Assembly: GCF_026427355.1 (NCBI RefSeq)
Contig: NZ_CP102664.1
Coordinates: 1,178,001-1,242,000, forward strand
Source of the DNA: Sphingobium sp. JS3065
GTDB taxonomy: Bacteria > Pseudomonadota > Alphaproteobacteria > Sphingomonadales > Sphingomonadaceae
Direction of reading: 5' to 3'
Length of the DNA stretch: 64,000 nucleotides
Made by a program: the position numbers and the translations under genes. Below are positions 1 to 64,000 of this stretch, piece by piece. The notes under the pieces were generated by a model. The model was not told where the DNA came from. It did not search any database and saw only the letters and a list, made by a program, of their open reading frames with translations. Every line of letters starts with the position of its first letter. The stretch's first letter is position 1.

Positions 1-530
1 AACAATAATCGACGCGGCGCGGCAAGCATGACATGCGTGCGCATGCGCGCGGCGGCCGCCGCCAGGTCTGCTGCCTCGACCATGGCGCCGGGCGGACGGG
101 ACAGGAAAAGGGACGCCAGGTGAATATCGGCGCGTTTCAGGCCGATCGCCCGCAACATCCCATCGAATAGCTGCCCTGCGCGATCGCTGAGCAGGGCGCC
201 CGCGCTGACGTCCGCAGGGTCCGGCATGTCGGTGATCACCATGAGCGGCGCTTCGGTCGGTCCTTCCGGCAGGATCGCGGCACCCGGCCAGTGCCGTTCC
301 GGCTGCGCCGCATCCTCGGCCAGCCAGGTCAGGAAAGCATCGAAGGAAGCGGGCCTGGCCGGGGCGGGGCCATCGCCGCCGACCGGAAGCGCTGGCCGGG
401 CATGGGCCTGAGCCGTGCGCAGCCAATCGACCCGCTCCTCGCCGACCGCGCAATCCACGCCGGCCAGATTCCACCATGCCATATAGGCATTGGCGGCTTC
501 TGCCGCATTTTCCCGCAATAATCCCCGCAT
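1..530 (-). CDS. Uracil-DNA-glycosylase-like protein (family 4-like, divergent), 3' end beyond window
   Basis: About 176 N-terminal residues are visible; the frame stays open to base 1, so the C-terminus is missing. It begins at an ATG (MRGLLRENAAEAANAYMAWW) and diverges from the ETF-QO gene. The block AGALLSDRAGQLFDGMLRAIG aligns by eye with the 'G-x-PF-x-G-x-AG-x-LLD-x-ML-x-AIGL' region of family 4 uracil-DNA glycosylases, and the end (RMRTHVMLAAPRRLLLL) fits the following beta strand. The GE-x-PG-x-x-ED block that should precede it is degraded to ITDMPDPADVS, and the N-terminal Cys-x-x-Cys iron-sulfur ligands are absent (one Cys in the visible part). It is therefore either a divergent or a non-catalytic family member. 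The family call is moderate; activity is unproven. Confidence 0.6.
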   Translation of the reverse strand, partial: MRGLLRENAAEAANAYMAWWNLAGVDCAVGEERVDWLRTAQAHARPALPVGGDGPAPARPASFDAFLTWLAEDAAQPERHWPGAAILPEGPTEAPLMVITDMPDPADVSAGALLSDRAGQLFDGMLRAIGLKRADIHLASLFLSRPPGAMVEAADLAAAAARMRTHVMLAAPRRLL

Positions 531-659
531 CGATTGTTCTTGGGCCAGAGGTTGACGCCGTGGTCAAGTTTCTTCATCGCCCATAATGTCAAAACGTTTG
601 GGTAGCGCGGCGACCGGATTGGGGAGGAAAACCGACGGCGTCCGCAATTTGGAGGAATT

Positions 660-2312
660 ATGAGCGAACGGGATTCGATGCCCTATGACATCGTCATCGT
701 CGGCGGCGGCCCGGCGGGACTGTCATCGGCTATCCGATTGAAGCAGCTTGCGAACGACGCAGGTCAGGAATTGTCGGTTTGCGTCCTGGAAAAGGGTTCG
801 GAAATCGGCGCGCACATCTTGTCGGGCGCAGTGGTCGACCCGAAGGCGCTGGACGAACTGTTCCCCGAATGGCGGGACATGGGCTGCCCGATGGCGGAAG
901 TGCCGGTGACGGACAATCAGCACTGGTTCTTGACCAAGGGCGGCAAGATGAACATGCCGCACATCATGACGCCGGGCTGGATGCACAATAAGGGCACCTA
1001 TACCGGATCGCTGGGCAACCTGTGCCGCTGGCTGGCCGAGCAGGCCGAAGGGCTGGGCGTGGAAATCTTCCCCGGCTTTGCTGCGGCGGAAATCCTTTAT
1101 AATGAGGACGGGTCGGTAAAGGGCGTCGCAACCGGCGACATGGGCATCGACCGCGAGGGCAATCGCAAGCCCGACTATCAGCCGGGTCTGGAACTGCACG
1201 CGAAATATACCTTCTTCGCGGAGGGTGCGCGTGGCCATCTCACCAAGATATTGAAGCGCCAGTTCGCGCTGGACGCTGACAGCGAGCCGCAGGTCTACGG
1301 TATCGGCATGAAGGAATTGTGGGACATCGATCCCGCCAAGCACAAGCCGGGCCTGGTCATCCACAGCCAGGGCTGGCCGCTGACCGACGCCTATGGCGGC
1401 GGTTTCCTCTATCATCAGGCCAATGGGCAGGTCGCCTTGGGCTTCGTCGTGGGTCTTGGCTATCGCAACCCGCACCTTTACCCGTTCGAGGAATTCCAGC
1501 GCTGGAAGCAGCATCCGGAAATCCGGAAATATCTGGAGGGCGGCCGCCGCGTCTCCTACGGCGCGCGGGCGATCAACGAGGGCGGCTGGCAGTCGATCCC
1601 GAAGCTGGCCTTCCCCGGCGGCGCGCTGATCGGCTGTTCGGCGGGCTTCGTCAACGTGCCCCGCATCAAGGGCACGCATACGGCGATGAAGTCGGGCATG
1701 CTGGCCGCTAAATCCGCCTTCGCGGCGATCCGCGCCGAGCGGTCGAGCGATGTGCTGGACGATTATGAGCCGACGCTGCGGTCGAGCTGGATCGCGACCG
1801 AGTTGCAGCTCGTGAAGAATGCCGAACCGCTCCTGAGCAAGTTCGGCAACACCATCGGCACGGTGCTGGCGGGCATCGACATGTGGATGCGCACGCTCAA
1901 GATGGGCCTGCCCTTCACGATGAAGCACAAGCCCGATTGCGAGAAGCTGTGGCGCAAGGATGTGTCGAAGAAGATCGAGTATCCCAAGCCAGACGGCGTG
2001 ATCAGCTTCGACCGGCTGTCCTCGGTGTTCCTGTCGAACACCAATCATGAGGAAGACCAGCCCGTCCATTTGCAGTTGAAGGATCCGGAAATCCCGATTT
2101 CCTACAATCTGCCCCTTTATGACGAACCGGCGCAACGCTATTGTCCGGCGGGCGTCTATGAGGTGGTCGGTCTGGACGAGGGCAATCCCCGTTTCCAGAT
2201 CAACGCGCAGAATTGCGTCCATTGCAAGACGTGCGACATCAAGGATCCGACCCAGAACATCAACTGGGTCGTGCCCGAAGGCGGCGGAGGACCGAATTAT
2301 CCGAACATGTAG
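660..2312 (+). CDS. Electron transfer flavoprotein-ubiquinone oxidoreductase
   Basis: Membrane-associated flavoprotein that passes electrons from reduced ETF (fatty-acid and amino-acid dehydrogenases) to ubiquinone. 550 residues, the usual length. The N-terminal dinucleotide fold (DIVIVGGGPAGLSSAIRLK, about residues 9-28) binds FAD. The C-terminal ferredoxin-like domain carries the [4Fe-4S] ligands: Cys in YCPAGVYEV (about 494) and CVHCKTC (519, 522, 525), ending in the typical GGGGPNYPNM. The ATG has a strong GGAGGA ribosome-binding site at 652-657. The TPR-protein frame starts 20 bases past the stop, so the two are probably co-transcribed. Confidence 0.96.
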   Translation: MSERDSMPYDIVIVGGGPAGLSSAIRLKQLANDAGQELSVCVLEKGSEIGAHILSGAVVDPKALDELFPEWRDMGCPMAEVPVTDNQHWFLTKGGKMNMPHIMTPGWMHNKGTYTGSLGNLCRWLAEQAEGLGVEIFPGFAAAEILYNEDGSVKGVATGDMGIDREGNRKPDYQPGLELHAKYTFFAEGARGHLTKILKRQFALDADSEPQVYGIGMKELWDIDPAKHKPGLVIHSQGWPLTDAYGGGFLYHQANGQVALGFVVGLGYRNPHLYPFEEFQRWKQHPEIRKYLEGGRRVSYGARAINEGGWQSIPKLAFPGGALIGCSAGFVNVPRIKGTHTAMKSGMLAAKSAFAAIRAERSSDVLDDYEPTLRSSWIATELQLVKNAEPLLSKFGNTIGTVLAGIDMWMRTLKMGLPFTMKHKPDCEKLWRKDVSKKIEYPKPDGVISFDRLSSVFLSNTNHEEDQPVHLQLKDPEIPISYNLPLYDEPAQRYCPAGVYEVVGLDEGNPRFQINAQNCVHCKTCDIKDPTQNINWVVPEGGGGPNYPNM

Positions 2313-2331
2313 GCGTCTGTTTGCCGTTACG

Positions 2332-3948
2332 ATGCTGATGCTGCCCGTTGCGGCGGGCGCATCGGTGGACCCTGGCAGCGCATTGCATGCCTACATGCGG
2401 GGGCGTCTGGCCGATGGCGATGGCGCTCCCGGCCTTGCCCTCGACAGCTATCGGACGGCGCTGGCGGGCGACCCCGCCAGCCTGGAGGTTGCCCGGCGAT
2501 CCTATTTTCAGGCGGTGATCAGCGGCGACATGCCCCTGGCGCTGCGTTCCGCCGCGGTTCTGGAAAGCGACGGCCTGCTGCCCCGCGACGGAACCCTGCT
2601 CCAGATCGCCGATGCGCTGAACCGGAAGGACTGGCGTGGCGCCCGCCTGCTTGTCGACCGGATGGTGGTGGAAGGAAATTTCGCCTTTCTGGCGCCGGTC
2701 ACCCGGAGTTGGATTTCAGTGGGGGAGGGGCGATATGCGCCGCCCGTCATCGATCCCGCCGACCGTTTCGCATCGCTCTCAAGACGCTATCTGGACGAGC
2801 ATCTGGCGCTTCTGGCCTTGCGCGAGGGCAAAGGCACGCCGTCCTTGATCAATCGCGCCTTGTCCTTGCGGGCGGGAGGGCTGGACCTTTCGCGGCTGCT
2901 CTTCGCCGCGCAATTGGCCGCACGCGGCGCGAAGGCGGAGGCATTGGCGCTCCTGCCCGAAAATGAGGCGAATTTCGCGCAGGCCCGGACGGATATCGCC
3001 AACAGAAAAATGCCCGCTATCCACGGCAAGGCCCTGACGGCGGGGCAGGGTTTTGCCTGCCTGCTGCTCCGTCTGGCATCGGACATTTCGTCCGACGGCA
3101 GCACGGGAACGCTGGGCATCCGCCTCGCACGCATCGCCGCCCTTGCCGATCCTGACGGTCCCGCAGCCCATATCGTCGCCGCAGACCTGCTGAGCCGCGC
3201 CGGCCATGCCGCCTATTCGGTGGAGGAGGCGCAAGCGGTGCCAGCCAATGGCTGGTATGGTGCGCTGGCGCAGGCGGAACTGGTCGAAGCGCTGGCGGCG
3301 GAAGGCAAGCGGGCGGAGGCGATCGCCCTGGCGCGCACTCTGGCGGCCGTGCCGCATGCGGAGCCGGAACGCCATGTGCGGTTGGGCCAGTTGCTGGCGC
3401 AGGATAATGATTTCGAGGGCGCAGCCGCTGCGTTCCGCGCCGCTCAGGGCCCTTATCCAGCCGATGCCGTTCCCTGGGCGCTGCTCTTGTTCGAGGGCAG
3501 TGCGCTGGAACAGGGCGCGCATTGGAATGAAGCGCGGGCGGTATTGGAGCGGGCGGCCAGATTGGCGCCGGAGGAGCCGACCATCCTCAATTATCTGGGC
3601 TATGCGCAGATCGAGCGGCGGCAGAATATGGACGCGGCGCTGGAATTGCTGAAAAAGGCGAGCGCTCTCAAGCCTCAGGATGCGTCGATCACGGATTCCC
3701 TGGGCTGGGCGCAGTTCGTGACAGGGGACATCGATGCCGCTGTGCCGGTGCTGGAGCGGGCCGCCGCCGGAGCGCCTTCCGACGCGACCATCAACGAACA
3801 TCTGGGCGATGCGCTGTGGGCGGCGGGGCGTCGTTATGAGGCCCGCTATGCCTGGCGCGCAGCCGCGGTCTTTGCCGAGGGCGAGACGGCGCAACGTCTG
3901 GCCGCCAAGACCAAAGAGGGGATGAAGCCCGAATATGCCGCACGTTGA
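2332..3948 (+). CDS. Tetratricopeptide-repeat protein, probably exported
   Basis: About 538 residues of unknown specific role. Helical repeats fill the C-terminal third (PTILNYLGYAQIERRQN, DASITDSLGWAQFVTGD, DATINEHLGDALWAAGR), each with the TPR small/large residue spacing, so a scaffold or assembly role is likely. The N-terminus MLMLPVAAGASVDP looks like the end of a signal peptide. The in-frame codons upstream (RRLFAVT) would complete it but have no ATG/GTG/TTG after the ETF-QO stop, so the annotated ATG may be late or a CTG at 2317 may be used. The last 14 bases overlap ispE, indicating translational coupling. Exact start uncertain. Confidence 0.75.
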   Translation: MLMLPVAAGASVDPGSALHAYMRGRLADGDGAPGLALDSYRTALAGDPASLEVARRSYFQAVISGDMPLALRSAAVLESDGLLPRDGTLLQIADALNRKDWRGARLLVDRMVVEGNFAFLAPVTRSWISVGEGRYAPPVIDPADRFASLSRRYLDEHLALLALREGKGTPSLINRALSLRAGGLDLSRLLFAAQLAARGAKAEALALLPENEANFAQARTDIANRKMPAIHGKALTAGQGFACLLLRLASDISSDGSTGTLGIRLARIAALADPDGPAAHIVAADLLSRAGHAAYSVEEAQAVPANGWYGALAQAELVEALAAEGKRAEAIALARTLAAVPHAEPERHVRLGQLLAQDNDFEGAAAAFRAAQGPYPADAVPWALLLFEGSALEQGAHWNEARAVLERAARLAPEEPTILNYLGYAQIERRQNMDAALELLKKASALKPQDASITDSLGWAQFVTGDIDAAVPVLERAAAGAPSDATINEHLGDALWAAGRRYEARYAWRAAAVFAEGETAQRLAAKTKEGMKPEYAAR

Positions 3949-4834
3949 CGCGGAAGGGGCCGCCACATTCCCGGCGGATGCGGGCGAACTGGTCGAAACC
4001 GCCTTTGCCAAGATCAATCTGGCTCTGCATGTCCGGCACAAGCGGACGGATGGCTATCATGCGCTGGAAAGCCTGTTCGTCTTCACGCAACTGGGGGACA
4101 GGCTGTCGGGCCGGGTCCGGTCGGACGGGTCGATCAATCTTTATGTCGAGGGTCCCTTCGGCCGTGAGTTGGACGCAGGCCCCGACAATCTGGTGATGAA
4201 GGCCGCCCACGCCTTGCAAGCCCATCTGGGGGGAAGTCCCGGCGCCGATCTGAGGTTGCGCAAGATGCTGCCGGTCGCATCGGGCATTGGCGGTGGCTCC
4301 GCCGACGCGGCTGCCGCGCTGCGGCTGCTCACCCGGCTCTGGAACGCGCCCCTGTCCACCGAGGCGCTCGAACGGATCGCGCTGTCGCTCGGTTCGGACG
4401 TTCCGGCCTGCATCGGCAGCGTCTCGCAAATGGTGCGGGGGCGGGGGGAAGTGCTGCACCGGCAGTCGGTCGCCGGGCTGTCCGCCATGCCGATCCTGCT
4501 GGTCAATCCCGGCGTCGCGGTTTCGACGGCGCAGGTTTTCGGCAATTGGGACCGGGTGGATCGCGGCCCCCTGGCGGCGAGTGACCTGGAACAGTTGATC
4601 GCCGCCGGACGCAACGATCTGGAGGCCCCGGCCATGGCGGCAGCGCCGGTCATTGCGGACGTGCTGGCTGCGCTGAAGGCATGTGACGGCGTGCGCCTTG
4701 CCCGCATGTCGGGATCGGGCGCGACCTGCTTCGCGCTGTTCGAGACGGATCGCCAGTGCGCCCGGGCGGCGGAAAGGCTGCGCGACGGCCATGGCGGATG
4801 GTGGGTCGCCGAAACGAGGATCAGGACGGAATGA
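3935..4834 (+). CDS. ispE: 4-diphosphocytidyl-2-C-methyl-D-erythritol kinase
   Basis: GHMP-family kinase that phosphorylates CDP-methylerythritol in the MEP route to isoprenoids (cytoplasm). 299 residues, slightly over the usual 280-290 because of an acidic N-terminal extension. AFAKINLALHV (about residues 28-38) is the substrate-binding start of the family, PVASGIGGGSADAAAALR (about 112-129) is the ATP-binding GHMP loop, and GSGATCFALF near the C-terminus is GHMP motif 3. The start overlaps the TPR gene by 14 bases and the stop overlaps the next gene in ATGA, so the run behaves as one operon. Confidence 0.96.
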   Translation: MPHVDAEGAATFPADAGELVETAFAKINLALHVRHKRTDGYHALESLFVFTQLGDRLSGRVRSDGSINLYVEGPFGRELDAGPDNLVMKAAHALQAHLGGSPGADLRLRKMLPVASGIGGGSADAAAALRLLTRLWNAPLSTEALERIALSLGSDVPACIGSVSQMVRGRGEVLHRQSVAGLSAMPILLVNPGVAVSTAQVFGNWDRVDRGPLAASDLEQLIAAGRNDLEAPAMAAAPVIADVLAALKACDGVRLARMSGSGATCFALFETDRQCARAAERLRDGHGGWWVAETRIRTE

Positions 4835-5547
4835 GCGAGGCATTTACGGAAGTCGACGGCGGCGATCTCAACATATTGATCATCGCGGACCATGCCTCCG
4901 CCCATGTCCCGGCCGATATCGATCTGGGCGTCGACGCCGCCTTGCTGAACGATCATATCGCCGTCGACATCGGCGTGGCGGAGGTCAGCGCCCTGCTGGC
5001 CGAAGAATTGCGCTGCAAGGCCGTATTGGGCGGCGTTTCCCGCCTGGTGATCGACCTCAACCGGGAGGATGACGCGCCGGGGCTGCTGCCGGTGATGAGC
5101 GACGGCCATGTCATTCCGGGCAACCGCCACGCCGACCTGAACGATCGGATGATGCGGTTCCACCACCCCTATCATCATAAAGTGGCCAGGCTGCTGGACG
5201 CCATGCCCTCTCCGTTCATCCTGTCCGTCCACAGCTTCACGCCCCGGCTGGCCAGCGATCCCGGTCAGAAGCGTCCCTGGGATATCGGCGTCCTTTACAA
5301 TCAGGACGACCGGGCGGCCCGCATCGCCATTCCCCTGCTCGAGGCGGCGGGGCTCAAGGTCGGGGACCAGTTGCCCTATTCCGGCAAGGTTCTGAACGCC
5401 ACGATGAACCGCCATGCGGAGGGCAACGGCATCCCCTATCTCGGCATAGAGATGCGGCAGGATCTGGTGGGCGATGCCACGGGGCAAACGCGATTTGCCG
5501 CCATATTGGCCCCCATCGTCCTGGAATGCCGCAATCGGCTTGCCTGA
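4831..5547 (+). CDS. N-formylglutamate amidohydrolase family protein
   Basis: 238 residues. The family hydrolyses N-formylglutamate to formate and glutamate, the last step of one histidine-degradation route, but many members stand outside hut operons and have no proven substrate. Features typical of the family (PF05013) are LIIADHASAHVP near the N-terminus, SRLVIDLNRE, HHPYHH (likely metal or substrate histidines) and HSFTP. The ATG lies within ATGA overlapping the ispE stop. No other hut gene is nearby, so a role in histidine use cannot be inferred from context. Confidence 0.85.
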   Translation: MSEAFTEVDGGDLNILIIADHASAHVPADIDLGVDAALLNDHIAVDIGVAEVSALLAEELRCKAVLGGVSRLVIDLNREDDAPGLLPVMSDGHVIPGNRHADLNDRMMRFHHPYHHKVARLLDAMPSPFILSVHSFTPRLASDPGQKRPWDIGVLYNQDDRAARIAIPLLEAAGLKVGDQLPYSGKVLNATMNRHAEGNGIPYLGIEMRQDLVGDATGQTRFAAILAPIVLECRNRLA

Positions 5548-5566
5548 CGGGCCGCGGAAGCTGATG

Positions 5567-5923
5567 ATGGGCATCATGCATCCCAACCGCGCCTTGAAGG
5601 GGAGCGTGCTGCTGTGCCTGGCCTTGGCCGGATGCGGCGGTCCATCGGAATCCGCAGGCCGTGAAACCATATTCTGCTCGATCGGCGCCAATGCCGCGTG
5701 GCGCGACGATTGCCCGGTCGAACGGACGCGCGATCTTCTGACCGTGCGCCATGCCGATGGAGGCTTTCGCCGCTTTCGCATCGTACAAGACGGGCGCGGC
5801 GTCGTTCCCGCCGACGGGGCGGAGCGCGCCGACATCGGCATTGCGGGCAAGGACGAAATCGAATTGAGTGTCGGGCAGGATCGCTATCGCCTGCCTGTGC
5901 GGTTCGGCGAGAGGAAGAAATGA
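5567..5923 (+). CDS. Small lipoprotein of unknown function
   Basis: About 118 residues. The N-terminus MGIMHPNRALKGSVLLCLAL is a signal peptide followed by the lipobox LAGC, so Cys about residue 23 is probably lipidated. The mature part has Cys pairs in IFCSIG and DDCPVE and a beta-rich C-terminus (RFRIVQDGRGVVPADGAERA). I recognise no domain. ATGs occur at 5564, 5567 and 5576; 5567 has the best spacing from GGAAG at 5556-5560. The stop overlaps the nnrE/nnrD start (ATGA), so it belongs to the same operon. Confidence 0.7.
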   Translation: MGIMHPNRALKGSVLLCLALAGCGGPSESAGRETIFCSIGANAAWRDDCPVERTRDLLTVRHADGGFRRFRIVQDGRGVVPADGAERADIGIAGKDEIELSVGQDRYRLPVRFGERKK

Positions 5924-7317
5924 TGCAGAGCCAGGCCATCCTAACGGCGGCGCAGATGCGGGAGGCGGAACAGGCGGTCATCGCCGCCGGGGTTCCGGAA
6001 TATGCGTTGATGGAGCGCGCTGGCGCCGCCGCTGCCGAGATCATATGGCGCGCTGGCGGGAAACGCGATCTGCTGGTCCTGTGCGGCCCTGGCAATAATG
6101 GCGGCGACGGTTTCGTGGTGGCGCGGCTGCTGCGGGCGCGGGGTGTGCCGGTCAGGGTCGCGGCTCTGAGCGAAAGCCGCACGGACTCCAGCCTCAAGGC
6201 GCGTGCCGCCTGGGGCGGACCCGTGGAAGCGTTGGCCGACACCGCACCGGCCACGCAGATCGTCGATGCGCTGTTCGGCACGGGATTGACGCGGGGTCTG
6301 GATGCGGAGTTGGCGACGCGATTGTGCTGGCTCACGGAAAGGGCCAGTTTCAGCTATGCCGTGGATCTGCCGAGCGGCGTGCAGACGGATAGCGGCGAGT
6401 TGCTCTCCGATGTGCCGCTGTCGGGGGTGTGCATCGCCCTGGGCGCGTTCAAGCCAGCTCATATGCTGCAACCGGCCGCAGGGTGCTGGCAGAGGCTGGT
6501 CTGCGCCGATATCGGCATCGATATGTCGGGCGCGAAGATGCATCGGCTGCCTGTGCCGCAATTGTATCCGCCTGGCCCTTTCGCCCACAAATATAGCCGG
6601 GGGCTGGTCGCGGTGGTCGGCGGGGAAATGGCGGGTGCGGGCCTGCTCGCCAGCCAGGCAGCCGCCCGCGCCGGAGCGGGCATGGTGCGGCACATCGCCC
6701 GGGTTGCGGTTCATGGAGGACTGGGGGCCATTGTCACGCAGAATGGCGATAGTGCCGCAGATGTTGCCGGATCGCTGAACGATCCCCGCATCAGGGCAGT
6801 TCTGGTCGGACCGGGACTGGGGCGCGAGGGGGATGCTCCGGATCGGTTGAAGGCGGCGTTGAGCGCCGGACATCCGCTCGTCCTCGACGCCGATGCTTTG
6901 GTCCTGCTGGCGGATGAAGGGTTGGGCGCCATTCCGCCGGGTTCGATTCTGACGCCTCATGAGGGCGAATTCGTCCGGTTTTTCGGAGATTTGCCCGGAA
7001 GCAAGATCGACCGGGCGCTGGAGGCGGCGAAGCAATCCCAGGCAGTCCTGATCTATAAGGGAAGCGACAGCGTGATCGCCGCGCCTGACGGCCGCGCGAT
7101 TTTGTCCTCGGCCAATTCTCCCTGGCTTTCCACGGCGGGGACAGGTGATGTCCTGGCGGGATTGGTCGCCGCCCGGCTGGCGGTCACGGGCGATGGATTC
7201 CAGGCGGCCTGCGAAGCGTTATGGCTGCATGGCGAAGCGGCGCGGCGTGCTGGCGCGGCTTTTATCGCGGACGATTTGCTTGCGGAGCTGCCAGCGGCTA
7301 TCGCCTCCCGCCTGTGA
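5920..7317 (+). CDS. nnr: Bifunctional NAD(P)H-hydrate epimerase / ADP-dependent NAD(P)H-hydrate dehydratase
   Basis: 465 residues: an N-terminal YjeF epimerase domain fused to a C-terminal ribokinase-like dehydratase, which together repair hydrated (damaged) NADH and NADPH. The epimerase nucleotide loop is LCGPGNNGGDGFVVARLL (about residues 54-71). The dehydratase domain has SRGLVAVVGGEMAGAGLLA, VLVGPGLGR, LVLDADAL, LTPHEGEF and the catalytic/ADP motif TAGTGDVLAGLVAA near the end. The start ATG overlaps the lipoprotein stop, and the stop overlaps the GTG of the next gene. Confidence 0.95.
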   Translation: MMQSQAILTAAQMREAEQAVIAAGVPEYALMERAGAAAAEIIWRAGGKRDLLVLCGPGNNGGDGFVVARLLRARGVPVRVAALSESRTDSSLKARAAWGGPVEALADTAPATQIVDALFGTGLTRGLDAELATRLCWLTERASFSYAVDLPSGVQTDSGELLSDVPLSGVCIALGAFKPAHMLQPAAGCWQRLVCADIGIDMSGAKMHRLPVPQLYPPGPFAHKYSRGLVAVVGGEMAGAGLLASQAAARAGAGMVRHIARVAVHGGLGAIVTQNGDSAADVAGSLNDPRIRAVLVGPGLGREGDAPDRLKAALSAGHPLVLDADALVLLADEGLGAIPPGSILTPHEGEFVRFFGDLPGSKIDRALEAAKQSQAVLIYKGSDSVIAAPDGRAILSSANSPWLSTAGTGDVLAGLVAARLAVTGDGFQAACEALWLHGEAARRAGAAFIADDLLAELPAAIASRL

Positions 7318-8528
7318 CCGATCCAGACACCGACATCATCATCCGCATCGCCGCCAAGGGCGATGGCGTGACCGCCAATGGCCGTCATGTTCCTTTGACA
7401 GCGCCGGGCGACCGGATCGCGGCGGACGGCGGCATTTTGCCGGGGCCGCATCATGTCGATCCGCCTTGCGTCCATTTTCCGACCTGCGGCGGATGCGAAC
7501 TTCAGCATATCGACGATGCCAGCTATGCGGATTTCGTGACAGCGCGCGTCACCGGAGCCCTGGCGGGGCAGGGTGTGGAGCCGGGCACGCTCCTGCCGCC
7601 GCATATCTCGCCGCGAAAGGCGCGCCGCCGCGCTTCCCTGAGAGCCAGCAGGCAGGGGCGGAAGGTCGTCATCGGTTTTGCGGAATCCGGCAGCCATATG
7701 CTGGTCGACCTGACGATGTGTGAAATTCTCGACCCGACGCTGTTCGCTTTGCTGGCGCCGCTCAGGGCATTGTGCGGCGTCATCCTGCCCGACAAGCGCG
7801 CCGTGCATGTCCGCATGTCGTTGACCGACCAGGGCGTGGACCTGCTGCTGGAAGGATTTCGGATCGACGGACTCGCCGCCGATGAAGCGTTGCTGGCCTT
7901 TGCGCGAGAACAGGTGTTGGCCCGGCTGACCATCGATGAAGGTGACGGGCCGCAGACCCGGTGGGAGCCGGAACCCGTCACCGTCAGCTTCGGCGGCGTG
8001 CCGGTCGCTTTCCCGCCCTTCGCCTTTCTCCAGGCGACTCCGGACGGCGAAGCAGCGTTGGTTGGCGAAGCGCGACAGGCCATGCCTGCCGAGGGCGCCA
8101 TCGCCGATCTTTTCTGCGGACTGGGCACTTTCGCGCTAGCCGTGGGATCGAAACAGCCGGTCTATGCGGCGGAGGCGGCGCGCGATCTTGTCCTCTCCCT
8201 GAAATCGGCGGCGAACCGCACGGGGCGGCGGATGGTCGTGGATCATCGGGATCTGTTCAGACGCCCTCTGACGCCTGCGGAGATCGATCGCTTCGCCGGC
8301 ATCGTCATCGATCCGCCACGTGCTGGCGCCAGGGAGCAGGTGATGCAACTTGCAGCGTCGAACGTGCCGGTCATCGCCTATGTCTCCTGCAATCCAGCTA
8401 GTTTCGCGCGCGATGCCGCCCATCTGATCGGAGGAGGCTATCGGCTGGAAAGCGTGCGGCCGGTGGGGCAGTTCCGCTGGTCGACCCATGTCGAGCTGGT
8501 CGGAATTTTCCGGCGCGGACAAGGTTAG
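7314..8528 (+). CDS. TrmA/RlmD-family RNA (uracil-C5)-methyltransferase
   Basis: 404 residues. Transfers a methyl group from S-adenosylmethionine to C5 of a uracil in rRNA or tRNA. The N-terminal part has the [4Fe-4S] cysteines of the RlmD type (CVHFPTCGGC plus LTMCEI, about residues 50-140). The Rossmann core contains DLFCGLGTFAL (SAM), GIVIDPPRAGAREQ and the catalytic/general-base motif YVSCNPASFARD. The GTG start sits in a GTGA overlap with the upstream stop. Whether it modifies 23S U1939/U747 or another site cannot be told from sequence. A hairpin terminator follows at once. Confidence 0.9.
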   Translation: MTDPDTDIIIRIAAKGDGVTANGRHVPLTAPGDRIAADGGILPGPHHVDPPCVHFPTCGGCELQHIDDASYADFVTARVTGALAGQGVEPGTLLPPHISPRKARRRASLRASRQGRKVVIGFAESGSHMLVDLTMCEILDPTLFALLAPLRALCGVILPDKRAVHVRMSLTDQGVDLLLEGFRIDGLAADEALLAFAREQVLARLTIDEGDGPQTRWEPEPVTVSFGGVPVAFPPFAFLQATPDGEAALVGEARQAMPAEGAIADLFCGLGTFALAVGSKQPVYAAEAARDLVLSLKSAANRTGRRMVVDHRDLFRRPLTPAEIDRFAGIVIDPPRAGAREQVMQLAASNVPVIAYVSCNPASFARDAAHLIGGGYRLESVRPVGQFRWSTHVELVGIFRRGQG

Positions 8529-8560
8529 TCCCTCGCCGCGGGGGAAGTGCGGCGAGGGAC
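8528..8560. terminator. Hairpin between convergent RNA methyltransferase and ornithine decarboxylase genes
   Basis: A perfect 12-base stem (GTCCCTCGCCGC / GCGGCGAGGGAC) with a 9-base loop, starting on the last base of the methyltransferase stop. A second weaker hairpin (CCTCTCCTAAGGGGAGG) follows near 8568-8584. Serves either direction. Confidence 0.7.
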
Positions 8561-8592
8561 ATACACCCTCTCCTAAGGGGAGGCCTAAGCCT

Positions 8593-9786
8593 CTACCCCA
8601 GCTTGATGACAGTGGCGCGACGGCGGACCGGGGCGGCGTCGACATAGAGGCTGGCCATCGGCTCGTCCTCCACCTCAATGATCGCTTCCGACGTGAAGCC
8701 GTTGAAACCGGTGCGCATCGCCGCGCCATAGGCGCCGAGCATACCGATCTCTATATAATCGCCCACCTGCACGTCTTCCGGCAGCATGAAGGGGCCGACC
8801 ATATGGTCCATGTCGTCGCAGGTCGGGCCGTAGAAGGAGAAGCCGGTCAGTTCCGCCTCGCTCTCTTCCTCCCGCAGCAGGGCCACGGGGAAGCGCCAGC
8901 CGATATGCGCCGCGTCGAACAGCGCGCCATAGGCGCCGTCGTTGATGTAGAGTTCCGTGCCGCGACGGCGCTCCACGCGCACGACGACCGAGCTGTACTC
9001 CGCCGACAGCGCCCGGCCGGGTTCGCACCACAATTCCGACGAATAGCTGACGGGAAGGCTTTCGAAGCCGCGATGGATCGCGTCAAAATAGGCCTCCAGC
9101 GCGGGCGGTTCCATGCCGGGATAGACCGACGGGAAACCGCCGCCGACATCGATGATGTCGACCGTGACGGCAGCGTCGACGATGGCGGCGCGGACACGCT
9201 CTATGGCGTCGCTATAGGCCTGGGGCGACATGGCCTGGCTGCCGACATGGAAGCAGATGCCCAGCGCGTCGGCCGCCTGGCGGGTGGCCATCAGCAGTTC
9301 GCGGGTCTCGCCCAGTTCGGCCCCGAATTTGGACGCGAGGCTGAGTTCGGAATGTTCGGACGACACGCGCAGGCGGACGCACAGTTCCAGGTCCGCGGCA
9401 TCGTTCGTGGCGCGCATGATCTTGGCCAGTTCGTCCATCGAGTCGAGCGAGAAGGTGCGCACGCCATGGACATGGTACGCCTCCGCAATCGCTTCCTCGG
9501 CCTTGACCGGGTGCATGAAGCAGAGCTTTGCCTGACCCTCGAGAGTTTCCGCGACCAGACGCACTTCCGCGATAGACGCCACGTCGAAATGCGTGATTCC
9601 GCAAGCGAACAAAGTGCGGATCAGATCGGGAGACGGGTTCGCCTTGACCGCATAGAGCGACCGCCCCGGAAACTTCTCCGAAAAGAAGCGGGCGGCCCGG
9701 GCCGCGGCCTGGGGACGAATCAGCGTTACCGGTGCTGCCGGTGTGAGGGCGGTTGCTACCCCCAGCGCGCTATGATGCTTGTGCAA
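8593..9786 (-). CDS. Ornithine/lysine decarboxylase (fold III, PLP-dependent)
   Basis: 397 residues. Makes putrescine (or cadaverine) by decarboxylating ornithine (or lysine). YAVKANPSPDLIRTLFACG holds the PLP lysine (about residue 48), followed by HFDVASIAEV, IDVGGGFPSVYPG (PLP phosphate loop) and the catalytic CDD motif in YGPTCDDMDHM. I chose the TTG at 9784-9786 (MHKHHSALGVATAL), which has GGAGG 9 bases upstream; the longer upstream frame runs through sequence that does not look coding. It is the last gene of the polyamine operon, 148 bases after nspC. Confidence 0.92.
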   Translation of the reverse strand: MHKHHSALGVATALTPAAPVTLIRPQAAARAARFFSEKFPGRSLYAVKANPSPDLIRTLFACGITHFDVASIAEVRLVAETLEGQAKLCFMHPVKAEEAIAEAYHVHGVRTFSLDSMDELAKIMRATNDAADLELCVRLRVSSEHSELSLASKFGAELGETRELLMATRQAADALGICFHVGSQAMSPQAYSDAIERVRAAIVDAAVTVDIIDVGGGFPSVYPGMEPPALEAYFDAIHRGFESLPVSYSSELWCEPGRALSAEYSSVVVRVERRRGTELYINDGAYGALFDAAHIGWRFPVALLREEESEAELTGFSFYGPTCDDMDHMVGPFMLPEDVQVGDYIEIGMLGAYGAAMRTGFNGFTSEAIIEVEDEPMASLYVDAAPVRRRATVIKLG

Positions 9787-9934
9787 CTCAAGGGACCTCC
9801 AGTGTAGTCGTTGGCAAAGAAGCTGCCTTGCGGTGGAAGTCCCATGGGGCAGCGGAAGGGCGATATATGCGGAGGGGTCCCCCCTGTAAAGCGCATCCGT
9901 AAATTTTGTTGCGCTTGCCGCTATTAAATGTGCG
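9787..9934. other. Intergenic spacer inside the polyamine cluster
   Basis: 148 bases between the nspC stop and the decarboxylase start on the minus strand. It holds the decarboxylase ribosome-binding site and is long enough for a separate promoter. I see no clear -35/-10 pair or structure. Confidence 0.4.
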
Positions 9935-11107
9935 TCAGGAGAGGCGGGACTTGAAATCCTCATAGGAAAAGCGGCGGATTTCCTTGAGTTCGTCGGTTTC
10001 CGAGTGCCACAGCCAGATGGCGGGCAGGGGCACGCCGTTGAATGTATTGGTCTTTACCATCGAATAGTGCGCCTGATCCAGGAAGGCGATCCGCCGTCCC
10101 GGAGTCGCGCCGCCGGGGACTCGATAGTCGCCGATGATGTCGCCCGCCAGGCAGGACGGGCCGCCGAGTCGGGTGAGCTGGCCTTCCGTTTCCTCATGCA
10201 GCATGGCGGGGCGGTAGGGGGCCTCTATGACGTCGGGCATGTGGCAGGTGGCGGAGATGTCCGTGATCGCCACGGGCATGCCGTTGTCGATGACGTCCAG
10301 GATTTCGCCGATCAGGATGCCGGCGTCGAGGGCCATGGCCTCGCCGGGTTCGATATAGAGTTCGAGGCCCGTTTGCGCCTTGATGCGATGGAGGAAGGCG
10401 ATCAGATCGTCGATCTGGTAGTCGGCGCGGGTGACATGGTGCCCGCCGCCGAAATTGAGCCATTTGAGGCCGCCGACATGAGGCATGACGCGGGATTCGA
10501 TCGCCGCCCAGGTGCGTTCCAGCGGCAGGAAATCCTGTTCGCAGAGATTGTGGACGTGCAGGCCGTCGACGCCGTCGAGATGTTCGGGGCGCAACTGGTC
10601 TATGGGGAAACCCAGGCGGCTGTGCGGTTGCGAGGGGTCGTATTTGGGGACTTCGCCCTCCGCATGGAGGGGGTTTATGCGCAGGCCGATGTCGAAGTTC
10701 ACACCGTTCAAACGGGCATCGTCGATGACAGGGCGCAGGCGGGCGATCTGGCCGGGGCTGTTGAAGATCACATGGTCGGAAATCTTGAGGATTTCGGCCA
10801 GATCTTCGGGCTTGTAGGCGGCGCAATAGGTGGCGACCTCGCCCCGATATTCCTCATGGGCAAGGCGCGCTTCGTAGATGCCGGAGGCGCAGACGCCGTC
10901 GAGATACTCCGCGACCACGCCGCCAAGGGACCACATGGAGAAGGCCTTGAGCGCGCCGAGCACCTTGATGCCTGCGCGGTCGCGGATGTCGCGCAGGACC
11001 GACAGGTTGCGGCGCACCGCCGCCTCGTCCACCACGAAGGCGGGCGAGGGGACGCGGTGCAGGTCGAAATGCGCGAAGGCGGCGGGGTCGCCGGCTTTGG
11101 TTTCCAT
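9935..11107 (-). CDS. nspC: Carboxynorspermidine/carboxyspermidine decarboxylase
   Basis: 390 residues, PLP fold III family. Removes CO2 from carboxy(nor)spermidine, the last step of the aspartate-semialdehyde route to spermidine. VPSPAFVVDEAAVRRNL opens the barrel and KVLGALKAFSMWSL carries the PLP lysine; NFGGGHHVTRADY and GCxxG-equivalent SCLAGDIIGDY are typical of NspC. It lies between carboxynorspermidine dehydrogenase and ornithine decarboxylase, which makes the pathway unambiguous. Its ribosome-binding site (GGAGG, 4 bases before ATG) is the end of a dispersed repeat element. Confidence 0.95.
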   Translation of the reverse strand: METKAGDPAAFAHFDLHRVPSPAFVVDEAAVRRNLSVLRDIRDRAGIKVLGALKAFSMWSLGGVVAEYLDGVCASGIYEARLAHEEYRGEVATYCAAYKPEDLAEILKISDHVIFNSPGQIARLRPVIDDARLNGVNFDIGLRINPLHAEGEVPKYDPSQPHSRLGFPIDQLRPEHLDGVDGLHVHNLCEQDFLPLERTWAAIESRVMPHVGGLKWLNFGGGHHVTRADYQIDDLIAFLHRIKAQTGLELYIEPGEAMALDAGILIGEILDVIDNGMPVAITDISATCHMPDVIEAPYRPAMLHEETEGQLTRLGGPSCLAGDIIGDYRVPGGATPGRRIAFLDQAHYSMVKTNTFNGVPLPAIWLWHSETDELKEIRRFSYEDFKSRLS

Positions 11108-11112
11108 AGTTC

Positions 11113-11190
11113 CTCCGTTCGGGCTGAGCGAAGTCGAAGCCCTTTATCGAACGCAAGTGAGATGCCTTCGCCAAGGCTCAGGGCGAACGG
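11113..11190. repeat. Family A palindromic repeat (copy A1)
   Basis: Ends are CCGTTCGGGCTGAGCGAAG and AAGGCTCAGGGCGAACGG, which pair as a long imperfect hairpin. The same termini occur at six other places in the window. It lies between two genes of the polyamine operon and its end supplies the nspC ribosome-binding site. Confidence 0.85.
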
Positions 11191-11192
11191 GG

Positions 11193-12413
11193 TCAAAAGT
11201 CCAGCGGCGCGTCCAGTTCCTTCACCTGCCAGGGCAGGCCGTGTTTGTTCAGCATGTCCATGAAGGGATCGGGATCGAACTGTTCGATGTTGAACACGCC
11301 GCCCCCTTCGCCTTCCGGGGCCTTCCAGGCGCCGGTCAGCATCATGGCCGCGCCGATCATCGCCGGGACGCCGGTGGTGTAGCTGACCGCCTGGTTGCCG
11401 GTTTCGGCATAGGCGTCCTCATGGTCGCAGACATTGTAGACGTAGACGGTCTTCTGCTGCCCATCCTTTTCGCCGGTCGCGATGTCGCCGATATTGGTCT
11501 TGCCCTTGGTGGTCGAACCCAGGCTGGACGGTTCGGGCAGCACGGCCTTCAGGAACTGGAGCGGGATGATTTCCTGCCCGTTGTAGATCACCGGATCGAT
11601 GCGGGTCATGCCGACATTCTGGAGCACCTCCAGATGCTTGAGATAGGCGTCGCCGAAAGTCATCCAGAAGCGGATACGCTTGATTTCCGGATAGAATTTG
11701 GCGAGCGATTCCAGTTCCTCATGATACATGAGGTACATGTTCTTTTCACCCACCTGGTCGAAGTCGAACGGCTGCTTATGCTTCAGCGCCGGGCCTTCGA
11801 CCCACTTGCCGCCCTCCCAGTGACGGGAGGGGGCGGTGACTTCGCGGATGTTGATTTCCGGGTTGAAGTTGGTGGCGAAATGCTGGCCATGGTCGCCGCC
11901 GTTGCAGTCCAATATGTCGAGCGTGTCGATCCGGTCGAGCAGATGCTTCTTGATATAGCTGGCGAAGACGCTGGTGACGCCGGGGTCGAAGCCCGAACCC
12001 AGCAGCGCCATGATGCCCGCTTCCTTGAAGCGATCCTGATAGGCCCATTGCCAGCCATATTCGAACTTGGGGGTGTCGCGGGGTTCGTAATTGGCTGTGT
12101 CCAGATAGTCGACCTTGGTCGCGAGGCAGGCGTCCATGATCGCCAGATCCTGATAGGGCAGCGCCAGGTTCACGACCAGTTTGGGCTGCACCTTTTCGAT
12201 GAGGGCGATGGTTTCAGCGACATTGTCGGCATCGACCTGCGCCACGTCGATGGTGACTCCGGTGCGGGCCTTGACCGATTCGGCCACTTTTTCGCAACTG
12301 ACGATCCGGCGGCTGGCGAGCGTGATATGGCTGAAAATATCGGGATTCATCGCCATCTTGTGAACCGCGACAGACCCGACGCCACCCGCACCAATGACCA
12401 GAACCTTGCTCAA
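11193..12413 (-). CDS. Carboxynorspermidine/carboxyspermidine dehydrogenase (saccharopine dehydrogenase family)
   Basis: 406 residues. Reductively condenses L-aspartate semialdehyde with putrescine (or diaminopropane) to carboxyspermidine (or carboxynorspermidine) using NADPH. The N-terminal Rossmann motif is VLVIGAGGVGSVAVHKMA, then LVVNLALPYQDLAIMDACL and YLDTANYE, as in saccharopine dehydrogenase relatives; GSGFDPGVTSVFASY is characteristic of this branch. The start is the TTG at 12411-12413 (MSKVLVIGAGG) with GGAG 8 bases upstream, so the longer frame upstream is not needed. First gene of the minus-strand polyamine operon. asd at 53 kb makes the semialdehyde. Confidence 0.92.
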   Translation of the reverse strand: MSKVLVIGAGGVGSVAVHKMAMNPDIFSHITLASRRIVSCEKVAESVKARTGVTIDVAQVDADNVAETIALIEKVQPKLVVNLALPYQDLAIMDACLATKVDYLDTANYEPRDTPKFEYGWQWAYQDRFKEAGIMALLGSGFDPGVTSVFASYIKKHLLDRIDTLDILDCNGGDHGQHFATNFNPEINIREVTAPSRHWEGGKWVEGPALKHKQPFDFDQVGEKNMYLMYHEELESLAKFYPEIKRIRFWMTFGDAYLKHLEVLQNVGMTRIDPVIYNGQEIIPLQFLKAVLPEPSSLGSTTKGKTNIGDIATGEKDGQQKTVYVYNVCDHEDAYAETGNQAVSYTTGVPAMIGAAMMLTGAWKAPEGEGGGVFNIEQFDPDPFMDMLNKHGLPWQVKELDAPLDF

Positions 12414-12622
12414 TTCAACTGCTCCATAGCTGTACCGCGCCGATGACGCGAAAGCGCCCATATAGGGGCTGCGCGTGACAGCGCAAAGTCAGAGGTTCGA
12501 GGAAGCCGGGATTGTTGTCGGCGGAGGAGGGGAGACGTCCGGTTTGGGTGGGAGGCGGAGATTTTATCGCTGGGATGACGATTTTATCAATGTCTGCTTC
12601 TGGCCGGGGCTGCATGATGACA
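12414..12622. promoter_or_regulatory. Upstream region of the polyamine operon with a spaced direct repeat
   Basis: 209 bases separate the dehydrogenase start from the ligase stop. GATTTTATC occurs twice in direct orientation at 12560-12568 and 12580-12588, start to start 20 bases (about two helix turns). It could be a regulator site but is unproven; no gene is seen here. Confidence 0.35.
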
Positions 12623-14221
12623 TCAGCTTATCAACCGCCGCAACCCCGCCACCGTATCCGCCTCATGCGCGGGCTTGTCCCTTCGGATGCGGGCTATCCT
12701 GGGAAAGCGCATCGCCAGCCCCGACTTATGCCGCTTGCTTTCGTGGATGCTGTCAAACGCCACCTCCAGCACCAGTGACTTTTCCACCTCGCGCACCGGG
12801 CCGAAGCGGTTGACCGTATTCCCCCGCACGAAGCGGTCCAGCCATTTCAGTTCCTCGTCGGTGAAGCCGCTATAGGCCTTGCCCACGGGCAGCAGTTCGC
12901 CTTCCTCCGTCCAGCAGCCGAACGTATAGTCCGAATAGAAGGATGAGCGTTTGCCGTGGCCGCGCTGGGCGTACATCATCACGCAGTCGGCGGTCAGCGG
13001 GTCGCGTTTCCATTTATACCAGAGCGCGGCCTTGCGTCCCGCGACATAGGGGCTGTCGCGGCGCTTGAGCATCACGCCCTCTATGGCGGCGTCGCGGGCG
13101 CCAGCGCGGATGTCGGCGAGCGTTTCGAAATCGGATGCTTCGATGAGGGCGGAAATGTCGAAGCGCTGCGGATCAAGAAGGGCCATGGTGGTTTCAAGGC
13201 GTGTGCGGCGTTGCTCCCACGGCAGCGCGCGCAAGTCTTCGTCAGCGTCGAGCAATATGTCGTAGAGGCGGACGAAGGCGGGATAGTCGTCCATCATCTT
13301 CGCCGTCACCGCCTTTCGGCCAAGACGTTGCTGGAGGGCGTTGAAGCTCGCCGCACCGCCGCCGTGGCTTTGGCCGCCCTGAAACTCGCCTTTGACGAGC
13401 AGTTCGCCGTCGAGGACGGCATGGTGGCGGAAGGCCTGCGCTATGTCGGGGAAGCTGCCGGTGATGTCGTCTCCGGCGCGGCTGTAGAGGCGGGTTTCGT
13501 TGGGCGTGCCGACGATCTGGATGCGGATGCCGTCCCATTTCCATTCGGCGGCATAATGGGCGAGGTCGACGCTTTCCGCCTCCAACGGGTGGGCGAGCAT
13601 GAAGGGGCGGAAGAAGGGCGTGCCGGCCGGGTCGGGGCGATCGCCCTTGCCCTCCGCCCAGGCGAAGAGGGCGGCGTAGGGCGGGGTGAGGGCGTGCCAG
13701 CATTCCTCCACATCGTCGACATCGAGGCCGAAGGCCTGCGCGAAGCCGGTCTTGGCAAGGCGGGCGGAGATGCCGACGCGCAGGCCGCCGGTGGCGAGCT
13801 TGAGCAGCGCGAAGCGGCCCGACGCATCGAGATGATCCATCATCCGGGCCAGGGTTGCGGGGGCGGCGGCCCGGCTGGTGGCGTGGAGGCGGTCGACCAT
13901 GGCGGAGAGGGTGAGGGAACCGTCGTCCATTTCCGGCGGCTGGTCTTCGGCTTTCGGCCAGAGGAGGGCGACGGTTTCGGCAAGGTCGCCGACATAATCG
14001 CGGCTCATTTCGAACAGCACCGGATCGACGCGGGCGCGGGTCATTTCGGCTATGGTGGAGGCCTTGACGGCTTTCAGGTCGAGATTGCCGGTCAAGGCGG
14101 CCAGCGCCCAGCCCCGATCCGGGTCGGGGGCGCTGCGCATATAGCTGGCGATAAGGTCCAGCTTGCCGTTGCGGGAACGGGTGTAGACCAGACTGTCGAG
14201 GAGTTGGGAGAAGGCGCGCAT
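12623..14221 (-). CDS. ATP-dependent DNA ligase (exonuclease-associated type)
   Basis: 532 residues. Seals nicks through an enzyme-AMP intermediate. The adenylated lysine is K228 in EWKWDGIRIQ (motif I, K-x-DG), followed by RLYSRAGDDIT (motif Ia), HAVLDGELLV (motif III), EGVMLKRRDSPY (motif IV) and LWYKWKRDP (motif V). About 200 N-terminal residues form the DNA-binding domain. The adjacent exonuclease and the overall architecture match the ligase subfamily usually encoded with that exonuclease, an Lhr-type helicase and a metallophosphoesterase. This is a repair ligase in addition to the NAD-dependent replicative LigA expected elsewhere. Confidence 0.93.
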   Translation of the reverse strand: MRAFSQLLDSLVYTRSRNGKLDLIASYMRSAPDPDRGWALAALTGNLDLKAVKASTIAEMTRARVDPVLFEMSRDYVGDLAETVALLWPKAEDQPPEMDDGSLTLSAMVDRLHATSRAAAPATLARMMDHLDASGRFALLKLATGGLRVGISARLAKTGFAQAFGLDVDDVEECWHALTPPYAALFAWAEGKGDRPDPAGTPFFRPFMLAHPLEAESVDLAHYAAEWKWDGIRIQIVGTPNETRLYSRAGDDITGSFPDIAQAFRHHAVLDGELLVKGEFQGGQSHGGGAASFNALQQRLGRKAVTAKMMDDYPAFVRLYDILLDADEDLRALPWEQRRTRLETTMALLDPQRFDISALIEASDFETLADIRAGARDAAIEGVMLKRRDSPYVAGRKAALWYKWKRDPLTADCVMMYAQRGHGKRSSFYSDYTFGCWTEEGELLPVGKAYSGFTDEELKWLDRFVRGNTVNRFGPVREVEKSLVLEVAFDSIHESKRHKSGLAMRFPRIARIRRDKPAHEADTVAGLRRLIS

Positions 14222-14230
14222 CAGGTTTTT

Positions 14231-14304
14231 CCGTTCGCTCTGAACGAGATCGAAGCCGCTTCGACAAGCTCAGCGGAGGGCTTCGACAGGCTCAGCCCGA
14301 ACGG
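14231..14304. repeat. Family A palindromic repeat (copy A2)
   Basis: Starts CCGTTCGCTCTGAACGAG and ends GGCTCAGCCCGAACGG, with internal GCTTCGACAAGCTCAG. It occupies nearly all of the ligase-exonuclease gap, and its outer end lies about 10 bases from the ligase ATG. Confidence 0.85.
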
Positions 14305-14327
14305 AGGTGGGGTTGGTTGAAGATGCA

Positions 14328-15320
14328 TCAGCCCTCATCCTCGTCTTCGCGGCCCACCAGGGCCAGGGCGCGGGCGCGGAACTGATGGGTCATGCACCAG
14401 TGGAGCAGGGCTTCTTCCCGCCCATGGGTGATCCATGTCTCGGACGGGGCGACTTCGCGGATGGTGTCGGTCAGTTCGTCCCAGTCGGCATGGTCGGAGA
14501 TGACCAGCGGCAGTTCGACATTGCGTTGGCGGGCGCGCTGGCGGACGCGCATCCAGCCCGACGCCATGGCGGTGATGGGATCGGGCAGGCGGCGGCTCCA
14601 GCGGTCGTTGAGCGCTGAAGGCGGCGCCATGACGATGCGGCCCCGCATCTCCCTGGCGGGAAGGCCGGTGGCGGGGCGGAGATCGCCCAGGTCGACGCCG
14701 AATTGCCGGTAGAGCGCGCACATCCTCTCCAGCGCGCCATGGATGTATATGGGGTCGTGATGCCCTCTCGCCCGCAATTCGCAGATGAGGCGTTGGGCCT
14801 TGCCGAGGGCGTAGGCGCCGACGAGGACGCAGCGGTCGGGATTGGCGTGGAGGGCGGTGAGCAGGCGGTCGACTTCGCTGCCGGTGTCGGGATGGCGGAA
14901 GACCGGCAGGCCGAAGGTCGCTTCGGTGACGAAGATGTCGCAGGGGACGGGTTCGAACGCCTTGCAGGTGGGGTCAGGGCGCCGTTTATAGTCGCCGGTG
15001 ACGACGACGCGCTCGCCCGCGTGGCTGAGGACGATCTGGGCGGAGCCGAGGACATGGCCCGCCGGGACGTAGCTGATCGTGACGCCGTTCATGCGGATTT
15101 CCTCGCCATAGGGAACCGCCGAGCCTGACGCCGTGCCATAGCGCAGGGCCATGATGGCGAGCGTTTCCTCCGTCGCCCAGACATGGCCGTGGCCGCCCCT
15201 GGCATGGTCGGCATGGCCGTGGGTGACCAGGGCGCGCTCCTGCGGGACGGACGGATCGATCCAGGCATTGGCGGGGCGGACATAGATGCCGGTGGGGTGA
15301 GGTTCGATCCAGTGAGCCAT
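14328..15320 (-). CDS. DNA ligase-associated exonuclease (metallo-beta-lactamase fold)
   Basis: 330 residues. Members of this metallo-beta-lactamase group are predicted DNA exonucleases encoded beside ATP-dependent ligases. The metal-binding motif is THGHADHARGG (HxHxDH, about residues 35-40), then PAGHVLGSAQI, VVTGDYKRR, EATFGLP and the C-terminal metal ligands SDHADWDEL and TWITHGREEALL. The ATG at 15318-15320 begins MAHWIEPHPTGIYVRP; the frame upstream of it is antisense to btaA and not coding. Probably co-transcribed with the ligase 106 bases downstream. Confidence 0.9.
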   Translation of the reverse strand: MAHWIEPHPTGIYVRPANAWIDPSVPQERALVTHGHADHARGGHGHVWATEETLAIMALRYGTASGSAVPYGEEIRMNGVTISYVPAGHVLGSAQIVLSHAGERVVVTGDYKRRPDPTCKAFEPVPCDIFVTEATFGLPVFRHPDTGSEVDRLLTALHANPDRCVLVGAYALGKAQRLICELRARGHHDPIYIHGALERMCALYRQFGVDLGDLRPATGLPAREMRGRIVMAPPSALNDRWSRRLPDPITAMASGWMRVRQRARQRNVELPLVISDHADWDELTDTIREVAPSETWITHGREEALLHWCMTHQFRARALALVGREDEDEG

Positions 15321-15401
15321 TGCTGGGAAAGAAGGTGGATGGAGCGGGTTGGTTCCGCAAGCGGCTTCACATTGCCGTAACCTCCATGTCACGCGGGCGA
15401 C

Positions 15402-16670
15402 ATGCCGCTGCCCTATGCGCCCGGACGACCCGGCAGCGAGGAGGCGCGGTTTATGGCATCTATGGCTCATCGGAACGTTACCCGCGCGGTGCATCGGCAT
15501 CGGCATCTTTCCAGGCAGGGATTGCTGGAGCGCGCCTTCACCTTCGCGTTCCGGGGGCTGGTCTATGCGCAGATCTGGGAAGACCCTGCTGTCGACATGG
15601 AGGCGTTGGCGATCACGCCAGACAGCCATGTCGTCACCATCGCTTCGGGCGGGTGCAATGTGCTGAGTTACCTGACCGCCGATCCGGCGAAAATCACGGC
15701 GGTGGACCTCAATACCGCGCATATCGCGCTCAATCGGCTGAAACTGGCGGCGGCGCGGGCCTTGCCGGATCATGAGGCATTCCATCGTTTCTTCGCCAAG
15801 GCGGATTGCAGGGAGAATGTGGCGGCCTACCGGGATTTCGTGGCGCCGCATCTGGACGACGCCACGCGGCGCTATTGGGAAGGGCGCGATTTTATCGGGC
15901 GGCGGCGCATCGGGGGCTTTGCGCGGGGGATCTACCGGCATGGGCTGCTGGGGCGCTTTATCGGCGCGGCGCATCTGCTGGCGCGGTTGCATGGGGTCAA
16001 TCCGCGCCGGATGCTGGACGCCGGGAGCCGGGAAGAGCAGCGCGCCATTTTCGAGGCGGAACTGGCGCCGGTGTTCGACAGCGCCTTCACGCGCTGGCTG
16101 ACGAGCCAGCCCGCTTCGCTCTTTGGCCTGGGCATTCCGCCGGCGCAATATGAGGCGCTGGCCGGGGATGAGCGGATGGACAGTGTGTTGAAGGCGCGGC
16201 TGGAGAAGCTGGCCTGCGATTTCGACCTCAAGGATAATTATTTCGCCGTGCAGGCCTTTGGGCGCGGCTATGCCGGAGGCGAGGGGCCGTTGCCGCCCTA
16301 TTTGCAGGCGGCGAACCATCGGGCGGTGGTCGATCGCGCCGGGCGGGTGGATGTCCGGCATGTGAACTTCACCGATTTTCTGGCGTCGCAGGAGGCGGGA
16401 TCGGTCGACCGCTGCATATTGCTCGATGCGCAGGACTGGATGGACGATGCCCAGTTGAACGCGCTGTGGGCGCAGATCACGCGGACGGCGCGGCCGGGGG
16501 CAAGGGTGCTGTTCCGCACGGCGGGCGAGCCGAGCATCCTGCCCGGACGGGTCGACGATGCGGTGCTGTCGCGCTGGGATTATCGGGCGGAAGAGTCGCT
16601 GGATTATACGGCGCGGGACCGGTCGGCCATTTATGGCGGCGTGCACCTCTATATGTTGAAGGACGCATGA
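15402..16670 (+). CDS. btaA: BtaA-like S-adenosylmethionine:diacylglycerol 3-amino-3-carboxypropyltransferase
   Basis: 422 residues. BtaA moves the aminocarboxypropyl group of S-adenosylmethionine onto diacylglycerol, the first step to the phosphorus-free betaine lipid DGTS. Family marks (DUF3419) are YAQIWEDPAVDMEAL, HVVTIASGGCNVLSYL (SAM site), AVDLNTAHIALNRLKL and, near the C-terminus, CILLDAQDWMDDAQLNALW. The stop overlaps the btaB start (ATGA), strongly supporting the pair. An alternative start is the Met at 15453 (MASMAHRNV). Divergent from the exonuclease gene, with about 80 bases between the starts. Confidence 0.82.
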   Translation: MPLPYAPGRPGSEEARFMASMAHRNVTRAVHRHRHLSRQGLLERAFTFAFRGLVYAQIWEDPAVDMEALAITPDSHVVTIASGGCNVLSYLTADPAKITAVDLNTAHIALNRLKLAAARALPDHEAFHRFFAKADCRENVAAYRDFVAPHLDDATRRYWEGRDFIGRRRIGGFARGIYRHGLLGRFIGAAHLLARLHGVNPRRMLDAGSREEQRAIFEAELAPVFDSAFTRWLTSQPASLFGLGIPPAQYEALAGDERMDSVLKARLEKLACDFDLKDNYFAVQAFGRGYAGGEGPLPPYLQAANHRAVVDRAGRVDVRHVNFTDFLASQEAGSVDRCILLDAQDWMDDAQLNALWAQITRTARPGARVLFRTAGEPSILPGRVDDAVLSRWDYRAEESLDYTARDRSAIYGGVHLYMLKDA

Positions 16671-17317
16671 TGAGCGGCGGTCATGGCGGGTTGATGGACA
16701 GCGTCTATCGGCATCAGCGGCATATTTACGACCTGTCGCGGAAATTCTACCTGTTGGGGCGGGACGGGTTGATCGCCGACCTGGCCCCGCCGCGTGGGGG
16801 AGCGGTGCTGGAAATCGGTTGCGGGACCGGGCGGAATTTGATCGCCGTGGGCAAGGCCTGGCCGGAGGCGCGGCTTTACGGCGTCGATATTTCCGAAGCG
16901 ATGCTGGAGACGGCGCGCAAGGCCGTGGCGAAGGCGGGCATGGCCGATCGGGTGATGCTGGCGCAGGGGGACGCCTGCGCGTTCGATGCGGGGGCGCTGT
17001 TCGGGCGGATGGATTTCGAGCGGGTGTTCATCAGCTATGCGCTGTCGATGATCCCGGATTGGGAAGGCGCTTTACGGCAGGCGGTGGGCTGTGTGGCGCA
17101 TGGGGGCAAGCTGGAGGTTGTGGACTTCGGTCAGCAGGACGATTTGCCCGCCTTCTGGAAACAGGCTCTGTTTGGCTGGCTGGAGCGTTTTCACGTATCG
17201 CCGCGCGCCGAGCTCAGGCAGGCGATCGGGAGATTGGCGGCTGATATGGGCGGCTTTCCGCATAGCCGGAGCCTGTATCGCGGCTATGCGGTGAGAGGCG
17301 GATTGATCCGGGTCTAG
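16667..17317 (+). CDS. btaB: BtaB-like SAM-dependent N-methyltransferase
   Basis: 216 residues, class I methyltransferase. BtaB trimethylates the product of BtaA to give DGTS. SAM-binding motif VLEIGCGTGRNLIAVG (about residues 44-59), then YGVDISEAMLETAR and FISYALSMIPDWEGAL. Length and coupling to btaA match the known two-gene bacterial system. Start ATG at 16667 overlaps the btaA stop; 16670 is an equal alternative. Without the neighbour it would only be a generic methyltransferase. Confidence 0.8.
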   Translation: MMSGGHGGLMDSVYRHQRHIYDLSRKFYLLGRDGLIADLAPPRGGAVLEIGCGTGRNLIAVGKAWPEARLYGVDISEAMLETARKAVAKAGMADRVMLAQGDACAFDAGALFGRMDFERVFISYALSMIPDWEGALRQAVGCVAHGGKLEVVDFGQQDDLPAFWKQALFGWLERFHVSPRAELRQAIGRLAADMGGFPHSRSLYRGYAVRGGLIRV

Positions 17318-17325
17318 GGATTGGA

Positions 17326-17343
17326 CTCCCGCCTTCGCGGGAG
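17326..17343. terminator. Hairpin between convergent btaB and hemA
   Basis: CTCCCGC-CTTC-GCGGGAG, a 7-base perfect stem with a 4-base loop, directly between the two stops. It also resembles half of a common alphaproteobacterial intergenic repeat. Confidence 0.6.
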
Positions 17344-17352
17344 CACGCGGTT

Positions 17353-18567
17353 TCAGGCCGCCTTCCTGAGTTCCAGCCGGTCCCATATCTCCACCAGCGC
17401 ATCGACCAGTTCGCGCATCATCTCTTCATTATGCGCCGGGCCGGGGGTGAAGCGCAGGCGCTCCGTGCCGCGGGGGACGGTGGGGTAATTGATCGGCTGC
17501 ACATAGGCGCCATATTCCGCGAGCAATATGTCGCTGATCCGCTTGGCCTTGACCGGGTCGCCCACCATCAGCGGGACGATGTGCGTCACGGAAGGCATGA
17601 CCGGCAGTCCGGCTTCGGCCATCAGGCGCTTGAGCGTCGCGGCGGACGCCTGCTGCCCTTCGCGTTCCTCGCTCGATTGCTTGAGGTGACGAACGCTGGC
17701 CAGCACGCCCGCGACCAGCACCGGCGACAGCGATGTTGTGAAGATGAAGCCCGGCGCATAGCTGCGGATCACGTCCACGATCATCTGGTCCGCGGCGATA
17801 TAGCCGCCCATGACGCCGAAGGCCTTGCCCAGCGTGCCTTCGATGATGGTCAGGCGATCGGCGACCTCATCCCGTTCGGAAATGCCGCCGCCATGGTCGC
17901 CGTACATGCCGACGGCATGGACTTCGTCCAGATAGGTGAGCGCGTTATATTCGTCCGCCAGATCGCAGATCGCGGCGATGGGCGCGATGTCGCCATCCAT
18001 CGAATAGACGCTTTCGAAGGCGATCAGCTTGGGCACTTCGGGATCTTCGGCGGCGAGCAGTTCGCGCAGATGGTCCACGTCATTGTGGCGGAAGACGCGC
18101 TTTTCGCAGCCCGAATTGCGGATGCCCGCGATCATCGAAGCGTGGTTCAGCTCGTCCGAGAAGATGATGCAGCCGGGCAGCAGCTTGGCCAAAGTCGACA
18201 GCGTCGCTTCGTTCGAGACATAGCCCGAAGTGAAGAGCAGCGCGGCTTCCTTGCCATGCAGATCGGCAAGTTCGCCCTCCAGGTCGACATGATAATGGGT
18301 GTTGCCGCCGATGTTGCGCGTGCCGCCGGAGCCTGCGCCGACATCGTGCAGCGCCTCTTCCATGGCGGCGACGACCTTGGGATGCTGGCCCATGGCGAGA
18401 TAGTCGTTGGAACACCAGACGGTGATCGGCTTCGGACCGTTGTGGCCGTGGAAGCAGCGGGCATTGGGAAAGGCGCCCTTGTTGCGCAGGATGTCGATGA
18501 ACACCCGGTAGCGACCTTCGCTATGGAGCCGGTCGATAGCCTGCGTGAAAATGTGCTTGTAGTTCAC
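17353..18567 (-). CDS. hemA: 5-aminolevulinate synthase
   Basis: 404 residues, the usual length. PLP enzyme that condenses glycine with succinyl-CoA, the first step of heme synthesis in alphaproteobacteria. Motifs: [54 protein letters not shown] (Asp and His around PLP) and the PLP-lysine motif [16 protein letters not shown]. Its presence instead of glutamyl-tRNA reductase-type HemA at this locus supports an alphaproteobacterial host. The succinyl-CoA could come from the methylmalonyl-CoA operon in this window or from the TCA cycle. Confidence 0.97.
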
Positions 18568-18720
18568 TTAAAAGCCCAGTCCCTGTTCCCGCATCCCCTC
18601 TTTGAGGGGCATTTACCTGCTGCGATGGCCTATTACCAGTGATAACCGCTCGCAGCCTTAGGGAGAATTACCTATCACCATGATAGAAAGGCTTGCCATT
18701 GGACCAAAGGTCCACCCCGT
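18568..18720. promoter_or_regulatory. hemA upstream region with two small palindromes
   Basis: 153 bases between murI and hemA on the minus strand. CTATCA-CCA-TGATAG (18672-18686) and GGACC-AAA-GGTCC (18701-18713) are perfect inverted repeats with 3-base centres. These could be regulator sites or the murI transcript end. Neither matches the FnrL/FNR consensus well. Confidence 0.4.
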
Positions 18721-19536
18721 TCAAAGTCCCTCTATCCCTAGCAAACCATAGTTTTCCAGGGCCGGGCGAAGCGGTTCGACGCCCTCGTCCAGCCGCGTGA
18801 AGACGGCGGTTCCGGGGGGCGGAGCGGCGGGCCATGGCTGTCCCTGGGTAAGATAGGCGATGCGGCGCGCAATGCCTTCACCGCCATGCACGAATCGGAG
18901 GGGGCGGGGCGACGCCGCGGCCAGCTCCGCCTCGACCAGCGGGAAATGCGTGCAGGCAAGGACCACCATGTCCATCCGGTCGCCGCCGGGCTGGTCGAAC
19001 AGGCCGGAAAGGGCGTCCCGCGCGATGGCGGGGTCCAGCGGTTCGCCGCGCAGCTTCGCTTCGGCCAGTTGCACGAGAGCCGCCGAGCCATGGCGCAGGA
19101 CGGTGCAATCGGAACCGAATTCGGCGGCGAGGCGGTCCACATAGGGCTGGCGCACGGTGGCGTCCGTGCCGAGGACGCCGAAGACCCGGCTTTGCGAGAG
19201 CAGCGCCGCCGACTTGATCGCAGGCACGGTGCCGACGACCGGTATGTCCAGCGCGGCGCGGACAGCCGAAAGAGCGATGGTCGAAGCGGTGTTGCAGGCG
19301 ATGACCGCGAGGCGGGGGCGATAGCGTTCCACCAGGCGGCCCAGCAATGCAGGCACGCGCGCGGCGATTTCCGCCTCGCTCTTCGTGCCGTAGGGGAAGC
19401 CCGCGCTGTCCGCCGCATAGACGATGGGCGCATTGGGCAGCGCCGCCCGCGCCGGACCGAGGATGGAAAGCCCGCCGACGCCGGAATCGAAGAACAGCAA
19501 GGGGGCATGGGGTGCGACTGTCATTATGCCCGACAT
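18721..19536 (-). CDS. murI: Glutamate racemase
   Basis: 271 residues. Interconverts L- and D-glutamate for peptidoglycan. FDSGVGGLSILG near the N-terminus, the first catalytic Cys in VIACNTASTIAL and the second in VLACTHFPLVE are all present. Start: ATGs at 19536 (MSGIMTVAPH) and 19524 are possible and neither has a clear ribosome-binding site. The upstream frame is repeat-rich and not coding. Divergent from plsY. Confidence 0.93.
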   Translation of the reverse strand: MSGIMTVAPHAPLLFFDSGVGGLSILGPARAALPNAPIVYAADSAGFPYGTKSEAEIAARVPALLGRLVERYRPRLAVIACNTASTIALSAVRAALDIPVVGTVPAIKSAALLSQSRVFGVLGTDATVRQPYVDRLAAEFGSDCTVLRHGSAALVQLAEAKLRGEPLDPAIARDALSGLFDQPGGDRMDMVVLACTHFPLVEAELAAASPRPLRFVHGGEGIARRIAYLTQGQPWPAAPPPGTAVFTRLDEGVEPLRPALENYGLLGIEGL

Positions 19537-19604
19537 GTTGCGGCATGGCGGCGGGCTGTCAACATGGGGGATGCGATGAGGGGGATTGGCTGATCCAAGA
19601 CATT

Positions 19605-19626
19605 CCTTCTCCCTCGAGGGAGAAGG
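19605..19626. repeat. 22-base perfect palindrome between murI and plsY
   Basis: Half site CCTTCTCCCTC followed by its exact complement, then GGAGGGAGAGG. This is a short form of the CTCCC/GGGAG intergenic repeat seen again at 49.2 kb and 60.1 kb. Confidence 0.6.
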
Positions 19627-19749
19627 ATATGGAGGGAGAGGGGTAAAGAATGACGGCATGGTCGACATTCAACCAGTCCTTCGTCACCTTCGCCATTGCC
19701 CGGTGCGCCGGGAACGCTATGGTCGCGCCGCAACTATTACGGCGAGATC

Positions 19750-20364
19750 ATGACTCCTCCCTGGCTAATTCCCGCGTTCGTCCTGCTGATGGGTTATCTG
19801 CTGGGGTCCATCCCCTTCGGGCTGTTGCTGACGCGCTTCACCGGGGCGGGCGACCTGCGCAAGATCGGGTCGGGCAATATCGGCGCGACCAATGTGTTGC
19901 GCACCGGGCGCAAGGGGCTGGCGGCGGCGACCCTGCTGCTCGATCTGTTGAAGGGCGGGGCCGCCGTGCTGGTCGGCGCGGCGCTGGTCGACGGCGGCGG
20001 GCCGATGGCGGGCGCGATGGCCTTTATCGGCCATTGCTATCCGGTCTGGCTGCGCTTTGCCGGGGGCAAGGGCGTGGCGACCATGATGGGCGTGGCGACG
20101 GCGCTCTACTGGCCCGCCGGGATCGTCTTCGCAGTCGTCTGGCTGGGCGCGTTGTTCGGGACCAAATGGTCGTCCGTGGGCGGGATGGCGGCGGCGGTGA
20201 GCGCGCCTGTCGCCATGTGGTTTTTCGGGCGGCTCGATCTGGTGCCGGTGGCGTTGGCGCTCGCGCTGATCGTGCTGTGGCGGCATCGGGAGAATATCGC
20301 GCGGCTCGCCAAGGGGACCGAGCCGAAGGTCGGCTCCTCCAGGAAGGCCGCGTCCGGCGAATGA
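19750..20364 (+). CDS. plsY: Acyl-phosphate:glycerol-3-phosphate acyltransferase
   Basis: 204 residues, inner-membrane protein with about five hydrophobic segments. Transfers the acyl group of acyl-phosphate to glycerol-3-phosphate, the first acylation in phospholipid synthesis. Motif 1 GSIPFGLLLTR, motif 2 KIGSGNIGATNVLRTGRKG, and motif 3 FIGHCYPVWLRFAGGKGVAT are all present in order. Start at MTPPWLIPAF, where hydrophobicity begins. The stop overlaps dprA (ATGA). Confidence 0.95.
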   Translation: MTPPWLIPAFVLLMGYLLGSIPFGLLLTRFTGAGDLRKIGSGNIGATNVLRTGRKGLAAATLLLDLLKGGAAVLVGAALVDGGGPMAGAMAFIGHCYPVWLRFAGGKGVATMMGVATALYWPAGIVFAVVWLGALFGTKWSSVGGMAAAVSAPVAMWFFGRLDLVPVALALALIVLWRHRENIARLAKGTEPKVGSSRKAASGE

Positions 20365-21443
20365 GCGAGTTGGAGCGGTTCAACCGCCTGCGCCTGATCC
20401 GCTCGCCGCGCATCGGGCCGGTGACGTTCCGCCAGTTGATGGCGCGCTTCGGATCGGCGGGGGAGGCTTTGCAGGCTCTGCCCGATCTGGCGGCGCGGGG
20501 CGGGGGGAAGGCCAGCATCATCGACCCGAAACCGGTCGAGCAGGAGATAGCGCGCAGCCGCGCAGCCGGTGCGCGCTATCTGATCATGGGGGACAAGGAT
20601 TATCCCGCTCTGCTGGACCAGATGGAGGGTGCTCCACCGGCGTTGATCGTGCGCGGGGATGTCGCGCTGGCGGGGCGGGAGTGCGTGGCGCTGGTCGGGG
20701 CGCGCAATGCGTCGGCGGCGGCCTGCCGTTTTGCGCGGATGCTGGCGCGCGACCTGGGGCAGCAGGGGGCCGTCGTGGTGTCCGGACTGGCGCGGGGGAT
20801 CGACACGGCGGCCCATCAGGGATCGGTCGGCAGCGGCACCATCGCCGTCATCGCCTGCGGCATCGACATCGCCTTTCCGCCGGAAAATGCCGACTTGCAG
20901 GAACAGGTGGCGAATGAGGGGTTGCTGGTGACGGAACATCCGCCGGGAACGCAGCCGCTGGCCCGGCAATTCCCGGCGCGCAACCGGATCATCGCGGGGC
21001 TGGCCAAAGGCACGGTGGTGGTCGAGGCGGCGCCGAAATCCGGATCGCTGATCACGGCGCGTCTGGCGGGCGAGGCGGGGCGTGAGGTGATGGCCGTGCC
21101 TGGATCCCCGCTCGATCCGCGGGCGCAGGGATGCAACCAGTTGATCCGGGAAGGCGCGACGCTGATCCAGAGCGCGGCGGATGTGATGGAGGCGGTCGGC
21201 GTCATCGACACGCGCATGGTGCGGCAGGCCAGTCTGGATTTCGCGGGGGAGCCGCCTTCGTCCGATGTGGCGGAGAAGGAACGGGTGGCGGTGATCGATC
21301 TGCTTGGCTTGGCGGCGGTGCCGGTGGATGAAGTGATAAGGCTGTCGGCCCTGACGCCCGCCATCGTGCATACGGTGCTGCTGGAACTGGAACTGGCCGG
21401 GCGGCTGGAGCGGCATGCGGGCGGAAAGGTCAGCATTTCATGA
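20361..21443 (+). CDS. dprA: DNA-processing protein DprA
   Basis: 360 residues. Loads RecA on single-stranded DNA during natural transformation and is conserved even in strains not known to be competent. The Rossmann-like core has ALVGARNASAAACRFAR, VVSGLARGIDTAAHQGS, AVIACGIDIAFPPEN, FPARNRIIAGLAKGTVVVEA, SGSLITARLAGE and VPGSPLDPRAQGCNQLIREG. The C-terminal about 70 residues form the winged-helix domain (VIDLLGLAAVPVDEVIRLS). The ATG overlaps the plsY stop. Confidence 0.95.
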   Translation: MSELERFNRLRLIRSPRIGPVTFRQLMARFGSAGEALQALPDLAARGGGKASIIDPKPVEQEIARSRAAGARYLIMGDKDYPALLDQMEGAPPALIVRGDVALAGRECVALVGARNASAAACRFARMLARDLGQQGAVVVSGLARGIDTAAHQGSVGSGTIAVIACGIDIAFPPENADLQEQVANEGLLVTEHPPGTQPLARQFPARNRIIAGLAKGTVVVEAAPKSGSLITARLAGEAGREVMAVPGSPLDPRAQGCNQLIREGATLIQSAADVMEAVGVIDTRMVRQASLDFAGEPPSSDVAEKERVAVIDLLGLAAVPVDEVIRLSALTPAIVHTVLLELELAGRLERHAGGKVSIS

Positions 21444-21558
21444 ACTTGCGTACTGGTTTTAGCGGTGGACTGCGCCTACACCGCTGGAGCTTGACGCGGG
21501 GCGGCAACAGCTTTCAGACTCGCGCGTGTACGTGAGAGATTTCAAAACCGGGGTTTGA

Positions 21559-24111
21559 ATGCAGCTTGTCATCGTCGAATCGCCGGCCAAGGCGAAGACC
21601 ATCGAGAAATATCTGGGTGGCGATTTCCATGTGCTGGCCAGCTATGGACATATCCGTGACCTGCCCGCCAAGGACGGGTCGGTGGACCCCGATGCGGGCT
21701 TTGCCATGCAGTGGGAAAATTATGGCGACAAGGGCAAGCAGCTCAAGGCCATTACCGACGAAGCCAGGAAGGCGACGCGCCTGATCCTGGCGACCGACCC
21801 CGATCGCGAGGGGGAAGCGATCAGTTGGCATGTGCAGGAAGTGCTGCGCGCCAAGAAGGCGTTGCCCGCGAAGGTCGACCGCGTGACCTTCAACGCGATC
21901 ACCAAGCAGGCGGTGACCGAGGCGATGGCCCAGCCCCGCGCGCTGGACGAGGATCTGATCGACGCCTATCGGGCGCGGCGGGCGCTGGACTATCTGGTGG
22001 GCTTCACCCTGTCGCCGGTGTTGTGGCGCAAGCTGCCCGGCGCCAAGTCGGCGGGGCGCGTGCAGTCCGTGGCGTTGCGCTTGGTCGTGGAGCGCGAGCG
22101 CGAGATAGAGAGCTTCGTGCCGCAGGAATATTGGTCCGTCGCGGCCGAGATGGAGCAGGGCGGGCAGGGTTTCACCGCCCGGCTGGTGCGCTGGCGCGGC
22201 GAGAAGATCGAACGGCTGACCATCGGCAGGGAAGGCGACGCCATGGCCGCCAAGGCGGACGTGGAGGCCGGGCGCTTCACCGTCGAAAAGGTCGAGACCA
22301 AGCCGGTTTCGCGCAACCCTCCGCCGCCGTTCACGACCTCGACGCTCCAGCAGGAGGCTGCGCGCAAGCTGGGCTTTTCGGCCAGCCATACGATGCGGAT
22401 CGCGCAGCAGCTCTATGAGGACGGCGCGATCACCTATATGCGTACCGACGGCGTGCAGATGGACGGCAGCGCCATTTCCGCCGCGCGCAAGGCGATAGCC
22501 GAGCGTTATGACGGGGGCTATCTGCCCGAAAAGCCGCGTCAATATCAGACCAAGGCCAAGAATGCGCAGGAAGCGCATGAGGCCATTCGTCCGACCGAAT
22601 TTTACCGGGACAAGGTGGGATCGGGCGATCATGCGCGGCTTTACGACCTGATCTTCAAGCGGGCGCTGGCGAGCCAGATGGCTTCGGCGCGGCTGGAGCG
22701 GACAACCATCGATCTGGTGGACGGGACGGGCCAGCATGGGCTGCGGGCCACCGGCCAGGTGGTGATTTTTCCGGGGTTCCTGGCGCTTTACGAAGAAGGC
22801 CGGGACGACACGGAAGACGATGACAGCAAGCTGCTGCCGCGCATGGCGGAGGGCGACGCCCCGGCCAAGAGGAAGGTGACGGCGGAGCAGCATTTCACCC
22901 AGCCGCCGCCGCGCTATTCGGAAGCCAGCCTGGTCAAGAAGCTGGAGGAATTGGGGATCGGGCGTCCGTCCACCTATGCCTCGACGTTGCAGGTGCTCAA
23001 GGACCGCGACTATGTGCGGATCGAGAAGAACCGCTTCTTCGCGGAGGAGAGCGGGCGGCTGGTGACGGCTTTCCTGGAGCGCTTCTTCGAACGTTACGTG
23101 TCCTATGACTTCACGGCGGGGCTGGAGGAGGAGCTGGACGATATTTCCGGCGGCCGTGCCCAGTGGCAGGCGGTGCTGGAAGCCTTCTGGCGCGACTTCA
23201 AGCCCAAGACCGCCGAGGTGATGGAGCAGAAACCCTCCGACATCACCGCCGAACTGGACAAATTCCTGGAGCCGATGCTGTTCCCGCCCAAGGCGGACGG
23301 GTCCAATCCCCGTGCCTGCCCGATGTGCGGCGATGGGCAATTGTCGCTGCGGGGCGGGCGGTTCGGCGCGTTCATCGCCTGTTCCAACTATCCCGAATGC
23401 AAATTTACGCGGAAGTTCGGGCAGCCGGGCGGCAAGGATGGTGCCGAGGACAAGGGGCCGGAGGTGCTGGGCAAGCATCCCGAAACCGGACAGGATATCG
23501 TCAGGAAATCCGGGCGTTTCGGACCCTATATCGAGATGGGCGAGGGCAAGGAGGCCAAGCGCGGCTCCATTCCCAAGGATTTGCCCGATGGCGAAATGAC
23601 GCTGGATTGGGCGGTGAAGCTGCTCAGCCTGCCGCGTGAGATCGGCCTGCATCCGGAGACCGGCAAGCCCATCGTGGCGAATATCGGACGGTTCGGGCCT
23701 TATCTGCTGCATGACGGCAAATATGGGCGGCTGTCCTCCACCGCGGAGATTTTCGAGGTGGGGATGAACAGCGCCGTGGCCAAGCTGGCCGACGCGGCGA
23801 ACAAGGGCGGGCGTGGCGCTTCCTCGCGGGAGCCGCTCAAGGTGCTGGGCAAGCATCCGCGTACCGAGGCGGAGATCAAGCTGATGGCGGGGCGCTACGG
23901 GCCTTATGTGACCGACGGCACGACCAATGCGACGCTGCCCAAGACTATCGAGCAGGATGCCTTGACGCTGGAGGAGGCCGCGCAGTTGATCGATGCGCGG
24001 GCTGCCGCGGCGCCGGCGAAGAAGGGGAAGAAGGCGCCCGCCAAGAAGGCTGGGGCTAAGAAGCCTGCTTCGAAAAAGGCGCCGGCGAAGAAGAAGGTAG
24101 CGGCGGAGTAA
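21559..24111 (+). CDS. topA: DNA topoisomerase I
   Basis: 850 residues. Relaxes negative supercoils through a tyrosine-DNA link. Toprim domain VIVESPAKAKTIEKYL, LATDPDREGEAISWHV; active-site Tyr in AITYMRTDGVQM; PGAKSAGRVQSVALRL; GRPSTYASTL. One C4 zinc ribbon (CPMCGDG...CSNYPEC, about residues 591-612) is followed by several cysteine-free topoisomerase-C repeats (VLGKHPETG, GRFGPYIE, GRYGPYVT). The tail is a lysine/alanine run (KKAPAKKAGAKK) typical of high-GC bacteria and likely to bind DNA. A TTGACG (-35-like) occurs in the 115-base gap upstream. Confidence 0.97.
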   Translation: MQLVIVESPAKAKTIEKYLGGDFHVLASYGHIRDLPAKDGSVDPDAGFAMQWENYGDKGKQLKAITDEARKATRLILATDPDREGEAISWHVQEVLRAKKALPAKVDRVTFNAITKQAVTEAMAQPRALDEDLIDAYRARRALDYLVGFTLSPVLWRKLPGAKSAGRVQSVALRLVVEREREIESFVPQEYWSVAAEMEQGGQGFTARLVRWRGEKIERLTIGREGDAMAAKADVEAGRFTVEKVETKPVSRNPPPPFTTSTLQQEAARKLGFSASHTMRIAQQLYEDGAITYMRTDGVQMDGSAISAARKAIAERYDGGYLPEKPRQYQTKAKNAQEAHEAIRPTEFYRDKVGSGDHARLYDLIFKRALASQMASARLERTTIDLVDGTGQHGLRATGQVVIFPGFLALYEEGRDDTEDDDSKLLPRMAEGDAPAKRKVTAEQHFTQPPPRYSEASLVKKLEELGIGRPSTYASTLQVLKDRDYVRIEKNRFFAEESGRLVTAFLERFFERYVSYDFTAGLEEELDDISGGRAQWQAVLEAFWRDFKPKTAEVMEQKPSDITAELDKFLEPMLFPPKADGSNPRACPMCGDGQLSLRGGRFGAFIACSNYPECKFTRKFGQPGGKDGAEDKGPEVLGKHPETGQDIVRKSGRFGPYIEMGEGKEAKRGSIPKDLPDGEMTLDWAVKLLSLPREIGLHPETGKPIVANIGRFGPYLLHDGKYGRLSSTAEIFEVGMNSAVAKLADAANKGGRGASSREPLKVLGKHPRTEAEIKLMAGRYGPYVTDGTTNATLPKTIEQDALTLEEAAQLIDARAAAAPAKKGKKAPAKKAGAKKPASKKAPAKKKVAAE

Positions 24112-24118
24112 CCACTAA

Positions 24119-24198
24119 CCACCGTTCGCCCTGAGCGTAGCGAAGCCGCTTCGACAAGCTCGGTGGAGGGCTTCGACTTCGCTCAGCCCGAACGGTGG
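24119..24198. repeat. Family A palindromic repeat (copy A3)
   Basis: CCACCGTTCGCCCTGAGCG at the left and CGCTCAGCCCGAACGGTGG at the right are near-perfect inverted repeats. Fills the gap between convergent topA and era, where it may also act as a terminator. Confidence 0.88.
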
Positions 24199-24236
24199 TG
24201 GGGGTGATCAGCCAGAACGGTGTGTGTCTGGGTGGC

Positions 24237-25145
24237 CTATTCCACCCAGTCCAGGCCGATGTCGCGGTAGATGAAGCGGTCGTCCTCCCAATCCTCCTTC
24301 ACCTTGACGTGGAGGTAGAGGTGGACCTTGACCCCTAACAGGCTGGCCAGTTCGGCGCGGGCCTTCGAGCCGATTTCCTTGAGCCGCTGGCCGCCCTTGC
24401 CCAGCACGATGGCGCGCTGGCTGGAGCGGCCGACCAGTATCTGCTGGTGGATTTCGACCGAGCCGTCTTCCCGCTCGCTATATTTTTCCGTGTCGACGGC
24501 GGCGGCATAGGGGAGTTCGGCGTGAAGCTGGTGATAAAGCTGCTCGCGGGTGATCTCCGCCGCCAGCATCCGGTCGGTGGCGTCCGAGACCTGATCCTCC
24601 GGGAAGTGCCAGGGGCCTTCGGGCATGGCCTTGGCGAAGGCGGTCTTGAGTTCCGGCAGGCCGTCGCCGGTCGCGGCGGACACGAAGAAGGTTTCCGCTA
24701 TGTCGAGCCGTTCGTAGAGCCGCTGGGTGTGGACCAGCAGCTTTTCCTTGATGGCGATGTCGACCTTGTTGAGGATCAGCCATTTCTTTTCGGGCCGGGC
24801 TGCCAGCGCGCTGACGATGGGTTCCATCTTGGCGCCCAGCCCCGCCTTCCCATCGACGACCAGCGCGATCAGGTCGGCGCCCTGCGCGCCGCCCCATGCG
24901 GCCTGGACCATGGCGCGGTCCAGGCGGCGCTTGGGCGCGAAGATGCCGGGGGTGTCGACCAGCACCATCTGCGTGTCGCCCTCGATCGCCACACCCATGA
25001 CGCGGGTGCGGGTCGTCTGCGCCTTGGGGCTGGTGATCGCCACCTTCTGACCGACAAGGGCGTTGACCAACGTGGATTTGCCCGCATTCGGGGCGCCGAC
25101 GATGGCGACGACGCCGCAGTGTTGGGATTCAGGATTTTCCGTCAA
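24237..25145 (-). CDS. era: GTPase Era
   Basis: 302 residues. GTPase that binds 16S rRNA and helps mature the 30S subunit. G1 AIVGAPNAGKSTLVNAL, G2 region TTRTRVMGV, G3 VLVDTPGIF, G4 LILNKVD, G5 VSAATGDG. C-terminal KH domain with IVLGKGGQRLKEIGSKAR. The start is the TTG at 25143-25145 (MTENPESQHCG); GGAG 6 bases upstream is the tip of a repeat element. Downstream of rnc, as in many bacteria, but here a repeat and a wrecked nuclease gene separate them. Confidence 0.96.
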   Translation of the reverse strand: MTENPESQHCGVVAIVGAPNAGKSTLVNALVGQKVAITSPKAQTTRTRVMGVAIEGDTQMVLVDTPGIFAPKRRLDRAMVQAAWGGAQGADLIALVVDGKAGLGAKMEPIVSALAARPEKKWLILNKVDIAIKEKLLVHTQRLYERLDIAETFFVSAATGDGLPELKTAFAKAMPEGPWHFPEDQVSDATDRMLAAEITREQLYHQLHAELPYAAAVDTEKYSEREDGSVEIHQQILVGRSSQRAIVLGKGGQRLKEIGSKARAELASLLGVKVHLYLHVKVKEDWEDDRFIYRDIGLDWVE

Positions 25146-25150
25146 CTATA

Positions 25151-25180
25151 ACTCCGTTCGCCCCGAGCCTGTCGAAGGGC
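25151..25180. repeat. Family A repeat half-copy (A4)
   Basis: CTCCGTTCGCCCCGAGCCTG continuing to TCGAAGGGC. It is a single arm; the facing arm (A5) lies 170 bases away on the other side of the GIY-YIG remnant. Confidence 0.8.
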
Positions 25181-25181
25181 T

Positions 25182-25356
25182 TTACTTTTCCTGGTTTGAG
25201 CGCGCCAAGGTGGAGATCAAAGTCCAATCCTCGCGGATGAGGGCGAGTTTCTTGGCGCGGCTCCAGCCCTTGATTTGACGCTCTGCTTCCAGCGCCTCCA
25301 TACGGGTTCCGAACTGCTGCGACCAGACCAGTTTTATGGGGCGGCGATTTTGGGTG
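25182..25356 (-). pseudogene. Truncated GIY-YIG nuclease gene (C-terminal remnant)
   Basis: Reading the minus strand in one frame gives NRRPIKLVWSQQF, GTRMEALEAERQIKGW, SRAKKLALIRED, WTLISTLARSNQEK and then a TAA at 25182-25184. This matches from memory the C-terminal half of small (about 90-residue) GIY-YIG family proteins, including the conserved E-x-Q-I-K-G-W-S/R block. The first about 40-50 residues (GIY, YIG and the catalytic Arg) are missing: upstream the sequence is family A repeat and then the rnc 3' end. There is no start codon with a ribosome-binding site, so it is a remnant. Confidence 0.7.
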
Positions 25357-25385
25357 CCCTTCGACAGGCTCAGGGCGAACGGGGA
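25355..25385. repeat. Family A repeat half-copy (A5)
   Basis: GTGCCCTTCGACAGGCTCAG followed by GGCGAACGGGG, opposite in orientation to A4. It marks the point where the GIY-YIG homology is cut off. Confidence 0.8.
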
Positions 25386-25397
25386 GGGGTGGATGCT

Positions 25398-26081
25398 TTA
25401 GGTGGTGAGCTTGTCCAGTAAGGCTTTTGCCGCCGCCGTTTCCGCTTCCTGTTTCGACCCGCCCGTCGCGCTTGCGTCCCCTGCGCCCTTGATGCTGACC
25501 GTTACCGTGAATTTCAGGGCGTGGTGCGGGCCGGAGCGATCCGTCATCGCATATTCCGGCGGCTTGCGCTTGTTGGCGGCGGCCCATTCCTGAAGCGCGG
25601 ATTTGGGGTGCTTGGGCGCGCTGGCCTGCGTGTCGACGCGGTCGGCCCAGAGACGGCGGACAAGGGTGCGGGTTTCTTCAAGGCCGCCCTCCAGATACAG
25701 CGCGCCGATCAGCGCTTCCATGACGTCGCCCAGCACATTGTCGCTGTCCGTCGCGCCATCGTCGCGGGCCTGCTTGCCCAGGACGAGATGTGCCGGCACC
25801 TCCGCCGAGCGGGCGACTTCGGCGCAGGTCTCACCTGACACCAGCGCGTTGAAGCGGCGGGAAAGCTTGCCTTCCGGCTCGGTCGGGAAGCGGTCATAGA
25901 CCCATTCCGCTATCAGCAGGCCGAGAATGCGGTCGCCCAGAAATTCCAGCCGCTCATAATTCACCGCATTGGCGCTGCCGTGGGTCAGCGCCTGGGTAAA
26001 GGTGGCCCGGTCTTTCGGCGCGCGGCCGATCAGGGCCTTCAGCCAGCTGTCGGTGTCGGGTCCGGGCGCATTCAATTTCAA
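25398..26081 (-). CDS. rnc: Ribonuclease III
   Basis: 227 residues. Cuts double-stranded RNA in rRNA precursors and regulatory RNAs. The RNase III signature ERLEFLGDRILGLLIAEW and the second acidic patch DVMEALIGALYLEGG form the catalytic site; the C-terminal dsRNA-binding domain has PKSALQEWAAANKR and GGSKQEAETAAAKALLDKL. No ATG fits: I chose the TTG at 26079-26081, which overlaps the lepB stop (TTGA) and follows GGGGAAGG; the next TTG (26075) would give 225 residues. Confidence 0.95.
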   Translation of the reverse strand: MKLNAPGPDTDSWLKALIGRAPKDRATFTQALTHGSANAVNYERLEFLGDRILGLLIAEWVYDRFPTEPEGKLSRRFNALVSGETCAEVARSAEVPAHLVLGKQARDDGATDSDNVLGDVMEALIGALYLEGGLEETRTLVRRLWADRVDTQASAPKHPKSALQEWAAANKRKPPEYAMTDRSGPHHALKFTVTVSIKGAGDASATGGSKQEAETAAAKALLDKLTT

Positions 26082-26899
26082 AAGCCTTCCCCGATGCGGC
26101 TCCAGCGGGCGGCGGTGAACCAGGTCCAGGGAAGCAGCCAGTTGGCGCTGCCGTCGGTCGAGAAGACGGAAATCATCGCCTTGCCGACCAGATTTTCCTC
26201 CGGCACCAGGCCGATGCCGCCGCCGTCGACCGCCGGGAAACGGCTGTCGGCGCTGCGGTCGCGATTGTCGCCCATCATGAACAGATGCCCTTCGGGCACG
26301 ACCACCGTGTCGCGGTCGTCCGCCGCGCCGTCCGGCACCAGATCGAGGACATTGTAGCTTTTGCCGCCCGGAAGCGTCTCGCGATATTGCGGGTAACGGC
26401 ACTGGCGGCCGCTGGCCAGGACTTCTTCGAACTTCGGTCGATAGCAGGGGGAGGGGCTGCCTTCCCTGGCCGCCGCATCCTCCATATTCGGCGTGACGGG
26501 GATGATGAGGTCCGCCACCTTCTGCTTCGGAACGGCCTGACCGTTCAGGTACACCGTGCCGCCGCGTACGGAGATCATGTCGCCGGGCAGGCCAATGACG
26601 CGCTTGATATAATCATTCTTCTGGTTCGGCGGCGCCTTGAACACCACCACGTCGCCGCGCTGGGGCGTGGAGGCCAGGATGCGGCCGGGGATCAGCGGAA
26701 TGCCGAAGGGCAGCGAATAGCGCGAATAGCCATAGGGCCATTTCGCCACCAGCAGATAATCCCCGATCAGCAGGCGCGGCTGCATGGATTCCGACGGAAT
26801 GTTGAAGGGCGACACGATGAAGCTGCGCAGGACGAAGACGAACACCGCCAGCTTTGCGAGAAACCAGAGGAAATCCCGCGTTTCGGATTTTGCGCTCAT
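26078..26899 (-). CDS. lepB: Signal peptidase I
   Basis: 273 residues. Inner-membrane serine/lysine protease that removes signal peptides from exported proteins. One N-terminal membrane segment (FLWFLAKLAVFVFVLRSFIV), then box B with the catalytic Ser in NIPSESMQPRLLIGDYLLV, box D with the catalytic Lys in DYIKRVIGLPGD and box E GDNRDRSADSR. Start MSAKSETRD at 26899. An insertion of about 60 residues with two Cys (PSPCYRPKFEE, GRQCRYPQYRE) lies before box E. First gene of lepB-rnc-era. Confidence 0.95.
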   Translation of the reverse strand: MSAKSETRDFLWFLAKLAVFVFVLRSFIVSPFNIPSESMQPRLLIGDYLLVAKWPYGYSRYSLPFGIPLIPGRILASTPQRGDVVVFKAPPNQKNDYIKRVIGLPGDMISVRGGTVYLNGQAVPKQKVADLIIPVTPNMEDAAAREGSPSPCYRPKFEEVLASGRQCRYPQYRETLPGGKSYNVLDLVPDGAADDRDTVVVPEGHLFMMGDNRDRSADSRFPAVDGGGIGLVPEENLVGKAMISVFSTDGSANWLLPWTWFTAARWSRIGEGF

Positions 26900-27132
26900 G
26901 CTTTGGTCGTCTTTTCCTTCGATCCGCCTTGAAAACAGGCCGTCGCGGCTTTTGCGGGTTCGTAAAGCCCCAGTCAAGCGCGCTAGGCTGTACCGACGGT
27001 CAGCCCTGACGGCCTGCAACCTGATTTTTCTGTCCCAACGGTGCAATGGCGGAACGACTGGGCTAGGATGGGCGGGAATCGACAGGTGCGGCATCGGCAT
27101 CGATCAACGGCAAAGCAAAAGGATATGCTTCA
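26900..27132. other. Divergent spacer between lepB and pgi
   Basis: 233 bases that must hold promoters for both genes. It includes the pgi ribosome-binding site (AAGGA 9 bases before ATG). I see no convincing promoter pair, RNA or repeat. Confidence 0.4.
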
Positions 27133-28638
27133 ATGTCCAGCCCTGCATTGGCAGCGCTCGCGGCTCTTCCCCAGGCCGATCTCAAATCCATCTTCACCAC
27201 CTATCCCGACCGGCTGAGCAGGTTCACGCTGAGGCAGGGGCCGATCCGTTTCGACTGGTCGAAGACGCATCTGACCGATGCGTTGCTGGAGGGCTTTTTG
27301 AAGCTGGCGGAGGAAAAGGGCTTTGCCGCGCAGCGTGATGCGCTGTTCGCGGGCGAGGCTGTCAACAACACCGAAGGCCGCGCCGCCGAACATCCCGCCG
27401 AGCGGGGCGAGGGCAATGCCGACAGCGTGGCGCGGGCGAAGATGTTCCATGCCCGGATGCGGGCGCTGATCGACGCCATAGAGGGGGAGGCGCTGGGGCC
27501 GATCCGGCACATATTGCATATCGGCATTGGCGGGTCGGCGCTGGGGCCGGACCTGATCATCGATGCGCTGGGGGGCGACGGCGCGCGTTATGACGTCGCC
27601 ATCGTGTCGAATGTCGACGGCACCGCGCTGGAGCGGGCGATTTCGCGCTTCGATCCGGAAGCGACGCTGATCGCGGTGGCTTCCAAGACCTTCACCACCA
27701 CCGAAACCATGCTGAACGCGGCGAGCGCGATCAACTGGATGGTGGAGGCCGGGGTGGACGACCCCTATGGCCGGGTGATCGCGCTGACCGCTTCGCCGGA
27801 AAAGGCGATCGAATGGGGCGTGGATGAGACGCGGGTGCTGCCCTTCGCGGAGAGCGTGGGCGGGCGCTATTCGCTCTGGTCGTCCATCGGGTTTCCGGCG
27901 GCTCTGGCGCTGGGCTGGGATGCGTTCGAGAGCCTGCTGGAAGGTGCGGCGGCGATGGACCGGCATTTCCGCCTGGCGGAGCCGAAGGCCAATGCGCCGT
28001 TGATCGCGGCTTTTGTGGATCAATATTATGCGCGGGTGATCGGGTGCCAGACGCGGGCGCTGTTCGCCTATGACGAGCGGTTGCGGCTGCTGCCATCCTA
28101 TCTCCAGCAGTTGGAGATGGAGAGCAACGGCAAGAGCGTGACCCGCGACGGCCAGCCGGTCGACGGGCCGACGGCGGCGATCACCTGGGGCGGCGTCGGC
28201 ACGGACGCGCAGCATGCGGTGTTCCAGTTGCTGCATCAGGGCACGATCCTGACGCCGGTGGAGTTCATCGCCTCCATCGAGCCGGGCCATGCGCTCGATC
28301 CGGCGCATCATCGGGCGTTGCTGGTGAACTGCTTCGCGCAGGGAGCGGCGTTGATGCGGGGCAAGGATAATGACGCCGATCCGGCGCGGGCCTATCCGGG
28401 CAACCGGCCTTCGACCACGATCCTGCTGGACGATGTGACGCCGGAGGTTCTGGGGGCGCTGATCGCCTTCTATGAGCATCGCACCTTTGCCAATGCGGTG
28501 CTGATGGGAATCAACCCCTTCGACCAGTTCGGCGTCGAACTGGGCAAGGAAATCGCCAGGTCCATCGAGGCGGAGGGGCCGAAGGGCTTCGACCCTTCGA
28601 CCATGGCCTTGATCGATCTGGCTTTGGGTGGGGTCTGA
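27133..28638 (+). CDS. pgi: Glucose-6-phosphate isomerase
   Basis: 501 residues. Interconverts glucose-6-phosphate and fructose-6-phosphate. HIGIGGSALGPDLIIDAL (substrate phosphate loop), SKTFTTTETMLNA, the PGI signatures VGGRYSLWSSIGF and GINPFDQFGVELGKEIA, and the catalytic His region LHQGTILTPVEFI are present. Single gene, divergent from lepB. Confidence 0.97.
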   Translation: MSSPALAALAALPQADLKSIFTTYPDRLSRFTLRQGPIRFDWSKTHLTDALLEGFLKLAEEKGFAAQRDALFAGEAVNNTEGRAAEHPAERGEGNADSVARAKMFHARMRALIDAIEGEALGPIRHILHIGIGGSALGPDLIIDALGGDGARYDVAIVSNVDGTALERAISRFDPEATLIAVASKTFTTTETMLNAASAINWMVEAGVDDPYGRVIALTASPEKAIEWGVDETRVLPFAESVGGRYSLWSSIGFPAALALGWDAFESLLEGAAAMDRHFRLAEPKANAPLIAAFVDQYYARVIGCQTRALFAYDERLRLLPSYLQQLEMESNGKSVTRDGQPVDGPTAAITWGGVGTDAQHAVFQLLHQGTILTPVEFIASIEPGHALDPAHHRALLVNCFAQGAALMRGKDNDADPARAYPGNRPSTTILLDDVTPEVLGALIAFYEHRTFANAVLMGINPFDQFGVELGKEIARSIEAEGPKGFDPSTMALIDLALGGV

Positions 28639-28739
28639 CGAACGGGCGCATCCCGTTTGCGGGATGGGCCTAGTCAGATTCTGGTTTGTAACTCCGCCGG
28701 GGACGCTCCATATGCGGGCGCAATGCAGCGGAGGCCTAT

Positions 28740-30086
28740 ATGAGCGACTACGACTTCGACCTTTTCGTCATCGGCGCGGGATCGGGGGGCGTGCGGGCTT
28801 CGCGGGTGGCTGCGGCCCATGGCGCGAAGGTCGCGGTGGCGGAGGAATATCGCGTCGGCGGCACCTGCGTCATTCGCGGTTGCGTGCCCAAGAAGCTGCT
28901 CATCTATGGCGCCCACTTCGCCGAGGATCTGAAGGATGCGCGGCGTTTCGGCTGGAATGTGCCGGATTGCGATTTCGAATGGACGACGCTGCGCGACAAT
29001 GTGCTGGCCGATGTGGACCGGCTGGAGGGCCTGTACAGGAACACGCTCGACAGCCATCAGGTCGAACTGATTGCGGAGCGCGCCACGATTACCGGGCCGC
29101 ACGGCGTGCGGCTGACCAGCGGGCGGGAGATCAGCGCGAAATATATCCTCGTCTCGACCGGCGCCTGGCCGATCGTCCCGGAAATCGAGGGCGCGGAATA
29201 TGGCGTCACCTCCAACGAACTCTTCCATCTGGAAGAGTGCCCGAAGCGGATCGTGATCGTGGGCGGCGGCTATATCGCCAATGAATTTGCAGGGATTTTC
29301 CACCAGTTCGGCAGCCATGTGACGATCGTCAACCGGTCCGGCACGCTGCTTCGCGGCTATGACGAGCAGATACGCGACCGGCTGCTCCAGATTTCGACGA
29401 TGAAGGGCATCAATTTCCGCTTCAATGCCGAGATGGAGAAGATCGAGAAGAAGGAGGATGGCACCCTGTCCGTCCGTTTCAGGAACGGCGATCCGATCGA
29501 TTGCGACCTGCTGGTGTTCGCGACCGGGCGCAAGCCGCATGTCGATGGGCTGGGGCTGGAAAATGCCGGGGTTGAACTGAGCGACAAGGGCGCGATCAAG
29601 GTCGATGAGTATAGCCGCACCAGTTGCGCGAGCATCTATGCGGTGGGCGACGTCACGGACAGGTTGCAACTGACGCCGGTGGCGATCCGCGAGGGGCATG
29701 CCTTTGCGGATACGGTGTTCGGGGATAATCCGCGGACGGTGGACTATCGTTGCGTGCCGTCCGCCGTGTTCAGCCATCCGCCGCTGGCCGGGGTCGGGAT
29801 GACCGAGGCGGAGGCCAGGAACAAGCTGGGGACGGTGAAGATCTACACCTCCGACTTCCGGCCGATGAAGAATGTGCTGGCCGGGCGGGATGAGCGGGCG
29901 CTCTACAAGATGGTGGTGGATGCGACGACCAACCGGGTGGTCGGGCTGCACATGATCGGCCCGGACGCGCCGGAGATATTGCAGGCGGCCGCCATCGCGG
30001 TGAAGGCTGGCCTCACCAAACAGGAATTCGATGACACCGTGGCCCTGCACCCCAGCATGGCCGAGGAACTGGTGCTGTTGAAATAA
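28740..30086 (+). CDS. gor: Glutathione-disulfide reductase
   Basis: 448 residues. FAD enzyme that regenerates glutathione with NADPH. FAD motif DLFVIGAGSGGVRASRVAA, redox-active disulfide GGTCVIRGCVPKKLL (CVIRGC; thioredoxin and lipoamide reductases differ here), NADPH motif IVIVGGGYIANEFAGIF, second FAD motif IYAVGDVTDRLQLTPVA and the interface active-site motif VALHPSMAEELV with the catalytic His. Only 6 bases separate its stop from that of the convergent dioxygenase. Confidence 0.95.
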   Translation: MSDYDFDLFVIGAGSGGVRASRVAAAHGAKVAVAEEYRVGGTCVIRGCVPKKLLIYGAHFAEDLKDARRFGWNVPDCDFEWTTLRDNVLADVDRLEGLYRNTLDSHQVELIAERATITGPHGVRLTSGREISAKYILVSTGAWPIVPEIEGAEYGVTSNELFHLEECPKRIVIVGGGYIANEFAGIFHQFGSHVTIVNRSGTLLRGYDEQIRDRLLQISTMKGINFRFNAEMEKIEKKEDGTLSVRFRNGDPIDCDLLVFATGRKPHVDGLGLENAGVELSDKGAIKVDEYSRTSCASIYAVGDVTDRLQLTPVAIREGHAFADTVFGDNPRTVDYRCVPSAVFSHPPLAGVGMTEAEARNKLGTVKIYTSDFRPMKNVLAGRDERALYKMVVDATTNRVVGLHMIGPDAPEILQAAAIAVKAGLTKQEFDDTVALHPSMAEELVLLK

Positions 30087-30092
30087 GTCCGG

Positions 30093-30803
30093 CTATTCAG
30101 ACGCGAAGGTAAGGACCAGCGCATCGCGCCAGGCGGGTTGCGCCGGGTCCACCGCATGGATTTCAGTGACGCCATGCATGATGCGATGGTCGTCGATCAG
30201 CACGGCGTCGCCGGGGCGGGCGAGGGTGAACTCGCCCAGTTCAGTCCCCTCCGGCGTGCCGATGCGGGTGACGCCTTCGCGGACGTTGCGGCGTTCGGCC
30301 AGCATCACGAAGACCCAGTCGACGCCGTCGCGGTGCATGCCTTCGGGCGTGGGGCGGCCCAGTTCGCCACTGCGCGCTTCGATGCGGAACTGGTGGAGTT
30401 CGACATGCTGCGGCCCCGTCAAGGGGAAGCTGGCGGCGCAGAAGGCGAAGATGGACTGCATCGCTCCATTGTCGATGGTGGCCTGCTCCACCGGGTCGAA
30501 CCAGCGCTGCACATCGCCGTTGAGGGGATTATAGTCGCGGCTCTGGAAATGGGGCTGGTGCGGCTTGCGCGTGAACCGGCCATGTTCACAGGCGAAGGTC
30601 GCGTGACGGCGGCGGCGGTATCGCCCCCCGTCCGCCATATAGAGGTCCGGGCCGAGATCGTCCCAGCTTTGGACGAATATGCCCCAATCGGGGGTCCGGA
30701 TCGCGAGCCGTTCGAACAGGTCGGGGCCGGACAGGCGGGCATAACCGGCGCGCTCCAGTTCGTGCTGGAGCGATATGTCCGTCAGAATGCCAGCGTCGCT
30801 CAT
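30093..30803 (-). CDS. 2-oxoglutarate/Fe(II)-dependent dioxygenase family protein
   Basis: 236 residues, resembling the 2OG-Fe dioxygenase family PF10014, some members of which hydroxylate free amino acids such as isoleucine. The iron site is GMHRDGVDWVF (HxD) with distal His in DDHRIMHGVTEI and Arg in DALVLTFASE context. YNPLNGDVQRWF and FQSRDYNPL are further conserved-looking blocks. Start MSDAGILTD at 30803 has AAGGA upstream. Substrate unknown; the neighbouring gor gives no functional hint. The acyl-CoA regulator upstream ends 84 bases before it. Confidence 0.75.
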   Translation of the reverse strand: MSDAGILTDISLQHELERAGYARLSGPDLFERLAIRTPDWGIFVQSWDDLGPDLYMADGGRYRRRRHATFACEHGRFTRKPHQPHFQSRDYNPLNGDVQRWFDPVEQATIDNGAMQSIFAFCAASFPLTGPQHVELHQFRIEARSGELGRPTPEGMHRDGVDWVFVMLAERRNVREGVTRIGTPEGTELGEFTLARPGDAVLIDDHRIMHGVTEIHAVDPAQPAWRDALVLTFASE

Positions 30804-30886
30804 CCATCTTTCCTTATCCGCAGGGACGGACGAGCGACAGGGCCAGTTCCCGCAAGCAGGATTGGCGGAAAATCCCGCCTGGCTGC

Positions 30887-32302
30887 CTAGCCGATCCAAT
30901 AGGGCACGATCTGGCGATTGTCGGGATCGACATGGATGGGGCGGTCGGCGGGCGGGAAGGCGCGTTGGTCGCAGCTTTGGCGGGGGCAGAGGCGGCAGGT
31001 GATGCCGATGGGGGTCGCCGCCCCCTCCACCTCCAGTTGCAGGCCGTCGGCATAGACGAAATTGGCCGCATGGGCGGTTTCGCAGCCCAGCACGACGGCG
31101 AAGCGGCGCGGGGTGCGGCTGTAGCTGCCCGACGGCTTCACCAGTCCCTTCGCCATGGAGACATAGCGCACGCCATCGGGGGTCTCGCCAAGCTGGATGT
31201 TGATCCGGTCGGGGACGGCGACCGCTTCATGGACGTTCCACAAGGGGCAGGCGCCGCCGAAGCGGGCGAATTGCAAGCGGGTGGCGCTGTGGCGCTTGGT
31301 GATGTTGCCCGCCATGTCGACCCGGCAGAAGAAGAAGGGGATGCCGCGCAGGCCGGGCCGCTGGAGGGTCGAAAGGCGATGGCAGGCCTGTTCGAAGCTG
31401 ACGCCGAAACGGCGGGCGAGACGGTCTATGTCGTGGCGGACTTCGCGGGCGGCCTCCCGGAAGGGAGCGTAGGGCATGAGGAGCGCGCCCGCCGCATAAT
31501 TGCCCAGGCCAATGGCGAGCAGGCGGTCGGCGCCCATGACGGGCAGGCCCGCCTTGCTCACCACGTCGGCGATCACCGCCTGCCCCTCCAGCATCATGAG
31601 CTGGTGGGCGAGCATGAATTTGCGGCTTTCGGTGGGCAGGGCGGCGTTGACGAACAGGCGCCGTTCGCTGCTGGTATAGGAGCGGAGGGCGGAGTCCGGG
31701 GTCTCGGCGATCAGCGTCTCGATGCCGTGGCGGCGAGCCAGCGCCTCGACCAGCATGCCTTCGTCCAGGGTCTGGCCCGCGGTGAAGCTGGCGGCCATGT
31801 CTTCCGCCAGGCAGTCGAGCGCGTGGACGTAATTGCCCGCCTCATGGAACCAGTCGCGGGCGGCTTCCCAGGGGAGGCGCGCCTGGACGGCATGGTCGTT
31901 GGCGATGGCCTCCTCGATCATGTTGATGCGTTCGTTGGCGCGCATATGGGCGTTGTAGAGATCGACATAGCGGGCCGCGAATTCGGGGAATTGCAGGTGC
32001 AGCTTCTCTATCCGCTCCGGTTCCAGCGCGGGGCCGGGCAGTTCCGGATGGGCCAGCGCATAGGTGAAGGCGCCCAGAAGCTGCTCCTCCTCCCGGCTGT
32101 CGAAGCTGGCCCAGTCGGTGGGAAAGGCGCTGGCGAGCGCGGCCTTCACCTTGGCGGTGAGGGGACGGTCGTCATTCTCCATCTGGCTGAGATAGGAGAC
32201 GGATATGCCCAGCGCCTGCGCCATGGTCGCCTGGTCCATGCGATGGTCCAGGCGCAGTTGGCGCAGGCGCGGACCTGCGAAGATTCGATTGCCACGCGCC
32301 AT
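30887..32302 (-). CDS. Short-chain acyl-CoA-responsive transcriptional regulator (ScfR/PrpR/RamB type)
   Basis: 471 residues. N-terminal XRE helix-turn-helix (LRQLRLDHRMDQATMAQALG, SVSYLSQMENDDRPL), a central IrrE/ImmA-like region whose HExxH is degraded to AHQLMMLEG, and the C-terminal short-chain fatty acyl regulator domain (DUF2083). That domain includes GITCRLCPRQSCDQRAFPPA, a Cys-rich motif associated with an iron-sulfur cluster in the mycobacterial homologue PrpR. Such proteins sense propionyl- or acetyl-CoA. It diverges from the propionyl-CoA operon across TTTGCAAA palindromes, so it very probably controls that operon and itself. Start MARGNRIFAG at 32302. Confidence 0.88.
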   Translation of the reverse strand: MARGNRIFAGPRLRQLRLDHRMDQATMAQALGISVSYLSQMENDDRPLTAKVKAALASAFPTDWASFDSREEEQLLGAFTYALAHPELPGPALEPERIEKLHLQFPEFAARYVDLYNAHMRANERINMIEEAIANDHAVQARLPWEAARDWFHEAGNYVHALDCLAEDMAASFTAGQTLDEGMLVEALARRHGIETLIAETPDSALRSYTSSERRLFVNAALPTESRKFMLAHQLMMLEGQAVIADVVSKAGLPVMGADRLLAIGLGNYAAGALLMPYAPFREAAREVRHDIDRLARRFGVSFEQACHRLSTLQRPGLRGIPFFFCRVDMAGNITKRHSATRLQFARFGGACPLWNVHEAVAVPDRINIQLGETPDGVRYVSMAKGLVKPSGSYSRTPRRFAVVLGCETAHAANFVYADGLQLEVEGAATPIGITCRLCPRQSCDQRAFPPADRPIHVDPDNRQIVPYWIG

Positions 32303-32313
32303 GGATCGTCCAT

Positions 32314-32362
32314 AATTTGCAAAGTCGCAATTTGCAAATTGGCAAAATTGCATTTGCGAAAA
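32314..32362. promoter_or_regulatory. Operator block of TTTGCAAA palindromes for the acyl-CoA regulator
   Basis: In the 121-base divergent gap: AATTTGCAAAG (32314-32324), the perfect 12-base palindrome AATTTGCAAATT (32329-32340) and the imperfect ATTTGCGAAAAT (near 32351-32362). TTTGCAAA is the core bound by RamB/PrpR-type regulators in actinobacteria. The cluster starts 12 bases from the regulator ATG and ends 62 bases before pccB, fitting autoregulation plus control of pccB. Confidence 0.75.
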
Positions 32363-32423
32363 TGCGGAAAGACTGAAATGGGGCGGGCAAAGATGTCCGC
32401 GACGAGCCGGAGAAAAGCCTGAT

Positions 32424-33956
32424 ATGTCGAAGCTAGCCATCATCGAACAGTTGGAAGCCAAGCGCGACGCCGCGCGTCTGGGCGGCGGTCAGCGCCGCAT
32501 CGACGCCCAGCATGCCAAGGGCAAGCTGACGGCCCGCGAGCGGCTGGAAGTGCTGCTGGACGAGGACAGCTTCGAAGAGCTGGACATGTATGTCGAGCAT
32601 AATTGCATCGACTTCGGCATGGACGAACAGCATATCCCCGGCGACGGCGTCGTCACCGGATCGGGCACCATCAACGGGCGGCTGGTCTATGTCTTCAGCC
32701 AGGACTTCACCGTCTATGGCGGCGCGGTGTCGGAACGGCATGCGATGAAGATCTGCAAGATCATGGACATCGCCATGAAGGTCGGCGCGCCGGTGATCGG
32801 GCTGAATGATTCCGGCGGTGCGCGCATCCAGGAAGGCGTGGCGTCGCTGGGCGGCTATGCGGAGATTTTCCAGCGCAACGTGCTGGCGTCGGGCGTGGTG
32901 CCGCAGATCAGCGTGATCATGGGGCCTTGCGCGGGCGGCGCGGTCTACTCGCCCGCCATGACGGACTTCATCTTCATGGTGAAGGATAGCAGCTTCATGT
33001 TCGTGACTGGCCCGGACGTGGTGAAGACCGTCACCAACGAGGTCGTGACGCAGGAGGAACTGGGCGGTGCGGTGACGCACACCACCAAGTCCGGCGTGGC
33101 CGACGTGGCGTTCGAGAATGATATCGAAGCGCTGCTGGCGGTGCGCGATTTCGTGGACTTCCTGCCTGCCTCCAACAAGGAGCCGGTGCCGGAGCGTCCG
33201 AGCGCCGATCCGTGGGACCGCATCGAGGAAAGCCTGGACACGCTGATCCCGGCCAATGCGAACCAGCCCTATGACATGCATGAGCTGATCCGTAAGGTGG
33301 TGGACGAGGGCGACTTCTTCGAAGTGCAGCCGGCCCATGCGGGCAATATCCTCTGCGGTTTCGGCCGGGTCGAAGGCAAGACGGTGGGCATCATCGCCAA
33401 CCAGCCGATGGTGCTGGCGGGCGTGCTGGACATCAACTCGTCCAAGAAGGCCGGGCGGTTCGTGCGCTTCTGCGATGCGTTCGAAATTCCCATCGTCACC
33501 TTCGTCGACGTGCCGGGCTTCCTGCCGGGTACTGCTCAGGAGCATAGCGGCATCATCAAGCATGGCGCGAAGCTGCTGTTCGCCTATGCCGAGGCGACCG
33601 TGCCGAAGATCACCGTCATCACGCGCAAGGCCTATGGCGGCGCCTATGACGTTATGGCGTCCAAGCATCTGCGCGGCGACCTCAACTATGCCTGGCCGAC
33701 CGCCGAGATCGCTGTGATGGGCGCGAAGGGCGCGGTGGAGATCATCTTCCGCGGCAAGACGCCCGAAGAGATCGCGCAGAAGACCAAGGAATATGAGGAC
33801 CGCTTCGCCAACCCCTTCGTGGCGGCGAGCAAGGGCTTCATCGACGAGGTGATCCAGCCGCATTCGACGCGGAAGCGGATCGCCCTGGGGCTGCGCAAGC
33901 TGCGGAACAAGGCGCTGGAGAATCCCTGGAAGAAGCACGACAATATTCCGTTGTGA
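32424..33956 (+). CDS. pccB: Propionyl-CoA carboxylase, carboxyltransferase (beta) subunit
   Basis: 510 residues. Transfers the carboxyl group from biotin to propionyl-CoA to give methylmalonyl-CoA. Crotonase-like halves with the oxyanion-hole segments [26 protein letters not shown] and the C-terminal [10 protein letters not shown] and [16 protein letters not shown]. Propionyl-CoA rather than acetyl-CoA as substrate is inferred from length and from the epimerase and mutase downstream. First gene of the operon. Confidence 0.95.
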
Positions 33957-33967
33957 CGGCCATATGG

Positions 33968-34053
33968 GTCGTCATCCCAGCGAAGTCTGGGATCTCAGGC
34001 GGCTATGCAGTGCGTTGAGGCATGAGACCCCAGCTTCCGCTGGGGTGACGAGA
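33968..34053. repeat. Intergenic inverted repeat (family C)
   Basis: GTCATCCCAGCGAAGTCTGG and, inverted, CCAGCTTCCGCTGGGGTGAC, separated by about 25 bases; each arm itself folds (CCCAGC...CTGGG). Fills the gap between pccB and the epimerase gene inside the operon. Confidence 0.8.
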
Positions 34054-34066
34054 CAGGTGAAGTGAT

Positions 34067-34519
34067 ATGAAACTCGGTCGCTTGAACCATATCGGCGTGG
34101 CGACGCCCTCGCTGGAAGCCAGCATCGCTTATTATCGCGACGTCATGGGCGCGACGATCACGCATGAGCCGTTCGACCTGCCCGCGCAGGGGGTGAAGGT
34201 GTGCTTCGTGGACACGCCGGGCGAGAATGGCCCGAATGGACCGACTGCCGGGACGCAGATCGAGCTGATCGAGCCGCTGGGCGAGAACTCGCCGATCCAC
34301 GGTTTCATCGCCAAGAACCCGGCGGGCGGGCAGCATCATATGTGCTATGAAGTGCCCGACATCCATGAAGCCAAGGCCTGGTTCGAAGGTCTGGGCAAGA
34401 AGGTGCTGGGCGAACCGCGCATCGGTGCGCATGGGACGCTGATTTTCTTCGTCCACCCCAAGGATATGAACGGGGTGCTCACTGAAATCATGGAAACGCC
34501 GAAAGAGGGCGCGCATTGA
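34067..34519 (+). CDS. mce: Methylmalonyl-CoA epimerase
   Basis: 150 residues, glyoxalase/VOC fold. Converts (S)- to (R)-methylmalonyl-CoA. Metal-ligand positions typical of the family are seen in [12 protein letters not shown] (His), [11 protein letters not shown] (Glu), [10 protein letters not shown] (His) and NGVLTEIME (Glu). Starts soon after the family C repeat and ends one base before the mutase gene, so translation is closely coupled. Confidence 0.95.
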
Positions 34520-34520
34520 T

Positions 34521-36674
34521 ATGACCGAGAAGCCGACGCTGGATCAGTGGGCCGCCGCCGCCGCCAAGGAGGTGAAGGGCAAGGATTTGAACTGGGAGAC
34601 CCCGGAAGGGATCACCGTCAAGCCGCTCTATACTGCGGAAGACGTGACCGTCGATCCGGGCCTGCCCGGTTTCGCGCCGTTCACGCGCGGCGTGCGCGCA
34701 TCCATGTATGCGGGGCGACCCTGGACCATCCGGCAATATGCGGGCTTTTCGACCGCCGAGGAATCCAACGCATTCTACCGGCGCAATCTTGCCGCTGGTC
34801 AGAAGGGCCTCAGCGTCGCCTTCGACCTGGCCACCCATCGCGGCTATGACAGCGACCATCCCCGCGTCGTCGGCGACGTGGGCAAGGCAGGCGTGGCCAT
34901 CGACACGATCGAGGACATGAAGATTCTGTTCGACGGTATTCCGCTCGACCAGATGTCCGTTTCCATGACCATGAACGGCGCGGTGATTCCGATCCTGGCC
35001 TTCTTCATCGTCGCGGGCGAGGAGCAGGGGGTCGAGCGCAAGCTGCTCGACGGGACCATTCAGAACGACATTCTGAAGGAGTTCATGGTCCGCAACACCT
35101 ATATCTACCCGCCCGAACCCTCGATGCGGATCATCTCCGACATTTTCGGCTATACCAGCCGCGAAATGCCCAAGTTCAACAGCATCTCCATCTCCGGCTA
35201 TCACATGCAGGAAGCCGGAGCGACGCAGGTGCAGGAACTGGCCTTCACCATCGCGGACGGCGCGGAATATGTGCGCTACGGCGTGGCGAGCGGCCTTGAC
35301 ATCGACAAGTTTGCGGGGCGGCTGAGCTTCTTCTTCGCCATCGGCATGAACTTCTTCATGGAGATCGCCAAGCTGCGCGCGGCTCGTGTGCTGTGGCATC
35401 GGGTCATGACGAAGCTGGGCGCCAGGGACGAACGCAGCAAGATGCTGCGCACCCATTGCCAGACTTCGGGCGTGTCGCTGACCGAGCAGGATCCCTATAA
35501 CAACGTCATGCGCACCACCATCGAAGCGATGGCGGCGATGCTGGGCGGCACGCAGTCGCTGCACACCAACGCGCTGGACGAGGCGATTGCGCTGCCGACC
35601 GACTTCTCGGCCCGCATTGCGCGCAACACGCAGATCGTCATCCAGGAAGAGACCGGCATGTGCAATGTCGTCGATCCGCTGGGCGGCAGCTATTATATCG
35701 AGGCGCTGACCCAGCAACTGGTCGACGCCGCGCAGGAGATCATCGACCGCGTTGAAGCCGAAGGCGGCATGGCGAAGGCCGTGGCGGCAGGCTGGCCCAA
35801 GGCGATGATCGAGACCGCCGCTGCGGCCCGTCAGGCGCGCGTGGACCGGGGCGAGGACGTCATCGTCGGCGTCAACAAATATCGCCTGGCGAACGAAGAC
35901 CTGCTGGAAACGCTGGAGGTCGACAACACCAAGGTCCGCGAGGCGCAGATTGCCCGCATCAACCGCGTGAAGGCGGAGCGTGACGAGGCGGCTTGCCAGG
36001 CCGCGCTGGAGGCGTTGCGTGCAGCGGCGGCAGGCTCGCAGTCGATTGAAAACAACCTCCTCGCCCATGCGGTCGAGGCGGCGCGCGCCCGCGCCACGCT
36101 GGGCGAAATTTCCGCCGCGATGGAGGACAGCTTCAACCGTTACGGCACGCAGCCGACGCCGGTGAAGGGCGTCTATGGCAAGCCCTATGCGCAGGATGCG
36201 CGCTGGAAACAGGTTCTTGACGGGGTGCAGGCCGTCGAGCGGCGCCTCGGTCGCAAGCCGAAGATCCTCATCGCCAAGATGGGGCAGGACGGTCATGACC
36301 GGGGCGCCAACGTTATCGCGTCCGCTTTCGGGGACATGGGTTTCGAAATCGTGTCGGGGCCGCTGTTCCAGACGCCGGAGGAAACGGTGGTGCTGGCGCT
36401 CGACAGCGGCGTCGATGTGGTCGGCGCTTCCAGCCTTGCGGCGGGGCACAAGACGCTGATCCCCGACCTCATCAGGCAGCTTCGGGAAAAGGGCCGCAAC
36501 GACATCAAGGTGATCGCGGGCGGGGTCATTCCGCCGCAGGATTACGACTATCTCCGTGACGCGGGCGTTCAGGGCATTTATGGACCGGGTTCCAACGTCG
36601 TGGAATGCGCCGCCGATGTGCTGCGCCTCCTCGGCCACAACATGCCCCCCGCGGGGCTGGAGGAAGCCGCTTGA
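34521..36674 (+). CDS. Methylmalonyl-CoA mutase
   Basis: 717 residues: both the catalytic TIM barrel and the B12 domain in one chain. Rearranges (R)-methylmalonyl-CoA to succinyl-CoA, completing propionyl-CoA use. Substrate region [38 protein letters not shown], and [12 protein letters not shown] in the barrel; the cobalamin lower-ligand motif [18 protein letters not shown] (DxHxxG) at about residues 593-610. The homodimeric form implies no separate small subunit. Its stop overlaps the TTG start of bioB. Confidence 0.97.
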
Positions 36675-37771
36675 CCGACCTGAATATTTCCAGTGCTCCT
36701 GCGAAAGCAGGAGCCCAGGGCCCCAAGAGAAGCGCCCAGAACCCTGGGCCCCTGCCTTCGCAGGGGCGCACCGCGTGCGTGCGGTGCGACTGGACCCGCG
36801 ACGAGATCGCCGCGCTGTTCGACCTGCCCTTCAACGACCTGATGTTCGAGGCGCAGTCGATCCATCGCGCGAATTTCCCGCGCAACGAAGTGCAGCTTTC
36901 GACCCTGCTGTCGATCAAGACCGGCGGCTGTCCGGAGGATTGCGGCTATTGCAGCCAGTCGACCGAGGCGGAAAGCGGCCTGAAAGCCACCAAGCTGATG
37001 GACGTGCAGGCGGTGCTTCAGTCCGCTGCGCAGGCGAAGGACCATGGTTCGGGCCGTTTCTGCATGGGTGCCGCATGGCGCAATCCCAAGGAACGGGACA
37101 TGCCCAAGCTCATCGAAATGGTGAAGGGCGTGCGCCAGATGGGCATGGAAACCTGCATGACGTTGGGCATGCTGTCGGCCGGTCAGGCGAAACAGCTCGC
37201 GGATGCGGGGTTGGATTATTACAACCACAATATCGACACATCGCCGGAAAATTACGCCAACGTCATCACCACCCGGACCTTCGAGGACCGGATCGAGACG
37301 CTGGAGAATGTCCGTTCGGCGGGCATCAATGTTTGCTGCGGCGGGATCGTCGGCATGGGTGAGACGCGGAGCGACCGCATCGGTTTCCTCCATGCGCTGG
37401 CTACCATGCCGCATCCCGAAAGCGTGCCGATCAACGCGCTGGTGCCGGTGGCCGGGACCGTGCTGGGCGACATGCTGAAGGACACGCCGCTTGCCAAGAT
37501 CGACGAGGTGGAGTTCGTCCGCACCGTCGCGGTGGCGCGGATCGTCATGCCGCAGTCGATGGTGCGGCTGTCCGCCGGGCGCGAGAGCATGAGCGAGGCC
37601 TGTCAGGCGCTCTGCTTCATGGCTGGCGCGAACAGCATCTTCACTGGCGACAAGCTGCTGACGGCGGCCAATGCCGGGGATGACAAGGACGCCGCTTTGC
37701 TTGGAAAGCTGGGGCTGACGCCGATGATGGCGCAGCCGCACGGGCATCTGGAAGCGGTCGCGGCGAAATAG
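36671..37771 (+). CDS. bioB: Biotin synthase with a repeat-derived N-terminal insertion
   Basis: 366 residues, radical SAM enzyme that inserts sulfur into dethiobiotin. The SAM cluster motif is [13 protein letters not shown] (CxxxCxxC) at about residues 82-94; the [2Fe-2S] ligands lie in [25 protein letters not shown] and [13 protein letters not shown]. The TTG at 36671 overlaps the mutase stop (TTGA). Residues about 9-34 ([15 protein letters not shown]...) are the translation of an intergenic-type palindromic repeat inserted in frame; the family normally goes from a short start straight to [19 protein letters not shown] within ACVRCDW is an alternative start that would skip the insertion. 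It lies inside the operon of a biotin enzyme. Confidence 0.93.
36695..36770. repeat. Palindromic repeat (family B) inside the bioB reading frame
   Basis: Left arm GCTCCTGCGAAAGCAGGAGC followed by CCAGGGCCCC; right arm ACCCTGGGCCCCTGCCTTCG followed by CAGGGGCGCA. The arms pair with one another and each also folds alone. The same type of element is intergenic at 52.9 kb. The frame stays open through it. Confidence 0.88.
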
Positions 37772-37778
37772 AAATAGC

Positions 37779-37877
37779 TCCGTTCGTCCTGAGCGAAGTC
37801 GAACAATTCAACCGAGTAAAGCGAGGTGCCTTCGCTACGCTCAGGCGATGGCTTCGACTTCGCTCAGCCTGAACGGA
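37779..37877. repeat. Family A palindromic repeat (copy A6)
   Basis: CTCCGTTCGTCCTGAGCGAAG at left (one base shorter motif conserved) and CTTCGCTCAGCCTGAACGG at right, with an internal TTCGCTACGCTCAGG. Longest copy in the window; lies between bioB and pccA within the operon. Confidence 0.85.
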
Positions 37878-37910
37878 TTTTGGAACTAAGGACTGGGGCA
37901 AGGACTCAAG

Positions 37911-39896
<1,986 letters not shown>

Positions 39897-39903
39897 CATG
39901 GTC

Positions 39904-39956
39904 CATGTCCGCCGCGCGGGGGAGGCGAAAGGCCTTTCCCCAGCGCGGCGGACATG
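39904..39956. terminator. Strong hairpin after pccA
   Basis: A perfect 14-base stem CATGTCCGCCGCGC / GCGCGGCGGACATG enclosing a GC-rich interior that can also pair. It follows the pccA stop by 7 bases and probably ends the propionyl-CoA operon. No U-run follows, so it could instead be a processing structure. Confidence 0.65.
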
Positions 39957-39968
39957 CTGTGATGGGGC

Positions 39969-40340
39969 ATGCATCTCGACCATGACCCTGCTTCGCCTGC
40001 GGGCGACGCCATCGGCTTTGACGATTTTCTGAAGGTCGACATTCGCGTCGGCACGATCCTGTCGGCGGAAGCCTATCCGGAGGCGCGCAAGCCCGCCTAT
40101 AAGCTGCTGATCGATTTCGGGCCGGGGATTGGGCAGAAGAAGTCGAGCGCGCAGATCACCGAAAATTATGCGCTGGAGGATCTGCCCGGACGACAGGTCG
40201 CGGCGGTCGTTAACTTTCCGCCGCGGCAGATCGGGAAGTTTCTGTCTGAAGTGCTGACGCTGGGGTTCGCGGATGATGCCGGGGCGGTGATGCTGTTTGC
40301 GCCTGACCGGGCGGTGCCTGATGGATCGCGGTTGTTTTGA
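39969..40340 (+). CDS. tRNA-binding domain protein (CsaA-like)
   Basis: 123 residues. A free OB-fold tRNA-binding domain like Bacillus CsaA, proposed as a chaperone-like or tRNA-binding protein. DFLKVDIRVGTILSAEAYPEARKPAYKLLIDFG and AVVNFPPRQIGKFLSEVLTLG are diagnostic in order and spacing, given here in short parts: VDIRVGTIL, KPAYKLLIDFG, VVNFPPRQIG. No obvious link to the operon before it. The start ATG lies 12 bases after the hairpin arm. Confidence 0.9.
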   Translation: MHLDHDPASPAGDAIGFDDFLKVDIRVGTILSAEAYPEARKPAYKLLIDFGPGIGQKKSSAQITENYALEDLPGRQVAAVVNFPPRQIGKFLSEVLTLGFADDAGAVMLFAPDRAVPDGSRLF

Positions 40341-40387
40341 TTGTTGGTTGGCCGTGGGGGGTGGACATAAACTACCCCCTCCTCCTT

Positions 40388-40478
40388 CGTCATGCTGAAC
40401 TTGTTTCAGCATCCATTTCTCCCCACGAACCAAGGCTCAATTGGGAGAGATGGACCCTGAAACGGGTTCAGGGTGACG
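40388..40478. repeat. Intergenic inverted repeat (family D)
   Basis: CGTCATGCTGAACTTGTTTC plus AGCATCC at left; GGACCCTGAAACGGGTTCAG plus GGTGACG at right, inverted. It accounts for most of the 240 bases between the tRNA-binding protein and the transporter; the rest shows nothing else I recognise. Confidence 0.8.
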
Positions 40479-40580
40479 ACTATGACGAGGGCAGGAAAGA
40501 ACGACAATCGTCATCCTGCTTGCCCGATTTCAGCGCTTCACTAGAAGGTCGATGAACGTATCGGACGAACAGGGGGTGGA

Positions 40581-42170
40581 ATGAGCGGGGATATAGTCGG
40601 CACCGCCTATGTGATGGACGCCAAACGGGACCGGCTGGTCATTACCGCGTCCGCGCTCGGCACATTGTTCGAATGGTATGATTTCTACATTTACGGCGTG
40701 CTGGCGCCGATCATCGGGCGGACATTCTTCCCGACCGACAATCCGACCGTCGAACTGCTTTATTCGCTGGCCGGTTTCGCCATCGGCTTCGGGTTCAGGC
40801 CGCTCGGCGCAGCTTTGTTCGGCTATCTGGGCGACCGGCTGGGGCGCAAATATACCTTCCTGGCCACCATCGTCCTGATGGGTGCCGCGACGGCTGGCGT
40901 CGGCCTGACCCCATCCGCCGCGAGCATCGGCATCGCCGCGCCGGTCATCCTGATCCTGCTGCGGATCGCGCAGGGGCTGGCGCTGGGTGGCGAATATGGC
41001 GGCGCGGCGATCTATGTCGCGGAACATGCGCCGCCGGGCAAGCGGGGCTTCTTCACCAGCTTCATCCAGGCGGGGGTGATCGGGGGTTTCATCCTGTCGC
41101 TGGTGGTCGTCGTCGGCACGCAATGGATCGTCGGCAAGGCGGTGTGGGACGATTGGGGCTGGCGTCTGCCCTTCATATTTTCGCTGGCGCTGCTGGCCAT
41201 CTCCCTCTGGATGCGGCTGATGCTGCGCGAAAGTCCTATTTTCACGGCGATGAAGGCGGCGGGCGGCCAGTCCCGCAATCCGCTGAAGGAGGCTTTCACC
41301 TATCCCGGCAACAAGCGGCGGATGCTGGTGGCGATGATCGGGATCGCGGCGGGCTTCACCGTCATCGCCTATACCGTCATGTTCCAGGCGCTCTATTTCC
41401 TGCAGAACGGCCTGCATGTCGCGCCGGGCATGGCGCAATTGCTGGTGGGGGGCAGCGCCTTTGCGGGCGTTGGGGCCTTTGTCTTCTTCGGCTGGCTGTC
41501 CGACCGGGTGGGGCGGAAGAAGCCGATCGTCATCGGCTATGCGCTGGTGCTGGTGCTGCTCATGCCGCTCTATCACTTCATGGGGAGCGTGGCGAACCCG
41601 GCGCTCTATCAGGCGGCGCAGAGCGCGCCAGTGATCGTGAGCGGCCCCGATTGCAGCTTCGATCCCTTCGCCAAGGTTCAGCCGACCGCTTGCGGCAAGC
41701 TGCTCGACCATTTTTCCAAGCGCGGCATCGCCTATGAAAAGCGGGAGGCGGCAGCGCCTTCGGTCAGCATCGGTCCTGTGGCGGTCACCGATCTGAGTAC
41801 GGAAGGGCTGGATGCGGCCTTGCATGCGGGGGGATATGATTCGGCTGCCGTGACGCCGGACTGGCCCCGCGCCCTGTTGCTTTTCATGGCGCTGCTGCTG
41901 CTCTGGACCCTGTCGGGGGCGACCTATGGGCCGGTGGCAGCGCTGCTGTCGGAATATTTCCCGGCGCGGATACGCTATAGCTCGCTGTCGATCCCCTATC
42001 ATGTCGGGACCGGCTATTTCGGCGGATTCCTGCCGCTGGTCAGTCAATATATCGTGGCGCGGACGGGCGATCCCTATGCGGGCCTGTGGTACACCATGGC
42101 GGTCGTGGCGGTCGCCCTGCTGACTTGCATGGTCGCCTTGCCGGAGACGCGCGGGGCGAAGATGGACTGA
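40581..42170 (+). CDS. MFS transporter, metabolite:H+ symporter (MHS) family
   Basis: 529 residues, about 12 membrane helices. The MHS family imports organic acids, osmolytes and similar solutes. Family marks are TLFEWYDFYIYG in helix 1, GYLGDRLGRKYTF (the MFS loop 2-3 motif), RIAQGLALGGEYGGAAIYVAEHAP and GWLSDRVGRKKPIV. It is about 80-100 residues longer than a standard MHS protein because of a soluble segment at residues about 335-427 (SGPDCSFDPF, TACGKLLDHFSKRG) between late helices. Substrate unknown. Good GGGGGTGGA ribosome-binding site. Confidence 0.88.
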   Translation: MSGDIVGTAYVMDAKRDRLVITASALGTLFEWYDFYIYGVLAPIIGRTFFPTDNPTVELLYSLAGFAIGFGFRPLGAALFGYLGDRLGRKYTFLATIVLMGAATAGVGLTPSAASIGIAAPVILILLRIAQGLALGGEYGGAAIYVAEHAPPGKRGFFTSFIQAGVIGGFILSLVVVVGTQWIVGKAVWDDWGWRLPFIFSLALLAISLWMRLMLRESPIFTAMKAAGGQSRNPLKEAFTYPGNKRRMLVAMIGIAAGFTVIAYTVMFQALYFLQNGLHVAPGMAQLLVGGSAFAGVGAFVFFGWLSDRVGRKKPIVIGYALVLVLLMPLYHFMGSVANPALYQAAQSAPVIVSGPDCSFDPFAKVQPTACGKLLDHFSKRGIAYEKREAAAPSVSIGPVAVTDLSTEGLDAALHAGGYDSAAVTPDWPRALLLFMALLLLWTLSGATYGPVAALLSEYFPARIRYSSLSIPYHVGTGYFGGFLPLVSQYIVARTGDPYAGLWYTMAVVAVALLTCMVALPETRGAKMD

Positions 42171-42210
42171 TGTCTCGACGGCTGCGCACCCGGACGCTAT
42201 CCGGGCTGGC

Positions 42211-43257
42211 ATGATTGAATTTTCCGCGCCGTTGCGCTTGCGCATGGATGAAGGGGCGCTGCTTTCCAACTGGCGTTGGTTGAAGCGGCAGGGCGGCGGC
42301 GCGGCTTGCGGCGCGGCGATCAAGGCCGATGGCTACGGCCTGGGCGCGGCGGAGGTGATGCGCCGCCTGCTGGACGCCGGGTGCCGGGATTTCTTCGTGT
42401 CCAACTGGGCCGAGGCGGCGGTTCTGGAATCGCTTGTGACGGAGGAGGTGTCGCTTTCCGTGCTGCATGGCGTGCGGGAGGAGGATCTGGCCGTGGCGCT
42501 TGCTTCCCGCGCACGGCCGGTGCTGTGCACCGAATGGCAGATTGCGCGCTGGAAGCAGTCGGGCGGTGGGCCTTGCGATGTCATGGTCGACACGGGCATG
42601 AACCGGCTGGGGCTGGATTGGCGCGGCGATGTTCCGGCGCGGGTGGCGGGGCTGGAGGTGGCGACCCTGCTCAGCCATCTGGCCTCCGCCGATGAGGACG
42701 GACCGCTTACCCCCAGGCAGTTGGAGCGGTTTTCGGCCTTGCAGGGGCAGGTGAAGGCGGCGCGCTACAGCCTGGCGAACAGCGCGGGCATCTGCATGGG
42801 TTCCGACTATGCCTTCGACATGACGCGGCCGGGAATCGCGCTTTATGGCGGGGTGCCGCGCCGGGAAGCCGCCGGAAATATCCGGCAGGTAGTGTTTCCC
42901 GAAACGCAGGTGCTGCAACGCCGCCGCGTCCGGGCGGGCGACACCATCGGCTATAATGCGACCTATCTCGCGGCGAAGGACATGGAGATCGCGGTGCTGA
43001 ACCTGGGCTATGCCGACGGTTATCTGCGCGGCTTTTCCGGGCGCGGTTCCATGAGCGCCGGGGGCAGGCATTTGCCGGTGGTGGGCCGCATCTCCATGGA
43101 TTTGACCGCCGTTGACGTCGGCGGCTTGCCCGATATTTCGGAAGGGGATTGGCTGGAGGTCGACTACAAGCTGGTCGACGCGGCGGCGGCTTCGGGCCTG
43201 TCGCAATATGAATTGCTGACGGGGCTGGGGGCCAGGTTCGACCGGATATGGCGCTGA
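42211..43257 (+). CDS. alr: Alanine racemase
   Basis: 348 residues. PLP enzyme that makes D-alanine for peptidoglycan. PLP lysine in AAIKADGYGLGA (about residue 39), MVDTGMNRLGLDW, SNSAGI-type segment SLANSAGICMGSDY, the catalytic Tyr in DTIGYNATYLAA and the C-terminal RISMDLTAVDVG. Slightly shorter than the common 360-380 residues. No signal peptide. Ends against a strong terminator. Confidence 0.95.
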   Translation: MIEFSAPLRLRMDEGALLSNWRWLKRQGGGAACGAAIKADGYGLGAAEVMRRLLDAGCRDFFVSNWAEAAVLESLVTEEVSLSVLHGVREEDLAVALASRARPVLCTEWQIARWKQSGGGPCDVMVDTGMNRLGLDWRGDVPARVAGLEVATLLSHLASADEDGPLTPRQLERFSALQGQVKAARYSLANSAGICMGSDYAFDMTRPGIALYGGVPRREAAGNIRQVVFPETQVLQRRRVRAGDTIGYNATYLAAKDMEIAVLNLGYADGYLRGFSGRGSMSAGGRHLPVVGRISMDLTAVDVGGLPDISEGDWLEVDYKLVDAAAASGLSQYELLTGLGARFDRIWR

Positions 43258-43262
43258 CATGA

Positions 43263-43299
43263 AAAGGGTCGCCGATCCGGATGGGATCGGCGACCCTTT
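43263..43299. terminator. Bidirectional terminator between alr and phaA
   Basis: A perfect 16-base stem AAAGGGTCGCCGATCC / GGATCGGCGACCCTTT with a 5-base loop and T-rich/A-rich flanks, between two convergent stops. Confidence 0.9.
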
Positions 43300-43314
43300 C
43301 ATTTTACCGCATGC

Positions 43315-44487
43315 TCAGCGTTCGACGCACATCGCAACGCCCATGCCGCCGCCGATGCACAGCGTGGCCAGGCCCTTGCTGACGTCGCGCTTCTGCATTT
43401 CGTAGAGCAGGGTGGTGAGGACGCGCGCGCCCGAAGCGCCGATCGGGTGACCGATGGCGATCGCGCCGCCGTTCACATTGACCTTTTCCGCGTCCCAGCC
43501 CAGTTCCTGGCCGACGGCCAGCGCCTGCGCGGCGAAGGCTTCATTGGCTTCGATCAGGTCCAGATCGGCCAGCGACCAGCCCGCCTTGGCCAGCGCGTCG
43601 CGGCTCGCGGCAACGGGGGCGATGCCCATGATCGAAGGATCGACGCCGCGGGTCGCGAAACCGGCGATGCGCGCCAGCACGGGCGCGTTGCGTTTTGCCG
43701 CTTCCCCGGCGGTCATCAGTACCAGGGCGGCGGCGCCGTCGTTGATGCCGCTGGCGTTGGCGGCGGTGACGGTGCCGTCCTTCTTGAAGGCCGGGCGCAG
43801 ACCCTGCATCGCCTCCAGCGTGGCGCCTGCGCGGATATATTCGTCGGTATCGACGATGGTGTCGCCCTTGCGGCCCTTGATCGTCACGGGAACGATCTCA
43901 TCCTTGAAGCGGCCCGATGCGCGGGCGGCCTCCGCCTTGTTCTGGCTGGCGACGGCGAATTCGTCCTGCGCCTCCCGGCTGATCTGATATTTCTCGGCCA
44001 GGTTTTCCGCCGTGATACCCATATGATAATTGTTGAAGGCGTCGGTCAGGCCGTCATGCGTCATCGTGTCGACGAAGGATATCGGCCCCATTTTCGCGCC
44101 GCCGCGCAGATATTGGGCATGGGGCGCCATCGACATGCTTTCCTGGCCCCCCGCGACCATGATGCGGGCGTCGCCCGCCCGGATCGCCTGCGCCGCCAGA
44201 GCGACGGCGCGCAGGCCCGAACCGCAAAGCTGGTTGAGGCCGATGGCGGTCCGCTCGACCGGGATGCCGGCGTTGACGGCGGCCTGACGGGCGGGGTTCT
44301 GGCCCTGCGCGGCGGTCAGAACCTGGCCCAATATGACTTCGTCGACTTCATCCGGCGCGATGCCGGCCTGAGCGAGGGCGGCGACGATGGCGGCGCGGCC
44401 CAACTCATGCGCGGGGGTCGACCCGAAGGCGCCCATGAAGCCACCGACGGCAGTACGCTTGGCAGCGGTAATGACGATGTCTGACAA
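43315..44487 (-). CDS. phaA: Acetyl-CoA acetyltransferase (beta-ketothiolase)
   Basis: 390 residues. Condenses two acetyl-CoA to acetoacetyl-CoA, first step of poly(3-hydroxybutyrate) synthesis, or runs in reverse. Acyl-accepting Cys in [17 protein letters not shown] (about residue 88), [19 protein letters not shown] with the catalytic His, and [14 protein letters not shown] at the C-terminus. The phaC-like gene 51 bases upstream and phaR beyond it support a PHA role. Confidence 0.94.
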
Positions 44488-44538
44488 AGCCTTGATCCTC
44501 AGTTACGGGGGATGATTGTTTCGCGCTTGCACATATCA

Positions 44539-45627
44539 TCATCCGCCATGGCTGGAAAGCCATCGCGACAGCGGTTCCCACAGCAATTCGCACGCCCCGC
44601 CGCTCACGATCATGCCGACATGGCCAAGGTCGAGGGTCGTATTCTCCGCCATTTCCGGCGCGGCGGCGGCAGGGACGATGCGGTCGGTCGCGGAACGGAT
44701 TGAAAGCGTGGGGCAAGTCAGGCGGCGGGGATCGACGGCCTGTCCACCGATCCGCCATTCGCCCCGGCCGCTCGCATTTGCGGCATAGAATTGCTCGAAA
44801 AGATCACGCCCCGCAGCATAGCTGAGCGGTGGTCCGCCATTGGCCCAATCCTCCACCGCCAGAAAGCCATGCTCCTCGTCCGAACCGACCGCCAAGTCGG
44901 CAAAGGCCGCATATTTGCGAATCGTGCGGGTGGGGTCCATCGCCCAGAAACCGGATTGCAGCACCTCCATGGGCACATAGCCCAGGCGCTGGCACATGGG
45001 TTTGGAACCGCGCCACAGCGCGCCGATCTCTTCCCTGTCGGCGGCGGCGAAGCCGTCGAAATTCCACGGCGCCGCGATGGTCGCCAGCGCCCTTGCAGGT
45101 TGCAATGCCGCAGCGCCGATCACCAGATTTCCGCCCAGGCAATATCCCACCAATATGGGCTGGCGGGGCAGAGCCGCCAGCATCGGCAGCAACCGCTCCG
45201 TCACATGGCGGTCCAGGCCCAATGCGCCGTCATCCGCCGCGGGCGCCCCCCAATCGACCAGATAGGCGTCATGCCCTGCTGCGCTCATGTGGCGCAGCAT
45301 GGAACGGCTGGAGGACAGGTCCAGCACTTGCGGCGGATTGATTAGCGAGGGAACGAAAACCACCGGATGACGGCCGTTTTCCGTCCCGTAGCGGAGCAGT
45401 TTCGCACTGCCCGCCGATGCGGCGATGGAAGGGGCCGTGGGCGGGGCGGGGCGGCTAGCCTCTTGATATTTCCGCAAACCTTGGAAGGCCCGCTTCCGCA
45501 GTTCGGGATCGTCCTGCGTTTCGCGCCATAAAATATTGAGAAAAAGGGGTAATGGCCGCGGCCCATGTTGCGGCGCGGCATTGTGCTGTGCTAATGCGGA
45601 AAATGCAGGTGTGGGAGAGGTATCCAT
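44539..45627 (-). CDS. PhaC-like polyhydroxyalkanoate synthase / alpha-beta hydrolase
   Basis: 362 residues. PHA synthases polymerise hydroxyacyl-CoA with a Cys in the box G-x-C-x-G; here LVGYCLGGNLVIGA (about residue 164) fits, with Asp in SATDRIVPAA and His in LGHVGMIVSGGACELLW. FVPSLINPPQVLDLSSSRSM and DAYLVDWGAP are typical of PhaC. It is much shorter than class I PhaC (about 580-600) and close to class III PhaC (about 355), but no phaE is visible, so it could be a depolymerase-like or stand-alone relative. Start at 45627 overlaps the phaR start on the other strand. Confidence 0.75.
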   Translation of the reverse strand: MDTSPTPAFSALAQHNAAPQHGPRPLPLFLNILWRETQDDPELRKRAFQGLRKYQEASRPAPPTAPSIAASAGSAKLLRYGTENGRHPVVFVPSLINPPQVLDLSSSRSMLRHMSAAGHDAYLVDWGAPAADDGALGLDRHVTERLLPMLAALPRQPILVGYCLGGNLVIGAAALQPARALATIAAPWNFDGFAAADREEIGALWRGSKPMCQRLGYVPMEVLQSGFWAMDPTRTIRKYAAFADLAVGSDEEHGFLAVEDWANGGPPLSYAAGRDLFEQFYAANASGRGEWRIGGQAVDPRRLTCPTLSIRSATDRIVPAAAAPEMAENTTLDLGHVGMIVSGGACELLWEPLSRWLSSHGG

Positions 45628-46198
45628 GGCCAAATCTAAGACCGCGAACGAATCCGAACCGGTCGTTATCAAGAAGTACGCTAACAGGCGGCTCTATAAC
45701 ACAGAAACGTCTAGCTACATCACGCTGGATCTTTTGTCGCAGATGACTCGTGAGGGGCGCGAGTTCGTCGTCGTCGACGCGAAGACCGGGGAGGACATCA
45801 CGCACAATGTCCTGACGCAAATCATCATGGAGGAGGAGCAGCGCGGCAAGAACATGCTGCCCGTCAACTTCCTGCGCCAGTTGATCGCCATGTACGGCGA
45901 TTCCATGCAGTCCATGGTGCCGCAATATCTGGAAGCGTCGATGGACGCCTTCCGCAAGAACCAGCAGCAGTTCCAGGAAGCGATGAAGGGCGCCTTCGGC
46001 GGCGGTCCGCTGGCCGAGATCGCCAAGCGCAACATGCTGATGTTCGAAGCGGCGGCCAGCGCCTTCGGCACGGGTATGCCCGGCGTGCCGGGGATGACGC
46101 CACCGGCGCCCGCCGCCGATGAGAGCAAGGATGACGAGATTGCGCAGCTCAAGGCGCAACTTGCCGCGCTCAATGCGAAGATCGACAAGCTGAGCTGA
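45626..46198 (+). CDS. phaR: Polyhydroxyalkanoate synthesis repressor PhaR
   Basis: 190 residues. DNA-binding repressor of phasin and PHA genes that also senses PHA granules. The N-terminal domain KKYANRRLYNTETSSYITL with LLSQMTREGREFVVVDAKTG is diagnostic, followed by the PHB-accumulation domain EDITHNVLTQIIMEEEQRG and FLRQLIAMYGDSMQ. The C-terminal DDEIAQLKAQLAALNAKIDK is a coiled coil. ATG follows GGGAGAGG. The ATG shares the CATG tetramer with the divergent phaC-like start. Confidence 0.95.
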   Translation: MAKSKTANESEPVVIKKYANRRLYNTETSSYITLDLLSQMTREGREFVVVDAKTGEDITHNVLTQIIMEEEQRGKNMLPVNFLRQLIAMYGDSMQSMVPQYLEASMDAFRKNQQQFQEAMKGAFGGGPLAEIAKRNMLMFEAAASAFGTGMPGVPGMTPPAPAADESKDDEIAQLKAQLAALNAKIDKLS

Positions 46199-46286
46199 GC
46201 CGCGCTTTCGGCGGTCCTTTGGGGTCGACATGGGCGGCGCGCTTGTCCTATGGCGCGCCATCCACTCGAATTTTAAGGTCGATCCC

Positions 46287-47813
46287 GTGAAGCACGCCCT
46301 TTCCGTTACCCGCGAACAGGATTTCGCCGCCTGGTATCAGGCCGTCATTTCCGAAGCCGACATGGCGGAGGAAAGCGGCGTGCGCGGCTGCATGGTCATC
46401 CGGCCATGGGGTTACGGCATCTGGGAACGGATGCAGAAGCTGCTGGACGAGCGCATCAAGGCGACGGGCCATGAGAATTGCTATTTTCCGCTGTTCATCC
46501 CGCTCAGCTATTTCGAGAAGGAAGCCGAGCATGTCGACGGCTTCGCCAAGGAAATGGCGGTCGTCACCCATCACCGGCTGATCCAGAAGGATGGCAAGCT
46601 GGTGCCCGATCCCGAAGCGAAGCTGGAGGAGCCGCTGGTGGTTCGTCCGACTTCGGAAACGGTGATCGGCGCGGCTTTCTCTCGCTGGGTGCAAAGCTGG
46701 CGCGATCTTCCGGTGCTGATCAACCAGTGGGCGAATGTCGTTCGCTGGGAAATGCGCACGCGCATGTTCCTGCGCACCGCCGAATTTCTCTGGCAGGAAG
46801 GGCATACCGCGCACGCCACCGTCGAAGAGGCGATGGAAGAGACGATGAAGATGCTGGAAGTCTATCGCAGCTTTGCCGAGGAATGCGTGGCTCTGCCGGT
46901 GATCGCGGGCGAGAAGCCGGAAAATGAGCGCTTCCCCGGCGCCGTCGCGACCTATTCCATCGAGGCGATGATGCAGGACGGCAAGGCGTTGCAGGCGGGG
47001 ACTTCGCATTTCCTGGGCACCACCTTCTCGCAGGCGCAGAATATCAAGTTCCAGAATGCCGAGGGGCAGCAGGAACTGGCGCAGACGACCAGTTGGGGCG
47101 TGTCGACGCGGATGATCGGCGGCCTCATCATGGTGCATGGCGACGATGACGGCCTGCGCGTGCCGCCCCGGGTGGCGCCCTATCAGGTGGTGGTCGTGCC
47201 GATGTTGCGCGACACTGAGGAGGATGCGGCGATCCTGGACTATTGCGGCGATCTGGTGACGGAGTTGAACAAGCAGGACGTGTTCCGCGAGCCGGTGCGC
47301 GCCCTGCTGGATCGGCGGTCGGCCAAGGCGGCGAACAAGCGCTGGGGCTGGGTGAAGAAGGGCGCGCCGATCGTGATTGAGGTCGGCGGGCGCGATGTGG
47401 CGGGCGGCAATGTGTCCGTCATCCGCCGCGACCGGCTCTATCGCGAGGATGGCAAGCTGGACAGCCGGATCGTGGCGAAGGGCGATTTCCTTGGCGCGGC
47501 GACTGCCATGCTGGAGGAGATCCAGCAGGCGTTGTTCGCGGATGCGCAGGCGCGGCTGTTGGGGAATATCGACAAGTCGATCACGTCGCTCGATGCGCTC
47601 AAGGCCTATTTCGGGGCGAGCAAGAAGCCGGGTTGGGCGCTGGTGCAATGGGCCAAGCCGACCGGCGCGGCGCTCGACAAGGTGATCGAATGGCTGAAGG
47701 GCGAGAAGCTGACGCTGCGCAATGTGCCGTCGGATGCGGAAGCGGCCGATGGCGCCTGCATCTTCACTGGCGAGAAGGCGGTGGAGCGCGTGCTGGTGGG
47801 GCGCAGCTATTAA
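46287..47813 (+). CDS. proS: Prolyl-tRNA synthetase, archaeal/eukaryotic-like type
   Basis: 508 residues. Charges tRNA-Pro. Class II motifs: motif 2 RTRMFLRTAEFLWQEGHTAHA, preceded by VVRPTSETVIGAAFSRW; motif 3 region GGLIMVHGDDDGLRVPPRVAP. There is no bacterial INS editing insert between motifs 2 and 3, and the chain ends in GRSY, the C-terminal Tyr typical of the archaeal/eukaryotic (type 3) form. The C-terminal zinc cysteines are reduced to one (ADGACIFTGEK). Start is the GTG at 46287 (MKHALSVTREQD) with AAGG 8 bases upstream. Confidence 0.92.
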   Translation: MKHALSVTREQDFAAWYQAVISEADMAEESGVRGCMVIRPWGYGIWERMQKLLDERIKATGHENCYFPLFIPLSYFEKEAEHVDGFAKEMAVVTHHRLIQKDGKLVPDPEAKLEEPLVVRPTSETVIGAAFSRWVQSWRDLPVLINQWANVVRWEMRTRMFLRTAEFLWQEGHTAHATVEEAMEETMKMLEVYRSFAEECVALPVIAGEKPENERFPGAVATYSIEAMMQDGKALQAGTSHFLGTTFSQAQNIKFQNAEGQQELAQTTSWGVSTRMIGGLIMVHGDDDGLRVPPRVAPYQVVVVPMLRDTEEDAAILDYCGDLVTELNKQDVFREPVRALLDRRSAKAANKRWGWVKKGAPIVIEVGGRDVAGGNVSVIRRDRLYREDGKLDSRIVAKGDFLGAATAMLEEIQQALFADAQARLLGNIDKSITSLDALKAYFGASKKPGWALVQWAKPTGAALDKVIEWLKGEKLTLRNVPSDAEAADGACIFTGEKAVERVLVGRSY

Positions 47814-47846
47814 AGCTTCCTTCCCATGCATGGGAAGGAAGCTTTA
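47811..47846. terminator. 36-base perfect palindrome between proS and hslU
   Basis: Half site TAAAGCTTCCTTCCCATG followed immediately by its exact complement. The proS stop codon forms its first three bases. Likely bidirectional terminator or transcript-end hairpin for the convergent genes. Confidence 0.85.
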
Positions 47847-47853
47847 ATGGCGA

Positions 47854-49161
47854 TTACAGGACGTATTTGCTGAGGTCGGTGTTGCGCGCCACTGCGGCCA
47901 ACTGCTTCTCCACATAGGCCGCATCCACCACCAGCGTTTCGCCCTGGCGGTCCTCAGCCTCGAAGCTCACATCCTCCAACAGCTTTTCCATCACCGTCTG
48001 GAGGCGGCGGGCGCCGATATTCTCGATCTCGCCGTTCACCTCCGCCGCGATCTTCGCCACGGCGCGGATGCCGTCCGGCGTCAGGTCGACGGTCACGCCC
48101 TCGGTCGCCAGCAGCGCGCGATATTGCGCAACAAGGCTCGCCTTGGTGTCGGAGAGGATCGACACGAAATCATCCTCCGTCAGCGCCTTCAACTCGACGC
48201 GGATCGGCAGGCGGCCTTGCAGTTCCGGCAGCAGGTCGCTGGGTTTCGCGACATGGAAAGCGCCGGAAGCGATGAACAGTATATGGTCGGTCTTGAGCGG
48301 GCCATATTTGGTCGAAACGGTCGTGCCTTCGATCAGCGGCAGCAGGTCGCGCTGCACGCCTTCGCGGCTGACCGAGCCGCCGCGCACATCGCTGACGGCG
48401 ATCTTGTCGATCTCGTCGATGAAGACGATGCCGTTCTGCTCGGCGCTGGCAATGGCGACGCGGGCGACATCGTCCTGGTCCAGCCGCTTGTCCTGCTCTT
48501 CCTCGACCAGCTTGTCCCAGGCTTCCGCCACGCGCAGCTTGCGGCGCTTCTTCTGTTGCTGGCCGAACGCCTTGGACATCATGTCGCTCAGGTTGATCAT
48601 GCCGATCTGGCCGCCCATGCCGGGAATTTCCATCGGCATGGAGGGGCTGTCGGCGACTTCCACCTCTACCTCGACATCGTTCATCTGGTTGCTCTCTATC
48701 CGCTGGCGGAAGGAGAGGCGGGTGGCTTCGCTCGCTTCCTTGCCGGTGAGCGCGTCCAGCAAGCGGGTCATGGCGGCTTCGGAGGCGGCTTCACGCACGG
48801 CTTCACGGCGGCGGTCCTTTTCCAGGCGCACCGCTTCCTCCACCAGGTCGCGCACGATCTGCTCCACGTCGCGGCCGACATAGCCGACTTCGGTGAATTT
48901 GGTCGCTTCCACCTTGACGAAGGGCGCGTCGGCCAGCTTGGCGAGGCGGCGGCTGATCTCCGTCTTGCCGCAGCCGGTGGGGCCGATCATCAGGATATTC
49001 TTGGGCGTAACCTCATCGCGCAGGTCGGCGGAGAGCCGCTGCCTGCGCCAACGGTTGCGCAGCGCCACGGCGACGGCGCGCTTGGCGTCTGCCTGGCCGA
49101 TGATGTGCGCGTCCAGCGCGGAAACAATGGCTTTGGGGGTCAGATTGTCGTTCATCTTCAT
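47854..49161 (-). CDS. hslU: HslU (ClpY) ATPase of the HslVU protease
   Basis: 435 residues. AAA+ unfoldase that feeds proteins to HslV. Walker [16 protein letters not shown], Walker [13 protein letters not shown], sensor/arginine region [15 protein letters not shown] and the C-terminal peptide NTDLSKYVL that inserts into HslV. The I-domain lies between (about residues 110-240). Met1 at 49161 follows GGGAGGGGAG, which belongs to a palindromic repeat. Second gene of hslVU. Confidence 0.97.
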
Positions 49162-49299
49162 CTCACTCCCCTCCCTTTAAAGGGAGGGGTGGGGGGTGGG
49201 TGCGATTGCGTGAGCAATCGCCTGCAACGCTTGAGGGATAGGTTGCTCGCTTCGCTCGCCGCCCAGCCCAACCCCTCCCGCTTGCGGGAGGGACTTTAA
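49162..49299. repeat. hslV-hslU spacer rich in CTCCC/GGGAG palindromes (family E)
   Basis: 138 bases. The perfect palindrome CCCCTCCCTTT and its complement at 49168-49189; GCGATTGCGTGAGCAATCGC near 49202-49221; CCCTCCCGCTTGCGGGAGGG at 49274-49293. The first one supplies the hslU ribosome-binding site. Confidence 0.7.
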
Positions 49300-49866
49300 T
49301 CAGGTGGCGCTTTCCAGCTCTTCGACCACAAGCTGGTCGTTGGTGTAGACGCATATGTCGGCCGCCACCGCCATCGCCTTGCGGGCGAGGGTTTCGGCGT
49401 CTTCCTCATATTCCACGAGCGCGCGGGCCGCGGCGAGGGCGAAATTGCCGCCCGAACCGATGGCCGCAACCCCGCCGATCGGCTCCAGCACGTCGCCATT
49501 GCCGGTCAGGATCAGCGTCACTTCCTTGTCCGCGACGATCATCATCGCTTCCAGGTTGCGGAGATATTTGTCCGTCCGCCAATCCTTGGCGAGTTCGACG
49601 GCGGCGCGCATCAACTGGCCGTTATGGCGCTCCAGCTTGGCCTCCAGCCGCTCGAACAGGGTGAAGGCGTCCGCCGTCGCGCCGGCAAAGCCGCCGATGA
49701 CCGATCCGTCGTGAAGGCGGCGCACCTTGCGGGCATTGGGTTTCATCACCGTCTGGCCCATGGAAACCTGGCCGTCGCCGGCCACGATCACCTTCCCGTT
49801 CTTGCGTACCGACATGATGGTGGTGCCATGCCAGACCGGCATGGAATTGGAGCGTTGGTCGTTCAT
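49300..49866 (-). CDS. hslV: HslV (ClpQ) peptidase subunit of the HslVU protease
   Basis: 188 residues. Threonine peptidase related to proteasome beta subunits. The catalytic Thr is in [20 protein letters not shown], exposed when the leader [14 protein letters not shown] (an unusually long 14 residues) is removed. [18 protein letters not shown] and [16 protein letters not shown] are conserved. Start ATG at 49864-49866. First gene of hslVU, divergent from a small unknown gene. Confidence 0.96.
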
Positions 49867-49982
49867 GATCCGGCATATGGGAGCGATAATGACGGCGCGC
49901 AAGCGTCCCCGGCATAAGCGCCGGATCGTGTCATTTTCTGGACGGATTTATTTCAATTCGTTCAGGAACCGATCTGCGTCGA

Positions 49983-50012
49983 TTGACATTGTGCAGCGCA
50001 ACAACAATCATT
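49983..50012 (+). promoter_or_regulatory. Possible sigma-70 promoter for the 62-residue gene
   Basis: TTGACA at 49983-49988 and, 17 bases on, AATCAT at 50006-50011, about 28 bases upstream of the small gene's ATG. By eye only. Confidence 0.4.
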
Positions 50013-50038
50013 CAGGCATGTTGCAAAGAGGCAGATAT

Positions 50039-50227
50039 ATGACCCTCAAGGCGAGAGCGCGGGAAAAGGTCGAGCGGGCTGGAATATCCAACTATTCCTT
50101 CGACCATGACGTGCTGGTGATGTGCGGTGTTCGCTATACCATCGCGGCCTGCAATTGCGGAGAGGCCGACTGCGACGGCGTGCGGCTGGAAAAGGATGCG
50201 GCCGCCATGGGCCGCATCCTCCAATGA
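50039..50227 (+). CDS. Small conserved-looking protein of unknown function, 62 residues
   Basis: Starts MTLKARAREKVERAG after AGAGG and a plausible promoter. The middle has a tight cysteine-acid cluster (VMCGVRYTIAACNCGEADCD) that could bind a metal. No signal peptide or membrane segment. I do not recognise it. Codon use and the ribosome-binding site look genuine. Confidence 0.6.
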   Translation: MTLKARAREKVERAGISNYSFDHDVLVMCGVRYTIAACNCGEADCDGVRLEKDAAAMGRILQ

Positions 50228-50245
50228 TCCGGTGATCCGGCCGGA

Positions 50246-50374
50246 TCAGTTGATGGCTTTTTCCCCGGCGCGGCCGACGGATTCGATGTCCCGGCCCGCG
50301 CCCTTCACGGTGTTGCAGGCGGCCAGGGAGGAAAGAAGCAGCCCCGCGATGACGAGGGCGACGGTTTGACGCAT
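50246..50374 (-). CDS. Entericidin A/B-family small lipoprotein
   Basis: 42 residues. Signal peptide MRQTVALVIAGLLLSSLAAC with lipobox LAAC, then NTVKGAGRDIESVGRAGEKA, the entericidin pattern (CNTxxGxGxDIxxxGxxxxxA). Envelope lipoprotein; a toxin/antitoxin role is known only for enterobacterial EcnAB, and single copies like this have no proven role. Good AAGGAG ribosome-binding site. Confidence 0.88.
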   Translation of the reverse strand: MRQTVALVIAGLLLSSLAACNTVKGAGRDIESVGRAGEKAIN

Positions 50375-50461
50375 GGGATATGCACTCCTTTTGATAACGG
50401 ATCGATTATAACGCTGTTGAAGCGAATAAGTCCATTTCCGGAAAAATGGCCGGGGGGATGC

Positions 50462-50467
50462 TTGACA
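50462..50467 (+). promoter_or_regulatory. -35-like element upstream of tRNA-Val
   Basis: TTGACA 42 bases before the tRNA 5' end. No clear -10 at 17 bases, so support is weak. Confidence 0.35.
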
Positions 50468-50508
50468 GGTGGCGCGGCGGATGCCAATGGCCGCCTCCTC
50501 CTTACAGG

Positions 50509-50583
50509 GGGCGCGTAGCTCAGCGGTAGAGCACACCCTTCACACGGGTGGGGTCACAGGTTCAATCCCTGTCGCGCCCACCA
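50509..50583 (+). tRNA. tRNA-Val (anticodon CAC)
   Basis: 75 bases with CCA encoded. Acceptor stem GGGCGCG pairs with CGCGCCC (50573-50579), D arm AGCTCAGCGGTAGAGC (with the usual loop), anticodon arm CACCC-TTCACAC-GGGTG with CAC in the loop, and T arm ACAGG-TTCAATC-CCTGT. All four stems close without mismatch. Confidence 0.97.
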
Positions 50584-50701
50584 TGATCCGGGCGATCATG
50601 GCGGAGAAATATTATTTCCCAACATTGATCTTTTCATCCGCCTCGCGCTAATTTCCCGCGCATGCGCCGTGGTTCCGCCATGGCCCAAGCAAGGGATGCA
50701 A

Positions 50702-52933
50702 ATGTCGCCAAATCTGAAAAGCGGCGCGGCTGTCGGCGCGCTGTTGCTTTCCGCTATTTCCGCCCAGGCCCAGGAAAAGCAGGATCAGCAGAAACTGACC
50801 CTGGAGCGGGTGTTCGCCAGTCCTGACCTGTCCGGTTCGCAGCCAAGGGCGTTGAAGCTATCGCCGGACGGCAAGCTGGTGACGCTGCTCAAGCCGCGTG
50901 CCGATGAGAAGGAGCGGCTGGACCTGTGGGCGGTGGACACGTCGACCGGCGCGGAGCGGATGCTGGTCGATTCGAAGAAGACCGGCAGCGGCGCGGAGCT
51001 TTCCGAAGCGGAGAAGATGCAGCGGGAGCGCGACCGCAGCGTGGCGGGAAGCAGCGGCATCGTCAGCTATGACTGGGCGCCGGACGGGAAATCCATATTG
51101 GTGCCGGTGGATGGCGACCTTTATCTGGCGGCGCTGGATGGAAGGGTGACGCGGCTCACCGATACGCCCGATGGCGAGTTGAACGGCGTCGTCAGCCCCA
51201 AGGGCGGCTTCGTGTCCTTTGTGCGGGGCGGCGATTTCTTCGTCCAGCCCGTGGGCGGCACGGCGAGGCAACTCACCCAGGGTTCCAGCGACACGGTGAG
51301 TTGGGGCGTCGCGGAATTCGTGGCGCAGGAGGAAATGGACCGGCGGACCGGCTATTGGTGGTCGCCCGACGACAGGCTGATCGCGGTCGCCCGCGTCGAT
51401 GAAGGCCCGGTCGGCACCGTCACGCGCACAGCCATCGGCGGCGAAGGCACGAAGGTTTATACGCAACGCTATCCCGCCGCCGGGACGGCCAACGCCCTGG
51501 TCGACCTTTATGTGATGAAGCCGGAGGGCGGTGAGCAGGTGAAGGTCGATCTGGGGGCGGAGAGGGACATCTACCTCGCCCGCGTCGACTGGTCGAAGGA
51601 CGGCAAGACCCTCTATGTCCAGCGGGAGAGCCGGGATCAAAAGACGCTGGACCTGCTCGCGGTCGATCCGGCGACGGGCAGGAGCAGGGTGATCCTGACC
51701 GAAAAGGCGAAAAGCTGGATCAACCTCAGCAACAATTTCACGCCGTTGAAGGACGGCAGTTTCCTCTGGTGGTCGGAACGGACCGGTCATGGGCATCTTT
51801 ACCATGTGCGGGCGGGCAAGTGGACGGCGCTTACCAGCGGCGATTGGGAAGTCCGCGACGTGGTGGGCGTGGATGAGGGCAGGGGGATCGTCTATTTCAC
51901 CGGCAACAGGGAGACGCCACTGGAGCAGCAGCTTTATGCCGCGCCGCTCGCCAAGGCGGGGCCGATCAGGCAGTTGACCGCGACCGGCTGGTGGAATGAC
52001 GCCGTGATGGATCGCGCCGCAAGCCGCATCGTCGTGGCGCGCAGCAACGTCAATCAGCCAAGGCAAGTCTATCTGGCCGACAGCGCGGGCAGGCAACTGA
52101 ACTGGTTGTCGGAAAATGCGATCAAGGGCGATCATCCCTACGCGCCCTATCTCGCCAGCCATGTGAAGACGACGTTCGGTACGATCAAGGCGGCGGACGG
52201 GTCCACCCTCTATACCAGGATCATGACGCCGCCGCTGGAGGCCGGGAAGCGCTATCCCGTCTTCATGCTGCATTATGGCGGGCCGGGCGCGGGGCGGCAG
52301 GTGACGAACTCATGGAGTTCGCCCATCTACCAATATCTGGTGGACCGGGGCTGGATCGTCTTCGCGGTCGACAATCGCGGCACGCCCGACCGGGGCAAGG
52401 CGTTCGAGGATCAGATCTATCGCGCCATGGGCACGGTAGAGGTGGAGGATCAATTGAAGGGTGTCGAGTGGCTGAAGGCGCAGCCCTATGTCGATGCCGG
52501 GCGGATCGCCACCTATGGCTGGTCCTATGGCGGCTATATGTCGCTGAAGCTGCTGGAGAAGGCGCCGGGTGTTTTCTCGGCGGCGGTGGCGGGCGCGCCG
52601 GTGACGAAGTGGGAGCTTTACGACACCCATTATACCGAGCGCTATCTGGGTCGGCCGCAGGAGAAACCCAGCGCCTATCCCGCTTCGGGCGCGGTGGATG
52701 AGGCGGTGAAGATCAAAGACCCGCTTCTGCTGATCCACGGCATGTCGGACGACAATGTGGTGTTCGACAATTCGACCGCGCTGATGGCGAAGATGCAGGG
52801 GGGCGCCGTGCCGTTCGAGATGATGGTCTATCCGGGCCAGACCCATCGCGTGGGCGGGCCGGGGATCAGCGTGCATCTGTGGCGGACGATAGAGGATTTC
52901 CTGGCGCGGGAGCGGACGGGGCCGGGAAAATAA
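50702..52933 (+). CDS. Dipeptidyl peptidase IV-like S9 serine peptidase, exported
   Basis: 743 residues. Signal peptide MSPNLKSGAAVGALLLSAIS ending at AQAQ. The beta-propeller carries the double-Glu motif VAEFVAQEEMDRRTGYWWSP that anchors the substrate N-terminus in DPP4. The C-terminal alpha/beta hydrolase has the nucleophile GWSYGGYMSL (Ser608), Asp in HGMSDDNVVFDN and His in YPGQTHRV. Probably periplasmic release of X-Pro or X-Ala dipeptides. Start at 50702 has AAGGG 7 bases upstream; Met at 50696 is an alternative. Confidence 0.94.
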   Translation: MSPNLKSGAAVGALLLSAISAQAQEKQDQQKLTLERVFASPDLSGSQPRALKLSPDGKLVTLLKPRADEKERLDLWAVDTSTGAERMLVDSKKTGSGAELSEAEKMQRERDRSVAGSSGIVSYDWAPDGKSILVPVDGDLYLAALDGRVTRLTDTPDGELNGVVSPKGGFVSFVRGGDFFVQPVGGTARQLTQGSSDTVSWGVAEFVAQEEMDRRTGYWWSPDDRLIAVARVDEGPVGTVTRTAIGGEGTKVYTQRYPAAGTANALVDLYVMKPEGGEQVKVDLGAERDIYLARVDWSKDGKTLYVQRESRDQKTLDLLAVDPATGRSRVILTEKAKSWINLSNNFTPLKDGSFLWWSERTGHGHLYHVRAGKWTALTSGDWEVRDVVGVDEGRGIVYFTGNRETPLEQQLYAAPLAKAGPIRQLTATGWWNDAVMDRAASRIVVARSNVNQPRQVYLADSAGRQLNWLSENAIKGDHPYAPYLASHVKTTFGTIKAADGSTLYTRIMTPPLEAGKRYPVFMLHYGGPGAGRQVTNSWSSPIYQYLVDRGWIVFAVDNRGTPDRGKAFEDQIYRAMGTVEVEDQLKGVEWLKAQPYVDAGRIATYGWSYGGYMSLKLLEKAPGVFSAAVAGAPVTKWELYDTHYTERYLGRPQEKPSAYPASGAVDEAVKIKDPLLLIHGMSDDNVVFDNSTALMAKMQGGAVPFEMMVYPGQTHRVGGPGISVHLWRTIEDFLARERTGPGK

Positions 52934-52938
52934 GCTTC

Positions 52939-53010
52939 CGTGTTCCTGCCTAGTCAGGAACCCAGTTCAGACGGCGAAACTAGGCTCCTGCCTGCGCAGG
53001 AGCACGGAGC
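52939..53010. repeat. Intergenic palindromic repeat (family B)
   Basis: GTTCCTGCCTAGTCAGGAAC and GGCTCCTGCCTGCGCAGGAG, two hairpins of the same kind as the element inside bioB. Accounts for the first part of the 195-base gap before asd. Confidence 0.75.
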
Positions 53011-53128
53011 GGCAGAACGGAGACAAGAAGCCCCGCTTTGGCGCGATAAACCCCTTGATGCTGGACAAACCGCGAGATACCGCTATGGCGCGCACTCCGC
53101 AATTTTGCATGGAGTGGAGTGTTAAGTC

Positions 53129-54154
53129 ATGGGCTACAAGGTCGTCGTCGTTGGTGCCACCGGTAATGTGGGCCGCGAGATGCTGACCATTCTCGCCGAG
53201 CGCGAGTTCCCTATTGACGAGATCGCGGCGGTCGCATCGTCCCGGTCACAGGGCGCCGATGTCGATTTCGGTGACACCGGCAAGACGCTCAAATGCAAGA
53301 ATATCGAACATTTCGACTTCACCGGCTGGGATATCGCCCTGTTCGCCGCAGGTTCCGGCCCGACGGCGGAATATGCGCCCAAGGCGGCGGCGGCGGGCTG
53401 CGTCGTGATCGACAATTCGTCGCTCTACCGCATGGACCCGGACGTGCCGTTGATCGTGCCCGAAGTGAACCCGGACGCCATCGACGGTTACAAGAAGAAG
53501 AACATCATCGCGAACCCGAACTGTTCGACCGCGCAGATGGTCGTCGCCTTGAAGCCGCTGCACGATGCCGCGACGATCAAGCGCGTCGTCGTCGCCACCT
53601 ACCAGTCGGTTTCCGGCGCGGGCAAGGCGGGCATGGACGAGCTGTTCGAACAGTCGCGCAACATCTTCGTCGGCGATCCGGCGGAACCCAGGAAGTTCAC
53701 CAAGCAGATCGCCTTCAACGTGATCCCGCACATCGACGTCTTCCTGGACGATGGTTCGACCAAGGAAGAATGGAAGATGGTCGCGGAAACCAAGAAGATC
53801 CTCGATCCCAAGGTGAAGGTGACCGCGACCTGCGTGCGCGTGCCGGTGTTCGTCGGCCATAGCGAGGCCATCAACATCGAGTTCGAGAAGGAAATCTCGG
53901 CCAAGGAAGCGCAGGACATCCTGCGCGAGGCGCCGGGCGTGATGCTGATCGACAAGCGCGAGGATGGCGGCTACGTCACCCCCGTCGAGTGCGTGGGCGA
54001 CTATGCGACCTTCATCAGCCGCGTGCGCGAGGATTCGACCATCGACAATGGCCTGAACCTGTGGTGCGTCAGCGACAATCTGCGCAAGGGCGCGGCTCTC
54101 AACGCGGTGCAGATCGCGGAATTGCTGGGCCGCCGTCACCTGAAGAAGGGCTGA
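53129..54154 (+). CDS. asd: Aspartate-semialdehyde dehydrogenase
   Basis: 341 residues. Reduces aspartyl phosphate to aspartate semialdehyde for lysine/diaminopimelate, threonine and methionine, and here also for the carboxyspermidine route at 9-12 kb. NADP motif VVVVGATGNVGREMLTIL, catalytic Cys in IIANPNCSTAQMV (about residue 131), SVSGAGKAGMDEL and the active-site His region RVPVFVGHSEAINIEFE. GGAGTGGAG precedes the ATG. Confidence 0.97.
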   Translation: MGYKVVVVGATGNVGREMLTILAEREFPIDEIAAVASSRSQGADVDFGDTGKTLKCKNIEHFDFTGWDIALFAAGSGPTAEYAPKAAAAGCVVIDNSSLYRMDPDVPLIVPEVNPDAIDGYKKKNIIANPNCSTAQMVVALKPLHDAATIKRVVVATYQSVSGAGKAGMDELFEQSRNIFVGDPAEPRKFTKQIAFNVIPHIDVFLDDGSTKEEWKMVAETKKILDPKVKVTATCVRVPVFVGHSEAINIEFEKEISAKEAQDILREAPGVMLIDKREDGGYVTPVECVGDYATFISRVREDSTIDNGLNLWCVSDNLRKGAALNAVQIAELLGRRHLKKG

Positions 54155-54163
54155 GGCTCTTTC

Positions 54164-54835
54164 ATGATCTCCGGCGTTGTGGCTGTCTGGAAAGCCGTTC
54201 CAGCAGCGCAGCGCCGGATGATCCTGTTGCTGGTCGCGGCCATTATCGCCGCCAATATCGATCAGCCCTATCCTGAACTTGCGCCGCTCCAGCACGGGCC
54301 GACGATCCTGCTGGCCTTCGCCGCGCCATGGCTGCTGCGCCGATGGCCTTTATCGGACGGGTCGGCCGGGTGCATCCTGATCTTCCTGCTGCTGCATACG
54401 CTGGGCGGGCGGTATATCTATTCCTACGTGCCCTATGACGCCTGGGCGCGGGCGGTCAGCGGGCATGATATTTCCGGCACCTTCGGTTTTGCGCGCAACG
54501 GTTATGACCGGCTGGTGCATTTTGCCTTCGGCGCCTTTCTGACCCTGCCGTTCGCTGAAATGGCGCGGCGCCATGGAGGCATGCGCGTGGGCTGGAGCCT
54601 GATCTTCGCCTTTGCGGCGGTTGGCTTCGCGGGCGCGATTTACGAGATTTTCGAATGGCTGCTGAGCATCATCGCGGCGGGACGGACGGCGGATTGGTAT
54701 AATGGCCAGCAGGGCGACATGTGGGATCCGCAAAAGGACATGGCGGCGGCGCAGATCGGCAGTCTGGCCGCGCTGATCTGGCTTCGCGCCACTCGACATG
54801 GGGGCGCGGAAGCCATATCGGCGGACGCGGATTAA
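54164..54835 (+). CDS. YjdF/DUF2238-family inner-membrane protein
   Basis: 223 residues, about six hydrophobic helices. Family marks: FARNGYDRLVHFAFGAFLTLPFAE, GAIYEIFEWLLSI and QQGDMWDPQKDMAAAQIGS (QGDxWDxQxDM). Function unknown. Starts 9 bases after asd, so likely co-transcribed. The next gene starts 17 bases after its stop. Confidence 0.82.
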   Translation: MISGVVAVWKAVPAAQRRMILLLVAAIIAANIDQPYPELAPLQHGPTILLAFAAPWLLRRWPLSDGSAGCILIFLLLHTLGGRYIYSYVPYDAWARAVSGHDISGTFGFARNGYDRLVHFAFGAFLTLPFAEMARRHGGMRVGWSLIFAFAAVGFAGAIYEIFEWLLSIIAAGRTADWYNGQQGDMWDPQKDMAAAQIGSLAALIWLRATRHGGAEAISADAD

Positions 54836-54852
54836 CCCAAGGAGTATCGCCC

Positions 54853-55626
54853 ATGTCCGACCTGCCCATCGAAAAGCTGGAGATCCAGGGGCTGGGCGGG
54901 TTGCCGATCGCGGTGCATGTCGTGGGGGCCAAAGCCTCCGGCAGCCGCGATCTGGTGCTGATCCACGGCTATTTCTCCAACGCCTGGACCAACTGGATAC
55001 GCTATGGCCACGCCGCCCGGCTGGTGGAGGCGGGTTTCCGACTGATCCTGCCGGACCTGCGCGGTCATGGGGAAAGCGGCAAGCCCCATGACGTCTCCGC
55101 CTATCCGCCCGACGCGCTGACCGAGGATGGACTGGCGCTGGTCGAGCAGCTTGGGCTGACCGATTACGACCTTGGCGGCTATTCGCTGGGGGCGCGGACG
55201 ACGGTGCGGATGCTGGCGCGGGGCGCTGCGCCGCGAAGGGTGATCCTGGCAGGCATGGGGCTGCGCGGCCTTGTCCAGACGCTCGACAATGGCGGCTATT
55301 ATCGCAAGGTGCTGACTAACCTCGGCACCTTCGAGCGCGGAACTTCGGAGTGGATGACCGAGGCTTTCCTGAAAACCACCAAGGGCGATCCGGTGGCGAT
55401 GCTGCACATCCTCAACACCTTCGTCGATACGCCGAGAGAGGTCATTGCCGGATTCCAGCAGCCGACAGAGGTGATATGCGGCGCCGACGACCGCGACAAT
55501 GGCGTGGCGCAGGAACTGGCCGACCTGTTGCCCAACGGGCGCTATGTCGAAATTCCGGGGAACCACATGAATGCGGTGACCCGGAAGGAATTGGGGCAGG
55601 CGATGGTGGAGTTTCTGACGGCCTGA
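54853..55626 (+). CDS. Alpha/beta-fold hydrolase
   Basis: 257 residues. LVLIHGYFSNAWTNWIRYG (oxyanion loop), LPDLRGHGESGKP, nucleophile motif GGYSLGARTTVRML (Ser about residue 116), acid in CGADDRDN and His in IPGNHMNAV. A generic lipase/esterase-type fold; substrate not predictable. Start ATG at 54853 has AAGGAG 10 bases upstream. Last gene of the asd run. Confidence 0.85.
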   Translation: MSDLPIEKLEIQGLGGLPIAVHVVGAKASGSRDLVLIHGYFSNAWTNWIRYGHAARLVEAGFRLILPDLRGHGESGKPHDVSAYPPDALTEDGLALVEQLGLTDYDLGGYSLGARTTVRMLARGAAPRRVILAGMGLRGLVQTLDNGGYYRKVLTNLGTFERGTSEWMTEAFLKTTKGDPVAMLHILNTFVDTPREVIAGFQQPTEVICGADDRDNGVAQELADLLPNGRYVEIPGNHMNAVTRKELGQAMVEFLTA

Positions 55627-55643
55627 CCGTCTGGCATTCACTT

Positions 55644-55724
55644 TCCACCGTTCGGGCTGAGCCTGTCGAAGCCTCTTTCTTCAAGAAAGTAAGGCCCTTC
55701 GACAAGCTCAGGGCGAACGGTGGA
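55644..55724. repeat. Family A palindromic repeat (copy A7)
   Basis: TCCACCGTTCGGGCTGAGCC at left and GCTCAGGGCGAACGGTGGA at right form a long inverted repeat, with a loop containing CTTTCTTCAAGAAAG. It lies between the convergent hydrolase and AMP nucleosidase genes. Confidence 0.9.
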
Positions 55725-55737
55725 GAATAGGGGTTCC

Positions 55738-57192
55738 TTAACGAAACGGCGGCTCGTTGAAGGCGCGCAGCTTGCGGCTGTGCAGCTTCGGTCCCTCCTG
55801 GCGCAGCAGTTCGCAGGTCATCAGGCCCACGCGCAAATGGCCCGCAATAGCCTCCTCATAAAAGCGGTTGGCCTGTCCGGGCAGCTTCAATTCGCCATGG
55901 ATAGGCTTGTCCGACACGCACAGCAACGTCCCATAGGGCACGCGGAAGCGATAGCCCTGCGCCGCGATGGTGGCCGATTCCATGTCGATGCCGACGGCGC
56001 GCGACAGGCTGAACCGCAGGGCCGAACTGGAATAGCGCAGTTCCCAGTTGCGGTCGTCGGTGGTGACGACCGTGCCGGTGCGCAGCCGGCGTTTGAAATC
56101 CTCCCGGTCATTGCCGCCCAGCACTTCCTCCGCCGCCTTGGCCAGTGCTACCTGGACCTCCGCGATGGCAGGCACCGGGATTTCCGGCGGCAGCATCTCG
56201 TCCAGCACATGGTCGTCGCGCAGATAGGCGTGGGCCAGCACATAGTCGCCGATCCGCTGGCTGGGGCGCAGGCCGCCGCAATGGCCGATCATCAGCCACG
56301 CTTCCGGCCGCACCACCGCCAGATGGTCGCAGATCGTCTTGGCGTTGGACGGGCCGACGCCGATATTGACCAAAGTGATGCCGCTGCGGTCCGGGGCGAT
56401 CAGGTGATAGGCGGGCATCTGATGCTTGCGCCAGGCGCTGTCCGCGATCATCCGCGCAGGATCGGCGGTTTCCGGCGTCACATAGACGCCGCCCGCCCCG
56501 GAAAGCGCCGTATAGCGCGTCCCTTCCTGCCCCAGTTCGGCGCAGGCCCAGGCGACGAATTCATCCACATAGCGGTGATAGTTGGTGAACAATATATATC
56601 GCTGAACATGTTCGGCGGGGGTGCCGGTATAATGTTTCAGCCGGGCGAGCGAAAAATCGGTGCGCAACCCGTCGAACAGGGCGAGCGGCCTTTCCCCCTC
56701 CGCATCGGGCATGAACAGTCCGTCCGCGATCTCATCCCCGATTTCCGCCAGTTCGGTCGCCGGGAAATGCCGCGCCAGTTCGGTCGGCGGCGTGCCGTCC
56801 AGGGCGCTGATGTCCAGGCCGTCCAGCACATAGGGGAAGGGGATTTGCTGGCCGCTGAGCGCCGTTTCGACTTCGACGCCATAATCCCGGACCAGCAGGT
56901 CGATCTGTTCGGCCAGATATTCCCCGAACATCGCCGGGCGCGTCACCGTGGTCACATATTGCCCCGGCTTCGACAGGCGGGCAAAGGATCGCCCCGGCGG
57001 CGGCACATCGGTTTCCGCATGATGGGTGATTCGCAGTTCCGGATAGCAGAATCGCCGGTCGCTCGCGGCTTCGGGGGGCGGCACGCTGCCGTCGCGGGCA
57101 TAGGCGCGCATGGCCTCACGGAGATTTTCGATGGATTTCCGATAAATGCCGTCTAGTTCGGCGACGATCGCACTGCCGATGCTTCTTGTCAT
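55738..57192 (-). CDS. amn: AMP nucleosidase
   Basis: 484 residues. Hydrolyses AMP to adenine and ribose-5-phosphate, adjusting the adenylate pool. N-terminal regulatory domain (YPELRITHHAE, PAMFGEYLAEQIDLL, VLDGLDISALDGTPP), then the nucleoside phosphorylase-like catalytic domain with VNIGVGPSNAKTICDHLAV, LMIGHCGGLRPSQRIGDYVLA, GTVVTTDDRNWELRY and the ribose-binding AVGIDMESATIAAQGYRF. I chose the ATG at 57192 (MTRSIGS); a GTG at 57210 is possible. Confidence 0.94.
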   Translation of the reverse strand: MTRSIGSAIVAELDGIYRKSIENLREAMRAYARDGSVPPPEAASDRRFCYPELRITHHAETDVPPPGRSFARLSKPGQYVTTVTRPAMFGEYLAEQIDLLVRDYGVEVETALSGQQIPFPYVLDGLDISALDGTPPTELARHFPATELAEIGDEIADGLFMPDAEGERPLALFDGLRTDFSLARLKHYTGTPAEHVQRYILFTNYHRYVDEFVAWACAELGQEGTRYTALSGAGGVYVTPETADPARMIADSAWRKHQMPAYHLIAPDRSGITLVNIGVGPSNAKTICDHLAVVRPEAWLMIGHCGGLRPSQRIGDYVLAHAYLRDDHVLDEMLPPEIPVPAIAEVQVALAKAAEEVLGGNDREDFKRRLRTGTVVTTDDRNWELRYSSSALRFSLSRAVGIDMESATIAAQGYRFRVPYGTLLCVSDKPIHGELKLPGQANRFYEEAIAGHLRVGLMTCELLRQEGPKLHSRKLRAFNEPPFR

Positions 57193-57227
57193 CGAACATT
57201 GGTAACGCACTTATATGACGGAAGAAA

Positions 57228-57256
57228 GATGCGCGCCCAATTAGCAGGCGCGCATC
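57228..57256 (-). terminator. Hairpin after the peroxiredoxin gene
   Basis: Perfect 10-base stem GATGCGCGCC / GGCGCGCATC with a 9-base loop, 8 bases past the peroxiredoxin stop; on the minus strand it is followed by TTTCTTCC. Confidence 0.75.
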
Positions 57257-57264
57257 CCCGGAAA

Positions 57265-57747
57265 TCAGATCTGTTCCAGCAGATATTCCGCCGCCGACAC
57301 CTTGAAATCGCCCGGCGCTTCGACGTTCAGTTCAGCGACGACGCCGTCCTTGACGATCATCGAGAATCGCTGGCCGCGCGTGCCCATGCCAAAGCCGCTG
57401 CCGTCCATGGTGAGGCCGACCGCCTTGGCGAAATCGGCATTGCCGTCGGCCAGCATCGTCACCTTGCCGTCGGCATTGGCGGACTTGCCCCAGGCGTCCA
57501 TGACGAAGGCGTCGTTGACGGCGGTGCAGGCGATTTCGTCCACGCCCTTGCCCTTGATATCTTCCGCCTTGTCGACGAATCCCGGCAGATGGCGGGCGGA
57601 GCAGGTCGGCGTGAACGCCCCCGGCACCGAAAAGAGCGCGACCGTGCGGCCCGCGAAATAATCGTCCGACGCCACCTTTTCAGGGCCGTTCTCGGTCATC
57701 TTGACGAAAGTGGTGCTGGGGATGCGATCGCCCTTCGAAATGGTCAT
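57265..57747 (-). CDS. Peroxiredoxin (Prx5 family)
   Basis: 160 residues. Thiol peroxidase that reduces H2O2 and organic peroxides. The peroxidatic Cys is in FSVPGAFTPTCSARHLPGF (about residue 49), with AVNDAFVMDAWGK and GFGMGTRGQRFSMIV typical of Prx5. Start MTISKGDRIP at 57747 with AGGAGG upstream. With gor it is part of the glutathione/peroxide defence, though not linked in an operon. Confidence 0.95.
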   Translation of the reverse strand: MTISKGDRIPSTTFVKMTENGPEKVASDDYFAGRTVALFSVPGAFTPTCSARHLPGFVDKAEDIKGKGVDEIACTAVNDAFVMDAWGKSANADGKVTMLADGNADFAKAVGLTMDGSGFGMGTRGQRFSMIVKDGVVAELNVEAPGDFKVSAAEYLLEQI

Positions 57748-57893
57748 TTTATGCCTCCTGGCCTTTTTGAACGCGGCGCAGGTTGGGGCAGCGCACCTTT
57801 CTGTCAAGGGGGTGCCCAAGGAATGTGCCATGCCGACCTGCCCAAGTGACGGCTCGCCATTGGCAAAGGCGTGCAGCGGCGTATAGTCGGTCC

Positions 57894-58454
57894 ATGACCA
57901 CAGCGCGCTCCTATGCCGGCCAGTTTCTCCTCGCCCTGCCGGGCATGGAGGATATGCGGTTCGACCATAGCGTCATCGCCATGTGCGTGCATGACGAGAA
58001 TGGCGGGCTGGGGATCGCCGTGAGCGACGAAATCGACGGCGTCACGCTGCACGACCTGTTGGAAAGCTTCGACATCGATCCGGGCGACGTGCCTGACATG
58101 CCGGTGCTGAGCGGCGGGCCGGTCGAACCACGGCGTGGTTTCGTGCTGCATTCGCTCGACTGGATGGGGCATGACATGGTCGTGGTGGGCGAGGGGTGGG
58201 GCCTTTCGGGTTCGCTCGAAATCCTGAAGGCCATTGCCGAGGGCAGGGGGCCGAGTCGCTATCTGGTCGCGCTGGGCTATGCCGGATGGGGCGCGGGGCA
58301 GCTTGATGAGGAAATGAGCGGGGAAAGCTGGTTTCCCACGGACTGCACCGCCGATCTTCTGTTCGACATTCCCGCGGCGCGGAAATGGTCGGCCGCCTAC
58401 GCCGCCGCCGGAATCGATGCCGCCCATCTGGTCAGCGGCGCGGGATCGGCCTGA
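57894..58454 (+). CDS. YqgE/AlgH family protein (UPF0301)
   Basis: 186 residues. Family marks: YAGQFLLALPGMEDMRFDHSVI (short parts FLLALPGM, RFDHSVI), VLSGGPVEPRRGFVLHS and ALGYAGWGAGQLDEEMSGESW. Widespread, structure known, function unsettled. Start ATG at 57894 (MTTARSYAGQF); no strong ribosome-binding site. Confidence 0.92.
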   Translation: MTTARSYAGQFLLALPGMEDMRFDHSVIAMCVHDENGGLGIAVSDEIDGVTLHDLLESFDIDPGDVPDMPVLSGGPVEPRRGFVLHSLDWMGHDMVVVGEGWGLSGSLEILKAIAEGRGPSRYLVALGYAGWGAGQLDEEMSGESWFPTDCTADLLFDIPAARKWSAAYAAAGIDAAHLVSGAGSA

Positions 58455-58479
58455 AACGCACGGGCTGGCCGATTACGAC

Positions 58480-58495
58480 ATAAAGAAAACTTTAT
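58480..58495. promoter_or_regulatory. Candidate SahR-type operator upstream of ahcY
   Basis: ATAAAG-AAAA-CTTTAT, a 6-base inverted repeat in an AT-rich island, 100 bases before the ahcY start. SahR, an ArsR-family S-adenosylhomocysteine sensor, binds similar palindromes before ahcY and other methionine-cycle genes in several proteobacteria. The match to its consensus is from memory. Confidence 0.5.
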
Positions 58496-58595
58496 ATTGA
58501 GTTGCCTTGAACCGCGGCGATTGGTAAAGCGCAGCCCATTGCCGCCGTTCGCTTGCCCGAGCGGTCGCCTCATCTTAGCCAATGGAGACACGCTC

Positions 58596-60005
58596 GTGGC
58601 CACCGCACCCGCCACCCAGGCGCAGGATTATGTGATCCGCGACATCGGCCTTGCCGCTTTCGGCCGCAAGGAAATCGAGATCGCCGAAACCGAAATGCCC
58701 GGCCTGATGGCCCTGCGCGCCGAATTCGGCGCTGCCAAGCCGTTGAAGGGCGCCCGCATCACAGGATCGCTGCACATGACGATCCAGACCGCCGTGCTGA
58801 TCGAGACGCTGGCCGAACTGGGCGCGGAAATCCGCTGGGCTTCGTGCAACATCTTCTCGACCCAGGACCATGCCGCCGCCGCCATCGCGGCCAGCGGCAT
58901 CCCCGTCTTCGCCGTGAAGGGCGAGACGCTGGAGGAATATTGGGACTATGTCATCCGCATCTTCGACTGGGGCGACACCGTCTGCAACATGATCCTGGAC
59001 GATGGCGGCGACGCCACCATGTTCGCGCTGTGGGGCGCGCGCGTCGAGGCCGGGGAGGAACTGTTCACCCCCGGCAATGAGGAAGAGGAAATCTTCGTCG
59101 CCACGCTGAAGCGCTTCCTGGCGGAGCGTCCGGGCTATCTGACCAAGACCGTCGCCGCCATCAAGGGCGTGTCGGAAGAGACCACCACCGGCGTCCATCG
59201 CCTCTATGAACTGGCGAAGAAGGGCAAGCTTCCCTTCCCGGCGATCAACGTCAACGACAGCGTCACCAAGTCGAAGTTCGACAATCTCTATGGCTGCAAG
59301 GAATCGCTGGTCGACGCCATCCGCCGCGCCACCGACGTCATGCTGGCGGGCAAGGTCGCCTGCGTCGCCGGCTTCGGCGACGTCGGCAAGGGTTCGGCCG
59401 CTTCGTTGCGCAATGGCGGCGCCCGCGTGCTGGTGACGGAGGTCGATCCGATCTGCGCGTTGCAGGCCGCGATGGAAGGTTATGAAGTCGTGACGATGGA
59501 GGAAGCGGCGACCCGCGCCGACATCTTCGTCACCGCGACCGGCAACGAAGCCGTCATCACCGTCGATCACATGCGCGCCATGAAGAATATGGCGATCGTC
59601 TGCAACATCGGCCATTTCGACAGCGAGATCGAGATTGCCGGCCTCAACAACATGCAGTGGACCGAGATCAAGCCGCAGGTGGACGAGGTTCAGTTCCCGG
59701 ACGGCAAGAAGATCATCGTCCTTGCCAAGGGCCGTCTGGTAAACCTGGGCTGCGCCACCGGCCACCCCAGCTTCGTGATGTCTTCCTCCTTCACCAATCA
59801 GGTGCTGGCGCAGATCGAACTGTGGACCAAGGCGGATACGTACAAGAACGAAGTCTATGTCCTGCCCAAGCATCTGGACGAGAAGGTCGCCGCGCTCCAC
59901 CTGGAGAAGCTGGGCGTGAAGCTGTCGAAGCTGACGCCGAAGCAGGCCGCCTATATCGGCGTGTCGGCGGAAGGGCCGTTCAAGCCGGATCATTACCGCT
60001 ACTGA
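58596..60005 (+). CDS. ahcY: Adenosylhomocysteinase
   Basis: 469 residues. Splits S-adenosylhomocysteine into adenosine and homocysteine, relieving product inhibition of methyltransferases such as the BtaA/BtaB, RNA methyltransferase and others. [37 protein letters not shown]-equivalent [18 protein letters not shown] motif [15 protein letters not shown] and C-terminal KPDHYRY. Start is GTG at 58596 ([12 protein letters not shown]), 8 bases after GGAG; the frame upstream lies in the promoter region. Confidence 0.97.
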
Positions 60006-60015
60006 TGCGGACGGG

Positions 60016-60045
60016 AAGGGGAGGCGATTGCCTCCCCTTTTTTTT
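60016..60045 (+). terminator. Rho-independent terminator of ahcY
   Basis: AAGGGGAGGC-GATT-GCCTCCCCTT followed by a run of T. Textbook form, 11 bases past the stop. Confidence 0.95.
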
Positions 60046-60066
60046 GTGTTTTTTGTGGACGTTAAA

Positions 60067-60228
60067 TCCTCCCTGCGCGCAGCGTGGGGAGGGTCGAAGA
60101 GAGGCGCGTGACTCTCTTCGACGCTCGCGAAGCGAGTGGTGGAGGGGAAATTCAAAGGCCGTGCCCCTTTCCCCTCCACCAGCCTTCGGCTGGTCCCCCT
60201 GCCCATCTGCCGATGGGGGGGGGATTTG
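60067..60228. repeat. Composite palindromic repeat (family E)
   Basis: Several nested inverted repeats built on CTCCC/GGGAG and GGTGGAGGGG arms, related in style to those between hslV and hslU. Longest stem: GGTGGAGGGGAAA with TTTCCCCTCCACC, 13 bases. Confidence 0.7.
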
Positions 60229-60357
60229 GACGGGTCGCTTCATGGCCCCACGCATAATTCTTCCATCTCAGCGCTTCACGCTGCGCCGGACTTGGGTTAG
60301 TCCCTCAGGACCATGGACGGGGGCAGATATTTCGCGATGAGGGTGAAGTAGGGCGTA

Positions 60358-62703
60358 ATGACGTTGACCCCTCTTGCCGCCGTGATCTTCGGCGTCGTGC
60401 TGGCTGCATGGCTGGGCGCGGCGGTCTGGGCGTTGTCGAGCGGGCAGCGGCGGCGGCGCGAGGGCATGCAGGCGCAGGGAAAGCTGGATCGGCTGTCGGT
60501 TCTGCTCGCATCCGCGCCGGCCGCGCCCATCCTCGTCCATCCCGATGGCAGGCTGGAGGCCGCCGACAGCCTCGCCAAATGGCTTGGCAAGGATCGCGGA
60601 CCCGCCTTCCTGTCCGAACTGACTGCGCCTGACGGCGGTCTGGAACCCGACGACGCCGCCGCGCTGGCGCAGGAAATCGCCGCCGCCCAGCGCGCAGGCC
60701 GCCGCTTCGCGCGGCCGGTGCGGGGCGTCGATTCGTCGCGGCTGTTGCTGGTGCGGGGCGCCCCGGCGGGGCCGGTGCTGGCCGAAAATGGCGGCGTCGT
60801 GCTCTGGATATTCGACGCGACCGACAGCCAGTCGGAAATCCAGACGTTGAAGGGCAAGGTCGAACAACTGCGCGAGGCTTTGGAGGCGCTGGCCGGGCTG
60901 GTGGAGGCAGCGCCCTTCCCGATGTGGCATCGCACCGCCGACATGCGGCTCAGCCTGGTCAACACGGCCTATGTCCGGGCGGTGGACGGCGAAAACGCCC
61001 GCGAAGTCATCGCCCATGGCACCGAACTGGTGGAGACGGTCGGCGGCCTCACGCCGCAGGCCGCCGCTGCCCAGACGCTTGCCGACGGCACGCCCGTCGA
61101 GCGCATGGTTCCCGCGACGATCGACGGCGAAAGGCGGACCATAAGAGTCGTCGACGTTCCGCTCGGCACGGCGGGAGTGGCCGGTTTCGCCATGGACCAG
61201 AATGAGCTGGAGCAGGCCCGCGTCGAACATCGGCGATTGGAGGCCGCGCAGCGCGACCTGCTGGACCGTCTGTCCGCGGGCGTGGCGCGCTTCGGCTCCG
61301 ACCGGGCGCTGCGCTTCTGGAACCAGCCCTTCATGAGCCTGTTCGGGCTGGATCAGGAGCGGCTGGCCGACAATCCGCCGTTCGAACGGGTGCTGGACCA
61401 GATGCGCGAGGCGCGGCGGCTGCCCGAAAACCGGGATTTTCCGGCGTGGCGGGCGGAAAGGCGCGACTGGTTCCTCTCGCCCGATCCGCGTGAGGAAAAT
61501 TGGCTGCTGGCCGACGGCACGCATTTGCGCGTCTATGGACAGCCGCTGCCCGATGGCGGGCTGCTGCTGATCTTCGAGGACCGGACCGAGCAGGTCCAGT
61601 TGTCGAGCGCCCGCGACACGCTGCTCCGCGTCCGCACGGCGACGTTCGACAATCTGTTCGAATCGATCGGCGTCTTCTCCTCGGACGGGCGCCTGCACTT
61701 GTGGAACAGCCGTTTCCGGACGATCTGGGACGTTTCGGAGGATTTGCTGGCCAAGCATCCGCGCATCGATGAACTGATGCGGACCGTTCAGTCGCGCCTG
61801 GCCAAGCCGCAGCAGGGGAACCTCGTCCGCGAACTGGTGCGCGCCGCCACGGTGGAGCGCAAGCAGCGCGTCGGCCATGTCGGCTTCGCGGATGGGCGCA
61901 TCTTCGAATTCGCGGCCATCCCGCTGCCCGACGGCAATGCGCTGTTCACCATGCTGGACGTCACCGACAGCCGCCGCGTGGAACAGGTGCTGCGCGACCG
62001 CAACGACGCGCTGGAGCAGGCGGACAAGGTGAAGACCGCCTTCGTCACCAATATGAGTTACGAACTGCGCACGCCGCTGACCACCATCGCCGGTTTCGCG
62101 GAGATGATGAGCGCGGGCTATGCGGGGGAATTGAGCACATCCGCCAGGGAATATGTCGACGGCATATTGCAGAGCACCAACCGGCTTTCCATGCTGATCG
62201 ACAATGTGCTGGACCTGACGCAGGGCGAGGCAGGGATGCTGCCCATCGAAAAGGCGCCGGTCGATCTGGCGGCGGAGGCCCGCGATGCCGTCGCGCGGAT
62301 CAAGGGCGACGCGACGGCCAAGGGGATCGACCTCGCCATGTCGCTCCAGTCCAGCCTGGGCACTGTGCAGGGCGACAAACGCCGGATCGGCCAGGCGCTG
62401 GATCATCTGCTGGAAAATGCGGTGCGCTATTGCAGCCGGGGCGGCCGGGTGCTGCTGCATGGCGATGGGACGGCGGACAATGCGCGCCTTGTCGTATCGG
62501 ACAATGGACCGGGCATCAGCGCCAAGCGGCAGGGGACCATCTTCGATGCATCCTCCCGGACGGAGCAGGCGCGCAACGGCGGCAAGGCGGGGATCGGCCT
62601 GCCTCTCGCCCGGCAATTGGCTCAGGCGCATGGCGGGACGCTGCAACTGGTGTCGGAACCCGGGCAGGGCACGATGGTCGTGATCGAACTGCCCCGTGGC
62701 TGA
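60358..62703 (+). CDS. divL: DivL-like pseudo-histidine kinase (Tyr at the phospho-acceptor site)
   Basis: 781 residues, close to Caulobacter DivL (about 770). N-terminal membrane helix (LAAVIFGVVLAAWLGAAVWA), then several PAS-like segments (AAPFPMWHRTADMRLSLVN, LSAGVARFGSDRALRFWNQ, FESIGVFSSDGRLHLWNS). The dimerisation helix has FVTNMSYELRTPLTTIAGF: the usual His of the H box is Tyr568 (TAC at 62059-62061). The ATPase domain keeps the N box LLENAVRY, G1 VSDNGPGIS and G2 GGKAGIGLPLARQLAQ. In Caulobacter, DivL with the same Tyr regulates the kinase CckA, and thereby CtrA and the cell cycle, rather than phosphorylating through a His. Overlaps tsaE by 8 bases. Confidence 0.88.
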   Translation: MTLTPLAAVIFGVVLAAWLGAAVWALSSGQRRRREGMQAQGKLDRLSVLLASAPAAPILVHPDGRLEAADSLAKWLGKDRGPAFLSELTAPDGGLEPDDAAALAQEIAAAQRAGRRFARPVRGVDSSRLLLVRGAPAGPVLAENGGVVLWIFDATDSQSEIQTLKGKVEQLREALEALAGLVEAAPFPMWHRTADMRLSLVNTAYVRAVDGENAREVIAHGTELVETVGGLTPQAAAAQTLADGTPVERMVPATIDGERRTIRVVDVPLGTAGVAGFAMDQNELEQARVEHRRLEAAQRDLLDRLSAGVARFGSDRALRFWNQPFMSLFGLDQERLADNPPFERVLDQMREARRLPENRDFPAWRAERRDWFLSPDPREENWLLADGTHLRVYGQPLPDGGLLLIFEDRTEQVQLSSARDTLLRVRTATFDNLFESIGVFSSDGRLHLWNSRFRTIWDVSEDLLAKHPRIDELMRTVQSRLAKPQQGNLVRELVRAATVERKQRVGHVGFADGRIFEFAAIPLPDGNALFTMLDVTDSRRVEQVLRDRNDALEQADKVKTAFVTNMSYELRTPLTTIAGFAEMMSAGYAGELSTSAREYVDGILQSTNRLSMLIDNVLDLTQGEAGMLPIEKAPVDLAAEARDAVARIKGDATAKGIDLAMSLQSSLGTVQGDKRRIGQALDHLLENAVRYCSRGGRVLLHGDGTADNARLVVSDNGPGISAKRQGTIFDASSRTEQARNGGKAGIGLPLARQLAQAHGGTLQLVSEPGQGTMVVIELPRG

Positions 62704-63154
62704 GGGCGACATCATCCTGGCGGGGGAGGGCGAGATGCTGGCGTTCGGCCATCGGCTGGCCGCCCTGGTCCGCATCGGCGACGTGATCGCGCTGGAAGGC
62801 GGGCTTGGCGCGGGCAAGACGACCTTGGCGCGGGGCCTGCTGGAAGGATTGGGGCTGGAGGGGGAAGCGCCAAGCCCCAGCTTCGCCATCGTCCAGCCCT
62901 ATGACATTCCCGAAGTCCGCCTGCCCGTCGCTCATGTCGATCTCTATCGGCTGGATCGGCCGGAGGAGGCGGAGGAACTGGCGCTGGACGAGTATCTGAC
63001 GGACAGTCTGCTGATCGTGGAATGGCCCGACCGGCTGGGGGAGGACGCATGGCCCGACGCCCTGCGGTTCCACATCGCCATCGAACCCGACGGCGCTCGG
63101 CGCTTGACAGCGGACGTGCCGGGCGCTTGGACGGAGCGATGGTCACAGATATGA
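62696..63154 (+). CDS. tsaE: tRNA threonylcarbamoyladenosine biosynthesis ATPase TsaE
   Basis: 152 residues. Supports the TsaBD complex that makes t6A37 in ANN-decoding tRNAs. Walker A LEGGLGAGKTTLARGLL, PSPSFAIVQPYD, VDLYRLDRPEEAEELALDEY and the Walker B-like LLIVEWPDRLG are all typical. Start overlaps divL by 8 bases and its stop overlaps the next ATG, so the three genes are translationally coupled. Confidence 0.95.
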   Translation: MAEGDIILAGEGEMLAFGHRLAALVRIGDVIALEGGLGAGKTTLARGLLEGLGLEGEAPSPSFAIVQPYDIPEVRLPVAHVDLYRLDRPEEAEELALDEYLTDSLLIVEWPDRLGEDAWPDALRFHIAIEPDGARRLTADVPGAWTERWSQI

Positions 63155-64000
63155 TCCCGCCCGCCGCTGCTTCCGCTTTTCTCGCGCAAGCGGGGTGGGA
63201 GCATGCCTCCATCGTGCCGCTGGCCGGGGATGCGTCTTTCCGCCGCTATTTCCGGGTGATCGACGGTGCGCGTCGGGCGGTGCTGATGGATGCGCCGCCG
63301 CCGCATGAAGACCCGCGCCCCTTCATCGCCATCGCGGAGCATCTGACGGCGAACAGCTTTGCCGCGCCGCGGATATTGGCGCGCGATCTGGAGGAAGGGC
63401 TGGTCCTGATCGAGGATTTCGGCGACCTGCGCGTCAAGGAACATGTCGAGGAGGCGCCGGACGCGGAACGGGATGTGTATGGCCGCGCCGTCGATTTGCT
63501 GGCCGCCCTGCATCGCCTGCCCGCCGCCGGTGTGCCGCCCTATGACCGCGCCGTCTATCAGCGCGAAGCGGGCCTGCTCACTGAATGGTATTGCCCTGCC
63601 ATCGGCCTGCCGGTGGATGAGCCGGGCTATATCGGGGCCTGGGATGCGGTCCTGCCGATCGTGGAGCAGTCGGCCAGCCCGGTCGTCACGGTGCTGCGCG
63701 ATTATCATGCGGAAAATATCATGCTGATCGACCGGGTGGAGTCGCATGGGCTGGGCCTGCTCGATTTCCAGGACGCGCTGGCCGGGCATCCGGCCTATGA
63801 CCTCGTCTCCCTGCTCCAGGATGCGCGGCGCGACGTGTCCCCTGCGCTGGAAGCGGCGATGATCGCCCATTATCGCGCCATCGCCAACCCGCCGGCCGAT
63901 TTCGACGCCGCCTATGCGGTGCTGGGCGCGCAGCGCAACGCGAAGATCATCGGCATCTTCACCCGCCTGTGGAAGCGCGACGGCAAGCCGCGTTACCTGA
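63151..64000 (+). CDS. amgK: AmgK-like sugar kinase (aminoglycoside phosphotransferase fold), 3' end beyond window
   Basis: The visible 283 residues run off the window. APH-fold kinase: AGDASFRRYFRV (nucleotide loop), VLIEDFGDLRV (hinge), catalytic loop VLRDYHAENIMLI and the metal motif LLDFQDALAGHPAYDLVSLLQDAR. Genes of this type after tsaE are AmgK homologues, which phosphorylate N-acetylmuramate at C1 in the MurQ-independent peptidoglycan recycling route; murU would be expected just downstream, outside the window. Start at the ATG in ATGA with the tsaE stop; an in-frame ATG at 63139 is possible. Confidence 0.85.
   Translation, partial: MIPPAAASAFLAQAGWEHASIVPLAGDASFRRYFRVIDGARRAVLMDAPPPHEDPRPFIAIAEHLTANSFAAPRILARDLEEGLVLIEDFGDLRVKEHVEEAPDAERDVYGRAVDLLAALHRLPAAGVPPYDRAVYQREAGLLTEWYCPAIGLPVDEPGYIGAWDAVLPIVEQSASPVVTVLRDYHAENIMLIDRVESHGLGLLDFQDALAGHPAYDLVSLLQDARRDVSPALEAAMIAHYRAIANPPADFDAAYAVLGAQRNAKIIGIFTRLWKRDGKPRYL

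Follow-up and report, generated by a model that had tools for sequence, protein, structure and literature searches.

It is already known that REPs and Rickettsia palindromic elements (RPEs) can lie in frame within genes, and intragenic REPs have been recorded in sphingomonads as well (PMC3733652). According to the available text of that paper, the CGTC REPs of alphaproteobacteria, sphingomonads included, have an 8-bp stem, a 4-nt loop and a CCA tail and occur as head-to-head dimers, and some CGTC/GTAG REPs are placed inside open reading frames, where they code for 20–30 amino acids, with tRNA synthetases of E. litoralis and S. alaskensis among the targets. The same text states that many N-terminal REPs may be untranslated, and it reports that the REPs of recB occupy one site in two Xanthomonas, whereas those of other genes are at different sites; bioB is not named there among the intragenic targets.

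RPEs are likewise palindromes fused in frame into conserved proteins whose genes stay open, and the RPE-bearing enzyme Gmk is reported active, although these elements (105–146 bp) differ from the repeat described here in sequence family and in host lineage (PMC2229807, in the part available). ERIC/RU-type MITEs are also small repeats with open frames that are fused to genes, but they are enterobacterial units of 127, 168 and 103 bp, which are set apart from our repeat by description and not by sequence (PMC2759123, available part). RPE and RU elements may thus be regarded as functional parallels. In addition, translation-regulating REPs of E. coli form a hairpin shortly past a stop codon within an operon (PMC12306157, available part, citing Liang 2015), as the repeat in bioB does. 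In full-text literature searches, no title or abstract among the matches listed dealt with repeats in sphingomonad bioB, and the capture of one N-terminus by several unrelated repeat families was not found in the literature searched.

The repeat reported here lies inside the 5' end of bioB in Sphingobium sp. JS3065, within the window (the whole 64,000-nt stretch of DNA that was analysed). By eye, it is like the CGTC REPs in its 8-bp stem, 4-nt loop, CCA tail and head-to-head dimer. However, CGTC-1 REPs carry a CGTC (or TGTC/CCTC) tag and A-T as the first two stem pairs (PMC3733652, available text), and the bioB repeat has neither, as its tag is degenerate (CAGT in the left unit, CGTG in several other copies) and its first stem pairs are G-C and C-G. 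For this reason we name it CGTC-like and not a member of that group. Unlike the same-site recB case, which involves two Xanthomonas (PMC3733652, available text), several unrelated families reuse one N-terminus in bioB.

The bioB locus and the repeat within it

bioB is flanked by genes for methylmalonyl-CoA mutase and for a biotin-dependent carboxylase (34521–39896). The mutase gene upstream covers 34521–36674 of the forward strand (NCBIfam NF006944, 1212.9 bits against a cut-off of 876) and ends with a TGA stop at 36672–36674 (+). bioB follows at 36671–37771 (+) and codes for 366 amino acids when read from TTG; the assignment as biotin synthase is based on TIGR00433 (393.5 bits against a cut-off of 225, residues 40–349, aligned over profile positions 2–306 of 307) and on the CxxxCxxC motif formed by C87, C91 and C94, which we take to be the BioB cluster motif and which is present in 31 of 31 aligned BioB rows, JS3065 counted. 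At the start of the conserved BioB block (DWTRDEI, 36788–36835, +), residues W41, R43, L49, L52 and F54 are invariant in the 31 aligned BioB, again including JS3065. Further downstream, a biotin-dependent carboxylase alpha subunit is encoded at 37911–39896 (+), for which the subfamily NF006367 (600 against a cut-off of 597) was the only family above its cut-off among the 25 matches listed; operon context would make it a carboxylase of the propionyl-CoA type.

A profile search gave a single BioB match in the genome, the bioB of this locus, and bioD and an adjacent bioF-type gene, the latter scoring under its cut-off, are placed apart from it (G000:C1:3.01 Mb). As this is the sole BioB match in a genome with bioD and a sub-cut-off bioF-type gene, the enzyme is probably needed by JS3065. 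A second palindromic repeat, of another family (TCCTGAGCGAAGTCGAA type, family site 37788), occupies 37785–37878 (+, ends by eye) between bioB and the carboxylase gene, a gap with a hairpin z of -4.7; bioB is bracketed by repeats, one inside its 5' end and this one on the 3' side.

The first-pass annotation had proposed an inverted repeat at 36695–36770, and the pairing was borne out. The arm pairing at 36695/36696 reached 22 of 25 positions, none of five Markov-simulated windows held any pair of at least 21, and RNA folding of 36660–36800 gave -70.5 kcal/mol (z -4.37), with 0 of 200 shuffles as good; the repeat finder returned no inverted pair over 36600–36860 at its thresholds, whereas folding and the arm-pair scan did show one. 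The only other place in the 64-kb window scoring 22/25 was 55644–55647, which belongs to an inverted repeat at 55642–55720 with a family C core (one of the families described below) at 55696.

The stretch 36695–36767 is a head-to-head pair of 8-bp-stem palindromes, placed in frame within bioB. The left unit (36695–36717, +) has the stem GCTCCTGC/GCAGGAGC, the loop GAAA and the tail CCA, and the right unit (36745–36767, minus strand) is inverted, with a TGG tail, the stem GCCCCTGC/GCAGGGGC and a 4-nt loop; both were recognized by eye, from the fold and from arm pairing. The two units share one design in opposite orientation and fold as one long hairpin. A small extra hairpin, GCACCGC-GTGCGT-GCGGTGC (36768–36787, +, from the fold), adjoins the repeat and contains the alternative start codon GTG.

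The bioB frame is open from 36671 to 37771, and also from an ATG at 36605 within the mutase gene, with the repeat placed between TTG and the conserved block, as previously noted. The earlier figure of about 26 added residues is close to what the repeat itself encodes (25 residues, 9–33 of BioB), but the net insertion relative to locus L052 is larger, with 93 nt or 31 codons (mutase-to-DWTR gap of 113 against 20). From the mutase stop to DWTRDEI there are 39 codons in JS3065, as opposed to 7–8 in the same-genus compact loci L112, L114, L115, L116 and L134. The Cys-x-x-Cys described as new does exist (C36-V-R-C39), but it lies 3' of the repeat, and its reading as a new metal site was rejected, as locus L118 has D at the first position.

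Searching the genome of JS3065 with the bioB repeat gave 39 matches at E <= 10, which were grouped by hand into 19 places. Of these, 14 have E <= 0.02, while the L107 place looks like chance. The repeat is thus multi-copy and found in intergenic DNA of the same genome too. One such intergenic copy is that at 52939–53010 (+), which had been offered for comparison and is of the same family (match G000:C1:1230980–1231005, 88% over 26 nt, E 0.017). The description of a repeat kind found between genes therefore holds for the intergenic copies but not as an exclusive one, since GlyS has an internal copy. The genome gave 0 matches for a RAYT mover (Y1_Tnp gene), and a RAYT was therefore rejected as the present mover of the repeat in JS3065; of the 41 genomes sampled in the genus, 12 have a Y1_Tnp gene.

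The mutase-bioB junction in relatives

The same insertion is present in L118 (genome G232, same genus), with 94 of 117 nt identical to JS3065. The two tails differ, counted by eye, by ten amino-acid changes with no gap and no stop, and in L118 the TTG is kept, the frame is open and there is no ATG, GTG or TTG between the repeat and DWTR. The loci L052, L112 and L116 have compact sites with the same TTG and without the repeat, which means that an in-frame insertion into the open reading frame of a conserved protein is missing in relatives. No relative carried the same residues without the palindrome, which would have refuted the first-pass reading: L118 shows residues and palindrome together, and neither is present in the compact relatives.

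Alignment with BioB of other sphingomonads had been suggested as a check on strain-specificity, and the answer is a divided one: the rows closest to JS3065 in the tree (L114, L115, L112 and L116) are without the insertion, but the more distant L118 shares it. L113, also near JS3065, carries another repeat family, out of frame. L118 stands outside the starred six-row set (99/96) that holds the nearest rows of JS3065, and since empty relatives intervene between the two, the distribution requires loss, transfer or a repeated (second) insertion, among which the data give no preference.

For the wider series, BioB was found in 326 genomes and 120 were fetched, the first 80 by match score and the last 40 hand-picked with open-frame lengths in view, so this sample leans to near relatives. 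From another set of 80 loci, L055–L080 (26) were excluded from the counts as distant or belonging to other lineages. The 175 loci (JS3065 + 54 + 120) comprised 166 distinct ones, of which 76 have no mutase within 260 nt upstream, and 90 junctions were counted; L010, L141 and L177, whose tails look like repeats but which gave no mutase, stand outside the counts.

Junction gaps were compact (8–62 nt) in 41 of the 90 and long (95–247 nt) in the other 49, and 44 of the long junctions hold a palindromic repeat. By eye, these were assigned to families A (13), B (11), C (15), D (4) and E (1), and because two of them (L028 and L197, both C) are weak (z 1.9 and 1.3), the safer repeat counts are 42 of 90, or the 35 of the 44 repeat junctions (gap of at least 90 nt) where the hairpin has z <= -3. 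In 25 of these 35 the frame is intact from the overlapping start, and 15 (of the 25, and so of all 35) have no ATG, GTG or TTG in the last 15 codons before DWTR. The other 10 have lost the frame or run into a stop, and every one of them has a later start; junctions with neither route number 0 of 35. With the laxer threshold (z <= -1, 43 junctions), 29 are intact (17 without a late start) and 14 are broken, with a late start in 14 of 14. The corresponding Fisher p values (0.0016 for the 35, 1.5e-4 for the 43) are to be taken as consistency checks only, because the rows are related and any gene that works has to use one of the two routes. Start relocation is real in those other species whose bioB frame was broken by a repeat. 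Family D repeats (CACCCTGAACTTGTTTCAGGGT type) have an ATG in the second arm (MLKQVQHDE), which is in frame with bioB in L165 and, as a variant, in L037, where it resembles a mobile start codon; L155 and L162 have the same family.

A tree was calculated from mutase and bioB pieces with the junction excluded (90 rows, 696 columns, 51 of 87 inner branches starred, 13 open). It requires a minimum of 35 changes among seven junction states, 20 of them between repeat and empty, while 100 label shuffles gave means of 45.4 (all states) and 28.6 (repeat/empty) with minima of 38 and 23. As the observed values are under the shuffle minima, the junction states are inherited, but only briefly.

Start codon of bioB and competing explanations

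The TTG at 36671–36673 (+) overlaps the mutase stop as TTGA, and a GGAGG resembling a ribosome-binding site is found 7 nt before it (36659–36663, +), preceding the TTG in L118, L112, L116 and L052 as well. In the compact L052 and L116, TTG is the only in-frame ATG, GTG or TTG from the mutase stop to DWTR.

It is very probable, in our opinion, that the repeat was captured in frame and that BioB starts at TTG 36671 with a tolerated tail of 39 residues. To put this as a course of events, a palindromic dimer resembling REPs, and belonging to a type that is widespread in sphingomonad genomes, would have entered bioB just within its 5' end, a few codons past a start codon that is locked into the mutase stop. 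The inserted length would have preserved the frame, giving a BioB read from TTG 36671 with a 39-residue tail (9–33 repeat-coded) before the enzyme, and such a tail would survive because the stretch precedes the fold and because the repeat has a Pro-Ala-x-Ala-Gly-Ala-Gln phase without a stop. At this same boundary other sphingomonads would have taken up repeats of other kinds, some of them in frame and some with a start codon shifted downstream. Of the two alternatives first put forward, the translated N-terminal tail is the one supported, given L118, in frame without a later start, and the intact junctions without a late start. We infer translation from TTG 36671 in JS3065, and a start at ATG 36605 would still translate the repeat, so the conclusion is unchanged.

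A different proposal, which we hold to be rather unlikely but which is compatible with in-frame capture and concerns why repeats stay, is that the junction is selected for a hairpin of any family, with a stem shortly past the mutase stop that slows ribosomes or shields the upstream mRNA and a coding tail as by-product, so that one repeat could replace another as a brake between mutase and BioB. It could explain why an in-frame repeat, though of three families, is present in all six rows of the clade L013/L163/L176/L033/L168/L169, and why hairpin energy is kept between JS3065 (-63.5 kcal/mol) and L118 (-66.6 kcal/mol), and in E. coli, REPs that lie less than 16 nt from a stop reportedly reduce translation (PMC12306157, available part, citing Liang 2015). 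However, a helix of at least 6 stacked pairs starts within 15 nt past the mutase stop in only 13 of 44 junctions, while it starts at 16–30 nt in 28 and farther away in 1, and 2 have no such helix; a looser measure (any pair spanning >40 nt) places it within 20 nt in 43 of 44, but this is weaker than the 6-pair helix count. In JS3065 the helix is at 14 nt only by way of outer pairs with bioB codons, and the repeat unit itself is at 20 nt, so the spacing would fit the E. coli rule poorly, and bioB, unlike the downstream gene in the E. coli case (PMC12306157, available part), starts before the hairpin. The count of 6-pair helices made a brake of this kind, and its extended form given below, less likely.

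Moreover, 41 of 90 junctions are compact, and hairpins with z <= -3 occupy the bioB-carboxylase junction nearly as often as the mutase-bioB one (13 of 34 against 13 of 27, for JS3065 and loci with both genes placeable, the carboxylase side being scored over at most the first 400 nt). This similar occupancy argues for a general insertion habit and weakens the idea of the bioB start as a special hot spot. An extended form, in which the bioB start is a selected hairpin slot where unrelated repeats are swapped, a strong stem past the mutase stop sets the ratio of BioB to the neighbouring metabolic enzymes and the frame is kept as the only well-coupled start precedes the stem, is in our view similarly doubtful on the sequences compared; if true, the repeats would be interchangeable, translated regulatory parts.

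The second alternative of the first-pass annotation, that the repeat is untranslated, BioB starts after it at GTG 36779 (36779–36781, +) and the mRNA hairpin controls initiation, seems quite improbable to us. Such a start would give VRCDWTR, which has the spacing of the ATG in L051 (VMRTDW), 10 of the 35 hairpin junctions elsewhere are indeed frame-broken with a later start, and the same has been argued for many N-terminal REPs (PMC3733652, available text). On the other hand, L118 has the same insertion and no late start, the best upstream match before the GTG is AGGGG, which is 12 nt away and inside the stem, and the GTG itself is within the small hairpin at 36768–36787. The valine at this position is encoded by other codons in relatives (e.g., L154, L186 and L189), and frame and codon phase are kept, which is not needed in a 5' UTR. 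Since L118 has no ATG, GTG or TTG after the same insertion, GTG 36779 is most likely an ordinary valine codon.

That the insertion is an assembly artefact or broke bioB into a pseudogene is hardly credible, as no supporting point was found in the analyses made, the same insertion is present in another genome (L118), the frame is open throughout, the TIGR00433 match is nearly full-length and this is the only BioB match in a genome with bioD and a sub-cut-off bioF-type gene.

The probable N-terminal tail and an in-frame repeat in GlyS

In favour of in-frame capture, all 13 family A junctions read the first arm of the repeat in one and the same phase, although it lies 21–45 nt from the start codon. 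The tail gave dN/dS values of 0.53, 0.23, 0.62, 0.54 and 0.45 in five pairs, as compared with at most 0.16 for the adjoining 66 BioB codons in the same pairs. The tail is thus under weak constraint, part of which the palindrome itself may impose. As a protein database query, tail residues 1–42 gave no match, with no candidate sharing three 5-residue words.

In an AlphaFold2 model made with 31 sequences (mean pLDDT 74.8), residues 1–34 have pLDDT < 50 and the block means for residues 41–70 are 94–98; low confidence is not unique to the tail, since pLDDT is also < 50 at 84–93, 95–107 and 357–366. In the E. coli BioB crystal chain 1r30 (369 residues), the first matched residue is 26, so that 25 residues stand before the fold, although part of these is presumably a tag. 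The simplest reading is a tail that is probably disordered and tolerated, and we infer that it is neutral.

The family of the bioB repeat also lies in frame in another gene of JS3065. GlyS (glycyl-tRNA synthetase beta chain, TIGR00211), whose locus (L082/L232, G000:C1:1086526–1088370) lies about 90 kb before the window, holds a family A dimer in frame between conserved flanks and in the same phase as in bioB, together with a shorter family-B-like insert; the two in-frame repeat-like inserts are SAPAQAGAQSGEVGPSPGLLPAQEH and SPLPQAGGVGGG. Among 30 GlyS loci of the genus, sampled from 40 genomes that gave a match, 15 have a loop of 45–67 aa behind NILKK and 15 one of 22–32 aa, and the family A-type stem pattern is found in the DNA of 8 of the 15 long-loop loci. 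The doubt about the start codon does not arise for the GlyS repeat.

What comparison demonstrates, at the level of sequence, is that the repeat was inserted, that its frame is shared, that junction states turn over recurrently and that many species have no later start. For N-terminal in-frame repeats, whether the repeat is translated at all has been open, and what is added here is comparative evidence, drawn from many species, that points to translation through the repeat, and one N-terminus that unrelated repeats reuse. Across sphingomonads, the bioB junction occurs naturally in compact, in-frame and frame-broken states, and several unrelated repeats occupy the one site. This series makes the choice between a translated tail and a relocated start directly testable and shows a route from repeat DNA to protein.
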